A stretch of 22,722 nucleotides of DNA from a virus: positions 1 to 22,722 of IMG/VR virus record IMGVR_UViG_3300017773_000155, one strand, 5' to 3'. The stretch's first letter is position 1; each line of letters starts with the position of its first letter. A program made the position numbers and the translations under genes. Positions 1 through 22,722 of the stretch are shown in pieces. The notes under the pieces were generated by a model. That model searched no databases. It saw only the letters and a program-made list of their open reading frames with translations, and was not told the DNA's origin.

Positions 1-458
1 AGATTACCTTTATAGACCATCTCTGCATCACCCTCTACGATGACCGTATTGTCTCCTCCAGTCACCTCGACTTTATTGTTAGGGGATGATATAATGATAG
101 AACCATCCGCTCGCATTTCAATACCACCACCTTTACGGTGTTTGATAAGAATACGTTCACCGCCTGGCGTATCATCATGTTCGATCACATGTCCAGATGC
201 GGTCTCCATAACCTGATTGAAAGGATACTGAGAAGGTTGTTGATCTTCTACATTTAACGAGACGTTGAAGTCTCCACCCCCAAGATAAAGTTCATTTACC
301 TCAAATCCACGGGCAGCCTTATTCAGTGAAGACGAATAGTGATAATTTGTTTTGGGAAACTCACCAGTAGGATCTTGAAAACCATCTAGTGGTACTCCAA
401 GTGTTCCTTCTTTGGCTGGGTTTGTTCCCTGTTTATTTTTTTCGCTTTCTATTGTCAT
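1..458 (-). CDS. 5: gp5-like baseplate spike protein, C-terminal part missing at window edge
   Basis: The gene starts at the ATG at 458-456 and runs off the left edge, giving about 152 visible residues. Its start overlaps the stop of the preceding amidase gene in an ATGA, which implies translational coupling. After a polar N-terminus the protein shows the string GHVIEHDDTPGGERILIKH, then EMRADGSIII and repeated short beta-strand units. This is the pattern at the head of gp5/VgrG-type spikes, which trimerise into a triple-stranded beta-helix under the baseplate hub and pierce the outer membrane. In T4 this region is the C-terminal part of gp5; here it is a separate gene at the end of the baseplate operon. 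The family call is from motif recall and the full length is unknown. Confidence 0.75.
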   Translation of the reverse strand, partial: MTIESEKNKQGTNPAKEGTLGVPLDGFQDPTGEFPKTNYHYSSSLNKAARGFEVNELYLGGGDFNVSLNVEDQQPSQYPFNQVMETASGHVIEHDDTPGGERILIKHRKGGGIEMRADGSIIISSPNNKVEVTGGDNTVIVEGDAEMVYKGN

Positions 459-2401
459 TGTGCTTTCTTCGTTATCAGTTCTTCGGGTTTCATCACTTTG
501 TCGTTCGCAAGATCTTCATATACAGATTTCTTACGGAATACTGTTTCGACATATTCCGATACTTGGAAATGTGGATCAGATACTAGTGGTTGTATTTCGT
601 TATGACCAAATACCTGACCACCAAAATATCTACGGTAGAATGCTTCACATACTGCTTCTAGTGTAGACATCTGTTCACGAGTAAATGATTGAGAAGATCT
701 ATATGTCAATGGATCTGGACATCCAGTAGAACAATTCAATCCACCAATCAAACATATGTCAATTGAATTTTCACCGTGACCATTTGCACCGTTTGTTTCA
801 CCGATCTTATCTAATGGTCGTCCTCTCTGTAGTTTACCGTCTCGTCTTATCACCAGATGATATTTAATACCATCCTCTCCTGATTGATTGTGTTGTATAT
901 GTAACTCTTCACAACCAATGTTCTGGTTTGTGTAAGTATCACTTGAATGAATAATCATCTCTGTGATAGGTCTATTGATCTTCTTAAACTGTAGACCTAA
1001 TTCTTCTTTTGAATCTATGTAAGTAAATGAATCGAACGCAGTCTTTTCACCATCAAAACGTTTTAATGTCTCACTGAGATCATACTCTTTAGTAACAAAA
1101 GAATCCGCAGTCGTTACAAGACTTCCTGATATAGTTGTATCTAGTTTAGACAACTCTTCTTCAGTTGCGAATACACGTGCTTCGACCTCATTTATTTCTT
1201 CGTCTGGAATACCAGCCGCTTGTGCCTTTACCTCTAACTCTCTAACAAACTCACTGTTTGTCTTATCGTCATCAATTGTTCCGATCACCACTTTCATCTT
1301 AGGTGACAATGCAGTATCGTTCTTAATCGTAGTCTGTGTTGCTCTTGCAAGTCCTTCTTTTGTACCATCAAGAGAATTAGTAACAATGTTTGATATTTTA
1401 CTTAGATCTAATTGTGCGTTAGATGTGAAAGCACGGATCTTTGACGATGCATCATTAGTGATGTTCTCTGTAAAATCTTGTAGTAATCCAAGACCAGTCT
1501 TTACTGGGGACTTATTAATAAACCCCTCAAGATCTTTTTGTGCTTTCTTCAATCCATCAAGTGGATTGTTTACACCTGAAGTGACCTCTTTGGCAATGTC
1601 GTCTGCACTTGCTTTTATACTATTGACATTGTTCTTTATATCGTCTATACTACCGATAGAAACTTCATTCGTAACATTACTTAGATCGGGTGCATTTACA
1701 TTAAGTGAAGGAACCGCAGATACTTCTTTGATCACGTCACTTATCATGTTTTCTGCTTTCTTTAGTGTATCGGTGATTGCACTCAGTCCACCCGATGCAC
1801 CACCACCTGTTCCAGATGCAGCTTTTGTTTCGGATGCGACTGCTTGTATCTTAGATTTCAACGCACCTGATTTACCTTCAACATCACTTGCAGTAGCATC
1901 GATTGCATCTAGAGAAGATGCACCTAAAGTTGCAGTTTCCAGTTTTGCGACAGGAGCGCCTAATCCAGTAAGTTGTTGTACTACGGATGACACAGATTGG
2001 TTCTCTGTTGCACCCGCTGTAATTGTTGGTGCATCAACAGGAAGTTGTCCGTCTGAGTCTGCCTCAGATGGATCTGCACTATGTGATGATACTGAAATAG
2101 TAGGAACCGATAAGTCTAATTGTATTGAAGATGGATCGGGTATTCCTGACAGTCCAGTTACATTATCACCGAAAGAACACATTGCATCACCCATCGAAGT
2201 CTCACCAACATTATCTATTTTACTTTCTAGTGATTCTATACCAGCATGTATACTGCCTGGCCCATTACCAAGAAGTGTTGCGTTTTTGGCAAAGGTATTC
2301 TCCTTCAATGAACCTGCGGTTTCATTTATCTTAGAGTCAAAGTCCTGACCAAGTTGGGTAGCACTTAACTTTGCGTTTAATTGACTTTTATTTAACGGCA
2401 T
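455..2401 (-). CDS. 648-aa baseplate/hub protein with C-terminal N-acetylmuramoyl-L-alanine amidase domain
   Basis: The C-terminal ~170 residues form an Amidase_2/PGRP (T7 lysozyme-like) domain. The first zinc-ligand histidine is in MIIHSSDT (about residue 485), followed by YHLVIRRDGKLQRGRP (about 514), IDICLIGGLN, GHNE (His about 600) and SDPHF (Asp about 609) as second and third ligands. The usual lysine two residues before the last ligand is valine. The first ~470 residues are low in complexity, rich in Ala, Ser, Asp and Thr, with helical and coiled-coil stretches. That suits an extended or trimeric structural part rather than a second enzyme. The gene sits between the gp5 OB-fold gene (TAA directly before this ATG) and the spike gene (ATGA overlap). 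I infer a virion-borne peptidoglycan hydrolase delivered with the spike. The amidase call is firm; the role of the long N-terminal part is not known. Confidence 0.85.
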   Translation of the reverse strand: MPLNKSQLNAKLSATQLGQDFDSKINETAGSLKENTFAKNATLLGNGPGSIHAGIESLESKIDNVGETSMGDAMCSFGDNVTGLSGIPDPSSIQLDLSVPTISVSSHSADPSEADSDGQLPVDAPTITAGATENQSVSSVVQQLTGLGAPVAKLETATLGASSLDAIDATASDVEGKSGALKSKIQAVASETKAASGTGGGASGGLSAITDTLKKAENMISDVIKEVSAVPSLNVNAPDLSNVTNEVSIGSIDDIKNNVNSIKASADDIAKEVTSGVNNPLDGLKKAQKDLEGFINKSPVKTGLGLLQDFTENITNDASSKIRAFTSNAQLDLSKISNIVTNSLDGTKEGLARATQTTIKNDTALSPKMKVVIGTIDDDKTNSEFVRELEVKAQAAGIPDEEINEVEARVFATEEELSKLDTTISGSLVTTADSFVTKEYDLSETLKRFDGEKTAFDSFTYIDSKEELGLQFKKINRPITEMIIHSSDTYTNQNIGCEELHIQHNQSGEDGIKYHLVIRRDGKLQRGRPLDKIGETNGANGHGENSIDICLIGGLNCSTGCPDPLTYRSSQSFTREQMSTLEAVCEAFYRRYFGGQVFGHNEIQPLVSDPHFQVSEYVETVFRKKSVYEDLANDKVMKPEELITKKAQ

Positions 2402-3289
2402 TTACTCACCCAATAGTTCCTGAAGTTTGACAGCAATAACGTCCACCACTCTAAAGTCGTCCTTCTTCCTTAGACCAAGGTAATACTTTGCGAAGATTCT
2501 TTGACAACTCTTATCGTTTTTCTTTTCTAAGGTATCGGATCTCAGTAGTCTTATGTTAGCAGCTGCTTGACTACTATTTAGTTCGTACTTAGTGAAGACT
2601 AATTGTGAACTATACTTTCTCCAGTCGTTAGAGAAGTTCTTTAGTAACTGTTTTCTTGTACCTGACCATGCACCAATACCAAGAGGGTTCAGATCAGTAA
2701 CATCTTCGGCCGCAGTTTCATTTAATCCAGAGACGTGTATTAAACCAGCCATGATACCAATCGATTGGAACATAGTGTAACCTTGTGCAAGGAAATACTT
2801 AACACCCTCAACCTTACGTGCCTCAAGTGTTCTATTATAAACGAAACCAAAATCATCATCCTTGATTTTTACTGGATCGATAACCTTTATTTCTTGTTCA
2901 TAAAACAATTCTTCCTGATCGATCCTTTCTTGTACAGTATTGAACTCTACTTGTCTTTGTATACGAGTCGGATATTCTATCTTGGGTATTGATCCCAAAA
3001 CAAGCGGAACCTGAGATGCGATTCCGTCCATGAAGAATCCAAATACGGTTGCACCTGAAGTGAGTCTAGGTGTTCTACCTAAACCTGATACACCAGCTTC
3101 AGTCGTAGGTAATACAACTTGGGCCCAAGGTAAGTCATTTTGTTTTATTTCTCTTGTCGATGGGTTATGTACACCATGAATACGAATCTTTACACGTCCC
3201 TCTAAACCATATGGGGGTGTGTGGTCAATCACGTCCGCAATAAACCAACGAGTATTGTCACCGTAATATTCTGTTTGAATAGCTTTCAT
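2402..3289 (-). CDS. 5: gp5 N-terminal OB-fold baseplate protein with degenerate tail-lysozyme-like domain
   Basis: The start is placed at the ATG at 3289, which forms TAATG with the gp27 stop and has GAGG five bases upstream; a longer in-frame start at 3310 lacks such support. Residues 14-102 match the gp5/VgrG OB fold (WFIADVIDH, GLEGRVKIRIHGVHNP, DLPWAQVVLP, GATVFGFFMDG, PLVLGSIP), which connects the hub to the spike. Residues about 164-260 resemble the phage tail lysozyme family (Phage_lysozyme2): YFLAQGYT, then SIGIMAGLIHVSGLN and GIGAWSGTRKQLL. The position equivalent to the family's catalytic Glu (…AESGLN…) is Val187, so this domain is probably inactive and structural. The protein has no beta-helix tail; that function lies two genes downstream. 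Confidence 0.78.
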   Translation of the reverse strand: MKAIQTEYYGDNTRWFIADVIDHTPPYGLEGRVKIRIHGVHNPSTREIKQNDLPWAQVVLPTTEAGVSGLGRTPRLTSGATVFGFFMDGIASQVPLVLGSIPKIEYPTRIQRQVEFNTVQERIDQEELFYEQEIKVIDPVKIKDDDFGFVYNRTLEARKVEGVKYFLAQGYTMFQSIGIMAGLIHVSGLNETAAEDVTDLNPLGIGAWSGTRKQLLKNFSNDWRKYSSQLVFTKYELNSSQAAANIRLLRSDTLEKKNDKSCQRIFAKYYLGLRKKDDFRVVDVIAVKLQELLGE

Positions 3290-4626
3290 TATCCCCTCAC
3301 CAACTTGCATACAGTCATAACAACATCATGACGTGTATTCTTGAATGTGTGTCGTGTGTTATAAATTAAGAAATCACCTGTACGTAGGTTATCAAAAACT
3401 TCGGTAGATTCTGGATCACCATCATCTGAAATAGTTTGAATAGTCACGATGTCACCAACACTTGCTTTAGAAACAATGAAACCAGCGCCTGGAACTGTAA
3501 CCTCAAACTGATTCTTATATAACATATTTCGAATGGATCTATTAACTAACTTGTTTGTAAAACTAGATTGTTTTAGTTCGTCATGGTAACTCTTCTTTGT
3601 ACCATATGTTCCAGTAGATGTTATTTGATGATAGACTCTTGCATTTGTATCCGCCACGTTTTTATCATCAAGTATGAACTCTTCTGGGTATACATTTTGA
3701 ACCTTTTCTGTTGGTATTATACCAGAGTTAGATAAATTCTTCAGTGTCTTTCTTACATCAAAATGCGTAGAATTGATTTGCCCTGTGTTTAGGTTTGTGT
3801 TATTATACATCGCACCTACACCACCAGCTATCATTTGTTTCAATGTGTTCTGTAGTTTAGCTGCTCTCATTGTTTGTATTTGGAATGTACGATGTAGTGG
3901 AGACTTTGCTTCCGTCTGTTGTACGTTAGCAGGTGAATACAAATAAGGTAATTCACTATTCCAAGGTGACTGTTCTAACATTTTATCCAAACTACCTAAT
4001 CTAATGTTAGTGTCGTGTACAGATGCATACAAGAATAACGGACAACCTGATACTGTGGTCGCACGATCTCTTAACCAATCACATGCTTCTAGTGGATTCA
4101 AGTATGGTACTAGAACTGTGATATTATTCTGTACTGTTGGATTAAGATACGATAAGTCTACATCTTTGTTGAGATCTTGTCCACATATCTTAGTAATCTC
4201 TTTCTCTAATGTGTCTGAAATGGTACGAGATATTTTCTTGGACTTACTTAAAACTGCGTGTTCGTCCATGATAGTAAATAGATATATACTGGCTTGCCCA
4301 GCATCGTTACTTTTAATCACTTGATCAATACTAGTCATTATAAACGATCTGGACATTACTGGTACTAAAGTTTTATCTTCAGACGCCATCTCAATAAAGA
4401 TTCTTTCGGTTCCAGAGAATCCCATACCATCAACAAAACCCTGATCATCTGATATTGCAACCTGACCAGAAATGTATGGTTTCTCTAAACTCTCAAAGAA
4501 TACCAATTCGACAATATTTGAGTTGACATTAACCCTGTTACCAGCATCATCACCACCCATACCCTCAGATGTAATATACGCCTGAGTAATCTTGTATTGT
4601 GATTGGTTGTCGTTTTTTGTACTCAT
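3289..4626 (-). CDS. 27: baseplate hub protein, gp27-like
   Basis: A 445-residue protein directly upstream of the gp5 OB-fold gene. The N-terminal part (VELVFFESLEKPYISGQVAI, then GTERIFIEM) and the C-terminal part (GDIVTIQT, GDFLIYNTRHTF, VVMTVCKLVRG) are typical of the T4 gp27/gpD/VgrG-N hub fold, whose trimer forms the ring joining the tail tube to the gp5 spike. T4 gp27 is about 390 residues, so this one is slightly longer. The start overlaps the gp53 stop in ATGA and its own stop makes TAATG with the next gene, the close coupling expected of stoichiometric baseplate parts. Assignment rests on motif pattern and gene order; sequence similarity to T4 itself is likely weak. Confidence 0.72.
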   Translation of the reverse strand: MSTKNDNQSQYKITQAYITSEGMGGDDAGNRVNVNSNIVELVFFESLEKPYISGQVAISDDQGFVDGMGFSGTERIFIEMASEDKTLVPVMSRSFIMTSIDQVIKSNDAGQASIYLFTIMDEHAVLSKSKKISRTISDTLEKEITKICGQDLNKDVDLSYLNPTVQNNITVLVPYLNPLEACDWLRDRATTVSGCPLFLYASVHDTNIRLGSLDKMLEQSPWNSELPYLYSPANVQQTEAKSPLHRTFQIQTMRAAKLQNTLKQMIAGGVGAMYNNTNLNTGQINSTHFDVRKTLKNLSNSGIIPTEKVQNVYPEEFILDDKNVADTNARVYHQITSTGTYGTKKSYHDELKQSSFTNKLVNRSIRNMLYKNQFEVTVPGAGFIVSKASVGDIVTIQTISDDGDPESTEVFDNLRTGDFLIYNTRHTFKNTRHDVVMTVCKLVRG

Positions 4627-5663
4627 CTATTACTCATCAACCTGTAAAATTCTTTTACTACACTTTCTACTGCATCACTCTTCAGTATCTTAATTTGTTT
4701 TAACTCATTATTCTTGGCGGTCAGTCTCTCCATGTTAGTTACTGGATTAAGACTAGACGGAATACTTTCAGTAAACGGATCTATGTCAATCCACTCACCA
4801 TCTGAATTCTCGTAATGATGTACCGCATTGTATTGGGCCGTTTCTTTGTGTATACGTGCAAACACAACAAGACCAGTAGAGTCATCACGGAAGTATACCT
4901 GTTCACCTTGAGTAAACGTTGAATCTCTTCGATTGTATTTGGCGACTCTAATTTTAAAAGTATATTCGAAGTTACCAACCTCAAATGGTATATTGATTAC
5001 CTTAGCTATACTGTCAAGACTTTCAAGTGTAATACTATAACCACCCAAGATAATAGGATCGGAACTAGGATCATCTAAATCTTGTTTCTCTAATACCCAT
5101 AAGTCGGTTTGATGAAACTTCTCTTGTTCATCACTTAGAGTCAAAGTAGCTGCACCATTACTGTTAACGTCAAGTACAACATCTCTATTCTCTACAACAA
5201 AAGTAGTCTCAGTATCAACTATGAGTTGACCTAGATCAAGATTACGTTTTACGATTGTTCCTACCGTACCTGATTGTTGACCGATTATTTGTCTACCTAC
5301 CCTAAAGTCATAACCACCCTCAGCGGTGGCAATATCTGCGGTAGTTGTCAATACTCTGTGTGGATAAAATCCTTTTGCACGTTCTAGTACTTCTTCGTTC
5401 TTCAATGGCCAACCTGACTCACGTAAGTGGTCATTCATGAGATAAAATGTCCAGTAATAGTTGGTGTCACCATATAATTGTAATGACAACGTGTCTGGAC
5501 GATCACCTGACTTGATCATGTAATCTTCATAGAAAGACTTCTGTGGTTTGATCTGATCAATTATATCAACATACTGTGTAAGGTTTTGCATGAGAGAGTA
5601 ATTCGTCTCATCACCAAACTTGTAATATAGTTTCTCAAACCGTTGAAAATATTTTGTACTCAT
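4623..5663 (-). CDS. 53: baseplate wedge protein gp53
   Basis: A 346-residue protein whose first ~120 residues carry the gp53 signature: KYFQRFEKLYY, then DYMIKSGDRPDTLSLQLYGD followed by TNYYWTFYLMND. This is a LysM-like fold that joins neighbouring wedges into the hexagonal baseplate in T4. T4 gp53 is about 196 residues, so the remaining ~200 residues are an extension: a beta-rich insert (GQQSGTVGTIVKR) and a C-terminal part with HHYENSDGEWIDIDPF. Marine T4-like gp53 proteins are often extended in this way. It starts on a TAATG overlap with gp48 and ends on ATGA with gp27. Family assignment is strong for the N-terminal half. Confidence 0.85.
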   Translation of the reverse strand: MSTKYFQRFEKLYYKFGDETNYSLMQNLTQYVDIIDQIKPQKSFYEDYMIKSGDRPDTLSLQLYGDTNYYWTFYLMNDHLRESGWPLKNEEVLERAKGFYPHRVLTTTADIATAEGGYDFRVGRQIIGQQSGTVGTIVKRNLDLGQLIVDTETTFVVENRDVVLDVNSNGAATLTLSDEQEKFHQTDLWVLEKQDLDDPSSDPIILGGYSITLESLDSIAKVINIPFEVGNFEYTFKIRVAKYNRRDSTFTQGEQVYFRDDSTGLVVFARIHKETAQYNAVHHYENSDGEWIDIDPFTESIPSSLNPVTNMERLTAKNNELKQIKILKSDAVESVVKEFYRLMSNR

Positions 5664-6709
5664 TAGTATCCAACTCCATCCGCATCTGTATCAAGAATGT
5701 CTTTCTTGGATAGGGTAACGGTTTCGGTAAAGTTAAGGTTCATGTCCACTTCTAGGAACTCACCATCATCATGGAATGCCATCTGACTTGCATTATATGT
5801 TGTATCGACCGAACGCAAGAAACATGGTTTGACTTTGTGTGCAATAGTCTTACCGTCATATTCGAACTCGATATTGAATTTGTTAGGGAAGTTATAACCA
5901 AGTGATATCTCTTGACCACCAATAGTTACTGGAATGTCTTCGGGATATAATTCACTACGGAAGAAGTTGACAATCTTTTTTATCTGTTCTGACTCAGCTC
6001 TAGATCGTGCAATCATCTTAAAATTAAATTGGAACTCACGCATATTAACTTGTTTGAATAACGAGCGTGTGTTTGGATTAGTAGTAACACCTGTTTGTAG
6101 TTTAAGACCTGCCGTAACCTCATCACCAAACTTACCCGCCTTTTGTGCAAGTCTAACTGTTGCGAGTTTGGCAAGACCGTCACCAGCACCACTACCACCA
6201 GAAAGTCCCTGTACAAATGATCCAACACCATCTGCCATAGAACCTAGTATAGATGCACCACCAGCAACTGCCGATCCTGTCGCACCTACATCAACGTTTT
6301 CGTATGTAACATTATCCCTGAACTGTAAACCCTGTGGAAGATATAGTAGTACTTCAGTGTCAACGATCTGTCTTGGTCTTAATCCCATTTCGGTTTCATT
6401 CGATACTCCATTGAATGCACCTACGTCTTTTGCAAGTTCTTCTAGTTGCGCTTGAACTTCTTCTAGTTCCTTCTTCGTAGCATCTGTGGCTTGACCAGCA
6501 CCACCTTCACTTTCTTTCGCTTCTGATTTTGCTTGATTGAGTAACTCTAGTCTCTTTTCTTTTAGAGATTGCATGTCCGTCTTTTTGTCAGACAATATGT
6601 CTCCCAGACCAGTGTTGAAATATTTCTCTGCAAACAGAGTAAATCTGATCCTTCCTTTATAATCACCTTCGTCATGAAGAGGATAATTAAATATGTTTTT
6701 TGCGCTCAT
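5663..6709 (-). CDS. 48: baseplate tail-tube cap protein gp48-like
   Basis: First gene of the leftward baseplate operon, 348 residues (T4 gp48 is about 364). It has GGAAAAG just before its ATG and a TATAAATA late promoter on the minus strand about 40 bases upstream. Recognisable parts are RPRQIVDTEVLLYLPQGLQF in the middle and NMREFQFNFKMIARS with IVNFFRSELYPE in the C-terminal third, which form the tube-like fold shared by gp48 and gp54. The gp48 hexamer caps the hub and seeds the tail tube. Residues about 45-95 form a charged coiled-coil insert, and about 150-180 a Gly/Ala/Ser-rich, weakly hydrophobic stretch. gp54 is the alternative, but the plus-strand gene at 7858 fits gp54/gp19 better. 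Confidence 0.7.
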   Translation of the reverse strand: MSAKNIFNYPLHDEGDYKGRIRFTLFAEKYFNTGLGDILSDKKTDMQSLKEKRLELLNQAKSEAKESEGGAGQATDATKKELEEVQAQLEELAKDVGAFNGVSNETEMGLRPRQIVDTEVLLYLPQGLQFRDNVTYENVDVGATGSAVAGGASILGSMADGVGSFVQGLSGGSGAGDGLAKLATVRLAQKAGKFGDEVTAGLKLQTGVTTNPNTRSLFKQVNMREFQFNFKMIARSRAESEQIKKIVNFFRSELYPEDIPVTIGGQEISLGYNFPNKFNIEFEYDGKTIAHKVKPCFLRSVDTTYNASQMAFHDDGEFLEVDMNLNFTETVTLSKKDILDTDADGVGY

Positions 6710-6749
6710 AACTTTTCCACTAAATAGGGTTATTGAAAACTACTAATTC

Positions 6750-6757
6750 TATTTATA
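6750..6757 (-). promoter_or_regulatory. T4-type late promoter for the gp48-gp53-gp27-gp5 operon
   Basis: The minus strand reads TATAAATA exactly, the consensus of gp55-dependent T4 late promoters. It lies about 40 bases before the gp48 ATG and leaves room for a leader with its own Shine-Dalgarno. It overlaps the region just before the gp4 start on the opposite strand. Confidence 0.75.
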
Positions 6758-6765
6758 AGGATTTT

Positions 6766-7245
6766 ATGGCATATTCAGGCAAATTTAAACCTAAAAACCC
6801 AGATAAGTATTTGGGTGACGTGACCAACATCGTATACAGATCCCTGTGGGAAAAGTATGTGATGAAGTATTGTGATAACTCTTCGGATGTCAAAGAATGG
6901 GGATCAGAAGAGATTGTTATACCTTATCTATATGAAGTCGATAGGAAATATCATCGTTACTTCATGGATTTTGTTATTGTTTACAAAACAGGACAAACTA
7001 AACTGATCGAAGTCAAGCCATTCAAAGAAACTCAATTACCTAAGATGAAAGGTAGACGTACTAAACGTATGTTAACAGAATCATTTACCTATGTCAAGAA
7101 CCAGAACAAATGGAAAGCTGCGGTAGAGTACGCAAAAGATCGGGGGTGGGGATTTGAGATCTGGACAGAGAAAGAACTAACTGCAATGGGGTTGATGCCT
7201 AAATCAACTAAACCATTAAAACCTTTCAAAAAACGTAACAAATAG
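6766..7245 (+). CDS. 4: head completion nuclease gp4
   Basis: 159 residues from the ATG at 6766, chosen because AAGG lies about six bases upstream; an in-frame TTG at 6733 would add eleven residues but has no ribosome site. The start MAYSGKFKP, then YRSLWEKYVMKYCD, RYFMDFVIVY and KLIEVKP, match the T4 gp4 (gp50/65) family of head-completion proteins. These show a restriction-endonuclease-like/TnsA-like fold: the Glu in RSLWE, the Asp in FMDF and the ExK in IEVKP make a plausible PD-(D/E)xK site. In T4, gp4 finishes the packaged head before tail joining. It opens the plus-strand late cluster, divergent from gp48. A weak late-promoter-like ACTAAATA lies at 6719-6726; exact TATAAATA is absent on this strand. 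Confidence 0.88.
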   Translation: MAYSGKFKPKNPDKYLGDVTNIVYRSLWEKYVMKYCDNSSDVKEWGSEEIVIPYLYEVDRKYHRYFMDFVIVYKTGQTKLIEVKPFKETQLPKMKGRRTKRMLTESFTYVKNQNKWKAAVEYAKDRGWGFEIWTEKELTAMGLMPKSTKPLKPFKKRNK

Positions 7246-7246
7246 G

Positions 7247-7254
7247 TATAAATA
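7247..7254 (+). promoter_or_regulatory. T4-type late promoter placed 5 bases before a start codon
   Basis: Exact TATAAATA just after the gp4 stop and five bases before the ATG at 7260. T4 late transcripts begin about five to seven bases after this box, so the mRNA would start at or within a few bases of the start codon. No Shine-Dalgarno is seen for the following gene. Confidence 0.75.
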
Positions 7255-7259
7255 GAAAC

Positions 7260-7865
7260 ATGAGTAATTTATTCAACAGACTAGAACTACAGGCATTCCG
7301 TGCGGGCATCACACCTCGTACTAAGGAAAGTCGTGATTGGTTCAGACAAAAGGCATCAAACCTACGTTCGATCAACCGTGAAGCGTTGATGAGAGAAGAT
7401 CCGTTGAAGAGACGTGATGCATCAAAGGCGGACAATCGAGAATTGATTGGTTCTATGCAGATGTTTTCATATGACCCAAAACATAAGAAGACATTACCAT
7501 ACTACGATGTCTTTCCATTAGTAATTATCATAGGGCCCGCAGAAGGTGGATTCTATGGATTGAATTTACATTACTTACCACCGATCCTTCGTGCAAAGTT
7601 CTTAGATGCATTGATGGATGTATTAGGTACAAAGATGACAAAGACTGCAAGAATGCGATTGACATATGGCATCTTACAGAAGACTGCAAAGATGCGGTAC
7701 TATAAACCTTGTTTGAAACACTATCTGACTAAACATGTAAAGAGTCGTTTTGCAGAAGTTCAAACACCAGAGTGGGAAATTGCGACTTTCTTACCAACTG
7801 CACAGTTCAGAAAAGCAAACTCACAGAAAGTATTCTACGATTCAAGGCAAATGATAGATGGCTAA
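7260..7865 (+). CDS. conserved T4-like late protein, possibly gp2-like or another virion protein
   Basis: A 201-residue basic protein between gp4 and the tube-initiator gene. Its most distinctive segment is SYDPKHKKTLPYYDVFPLVI followed by GFYGLNLHYLPPILRAKFLD, and near the C-terminus PEWEIATFLPTAQF. I recall this pattern from conserved proteins of marine T4-like phages, but I am not certain of the function. In T4, gene 2 (DNA end protector) neighbours gene 4, so a gp2-like or other head/neck role is possible from position only. The start has no Shine-Dalgarno and lies five bases after a TATAAATA box. The last eight bases overlap the next gene. Confidence 0.6.
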   Translation: MSNLFNRLELQAFRAGITPRTKESRDWFRQKASNLRSINREALMREDPLKRRDASKADNRELIGSMQMFSYDPKHKKTLPYYDVFPLVIIIGPAEGGFYGLNLHYLPPILRAKFLDALMDVLGTKMTKTARMRLTYGILQKTAKMRYYKPCLKHYLTKHVKSRFAEVQTPEWEIATFLPTAQFRKANSQKVFYDSRQMIDG

Positions 7866-8574
7866 TTCAACAAACAGACTAGGTTCTATTGAAGGACTGA
7901 AAACCCTTATGGGTAGATCCGATGGTTTTCAAAGACCTAATCTATTCCGTGTTCAGTTACCTCCGATTGATGGTTACGACACAAAAGATTTAAACTTATT
8001 GTGTAAGGCAGTATTATTGCCTGGCAGACAGATCGGTACGATCGAGAAACAGTTAGGTACATATAAGTACGACATAGTAAATGCACAGACGGTGTCAGAA
8101 GTAACCATGACATTCCATGTACCAGCAACACACATAGTAAAGAACTACTTCGAAGATTGGCAAAGTATTGCGTGGAACAAAGGTGAAGTAGGATACTTTA
8201 AAGATTACTCAAGAGATCTCAAGATTGAGACTCTAAAGACAGGTGCAACTATTCCTGCCTTTAATAAACAAATACCTTTTTTGAAAAAGATTAGTCCGAC
8301 TATCCGTAATCGACTACCAGACATTGGGCCATTTAAATTGTCCCAAGGTGAATTAGATTTGGACTTAGGTACAAAGGACGAAAAGACATACACTTGTCGT
8401 TTGATCGAAGCGTTTCCAACGACAATGAGTGATATACAGTTGGGTGATGACCAAGAGAACGCAATCATGGAACTCACGGTATCATTTAAGTATAGAGATT
8501 GGGAATCAACTGCCCACGATGCGAAGAGTTTGTTTAGTTCAATACTTAGTGGTGGACTAAATATCTTCAGTTGA
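7858..8574 (+). CDS. 54: tail tube/baseplate tube initiator, gp54/gp19 family
   Basis: 238 residues with the tail-tube fold signature seen in T4 gp19 and gp54: GFQRPNLFRVQLPP, LLCKAVLLPGRQIGT, VTMTFHVPATHIVKNYFEDW and near the end CRLIEAFPTTMSDIQLGDDQ followed by VSFKYRDW. The main tube protein gp19 normally sits next to the sheath gene gp18; this gene instead lies among baseplate genes, so I prefer the gp54-like baseplate-tail tube initiator that seeds gp19 on gp48. A central insert of about 40 residues (FNKQIPFLKKISPTIRNRLP) is longer than in gp19. It overlaps the preceding gene by eight bases, with AAGG about ten bases upstream. Confidence 0.65.
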   Translation: MANSTNRLGSIEGLKTLMGRSDGFQRPNLFRVQLPPIDGYDTKDLNLLCKAVLLPGRQIGTIEKQLGTYKYDIVNAQTVSEVTMTFHVPATHIVKNYFEDWQSIAWNKGEVGYFKDYSRDLKIETLKTGATIPAFNKQIPFLKKISPTIRNRLPDIGPFKLSQGELDLDLGTKDEKTYTCRLIEAFPTTMSDIQLGDDQENAIMELTVSFKYRDWESTAHDAKSLFSSILSGGLNIFS

Positions 8575-8607
8575 GATAAACTATTTCTAAATTATTAGGA
8601 GAATGAA

Positions 8608-9324
8608 ATGGCATTACCAAAGTTAAATACTGCACCGATATATGAGATGTCGGTTCCTTCGACAGGAGATCGAGTCAGCTACAGACCGTATCTTGTTAAG
8701 GAAGAAAAGGTTCTCATGATGGCGTTTGAATCTGGTGATCAGAATCAAGCACTAAAAGCCATCGTTGCGACCATTGATGCATGTATTCAAGATAAAATAA
8801 ACGTAGCAGAACTGGCGACATTCGATGTCGAGTATATGTTTACACAGATACGTTCCAAGTCTGCTGGTGAGAAATCGACAGTCTTACTCAAGTGTAAGGA
8901 ATGTGAAACTCAAAACGAGGTAGACATTGATCTATCTGCAATTGAAGTTGAGGTCACAGACGATGACATGAAAGTAGAACTGACCGATCAGATCACGGTA
9001 GAGATGAAGTACCCTTCTTACAAGTCGGTTATGGAATCAGATCTATCTGGTGATCAAGTAAAACTAGGACTGGATATGGTTGTAGCCAGTATCGCTGGAG
9101 TCATAGTTAAAAACGGTCTTGAAGAAGAACGTATGGATGCGAAGGATGTATCCAAAAAAGAACTGATGGAATTCATTGAGTCTATGACCAGTGAACAGTT
9201 CGAAAGAGTTACCAAGTATATTGGTGATCTTCCATCGATGACACATGATGCAAAATTTAAGTGTATCAACTGTGAACATGATAATGAAATTGAGTTAAAA
9301 GGGATATCAGATTTTTTATCCTAA
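8608..9324 (+). CDS. 26: baseplate hub assembly protein gp26 (T4_baseplate family)
   Basis: 238 residues, preceded by a clear AGGAG six bases before the ATG. The opening LPKLNTAPIYEMSVPSTGDRV, the YRPYLVKEEKVL segment and two short zinc-ribbon-like pairs (CKEC at about 96-99 and CINC at about 219-222) are typical of the T4 gp26 baseplate family. T4 gp26 acts in hub assembly. The C-terminus LKGISDFLS is encoded over a U UUU UUA heptamer at 9312-9318, right before the stop at 9322-9324. A -1 slip there would replace the last residue(s) and add 64 residues of a gp51-like sequence. The two likely products are therefore gp26 and a gp26-gp51 fusion. Confidence 0.85.
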   Translation: MALPKLNTAPIYEMSVPSTGDRVSYRPYLVKEEKVLMMAFESGDQNQALKAIVATIDACIQDKINVAELATFDVEYMFTQIRSKSAGEKSTVLLKCKECETQNEVDIDLSAIEVEVTDDDMKVELTDQITVEMKYPSYKSVMESDLSGDQVKLGLDMVVASIAGVIVKNGLEEERMDAKDVSKKELMEFIESMTSEQFERVTKYIGDLPSMTHDAKFKCINCEHDNEIELKGISDFLS

Positions 9325-9361
9325 ACCTTTCTCATGATAGTCTTGTAAACCATTATAAGAC
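9297..9361 (+). promoter_or_regulatory. candidate programmed -1 frameshift signal joining gp26 to gp51
   Basis: The heptamer T TTT TTA occupies 9312-9318 in the gp26 frame (GAT TTT TTA TCC TAA), an X XXY YYZ slippery site. AAAAGGGA at 9297-9304 resembles an internal Shine-Dalgarno about seven bases upstream, as in dnaX-type stimulators. Downstream, GTCTTGTAA at 9340-9348 pairs with TTATAAGAC at 9353-9361 (nine pairs, one G-U, loop ACCA). The 21-base spacer is longer than the common 5-9 bases, so the hairpin's part is uncertain. Confidence 0.65.
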
Positions 9362-9512
9362 AAATTTTGCAATGATGCAACATCATCATTACAGTTTAAG
9401 CGAACTAGAGATGATGATGCCATGGGAAAGGGAAATATATGTTAATATGCTATTGGAACACATTAAGGAAGAGAACGAGAGAATAGAAAGACAGAATCAA
9501 CAAAACGGATAA
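9318..9512 (+). CDS. 51: gp51-like hub assembly segment, read in the -1 frame of gp26
   Basis: This frame is open from the slip site at 9318 to the stop at 9510-9512. It gives 64 residues beginning ILNLSHDSLVNHYKTNFAMM and ending in a charged helix, with YSLSELEMMMPWEREIYVN in between. The SELE..MPWER.IY pattern is typical of gp51-like and related tail-assembly proteins; gp51 catalyses hub assembly in T4. The only in-frame ATGs near the front (9372 and 9375) have no Shine-Dalgarno, and the 18 residues before them read as ordinary helical protein. Both points favour expression by frameshift from gp26 rather than by separate initiation. If initiated independently, the product would be only about 46 residues. 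Confidence 0.7.
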   Translation: MLNLSHDSLVNHYKTNFAMMQHHHYSLSELEMMMPWEREIYVNMLLEHIKEENERIERQNQQNG

Positions 9513-9518
9513 CCAGTA

Positions 9519-11798
9519 ATGGCAGAAGCACAATTAACAGGCGCAATCGGTTTACTGCGAGAAGAGAATAATAAGAAACTCGCAGAACTGAACGAGAACC
9601 AAGAAAAGACGGCAGCGGCTACGCAAGAGACCGCACGTCTTATTGGTGATATGCTCGATGGTATGGCAGTCGATCGTCAGCGTTCACAGGATAAACAAGA
9701 AAAACCAGCAGGTGGTGGCCCATCTGGTGGTGGAGGCAAAGCACCGCAAGGTAAAGAGAGTATCGGATTTATCGGAATACTTGGTAGAATCGTTGCTGGT
9801 TTGTCTGGTGCGGTACTTGGTCTTATCTACGGTATTGTTAAAACTGTTACTAGTCCATTCACTCAATTAGCTAAGAGTACTAAGGATTTCTTTAAGAACA
9901 CAAAATTAGTTCAGTTCGTCAAAGGGAAATTCACTAGTATGATTAGTACGATAAAGAATTTCTTTAAACCTGTAACTACTTTCTTTACTAACATTAGTAA
10001 AGCATTTGGGGCAGGATTAAAAGGTGAAACCAAAGCCCTCCGTGGTGCAATGGGAAGATTCGTTAGTCTTCAAAAGGGAATAACAGGTTTCTTTGCAAGT
10101 ATGGGTAGGATGATGAATAAGTTCATCGTCAAACCATTCAATAGAATCCGAAGAGCAATAGGTTCTATCGGTAAAGTGATGAATGGTGTTACTGTTCAAA
10201 CTGGTAAGGTAGGCAAATTCTTCACTAAAATAGGTGACGGATTCAAGATGGTCGGTAAACTCTTTAGTGGGTTTGCCAAAACATTTGGTGTTGTATTCAA
10301 AGCATTCTCAGTAGTTGGTCGTATAATCGCATGGCCTATCACAGTAATCACTGGTCTTATCGGTGGTATCATGCAGATGTTCAAAGACTTCGGTAAGTCC
10401 AGAGACGAGGGTGACGGTATAATGAAGTCACTCTTTAAAGGATTCAGTGGATTCTTCAAAGGTGCAATCAACTCCATTATCATGAAACCTCTAGACATGT
10501 TGAAAAACGGTCTCGCTTGGTTATTAGGTAAACTAGGATTTGAGAGCGCTGAGAACGCATTAGCAGGATTCAGTATCTCTGGTTTCTTTACCAAGATATG
10601 GGATTGGATGACCAACTTTATCGCAGACTTGCCAGGCATGATTGTTGATGCATTGGTTGGTGCGGTCAAAGGAATCGGTAATTTCTTCAGTAACATTGAC
10701 TTTGGTGGATTCTTCGGTGGTATCGGAGACAAAGTTGGTGACTGGTGGAGTGGTGCCTCAGAGGGATTCTTCAAGAAGTTTGAACACGCAAAAGACACAT
10801 TCGGTAAACTCAAAGGTAAAGTAGCGGGACTGCAAGACAAGTTCCGAGAGTTCATCATGGACAAGTTACCTGAGAAAGGATCGTTCCTTGAGAAGTTTGT
10901 TCCAGATGCAGTTTATGAATGGGTTGGTCAGACTGGTCGATTCGCACCACCTAAGAAAGATCCTGCCGTAGATGAACCTGCCAAGGAAGGTGAAGAACGT
11001 GAGATGAGCAAAGCAGAACTTGAACAACAACTCAAGGCAGATGAAAAAGATCTTGCGGATGCACAGAAAGCATTAGATGAGGGAACTGGTTCAGAACTGG
11101 AAGTCGAGAAGATGCAGATGTTCGTAGATGCAACAAAGATGCAACTAGACGGTCTCAAAGAGTTAACTGTCACCAATCAAGAAATGAATAAGGCGAGAAT
11201 GGAAGCAATCAAGACTGGTGACGATACCGAACTTAAAGGATTGAAGGAAAAGTCTACCAAGACATTTGAAGAAAGAGAAGCAGAACAACTTGCAAGAATG
11301 AAGGATCAACTTGCACGTGGTGAAGCAACTTTCACGTGGACTGATGCTGAACTCGCTGCAGCTTCTGCTGATGAAAAAGAGTGGATGTTAGAGGACAACT
11401 CTGCGGAAGGTCAAGCGCAACAGTTAGAAAACCTAAGAGAAAAAATCGTCAAGAAAGAAGACGAAATCGCTAATCGCAAACTTGTTGCGATGAAACGTGA
11501 AGAAGACATTCAGAAGTTTGGTTCGGAAGAAGCTGCAAGACTTGCTCGTATGTCTGAAAAGGATCGTGAAGAATTACTCGCAAAAGCAAGAGAGAAACTT
11601 GCGACAGAAGGTGCTGGATCTGGTATGGAACTATCAAACAAACGAAGAGCGCAAGCAATCCTTGATGGAGAAAAACAACGACAAGCATCGATGGTCGTTG
11701 CACCTCAAACAAATGTAGTAAACAACTCTGCACCTACCACAGCAGTTATGAATATGAACATGCCTGCGGTAGATAACCTAGACACAACCTACGGATAA
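9519..11798 (+). CDS. tape-measure-like tail protein (gp29 position)
   Basis: A 759-residue protein following the gp26-gp51 pair, the place where tailed phages put the tape measure after the assembly chaperones. It begins with a helical/coiled-coil part, then a Gly-rich linker (about 63-78). A hydrophobic segment follows (IGFIGILGRIVAGLSGAVLG, about 82-108), then many Phe/Lys/Gly repeats (for example FFKPVTTFFTNISKAFG) and a second membrane-like stretch (RIIAWPITVITGLIGGIMQM). The C-terminal third (about 485-720) is a long charged coiled coil. This mosaic is typical of tape measures, which set tail length and enter the host envelope. No enzymatic domain is seen. T4 gp29 is 590 residues; if this is the ruler, a longer tube would be expected. 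Its stop lies in the A-run of the gp32 terminator. Confidence 0.72.
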   Translation: MAEAQLTGAIGLLREENNKKLAELNENQEKTAAATQETARLIGDMLDGMAVDRQRSQDKQEKPAGGGPSGGGGKAPQGKESIGFIGILGRIVAGLSGAVLGLIYGIVKTVTSPFTQLAKSTKDFFKNTKLVQFVKGKFTSMISTIKNFFKPVTTFFTNISKAFGAGLKGETKALRGAMGRFVSLQKGITGFFASMGRMMNKFIVKPFNRIRRAIGSIGKVMNGVTVQTGKVGKFFTKIGDGFKMVGKLFSGFAKTFGVVFKAFSVVGRIIAWPITVITGLIGGIMQMFKDFGKSRDEGDGIMKSLFKGFSGFFKGAINSIIMKPLDMLKNGLAWLLGKLGFESAENALAGFSISGFFTKIWDWMTNFIADLPGMIVDALVGAVKGIGNFFSNIDFGGFFGGIGDKVGDWWSGASEGFFKKFEHAKDTFGKLKGKVAGLQDKFREFIMDKLPEKGSFLEKFVPDAVYEWVGQTGRFAPPKKDPAVDEPAKEGEEREMSKAELEQQLKADEKDLADAQKALDEGTGSELEVEKMQMFVDATKMQLDGLKELTVTNQEMNKARMEAIKTGDDTELKGLKEKSTKTFEEREAEQLARMKDQLARGEATFTWTDAELAAASADEKEWMLEDNSAEGQAQQLENLREKIVKKEDEIANRKLVAMKREEDIQKFGSEEAARLARMSEKDREELLAKAREKLATEGAGSGMELSNKRRAQAILDGEKQRQASMVVAPQTNVVNNSAPTTAVMNMNMPAVDNLDTTYG

Positions 11799-11826
11799 AA
11801 AAAAAGGGGAACCGAAGTTCCCCCTT
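11797..11826 (-). terminator. Rho-independent terminator with UUCG loop at the end of gp32
   Basis: On the minus strand GGGGAAC, loop TTCG and GTTCCCC (stem 11806-11812 with 11817-11823) are followed by a run of nine Ts. C(UUCG)G is an unusually stable tetraloop. It ends leftward transcription from gp32. For rightward transcripts of the tape-measure gene the hairpin exists but no U-run follows it. Confidence 0.92.
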
Positions 11827-11843
11827 GACTACTTCAGACTGTA

Positions 11844-12770
11844 TTAGTCTGCTTGTGCCATTTTGGCGAAGTAAGATAGTGTATCATCTTCATCTTCAGA
11901 AGGTGCTGATTCAATTGCAGGCGTAGGTGCCGATACAATCTCTGGTTCCGATGCACTAGTAGCAGGAGCCGCTTCCGCACTTTGCGTTAACGCCTCATTC
12001 TTCATAGTTGCACCATCACCAACCGAATGACCAAGTACAAGTTGTAGACGTGAGTTTAACTCGTCATATGACTTGTATTGTTTCGGATCAACAAACTCCG
12101 CAAGATCGTGAAGTTGATTATATGTTGCTTCAAGTTTAGTTTCGTCAGCATCAAACAATGCAGATGCAGATTTAAACTCTGACTTATCGTAGTTACGATA
12201 TCCAGCCACATTACGAATCTTCAACTGGAAGTCTGCTCCAGACCAGAAGTCGAATGGATTCACTGGTTCTTCGCCAGGAAACTGTGGTTGCATAACATCC
12301 ATGAGTTTATCAAAGATCTTCTTACCATACTCGTACAAGAATACTTTACCCTCGTTCGATGGGTTAGAAGGATCACTCACAACTAGAATGTTAGAGATGT
12401 AGTGTAGTCTACGTTTTTGTTTACGAGCAGTTTCTTTATCTTCCTCGTTACCAGAGTTCCACAGACGTGAGTTCAACTCACCGACTGGATCCTTCTGTCC
12501 GATAGAAGTAAGAGACTTCTCGATATACCATTGACCAGTTGGGCCTTTAAACCCATGATCCCAGTAACGTTCCCAAGGAAGTTCCTGACCTTCCATGGCT
12601 GGAAGGAAACGAATGACTGCGTAACCGTTACCAGCGTCATCGACAGTTGGTTTCCACTTACGTTCGTCCTCGTATTTGTTTTTAGTTTTCTGACCACCAC
12701 CTACTTCTTGAGCAGCTGAGACCAGTTTTGAGATGTCAGTCTTACCTGACTTTAGATTTGCAAAAGACAT
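11844..12770 (-). CDS. 32: single-stranded DNA-binding protein gp32
   Basis: 308 residues; T4 gp32 has 301. The start MSFANLKSGKTDISKL is the cooperativity region. The core includes YAVIRFLPAMEGQELPWERY, HGFKGPTGQWYIEKS, a basic KQKRRLHYISNILVV segment and NPFDFWSGADFQLKIR. The tail is Ala/Pro/Glu-rich and ends in an acidic SEDEDDTLSYF motif, the region that recruits replication partners in T4. It coats ssDNA during replication, recombination and repair. The zinc site of T4 (His64, Cys77, Cys87, Cys90) is not kept: His72 is present, but the other positions are Ser86, Asp94 and Gly97 (DPVG for CPVC). GGAG lies seven bases before the ATG. Upstream are a sigma70 promoter and a late promoter, and downstream a strong terminator. 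Confidence 0.95.
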   Translation of the reverse strand: MSFANLKSGKTDISKLVSAAQEVGGGQKTKNKYEDERKWKPTVDDAGNGYAVIRFLPAMEGQELPWERYWDHGFKGPTGQWYIEKSLTSIGQKDPVGELNSRLWNSGNEEDKETARKQKRRLHYISNILVVSDPSNPSNEGKVFLYEYGKKIFDKLMDVMQPQFPGEEPVNPFDFWSGADFQLKIRNVAGYRNYDKSEFKSASALFDADETKLEATYNQLHDLAEFVDPKQYKSYDELNSRLQLVLGHSVGDGATMKNEALTQSAEAAPATSASEPEIVSAPTPAIESAPSEDEDDTLSYFAKMAQAD

Positions 12771-12781
12771 ATTTTTTCTCC

Positions 12782-12802
12782 GTATTTACAATGTATTAAC
12801 AA
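12782..12802 (-). repeat. tandem 10-bp direct repeat in the gp32 leader
   Basis: The minus strand reads TTGTTAATAC, one A, then TTGTAAATAC: two copies with one mismatch, ending a few bases before the gp32 Shine-Dalgarno. T4 gp32 represses its own translation by binding an A/U-rich unstructured leader, so this could be such an operator. That role is inference. Confidence 0.45.
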
Positions 12803-12834
12803 TTTATCCACTTTGTGCATAATATATGATTAGT

Positions 12835-12864
12835 ATTATACCACACATAGTATTCGTATGGCAA
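12835..12864 (-). promoter_or_regulatory. sigma70 (early) promoter for gp32
   Basis: The minus strand has TTGCCA (12864-12859), 18 bases, then TATAAT (12840-12835), with TGG giving an extended -10. The -35 belongs to the GCTTG(A/C)CA family seen at four other minus-strand sites in this window. The leader to the gp32 start is about 60 bases. Confidence 0.85.
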
Positions 12865-12868
12865 GCAC

Positions 12869-12876
12869 TATTTATA
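12869..12876 (-). promoter_or_regulatory. T4-type late promoter overlapping the gp33 stop codon
   Basis: Exact TATAAATA on the minus strand; its internal TAA (12874-12872) is the gp33 stop codon. It would give late transcription of gp32 with a leader of about 90 bases. T4 gene 32 is likewise transcribed from more than one promoter class. Confidence 0.65.
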
Positions 12877-13129
12877 CATCCAAAGTATTTACCTTTGGAA
12901 GTATATTCAAATCCATCGCTTCCTTTTCAAGGTTCTCTACGATTGATAGATTTAAATATTTTTTGATGTCCTCTATTTCGATATTGTTCTTTTCACAGAT
13001 CCAAACAATAGCATCAATATAGGTCATCCTGTTCGTCCTCACTGCCGTCTCCACCATCGCCGAGAATTTCTTCTTGGTTAGAAAGTTTTGTTGCGGTTGC
13101 GTGGACTCTTCTGGGATCGTCTTCACCAT
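12872..13129 (-). CDS. 33: late transcription co-activator gp33
   Basis: 85 residues. The body FLTKKKFSAMVETAVRTNR, then MTYIDAIVWICEKNNIEIED and LNLSIVENLEKEAMDLNILP, matches the gp33 family of marine T4-like phages. In T4, gp33 (112 residues) binds the RNA polymerase beta flap and links it to the sliding clamp and gp55, activating late promoters. The start at 13129 is chosen because AGGAG lies exactly seven bases upstream and because the KFSAMVE helix is conserved in the family as I recall it. This places the first 116 bases inside the upstream gene in another frame. A shorter start at 13027 would overlap by only 14 bases but would lose that helix. gp33 precedes gp32, as in T4 (59-33-dsbA-32). 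Confidence 0.82.
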   Translation of the reverse strand: MVKTIPEESTQPQQNFLTKKKFSAMVETAVRTNRMTYIDAIVWICEKNNIEIEDIKKYLNLSIVENLEKEAMDLNILPKVNTLDV

Positions 13130-13673
13130 ACCATGACTCCTGTAGTTCCTTTGTCCAAGTCTGGCCTATGTCTGGATAAAACACACCCATAGTTCTGTTC
13201 GGTGTTCCGTCTGGATGATAAGACATGGCGACACATACTTTTTGTACTCTGTGTTCCCTGTTCTCACCCCAACGGAAATCTCCCCAGTGTCCAGTAGACA
13301 AATAAGATTTCATATTTTTAATATAAGTTTGAAGGTCGATGTACTCAGATCTCTCTTGCCATTTGGAAGATGTCTTCAGACTACTCATACCTCTCAACTT
13401 CAATTCATTACTTTTAATCCACTCCTTGACCTTCAGCGGATGAAGAAAATCATCTTCTGGTAGATCACGGATAGAATGATGGACAGTCTTTAGACCAGTG
13501 TGACCACGTGCTTCTCGTGCTTTCGCAAGACGTTCAGCAGCTGCCTTCTTCTGTTCCTCAGTCATTGGTTTTCTCTTACGCTTTATTTTCTTGCGTTCGA
13601 AACCCAACTCCTTCATCATGGCATCCTGATTCTTCTTACGAGTATCAGCTGCCTTCTGTCCTTTCTTTGTCAT
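13014..13673 (-). CDS. conserved basic protein upstream of gp33, function unknown
   Basis: 219 residues. Residues 1-60 are strongly basic and probably helical (QKAADTRKKNQDAMMKELGF, then KKIKRKRKPMTEEQKKAAAE), suggesting nucleic-acid contact. The middle (HSIRDLPEDDFLHPLKVKEW, RSEYIDLQTYIKNMKSYLST) and a Trp-rich part (GHWGDFRWGEN) look like an ordered domain. The end is acidic (GDGGDGSEDEQDDLY) and is encoded over the gp33 start region. By position it corresponds to the gp59/dsbA area of T4, but I see no resemblance to gp59, so no function is claimed. It follows the Sm-like gene directly, with its ATG a few bases after that stop. Confidence 0.7.
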   Translation of the reverse strand: MTKKGQKAADTRKKNQDAMMKELGFERKKIKRKRKPMTEEQKKAAAERLAKAREARGHTGLKTVHHSIRDLPEDDFLHPLKVKEWIKSNELKLRGMSSLKTSSKWQERSEYIDLQTYIKNMKSYLSTGHWGDFRWGENREHRVQKVCVAMSYHPDGTPNRTMGVFYPDIGQTWTKELQESWYGEDDPRRVHATATKLSNQEEILGDGGDGSEDEQDDLY

Positions 13674-13676
13674 ATC

Positions 13677-13946
13677 TTACCCGATTGGATTGAATGTTAG
13701 TAATGAATCATAACGGAACGATCTCCATTCCTGTAGACTTAAATCAAACACCCTACATGCAACCTCATGGTTGTTAGGTTCTTTGTCTGACTTAGGACGT
13801 TTGTCCTCTGGTATCAAATCGGATACCAGTGTCGCTTTCATTTGACGAACTTCTCCATCCTTCACTTTCGTAAACGATAGATCAACTTGTCCATTTCGCA
13901 ATGCAATAAGAACCGTGTCCTTACTTGGTAGTTGCGTATCATTCAT
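13677..13946 (-). CDS. Sm-like/SH3-barrel small protein (WYL_2, DUF2693-like)
   Basis: 89 residues from the ATG at 13946, which has GAGG about nine bases upstream; an in-frame GTG at 13961 lacks a ribosome site. The segment DTVLIALRNGQVDLSFTKVK, then TLVSDLIPEDKRP, ACRVFDLSLQEWRSFRYDSL and LTFNP, fits the small SH3-like beta-barrel family common in T4-like phages (Pfam WYL_2, formerly DUF2693). Its role in the phage is not known; an RNA- or protein-binding adaptor is a guess from the fold. It sits in the early minus-strand block, just after an unrecognised acidic protein. Confidence 0.65.
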   Translation of the reverse strand: MNDTQLPSKDTVLIALRNGQVDLSFTKVKDGEVRQMKATLVSDLIPEDKRPKSDKEPNNHEVACRVFDLSLQEWRSFRYDSLLTFNPIG

Positions 13947-13961
13947 AATATAGTACCTCAC

Positions 13962-14318
13962 TTATTTAGAATTATCTAACTTGCCAGAATGCAAGTCTTT
14001 TAACCATTGGTCTGATTGATCAAACCAAACGATCACCTGTTCGAAAGATTTTAACAATCCTTCTATCGATTCGGATTCCTGTTTATTAACAGTATCTTCA
14101 CCTACCTTTCCGTCTTTACGATCTAAGTAATAACGGATAGTATCTACATAAACATCACGCAACATCTCGACAGTTACCGCTTCCGCTTCGTCAGTTGAGA
14201 TCTCTGGAAGATCCACAAACTTACGTGGTTGCCCGAAACCTTTTTCTTCGGGTTGACCTTTCAACGGTTTAGTACTATCGCCTTTAGTTGCACGAACCTT
14301 AGTTTTAGTTGTAGCCAT
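13962..14318 (-). CDS. hypothetical protein, 118 aa
   Basis: Not recognised. The N-terminal ~35 residues are Lys/Thr/Gly-rich and likely disordered (TTKTKVRATKGDSTKPLKGQ). The rest is acidic and helical (STDEAEAVTVEMLRDVYVDT, then IEGLLKSFEQVIVWFDQSDQ). The ATG lies between the stop of the previous gene (14321) and this frame with AGGGGAAATGTA-type purines just upstream, so translation is probably coupled. It belongs to the leftward early operon between the SprT-like and Sm-like genes. Confidence 0.6.
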   Translation of the reverse strand: MATTKTKVRATKGDSTKPLKGQPEEKGFGQPRKFVDLPEISTDEAEAVTVEMLRDVYVDTIRYYLDRKDGKVGEDTVNKQESESIEGLLKSFEQVIVWFDQSDQWLKDLHSGKLDNSK

Positions 14319-14320
14319 AA

Positions 14321-14536
14321 TTACATTTCCCCTATGCGAGTGTTATCTAAAATAGAACCGTAGTGTGCCTTCGCATAGTCAGAAGCATCACTCCAGTGTA
14401 TCAATGACATGTCATCGTATTTCTCGATTTGTGCCACTTGTTTATCAACCTCACGATCTAACAACTTTTTTTTCTGAATCTTTTCAGCAGCTGCCTTGAT
14501 CATGGCGTATCGTTGAACTTTATTTATCTTTTTCAT
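14321..14536 (-). CDS. hypothetical small basic helical protein, 71 aa
   Basis: Start set at the ATG at 14536 because AAGGAGAG lies directly upstream; the frame is open eight codons further but without a ribosome site. The N-terminal half is a basic amphipathic helix (MKKINKVQRYAMIKAAAEKI, then QKKKLLDREVDKQ), followed by SLIHWSDASDYAKAHYGSIL. No known family recognised. It lies in the early minus-strand block, two bases before the 118-residue gene. Confidence 0.6.
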   Translation of the reverse strand: MKKINKVQRYAMIKAAAEKIQKKKLLDREVDKQVAQIEKYDDMSLIHWSDASDYAKAHYGSILDNTRIGEM

Positions 14537-14560
14537 ATCTCTCCTTATTAAACTTCTCAA

Positions 14561-14968
14561 TTAAAACTCATCAAATGGAAAACAGTCTAGGAAAAGTTCA
14601 CGTTCTAGTTTGTACGCTTCTTTTTCCCAAGGTTGATTCTTATAATGGAAACCGTCTGCTTTGCGACCTTTCCATGCGAACCCACCATCACATGTCAATT
14701 GTCCTCGGAAGAATTGTCTTGCGTGAACCATCTCGTGTGCGATTGCCTGCATCTGTCTCATGAAACTCTTATTCTTAGTAGCGATACTGATTACCGCTTC
14801 TTTGGTATCACCGAGACATAATCCGTCAGCTTCATCTTCTAAGACAGATTTGAATTCGATCATCAACTCACGTTTGGTGAATCGATGGATGTTTAATTGT
14901 TTCATCAAGTTACGTATGTATTGATCTACTAAATCTTTCTTTGCGTGACGACCTGATACGAAGTACAT
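14561..14968 (-). CDS. SprT-like zinc metalloprotease
   Basis: 135 residues from the ATG at 14968, with GAGAG seven bases upstream; an in-frame TTG at 14974 is rejected. The motif AIAHEMVHARQFF (HEMVH at about residues 78-82) is the zinc HExxH helix, and WEKEAYKLERELF 35-40 residues later offers the third ligand glutamate, as in SprT-like/WLM-type gluzincins. SprT-like proteases cut protein-DNA crosslinks; phage members are widespread but uncharacterised, so the target is unknown. It is the first gene after a near-perfect sigma70 promoter at 14997-15025, so it is likely expressed early and strongly. The gene immediately downstream begins about 25 bases after its stop. Confidence 0.75.
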   Translation of the reverse strand: MYFVSGRHAKKDLVDQYIRNLMKQLNIHRFTKRELMIEFKSVLEDEADGLCLGDTKEAVISIATKNKSFMRQMQAIAHEMVHARQFFRGQLTCDGGFAWKGRKADGFHYKNQPWEKEAYKLERELFLDCFPFDEF

Positions 14969-14996
14969 AAACAATCTCTCTTTAATTTATGATGCC

Positions 14997-15025
14997 ATTA
15001 TACGACATTACACAACACTTGTCAA
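14997..15025 (-). promoter_or_regulatory. consensus sigma70 early promoter for the SprT-like gene
   Basis: Minus strand: TTGACA (15025-15020), exactly 17 bases, TATAAT (15002-14997). Both hexamers match the bacterial consensus and the -35 is preceded by AACGC, as at 17220. The predicted start lies about 20 bases before the gene's ATG. Confidence 0.93.
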
Positions 15026-15028
15026 GCG

Positions 15029-15322
15029 TTATTTTCCAATATCTTTAATATTTTTTGGCCCAATGACTTGATATGCACCTTTGTTATAAGCAGGTGCAAT
15101 AGTATAATTAGATGATATATCCTTTTTCTCTTGACTTGTAAGTGTACCGCCAGTAGATCCGTGAGATATGGAATCTGCGCTCGGGTAATCTGGAGTTGAA
15201 CGTCTGAAGGTATCAGGCGCAACGTAGGGTTTGAACTCAGACACTTTCTTCTTTGGTTTAGTCCAGTAGTTAGTTTTCTTCTTACGTCCAGTAGACGTGT
15301 GCCTCATACTAACGTGAATCAT
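15029..15322 (-). CDS. hypothetical basic protein, 97 aa
   Basis: The ATG at 15322 has GGAGA eight bases upstream and overlaps the end of the 50-residue gene before it by 14 bases. The N-terminal third is very basic (TSTGRKKKTNYWTKPKKKVS); the rest is Ser/Thr/Tyr-rich with little secondary structure (DTFRRSTPDYPSADSISHGS, then NYTIAPAYNKGAYQVIGPKN). It looks disordered and nucleic-acid-binding in character, but no family is recognised. It is the last gene of its operon before the promoter of the SprT-like gene. Confidence 0.6.
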   Translation of the reverse strand: MIHVSMRHTSTGRKKKTNYWTKPKKKVSEFKPYVAPDTFRRSTPDYPSADSISHGSTGGTLTSQEKKDISSNYTIAPAYNKGAYQVIGPKNIKDIGK

Positions 15323-15461
15323 CTAGATAGTCTCCTGTTTTCTTTGACTCTTTCTTTTTGTCTTTGTGAGTTGCTGGTTTATTGAAGGTGTTAAGATTCT
15401 TCGCAACAGGATTCTTCTTGCGTTTCTTATGAAGTTCCCAATGTAATCTTTTATTCTTCAT
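15309..15461 (-). CDS. very basic 50-aa protein
   Basis: A short gene with GGAGA three bases before its ATG, itself inside the end of the upstream gene (AATGAAGAATAA). The product begins MKNKRLHWELHKKRKKNPVA and is about one third Lys/Arg, ending in KKTGDYLDDSR. Overlaps of ten or more bases with the genes on both sides show it is part of the coupled string. The extreme charge suggests nucleic-acid or ribosome contact, but no family is recognised. Confidence 0.65.
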   Translation of the reverse strand: MKNKRLHWELHKKRKKNPVAKNLNTFNKPATHKDKKKESKKTGDYLDDSR

Positions 15462-15615
15462 TCTCCTCTATCTCCCTTACAATACCACTTAACTCACTTT
15501 GAATAATTGCATAGGTGTACAACAACGAACTATCTTTTGAACTGACGGCCTTCTCAGTGTACTCTTGGATTTTGTCCTTGAGTAGTTGTATGATCTGATC
15601 TTTGTTCAATGACAA
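15451..15615 (-). CDS. small acidic helical protein, 54 aa, TTG start
   Basis: The frame is open to 15729, but the upstream part overlaps a membrane-protein gene in another frame. I place the start at TTG 15615 because GGAG lies seven bases upstream. The product is almost wholly helical and charged (SLNKDQIIQLLKDKIQEYTE, then SSLLYTYAIIQSELSGIVRE), ending in EIEENEE. It could be a small adaptor or inhibitor of a host protein; nothing specific is recognised. It overlaps both neighbours by about ten bases. Confidence 0.55.
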   Translation of the reverse strand: MSLNKDQIIQLLKDKIQEYTEKAVSSKDSSLLYTYAIIQSELSGIVREIEENEE

Positions 15616-15758
15616 TGTCCGTCTCCTAAATGATATCCTACCAAAGCACCTAGTAAGAAAATAAACCAATCCATTATGAAATGGAAGGAAAATGCCAAGA
15701 CCAGAATTTCCTTCCAGTGTCTTTGGCATACTTCCTTATACTTTTTAAACAAACTCAT
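15606..15758 (-). CDS. single-span membrane protein, 50 aa
   Basis: The ATG at 15758 overlaps the stop of the previous gene in ATGA. The product begins MSLFKKYKEVCQRHWKEILV and has a long hydrophobic stretch (LAFSFHFIMDWFIFLLGALV), ending GYHLGDGHCH. It is a typical small phage inner-membrane protein with a basic cytoplasmic N-terminus and a His/Cys-containing tail. Function unknown; candidates include lysis timing, exclusion of other phages or envelope modification. It was found by reading this frame directly, since it is short and overlaps a longer open frame. Confidence 0.68.
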   Translation of the reverse strand: MSLFKKYKEVCQRHWKEILVLAFSFHFIMDWFIFLLGALVGYHLGDGHCH

Positions 15759-16030
15759 AGATGTGAGATGTTAACAAGAATCTTGTCAACCTCAGACGTG
15801 GTTAGATAACCAATCACATCACTAGTTATGGGTGTATCATAACACAAAACGCCTTCGTTGTCAAGCACCGCAACTTCGTACTGACCATTCTTACCACCGT
15901 AAGAAAAGTCATGTTTGACTACAGAAGCACCATAACCATTATCAAACTGATAAACAAGTTGATAACCGTTTTGTTCTGGCATATCATACTTTACGATGGT
16001 CGTACCACCTTTGATTTCAAAATTACTCAT
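15755..16030 (-). CDS. conserved small phage protein, 91 aa, function unknown
   Basis: The sequence reads FEIKGGTTIVKYDMPEQNGY, then GYGASVVKHDFSYGGKNGQY, EVAVLDNEG and LCYDTPITSDVIGYLTTSEV. I recall the NGYGASVVxH..SYGG pattern from a widespread family of uncharacterised phage and plasmid proteins. It is a compact alternating beta-strand protein with a C-terminal helix. It overlaps the preceding gene by eight bases and the following one by ATGA. Its own coding sequence contains a sigma70-type promoter (15836-15864) that could serve the downstream small genes. Confidence 0.68.
   Translation of the reverse strand: MSNFEIKGGTTIVKYDMPEQNGYQLVYQFDNGYGASVVKHDFSYGGKNGQYEVAVLDNEGVLCYDTPITSDVIGYLTTSEVDKILVNISHL
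15770..15790. repeat. 21-bp near-perfect palindrome at the end of a coding region
   Basis: GTTAACAAGA, one A, TCTTGTCAAC: two 10-base arms with one mismatch around a central base, a dozen bases before the start of the 50-residue membrane protein. It could be an operator, or a hairpin controlling translation of that gene. Confidence 0.4.
15836..15864 (-). promoter_or_regulatory. intragenic sigma70-like promoter
   Basis: Minus strand: TTGACA (15864-15859), 17 bases, TATGAT (15841-15836), preceded by GTGC like the neighbouring promoters. It lies inside the 91-residue gene (codons for LDNEGVLCYDT) and would transcribe the four small genes downstream. Confidence 0.6.
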
Positions 16031-16184
16031 CTAATTTATTCCCATAGTAATCGTGAGTACCTTCACGCATCTTGCGTTTACGCCACGAAGATTCCTCGGT
16101 AGCTGCATAACTACCCATAATCATTAGGGCGCTGAACAACGCCACTCCCATAAACATTACAACACCAGCTAGAAATTCTAACAT
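16023..16184 (-). CDS. single-span membrane protein, 53 aa
   Basis: The ATG forms TAATG with the preceding stop, and GGAGG lies seven bases upstream. The N-terminus is a signal-anchor-like hydrophobic segment (MLEFLAGVVMFMGVALFSAL, then MIMGSYAA), followed by a polar tail with SSWRKRKMREGTHDYY. This fits an inner-membrane protein with a cytoplasmic basic tail. No family recognised. It overlaps the next gene by eight bases, so it is within a translationally coupled string. Confidence 0.68.
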   Translation of the reverse strand: MLEFLAGVVMFMGVALFSALMIMGSYAATEESSWRKRKMREGTHDYYGNKLDE

Positions 16185-16597
16185 TACGCAACCTCCTTCA
16201 GGTTCCTATGATATTCTGCCCTCTCCCCTTCAGGAAGCATGACATATGACTCTGTACCACCTTCGTTGTAGTACAGACCTCTCTCGGCAATATAATTACC
16301 GTAGAAGTTCCTTGTCAGGAAGTATGGGTTCTCCCACTCTTCCCACGGAGTCTCATCGAGATCGACTACAGAGTAGTCAATGATGTACTCCTCAAATCCA
16401 TTGGAGAAGGATTCGATCAGAGGCTTGACCTCTGCCACGATGTCCTTTGCGGACTGCGAGTTCACATCGAACTCAACCACGTAAGTGGATCCACCCTTGT
16501 ACTTCCAGTACTGGGGTACTTCACCCTTACCGTCCCAATCATGGGCTCCATAATTTTCCCTATGCTGGGTTCCAATCACAATTTTCGCTATAGCCAT
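16184..16597 (-). CDS. conserved phage protein, 137 aa, function unknown
   Basis: Start set at ATG 16597: AGAGG lies eight bases upstream, and the promoter at 16625-16653 would start RNA only a few bases before the alternative ATG at 16615, leaving it without a ribosome site. The product begins MAIAKIVIGTQHRENYGAHD, then GEVPQYWKYKGGSTYVVEFD and ends with GTESYVMLPEGERAEYHRNL. I recall the ENYGAHDWDG..PQYWKxKGG pattern from uncharacterised proteins of marine myoviruses. It is rich in aromatic residues and acidic. It is the first gene after its own early promoter. Confidence 0.7.
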   Translation of the reverse strand: MAIAKIVIGTQHRENYGAHDWDGKGEVPQYWKYKGGSTYVVEFDVNSQSAKDIVAEVKPLIESFSNGFEEYIIDYSVVDLDETPWEEWENPYFLTRNFYGNYIAERGLYYNEGGTESYVMLPEGERAEYHRNLKEVA

Positions 16598-16624
16598 ATC
16601 AAATACCTCTCTCATTAAAATACT

Positions 16625-16653
16625 ATAATAACAAACTCAACAACTTTTGTCAA
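16625..16653 (-). promoter_or_regulatory. sigma70 early promoter overlapping a stop codon
   Basis: Minus strand: TTGACA (16653-16648), 17 bases, TATTAT (16630-16625), preceded by GTGC. The -35 lies within the last codons of the gene ending at 16637. The predicted start is at about 16618, which decides the start codon of the downstream gene. Confidence 0.85.
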
Positions 16654-16831
16654 GCACTTTTTTAAACTTTCTTCTAGATTTTGACCACTGTTTCATTGGT
16701 GACTTGAACATAATTTCTTTGGTTGTACCATGTTTTATATATCCAGCTAGATGTCCAGCACCATTAACTATGTAAGTGTGATTGGGGACTTTGTGGTCTC
16801 CCCAATCAGTGACCTCTTGTAAGTACTCCAT
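16637..16831 (-). CDS. hypothetical small protein, 64 aa
   Basis: The start overlaps the previous stop as TAATG. The product has an ordered beta-rich first half (NHTYIVNGAGHLAGYIKHGT) and a basic C-terminus (SPMKQWSKSRRKFKKVLDKS). It reads like a small DNA- or RNA-contacting protein, but no family is recognised. It is second in a two-gene early operon with the 110-residue protein, and its 3' end carries the -35 box of the next promoter. Confidence 0.62.
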   Translation of the reverse strand: MEYLQEVTDWGDHKVPNHTYIVNGAGHLAGYIKHGTTKEIMFKSPMKQWSKSRRKFKKVLDKSC

Positions 16832-17163
16832 TATTTCTTACCCTTGTAACCAAGGGCTTCCATTGCATAGACAGGAGAACCACTAACTTCGTAACCGTAC
16901 TTCTCAGAGTAGAACTTGTTGCCATGGTTAGACAGTTCAAGATACTTCTCAACGGTCACGTTCTTCACTAGGAAGTTAACCCACGCCTTCCAAGGTTTGT
17001 AACCATACTTGAATCTTGCGATAAACTCTGGTTTTGGTAGACCAACCCAAGATGGGTGACAGTTAGGACTTGCGACCTCCATATTCACAGACTCGGTGTG
17101 TTTACCTCTATACATGAGATACATACCGTCCCACGTGAAGTCTTCTTTATTAAATTTCGTCAT
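16831..17163 (-). CDS. conserved small phage protein, 110 aa, function unknown
   Basis: First gene behind a consensus early promoter, with GAGAGAG about eight bases before the ATG. It shows TWDGMYLMYRGKHTESVNME, then FIARFKYGYKPWKAWVNFLV and VEKYLELSNHG. The basic FKYGYKPW core and the aromatic content suggest a small folded protein that may contact nucleic acid or a host factor. I recall similar uncharacterised proteins in marine T4-like phages but no function. Strong early expression points to a role in takeover of the host. Confidence 0.65.
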   Translation of the reverse strand: MTKFNKEDFTWDGMYLMYRGKHTESVNMEVASPNCHPSWVGLPKPEFIARFKYGYKPWKAWVNFLVKNVTVEKYLELSNHGNKFYSEKYGYEVSGSPVYAMEALGYKGKK

Positions 17164-17196
17164 AATTTTCTCTCTCTTCTCATTTTCAATACAAGT

Positions 17197-17225
17197 ATTA
17201 TAACAACCGTGGCAACAAATGTCAA
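17197..17225 (-). promoter_or_regulatory. consensus sigma70 early promoter
   Basis: Minus strand: TTGACA (17225-17220), exactly 17 bases, TATAAT (17202-17197), preceded by AACGC. Both hexamers are consensus. It fires leftwards, back to back with two rightward late promoters at 17245 and 17275. Confidence 0.93.
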
Positions 17226-17244
17226 GCGTTTACGATAAAAAAAG

Positions 17245-17252
17245 TATAAATA
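17245..17252 (+). promoter_or_regulatory. T4-type late promoter, upstream of a tandem pair
   Basis: Exact TATAAATA 36 bases before the ATG at 17288. It would give a short leader covering the second late box. Confidence 0.7.
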
Positions 17253-17274
17253 AATGCAGTAACTAGAAAAAAGG

Positions 17275-17282
17275 TATAAATA
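17275..17282 (+). promoter_or_regulatory. T4-type late promoter 5 bases before a start codon
   Basis: Exact TATAAATA, then ACACT and the ATG at 17288. The sequence between the two late boxes repeats the (A)AGTATAAATAA pattern 30 bases apart. Predicted transcription begins at or next to the start codon. Confidence 0.75.
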
Positions 17283-17287
17283 ACACT

Positions 17288-17551
17288 ATGAGTAATGAAC
17301 TATTCGATTTCGGTTTTACCCTTGTAGATGAGAACGAACTAGAGGTTGTCCAACAGGCACAATCACAAGTCGCATCTACTACTGCATCGGTGTCCGAAAC
17401 ACAAGCAAAACTAGACAAACTATTTAATGCGATTCAACCGTTGTTGAACAATCTGAAGGCGAACCCAGAGAAAGAGTATATTCTATGGCCTAATCGTACT
17501 GAGAAGATTGAACAGTTTGAAACGCACATTCAATCAATTTATAAAGGGTAA
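17288..17551 (+). CDS. conserved late protein, 87 aa, coiled coil
   Basis: The product begins MSNELFDFGFTLVDENELEV, then a long Gln/Ala/Ser helix (VVQQAQSQVASTTASVSETQ) with heptad-like spacing, then KEYILWPNRTEKIEQFETHI. I recall an FDFGFT...coiled coil...EYIxWPxR small protein from cyanophage and pelagiphage T4-like genomes, without assigned function. It has no Shine-Dalgarno and sits five bases from a late promoter, so it is a late gene, perhaps a virion or assembly protein. It is followed after three bases by the 313-residue gene. Confidence 0.65.
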   Translation: MSNELFDFGFTLVDENELEVVQQAQSQVASTTASVSETQAKLDKLFNAIQPLLNNLKANPEKEYILWPNRTEKIEQFETHIQSIYKG

Positions 17552-17554
17552 CCC

Positions 17555-18496
17555 ATGTTTTACAGAGATGATCAGGAAACGATAATCAGTGACGTTGACC
17601 AACACGGTGATTCAATAATCACTTATGTATCTCAAGAAGAGAAACTAGAAACATATCGTTTCATCAACAGTAGACTAGTAAATTCTATCAAGCAGAATGA
17701 AATAGTTCTTAAATATAAAAACGAAGAAGTGCATATGGTTGCTGAAGCAATGAACCGTGCGCCTCTCTACTGTAACTTCCTAACATCTCGTGGATATAAA
17801 AACATTCTATTTGTTGGTCACTTCAACTCTGGTCAGTATCACTGGTACTTGGAAAAGGCAAAGAGTAATCCAAATACAAGAATGTATCAACCATTTCCTC
17901 CCGAAAGATATCATCAGAATTTTTACCCAGATATTAATATCATATTACAGTTTATCCCTATCTTCATGAAACAATGGGGTTATGCACCAAAGGTAACTAT
18001 CGCACGTCCACCAGAGTCTCGTCATCGTGGTCTACTACATTACCTATACAACAAATTTAAAGTTGCAGATACGATGGAAACATGCAACCGCCAATATAAA
18101 CACGGTACACCGTTTGATTGGAAAATGAAAGATCGTGCTACAAGTGCAGAAAAGTTTGATGCAGTTGTATTCGCTGGTATTCCTATGCATGATGGTTCAC
18201 AATCATTTGTTCTAGATCAGATTAAACATCACTTCGCAAAATACTGTACATCGAATGTTGAGTATGTTGATCTGTGGAACAATTACGATCTAGACGATGG
18301 TATGAGATTCTTCCGTAGTCAGAGAAAACACAGGATTGATGTTACAGGAAATATTGGTGAAGTAATTACCACCAGAGCGATATGGGATAAAGAGACACGT
18401 AACGCTAGTCGTCCAGAAGAGTACGGTTTTTTGAAGCGTCAAATTAAAGTTTATTCTTCTGAAGAATTACCTGTAGACGAACAGGAAACTGATTAA
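17555..18496 (+). CDS. late protein of unknown function, 313 aa, Rossmann-like pattern
   Basis: AAGGG six bases before the ATG gives a good ribosome site. Not recognised. The segment SRGYKNILFVGHFNSGQYHW (about 78-97) and FDAVVFAGIPMHDGSQSFVL are hydrophobic strands followed by turns and helices, as in a Rossmann-like alpha/beta domain, but there is no complete nucleotide-binding motif. Other notable parts are ARPPESRHRGLLHYLYNKFK and FFRSQRKHRIDVTGNIGE. It is rich in His and Tyr. Cotranscribed late with the 87-residue coiled-coil protein, it could be a virion enzyme or an assembly factor. It ends convergently with the kinase gene, with a four-base overlap. Confidence 0.7.
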   Translation: MFYRDDQETIISDVDQHGDSIITYVSQEEKLETYRFINSRLVNSIKQNEIVLKYKNEEVHMVAEAMNRAPLYCNFLTSRGYKNILFVGHFNSGQYHWYLEKAKSNPNTRMYQPFPPERYHQNFYPDINIILQFIPIFMKQWGYAPKVTIARPPESRHRGLLHYLYNKFKVADTMETCNRQYKHGTPFDWKMKDRATSAEKFDAVVFAGIPMHDGSQSFVLDQIKHHFAKYCTSNVEYVDLWNNYDLDDGMRFFRSQRKHRIDVTGNIGEVITTRAIWDKETRNASRPEEYGFLKRQIKVYSSEELPVDEQETD

Positions 18497-19365
18497 GCCC
18501 AAGTAACTGCTTTAGGAACGTAAGAGGATATCTTTGATTTGATATCCTTTTCTAGTTTTGCAACTGGAGTAGGTAGTTTACCTTGACGTTTGACGTAGAA
18601 GTATTTTGCATCATCTAGGAACGATCCTCCCTTACCAGACACCTTCAATGCGGAGTCAACACCGACTTTATTGAATGCGAACACAATATCCCCATCCATA
18701 TATCTCTTTAGGGTTTTACCCATATTCAAGATATCACCCATAGTCTGTGATGCACCACGGTGTGTGTTGACTAGGATTTCTGCTGGTACTGTACGACTAC
18801 GAGTCAGATTTTGCGCCTTAGCGATTTCGATATCGTTTACCACCCACACGATGTGGATATTCTTTTTATCGTAACCAACGTTAGTCAATTGACGTGACAG
18901 GTTTCCTAACTTAGTGATATCTTTGAGTGTTGTATCGAAAATAAGATTAGGTTTACGATCAGCGGGTGCCGCCAAAATACCAGTCATTAATACTTTTTGT
19001 TTACGTGAGTCGATCTGCAAAACGTTTGCGATAATGTCATGTAACTTACCAACGTTTTCTGGATTCTTTAGATCAGATGCAATGGCATCTATGTCCATTC
19101 CAGTCTTATCCTTAACACGTTTTTGAATTAGTTTAGATTTAGAAGCTGCTGTCTTGAGTGCATCGACATCCATGACTTTGCCTTCAAGACCAACCAAATT
19201 AGAAAGAACAAATCCCTTACCCGAACCAGCACCACCTGCCATGATAACTACGTTACCAAAGTTAGGATACGCCTTCCCACCGAATGTGATGAGTTTCTCT
19301 AATAGAATCTCACCATGTTCTTGGAGTTCTCGTTCTTCGAGATAGTGCTGATTAAAGGTCTTCAT
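18493..19365 (-). CDS. zeta-toxin-like P-loop kinase
   Basis: 290 residues. GNVVIMAGGAGSGKGFVLSN (Walker A GGAGSGKG at about 44-51) is followed by VMDVDALK (about 64-70), NLIFDTTLKDI (about 140-150, the D-T pair in place of a Walker B/catalytic strand) and a LTRSRTVP arginine pair (about 187-194). This order matches zeta-toxin/PezT-like and related polynucleotide or sugar kinases. Zeta toxins phosphorylate UDP-N-acetylglucosamine; phage members are not characterised, so the substrate here is unknown. A TATAAATA late box lies six bases before the ATG and no Shine-Dalgarno is seen, so it is a late gene. No antitoxin-like partner is evident beside it. Confidence 0.75.
   Translation of the reverse strand: MKTFNQHYLEERELQEHGEILLEKLITFGGKAYPNFGNVVIMAGGAGSGKGFVLSNLVGLEGKVMDVDALKTAASKSKLIQKRVKDKTGMDIDAIASDLKNPENVGKLHDIIANVLQIDSRKQKVLMTGILAAPADRKPNLIFDTTLKDITKLGNLSRQLTNVGYDKKNIHIVWVVNDIEIAKAQNLTRSRTVPAEILVNTHRGASQTMGDILNMGKTLKRYMDGDIVFAFNKVGVDSALKVSGKGGSFLDDAKYFYVKRQGKLPTPVAKLEKDIKSKISSYVPKAVTWA
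18522..18551 (+). terminator. Rho-independent terminator inside the opposing kinase gene
   Basis: AGGATATC (18525-18532), loop TTTGATTT, GATATCCT (18541-18548), then TTTC; AAG and TTT flanks extend the stem to about 11 pairs with one G-T. It lies about 30 bases after the 313-residue gene's stop and has the U-run only on the plus strand. Confidence 0.6.
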
Positions 19366-19371
19366 AAAGTG

Positions 19372-19379
19372 TATTTATA
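19372..19379 (-). promoter_or_regulatory. T4-type late promoter overlapping a stop codon, 6 bases before the kinase start
   Basis: Exact TATAAATA on the minus strand, then CACTTT and ATG. Its TAA (19377-19375) is also the stop codon of the upstream membrane-protein gene, the same arrangement as at 12869-12876. Confidence 0.75.
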
Positions 19380-19542
19380 CAAATAAGCAGAGTACAGCTA
19401 GAACTACTAACCAAATAACTACGTTTGGTCGAAATTCCCAGACAGTATAAAAGTCGTCAATTGTACCACGTACAAAATCAACTACGACTTCTTGCACCTT
19501 ATTCCAAAGTGCCTTTACTTTACCGACTAATTTATTAATCAC
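19375..19542 (-). CDS. small membrane protein, 55 aa, GTG start
   Basis: I start it at GTG 19542, five bases after the preceding stop, because AAGGGGG lies eight bases upstream; the frame is open upstream but overlaps the previous gene. The N-terminal part is an amphipathic helix (INKLVGKVKALWNKVQEVVV) and the C-terminus is a membrane segment (NVVIWLVVLAVLCLFV). This is the layout of tail-anchored single-span proteins; holin-like or antiholin roles are possible but not shown. Its stop codon lies within the late promoter of the kinase gene. Confidence 0.62.
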   Translation of the reverse strand: MINKLVGKVKALWNKVQEVVVDFVRGTIDDFYTVWEFRPNVVIWLVVLAVLCLFV

Positions 19543-19546
19543 TATA

Positions 19547-20164
19547 TTAACCCCCTTGAGATTTAGTTTGTACAACCACTTCCACATTATCAGGTAAAGG
19601 AATCTTTACTTTATTGTGGGAATGGTATAGGAAGAATTTAACATCAGAGTATTCACTGAACATTGCTGGCCAGATCGGTCTCCAGTTATTTGCAATCCTA
19701 TGTGTATTATTTATAGATCTATCGCTTTCTAAAATCAAATCTGTTGCAGATAACAACGTCATATCAAAGATAGAATCAAACCCATAGATGTGTACTTCTT
19801 TTGCACCCATCTTACCACATGCGTAATCTACTGCCATGTGTCCACAACTAAAGTTAGTTGCGTTCCCAGCATAATCAGGAACTCTTTGCCAGAAGTCCCG
19901 AATATTCTGCGAATACCTTAAATAGAAGTTAGGTTGCATCTCCATCCATCTACGAGGTCGAGTACCAAGTACCCAATCGTACATGTTAAGATTAACCTTA
20001 CCTTCCGCAAGAGCTGCCATCATTTTGAAGTCAACCATGCAAGAGGCATGGACTTCATTCTTTGGTATTTCAAATGGTGGCATGTTACAAATCAATAACT
20101 TGCCAGGCGTACCACGTTTAAATAAAAAGTTGTGATCACCGTTTCCTAATACATTAACTCTCAT
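19547..20164 (-). CDS. sialyltransferase/DUF115-like protein
   Basis: 205 residues. It opens with MRVNVLGNGDHNFLF, a nucleotide-sugar-binding-type GNGxS-like loop, and has VLGTRPRRWMEM and the segment NFSCGHMAVDYACGKMGAKE followed by VHIYGFDSIFD (about 104-134). The S-G-...-A...A...G.KE(I/V)(H/Y)(I/L)xGxD pattern is shared by bacterial sialyltransferases of the CST-I/II type and by DUF115/MptE-like proteins. These are glycosyltransferases or pterin kinases with Rossmann-like folds. The neighbouring cytidylyltransferase and glycosyltransferases favour a sugar role, but the substrate is not known. The gene overlaps the cytidylyltransferase gene by 11 bases. Confidence 0.6.
   Translation of the reverse strand: MRVNVLGNGDHNFLFKRGTPGKLLICNMPPFEIPKNEVHASCMVDFKMMAALAEGKVNLNMYDWVLGTRPRRWMEMQPNFYLRYSQNIRDFWQRVPDYAGNATNFSCGHMAVDYACGKMGAKEVHIYGFDSIFDMTLLSATDLILESDRSINNTHRIANNWRPIWPAMFSEYSDVKFFLYHSHNKVKIPLPDNVEVVVQTKSQGG
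19708..19715 (-). promoter_or_regulatory. possible intragenic late promoter
   Basis: Exact TATAAATA on the minus strand within the sialyltransferase-like gene, about 165 bases before the small membrane gene. Only the eight-base box supports it, so a chance match in A/T-rich DNA is possible. Confidence 0.35.
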
Positions 20165-20600
20165 TACTACAGACTCTTATTCTCAAATCACTACTACTAA
20201 ATCTATGATCTCGTTTATTAAAGTAAAGATCTATATCACGTTTACGACAGATATCCTTACCAGTAAAATCTCGGTCTCTATACTCTTCACCAAGAATACG
20301 TATATCTATATTGTACATATTTAAGATATCTTCGAGATCTTCTTCTGTTCCGTATGGAATAATCTCATCTACATAACCAACAGCCTTTAGCTGAGTGTAT
20401 CTCTCAACCACAGTCTGGATAGGTTTGTTCTTTCCTTTCCTACCAGACGGATCTACTTGTAATCCACAAATCAAATAATCACATTGATCTTTTGCATCTC
20501 GTAACATCGATACATGTCCAGCATGTAACAAATCGAATGCACTACAAGTGAATCCTACTTTACCTTTTACCACCGAAGTATTCCGTTGCATGTCCTTCAT
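20154..20600 (-). CDS. cytidylyltransferase (HxGH nucleotidyltransferase, TagD-like)
   Basis: 148 residues with the complete motif set of the glycerol-3-phosphate cytidylyltransferase family. It has GFTCSAFDLLHAGHVSMLRD (HAGH at about 26-29), RYTQLKAVGYVDEIIPY (about 67-83), ILGEEYRDRDFTGKD and HRFSSSDLRIR (about 132-142, the RxSSSxLR signature). Such enzymes join CTP (or ATP) to a phosphorylated polyol or sugar with release of pyrophosphate. The likely product would be CDP-glycerol or a related activated unit for surface polymers. The ATG at 20600 overlaps the nuclease gene by 41 bases; a GTG at 20573 is a shorter option. It neighbours the sialyltransferase-like gene, with which it overlaps. 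Confidence 0.88.
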   Translation of the reverse strand: MKDMQRNTSVVKGKVGFTCSAFDLLHAGHVSMLRDAKDQCDYLICGLQVDPSGRKGKNKPIQTVVERYTQLKAVGYVDEIIPYGTEEDLEDILNMYNIDIRILGEEYRDRDFTGKDICRKRDIDLYFNKRDHRFSSSDLRIRVCSNES

Positions 20601-20925
20601 TCACCAACATCTCATTAATATTATATACGCCATTACCAAGATCTACTACGATCTCTCCAAGGATACGTCCGAACTTACCTTTCGCATCATATGTTTTAGT
20701 TACAAGTTTTACTACCGATCCAGCGGGGGCCATGTTGTTGACGTACTCTTTCGCTGCAAGTCCCCTTGCTTTTTCCGCCAAGTCTCTGGTGCGAGTTTCT
20801 GGAGTATTGACACCATAAAGCCTAACACGTTGATTACTAAGAACAACGTCAAACCCAAGGTCAATATCAACGTCCACAGTATCGCCATCAACCCAACGTC
20901 CGATAGTTGCTTTATACTCATACAT
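20560..20925 (-). CDS. thermonuclease (staphylococcal nuclease-like)
   Basis: 121 residues from the ATG at 20925, with GGAG nine bases upstream. VDGDTVDVDIDLGF (Asp13, Asp15), QRVRLYGVNTPETR (Arg35, Glu43) and KFGRILGEI (Arg87) follow the SNase catalytic order; Asn40 replaces the calcium-ligand Asp of the classic enzyme, a common variant (VNTPE) in phages. The C-terminal INEMLVNEGHATEYFG is the usual closing helix. SNases degrade DNA and RNA with Ca2+. No signal peptide is seen, so it acts in the cytoplasm, perhaps on host nucleic acid. It is placed, unusually, between sugar-chemistry genes and coupled to both neighbours by overlap. Confidence 0.9.
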   Translation of the reverse strand: MYEYKATIGRWVDGDTVDVDIDLGFDVVLSNQRVRLYGVNTPETRTRDLAEKARGLAAKEYVNNMAPAGSVVKLVTKTYDAKGKFGRILGEIVVDLGNGVYNINEMLVNEGHATEYFGGKR

Positions 20926-21133
20926 CTTCCTTCTCTCCAAAATATTCGAGAGCGGTATTTAACTTATCTTCTGCCTCTGCAATCTTACTTAGTTCACCTT
21001 CGATAGATTCAACGATATCGGAATGTTCTCCGATACCAGCTGCGTTATCAAGATATACTTGTATGTTTGCACGTGCGATAGCAATATCACCCTCTAGTTT
21101 CTTTACCAATGCTTCTATTAAATAATGCATCAT
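20918..21133 (-). CDS. conserved small helical phage protein, 71 aa
   Basis: The ATG overlaps the glycosyltransferase stop in ATGA, and AGGAG lies eight bases upstream. The product is a helical hairpin: MMHYLIEALVKKLEGDIAIA, ANIQVYLDNAAGIGEHSDIV, then an acidic coiled coil (SKIAEAEDKLNTALEYF). I recall the VKKLEGDIAIAxAN...GIGEHxDxVE pattern from many marine T4-like phages, without known function. Its position in this operon may be incidental. Confidence 0.7.
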   Translation of the reverse strand: MMHYLIEALVKKLEGDIAIARANIQVYLDNAAGIGEHSDIVESIEGELSKIAEAEDKLNTALEYFGEKEDV

Positions 21134-21786
21134 CCTATTTTCTCCTTAATTGTTTCTTTACCCTTTCTCCCTGTATGGTGAATTACGCAAGGGTTTTTTC
21201 CAGCTATACCATCTATATAGTCTAATCTTAACGTGTTAAACCTGTTCGGAAGATCTCTTATCAAGGCGAGACGCATTATTTCATTACCACCAATCATCTT
21301 ATACAATGTCTCTTGATCACCAACATCTGGATTCTCGATACATTCATTTGACCAGTGTCTTAAAATATTTGGTGATCCCTCGAAGACAACAACTCCAGTA
21401 TTATGCCAATTACCCATAGCACCACGTCTCTTTGTCCAAGGTCGATCCATTGCCATAGACAGTTTACCTTGTTCTGTCCAATTGAATATAGTATCGATAC
21501 TTTCATCTGTAACTTCGCAATCAGTGTCTAACCAACAGACTTTACCGAATCCCATTTGGGATGCATCTAACATTGCACGTGGTTTCTTGAACCATCCTTT
21601 AGCTTGACTAATAACCTTAAACACCCTAATGTTTTCTAAGTGTTCTAGTGATTCGAGAACTTCTTCGGTCATACCAAAGTCCGCAATCAATAGATGAAAA
21701 TCTGTATGTTGTCGTAAGTTAGTGATGAACCACGGTAGTTGCCACTCAGTGTTTGAATCGCATCCTGTCAAATATGTTTTAAGCAT
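21130..21786 (-). CDS. GT-A fold glycosyltransferase (GT8-like)
   Basis: 218 residues. MLKTYLTGCDSNTEWQLPWF is followed by LLIADFG, KVCWLDTDCEV (DxD at about 87-89, the metal/nucleotide-sugar site), NWHNTGVVVFEGSP (about 127-138) and NPCVIHHTGRKG near the end (His at about 203-204). This order (YLDxD, NxGxxxF, HxxGxxK) is that of retaining GT8-type enzymes. It likely transfers a hexose from a nucleotide sugar to a cell-surface or phage-borne acceptor. It overlaps its upstream GT25-like neighbour by eight bases, making a probable two-step pathway. Confidence 0.8.
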   Translation of the reverse strand: MLKTYLTGCDSNTEWQLPWFITNLRQHTDFHLLIADFGMTEEVLESLEHLENIRVFKVISQAKGWFKKPRAMLDASQMGFGKVCWLDTDCEVTDESIDTIFNWTEQGKLSMAMDRPWTKRRGAMGNWHNTGVVVFEGSPNILRHWSNECIENPDVGDQETLYKMIGGNEIMRLALIRDLPNRFNTLRLDYIDGIAGKNPCVIHHTGRKGKETIKEKIG

Positions 21787-22417
21787 TTATAATCTCAACC
21801 TTGTTGTGTTTTGCCTGAGTTCCGATTTCTTTCTGTATAGTAGTGAACTCATCCTTTGCAGTTGCAGGCCAAGGGTAATACTCTTGTAACCAAGGCATAT
21901 CATCTAAGTTCATAAACACATCTGTGGGTTTTGCACAGATCTTCGCCTGTTCTATTAGTCTCTTCGCACCTTCAGGTTTTACCAAGTACGCATGTGCGCC
22001 AGGGAAGTAACGTTTACTAGTAAGTTTGTTAACACCCAAAGTAGGTGGTGTATTCCATTTACCGTATGACGGATGACCAATATTCATAACATAATCAAAA
22101 TGTACTTCAGGTACTTTATTATTCAAGACCGCATCATGTTCGAATATCGCAAATGTCTCATTGTCCTCTACACACTTCTTCCATAATGAGTAATGTGAAA
22201 AGAACGCAGCTGCACAGTTAGCAGTACGACTATAGACTTCATTTAACCCATCCATACTTAATCCCTCGTTTTCAAACAAAGAATCTAAGTCATCTTTAGG
22301 TGTTGTGGCGGGAAAGTGATGGATGTTAATGTTGTACCAAGAACTATAACGGATGCAACGATCTGCAACCATTTTAGATTCTTCATTATCCATTATTGTA
22401 ATTACGTATGACTTCAT
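21779..22417 (-). CDS. glycosyltransferase family 25-like protein
   Basis: 212 residues. It starts MKSYVITIMDNEESKMVADR, typical of GT25 (LgtB/LpsA) N-termini. Then come IHHFPATTPKDD, AAAFFSHYSLWKKCVEDNET (about 70-88), AIFEHDAVLNN (about 90-100, the FEDDA-type metal site with His for the first Asp), FPGAHAYLVKPEGAKRLIEQ and PTDVFMN. GT25 enzymes add galactose or similar sugars to LPS. Replacement in the FEDDA motif leaves Asp95 as the probable metal ligand, so activity is plausible but not certain. The ATG overlaps the previous gene's stop (ATGA). Confidence 0.78.
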   Translation of the reverse strand: MKSYVITIMDNEESKMVADRCIRYSSWYNINIHHFPATTPKDDLDSLFENEGLSMDGLNEVYSRTANCAAAFFSHYSLWKKCVEDNETFAIFEHDAVLNNKVPEVHFDYVMNIGHPSYGKWNTPPTLGVNKLTSKRYFPGAHAYLVKPEGAKRLIEQAKICAKPTDVFMNLDDMPWLQEYYPWPATAKDEFTTIQKEIGTQAKHNKVEIINA

Positions 22418-22722
22418 CGTGTTGTGGAAGAAACCACTCCTTGTACTTTAGTGTAATATGGATATACGGCTCTCAGATGTAAGAAGTTCTCTCTACAGAG
22501 AAACGCATCATTGGGCCACATACCAAGTTCTTTAATTTTTTCTAACGCTTCTCGTGCAATCTTAGGTTCCATCCAATACGCAGAATTTCCTGCCATACCT
22601 TGCGGTACAGGATCTTCTCCTTCTTCATTTACTACTGGAACGAACTTTAGATTGTCACTATAGGATACTAGTTCATGAAACAGTTGTGCCTTTCTTGTTG
22701 CACCACGTGGATCACATAATCC
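22414..22722 (-). CDS. GT25-like or related glycosyltransferase, C-terminal part
   Basis: The frame is open to the right edge, giving 102 residues; the beginning is outside the window, and the internal ATG at 22596 is not a likely start. Visible parts are GLCDPRGATRKAQLFHELVS, then VPQGMAGNSAYWMEPKIARE and ELGMWPNDAFLCREN ending in YPYYTKVQG. The GNSAYxxxPKxAxxxLxxxxxxGxWPND pattern resembles the C-terminal half of GT25-type and other phage glycosyltransferases, where the Ala-Tyr-x-x-x-Pro turn and the PND acid lie near the active site. It is the first visible member of the glycosyltransferase operon. Confidence 0.62.
   Translation of the reverse strand, partial: GLCDPRGATRKAQLFHELVSYSDNLKFVPVVNEEGEDPVPQGMAGNSAYWMEPKIAREALEKIKELGMWPNDAFLCRENFLHLRAVYPYYTKVQGVVSSTTR

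Follow-up and report, generated by a model that had tools for sequence, protein, structure and literature searches.

The tail gene region of the virus record IMGVR_UViG_3300017773_000155 raises the question of whether its gp26-like gene and the gp51-like reading frame that overlaps the end of it encode two independent proteins, or a short and a long form of one protein that part at a programmed -1 ribosomal frameshift. The window analysed here is this IMG/VR record at its whole length of 22,722 bases, in which the gene order runs from the tail tube gene through gp26-gp51 to a tape-measure-like gene (Table 1). In profile searches both parts of the putative composite gene match profiles of the gp26/gp51 family: gp26 matches PF12322 T4_baseplate (E 7e-55) and phrog_150 baseplate hub (E 5e-58), and the post-slip part (P0002, 66 aa) matches phrog_634 'baseplate hub assembly catalyst' (E 1e-27). 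P0002 also matches the C-terminal end of the phrog_150 profile (E 1e-6), which suggests that phrog_150 includes proteins with both parts. The first-pass annotation had called the next gene tape-measure-like, and its product does match phrog_991 tail length tape measure in a profile search, although the match is weak (E 0.0014); in phage phiM12 a tape-measure-like annotation is carried by the second gene after gp51.

Table 1. Features of the gp26-gp51 locus and its neighbours, in positions of the window.
Feature	Position	Strand	Basis or remark
Tail tube (gp54/gp19-like), upstream neighbour	7858..8574	+	phrog_45 tail tube, E 4e-34
gp26 short form, 238 aa, TAC-N-like, two CxxC motifs	8608..9324	+	PF12322, phrog_150
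SD-like AAAAGGGA, 7 nt upstream of heptamer	9297..9304	+	probable stimulator; family-wide excess
Slippery heptamer T TTT TTA, gp26 frame	9312..9318	+	sequence; T TTT TTN in 57/58 clusters
Zero-frame stop ending gp26 short form	9322..9324	+	sequence
-1 frame extension, gp51-like C-part, 64 codons after slip	9312..9512	+	phrog_634, phrog_150
9-bp hairpin, one G-U pair, loop of 4	9340..9361	+	possible but unproven downstream element
Tape-measure-like downstream gene, 759 aa	9519..11798	+	phrog_991, E 0.0014

The last codons of gp26 read GAT TTT TTA TCC TAA, and therefore T TTT TTA stands in the X XXY YYZ phase of a -1 slippery heptamer, in the zero frame and upstream of the stop. The -1 frame is preceded by a stop at 9291-9293, is open from 9294 and ends with TAA at 9510-9512, its 64 codons from 9318 to 9509 including LSHDSLVNHYKTNFAMM and YSLSELEMMMPWERE. 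These observations agree with the first-pass annotation, which had placed the heptamer two codons before the gp26 stop, a 64-codon frame with a gp51-like part after the slip, and internal ATGs lacking a Shine-Dalgarno sequence: we find no such sequence before the first internal ATGs of the window's -1 frame, and between the upstream stop and residue 20 after the slip this frame has no ATG, GTG or TTG at all, its first usable start being 20 residues past the slip. Across the 6,906 codon sites of the window 21 in-frame XXXYYYZ heptamers were found, and only the one at the end of gp26 lies less than 20 nt from a stop. Elsewhere in the window, an A AAA AAT heptamer is seen in frame 25 nt before the stop of a small gene on the minus strand (15029-15322).

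Joined in silico at the slip, gp26 and gp51 give a protein of about 301 aa whose predicted junction reads ...GISDFL-ILNLSHDSLVNHYK. We consider it highly probable that the virus of the window makes a short and a long form by this -1 slip, and that the two would jointly serve as tail assembly chaperone for the tape measure protein. Most ribosomes on gp26 would terminate at 9322 and release the short protein, while some would slip back one base at the heptamer, probably aided by the SD-like sequence upstream and by RNA structure downstream, and continue into the long protein, which ends in the gp51 part. Together the two forms would then handle the tape measure protein encoded next, in the manner of lambda gpG and gpGT. 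The signals, their conservation, the homologies and the composite make-up of T4 gp51 are observed directly; the slippage itself, its efficiency and the chaperone role we infer.

The first-pass annotation had proposed looking among related phages for a conserved heptamer and for conservation of the residues ahead of the internal ATG. The relatives comprised 80 loci from a viral-contig scan and a named panel from a phage collection; 97 loci out of these fell into 58 clusters at 90% gp26 identity, ranging over marine, cyano-, Vibrio, Rhizobium, Aeromonas, Pseudomonas, Acinetobacter and jumbo phages. In 57 of the 58 clusters the gp26 frame contains T TTT TTN at 7, 10 or 13 nt upstream of its stop, followed by the conserved -1 frame; Aeromonas phage 65 and Stenotrophomonas phage Moby, examined in addition to this set, share the heptamer. 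TTT is invariably the first slip codon, with TTA, TTG, TTT or TTC as the second, and the codon ahead of them has T as its last base throughout. For this conservation, gp26 synonymous codon usage gives a log10 probability of about -30, a figure that is overstated as it assumes independent clusters; in the rest of gp26, runs of 6 or more T occur three times in 39 kb. Over the 17 codons that follow the slip and precede the internal ATG zone (45 clusters), the synonymous share of codon differences is 0.416 in the -1 frame vs 0.094 and 0.087 in the other two frames, and the third -1 codon position has the highest entropy: ahead of the first internal ATG the codons evolve as -1-frame protein. Moreover, in 30 of 57 clusters ATG, GTG and TTG are absent from the -1 frame between the upstream stop and 10 residues past the slip. 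The frameshift reading and its gpG/gpGT analogy, first proposed from the window alone, are well supported by the retention of the heptamer and by this -1-frame selection.

Stimulatory signals on both sides of the slip exceed synonymous controls family-wide. Within the 24 nt before the slip codon SD-like strength is greater than in synonymous alternatives by a mean difference of -1.19 kcal/mol, as compared with +0.24 in controls (Wilcoxon p 4e-7 against control windows), and Gly GGG and Glu GAG codons are over-used at conserved positions there. The SD-like sequence noted upstream by the first-pass annotation is thus present and shared in kind by the family, but the window's own motif is not stronger than its synonymous alternatives (0.43, not significant); we regard AAAAGGGA as a probable stimulator of slippage. 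Downstream, the 60 nt after the slip fold more stably than shuffles that are synonymous in the -1 frame (mean z -1.49, controls -0.39, p 1e-5), with the signal fading at offsets of 30, 60 and 90 nt, and for window positions 9319-9400 the folding z is -3.45. The hairpin that had been proposed downstream does exist, but it starts 21 nt after the heptamer, which is far for a classical stimulator, and is probably not a conserved one: it is retained in the nearest relatives only, its covariation is not above shuffles, and as a family-wide stimulator we rejected it.

How well does this evidence separate a frameshift from other routes to a gp51 protein? One alternative is that gp51 is never fused to gp26 and is translated by itself as a small protein, from its own start or through termination-reinitiation. 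In 8 clusters the gp26 stop shares bases with an ATG (as TAATG or TGATG), an arrangement seen in phages of Vibrio, Rhizobium and Sinorhizobium and in S-CRM01 and 121Q phages; likewise, the public records examined give gp51 a short CDS of its own or leave it out. However, the heptamer is retained even in phages with TAATG, the residues that precede the late and Shine-Dalgarno-less first start of the window are conserved, and in T4 gp51 the extension is joined to a gp26-like part, so that we judge independent expression to be quite improbable. Reinitiation at TAATG or TGATG in the 8 clusters is possible as an addition to frameshifting. Even less credit is due to transcriptional slippage on the T run as the source of the fusion. 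Runs of 6 to 8 T are indeed present in 57 of the 58 clusters, but most are just 6 T, which is short for polymerase slippage, and the runs share one codon phase in 57 of 57 clusters, keeping an X XXY YYZ register for which polymerase slippage has no need, whereas the SD-like and downstream folding signals suit slippage by ribosomes. Finally, that one gene was split by homopolymer sequencing or assembly error, or by gene decay, would account for a break falling on a T run but is refuted by the same break, with varying Z base and stop distance, in independent metagenomes and many cultured isolates, and we give it practically no weight.

The first-pass annotation took gp26/gp51 as the T4-type counterpart of the lambda pair; this stands for the window and its relatives but not in that form for T4 itself, where two distinct genes on opposite strands, transcribed divergently, encode gp26 (208 aa) and gp51 (249 aa). 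Similar to the window, both T4 proteins contain the PF12322 domain and T4 gp51 bears the same C-terminal extension: gp51 matches PF12322 over residues 1-201, phrog_150 over residues 3-248 (profile 13-280 of 282) and phrog_634 over residues 147-246, and it aligns to its end colinearly with the in-silico -1 fusions of other phages, P-x-E-R motif included. Unlike the window's gene, T4 gp26 and its counterparts end short of the extension and have no slippery heptamer in their last codons. By these alignments T4 gp51 is a gp26 paralog plus the same extension in one reading frame, and T4-type phages therefore have two genes where others would frameshift. In a midpoint-rooted tree built on the gp26 part, the gp26 and gp51 proteins of T4-type phages cluster together (bootstrap 93-100), each gene being monophyletic within the cluster (95 and 100), and this grouping fits a single duplication; the direction of change was read from how widely the frameshift form is distributed. 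A relative that covers at least 80% of T4 gp51 occurs in 1,334 phage records, and a relative of the window's gp26 in 588. A tentative history, which we rate as somewhat less probable than its negation, is that the T TTT TTN frameshift is usual and probably ancestral in the wider T4-like assemblage (marine, cyano-, Vibrio, Rhizobium, Pseudomonas, some Aeromonas and Acinetobacter, and jumbo phages), and that the T4 lineage (T4, 44RR, RB49- and Acinetobacter-type) replaced it once, by duplication of gp26 with the extension fused into gp51. Published work may not extend to such a breadth or to a single replacement.

The composite nature of T4 gp51 also bears on earlier accounts of the gene. Sullivan et al. 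2010 found cyanophage gp51 to be only about 20% as long as other gp51 proteins, the cyanophage and marine vibriophage versions having no counterpart of the ~200 N-terminal residues of T4 gp51, and Aeromonas phage Aeh1 seemed to have no gp51 at all (PMC3037559). Those ~200 residues would be absent from cyanophage gp51 because in T4 they belong to a gp26 paralog fused to the extension, which elsewhere is reached by frameshifting; the gp51 of cyanophages and marine vibriophages would then be the tail end of a frameshift product. None of the 24 annotated public records of the frameshift type that were examined carries a joined CDS. If the frameshift holds, several hundred public records would need a joined CDS for gp26/gp51, and frameshift versus gene duplication would offer a natural comparison for how the ratio of two chaperone forms is set. 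We also observed that gp51 is unannotated despite a heptamer and -1 frame in ACG-2014d KJ019056, ACG-2014h KF156338, S-H9-1 NC_070961, LPCS28 and AsFcp_2 (L082, L083, L086, L096 and L098), and among large Aeromonas phages this applies to 65 as well as AsFcp_2.

With respect to the chaperone role, gp26 and the -1 fusion share their N-terminus and lie just before the tape-measure-like gene, the layout of tail assembly chaperone genes. A conserved tail-gene frameshift of this sort, that of lambda gpG/gpGT, was reportedly described by Xu, Hendrix and Duda in 2004. Similar to the window, the lambda pair shares an N-terminus and slips by -1 near the end of the short gene, before the tape measure, whereas the window's gp26 is longer at 238 aa, has CxxC motifs and finds no relatives in a PDB sequence search, hence no sequence match to chaperone structures there. 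The AlphaFold2 model of gp26 (pLDDT 86) has as its highest-probability PDB matches 2ob9, the HK97 tail assembly chaperone (0.87, E 0.56), and 3fgx (0.72, E 1.4); because of these E-values the weak likeness to the HK97 chaperone fold is suggestive only. Against viral models its named top matches are T4-type baseplate hub proteins. T4 gp26 and gp51 both appear among listed hub assembly chaperones, T4 gp51 being required yet missing from the final particle (PMC3004832).

The first-pass annotation knew of no such frameshift in T4-like phages, and here it has to be corrected. Vladimirov, Gautam and Davidson are said to have identified the tail assembly chaperone genes of T4-like phages in 2022, in a paper whose title stresses a non-frameshift mechanism. 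In its passage on these phages, a later paper credits Vladimirov et al. 2022 with poly-T -1 slip signals in their TAC-N (PMC12846349), and a -1 frameshift of this type has thus apparently been reported for some T4-like phages already. Going by that passage the genes concerned are by all indications the same as the window's, although T4 itself, among the T4-like chaperones, has two separate genes. PRFect describes only some T4-like phages as lacking a frameshift, and those have a short gene and a long fusion gene. The chaperone genes of Vandenendeviridae and Andersonviridae (phage Adele) likewise have a conserved poly-T close to the end of TAC-N as the site of a -1 frameshift, with an open frame in all relatives, but these are other phage families and their motif is GTTTTT rather than T TTT TTN (PMC12846349). 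In the literature on gp26 and gp51, and on cyanophage frameshifts, we found no separate report. We regard the phenomenon as real and as probably described in kind already, the window's locus being a further instance of it.

Two further features of the family deserve mention. The CxxC motifs of gp26, CKEC and CINC, lie at window positions 8893-8904 and 9262-9273, and because their four cysteines are invariant in 35 close relatives they suggest a possible zinc site; the second motif is absent from some cyanophages, e.g. S-PM2. In Kuttervirus (Ackermannviridae; L100, L111-L128) the -1 extension is kept at the end of the gp26 homolog and the T6 heptamer is replaced, a near-invariant GAR ATT TTC ATY TAA standing in its position, with TAATG at this stop in three of the loci and TAATT in the rest.
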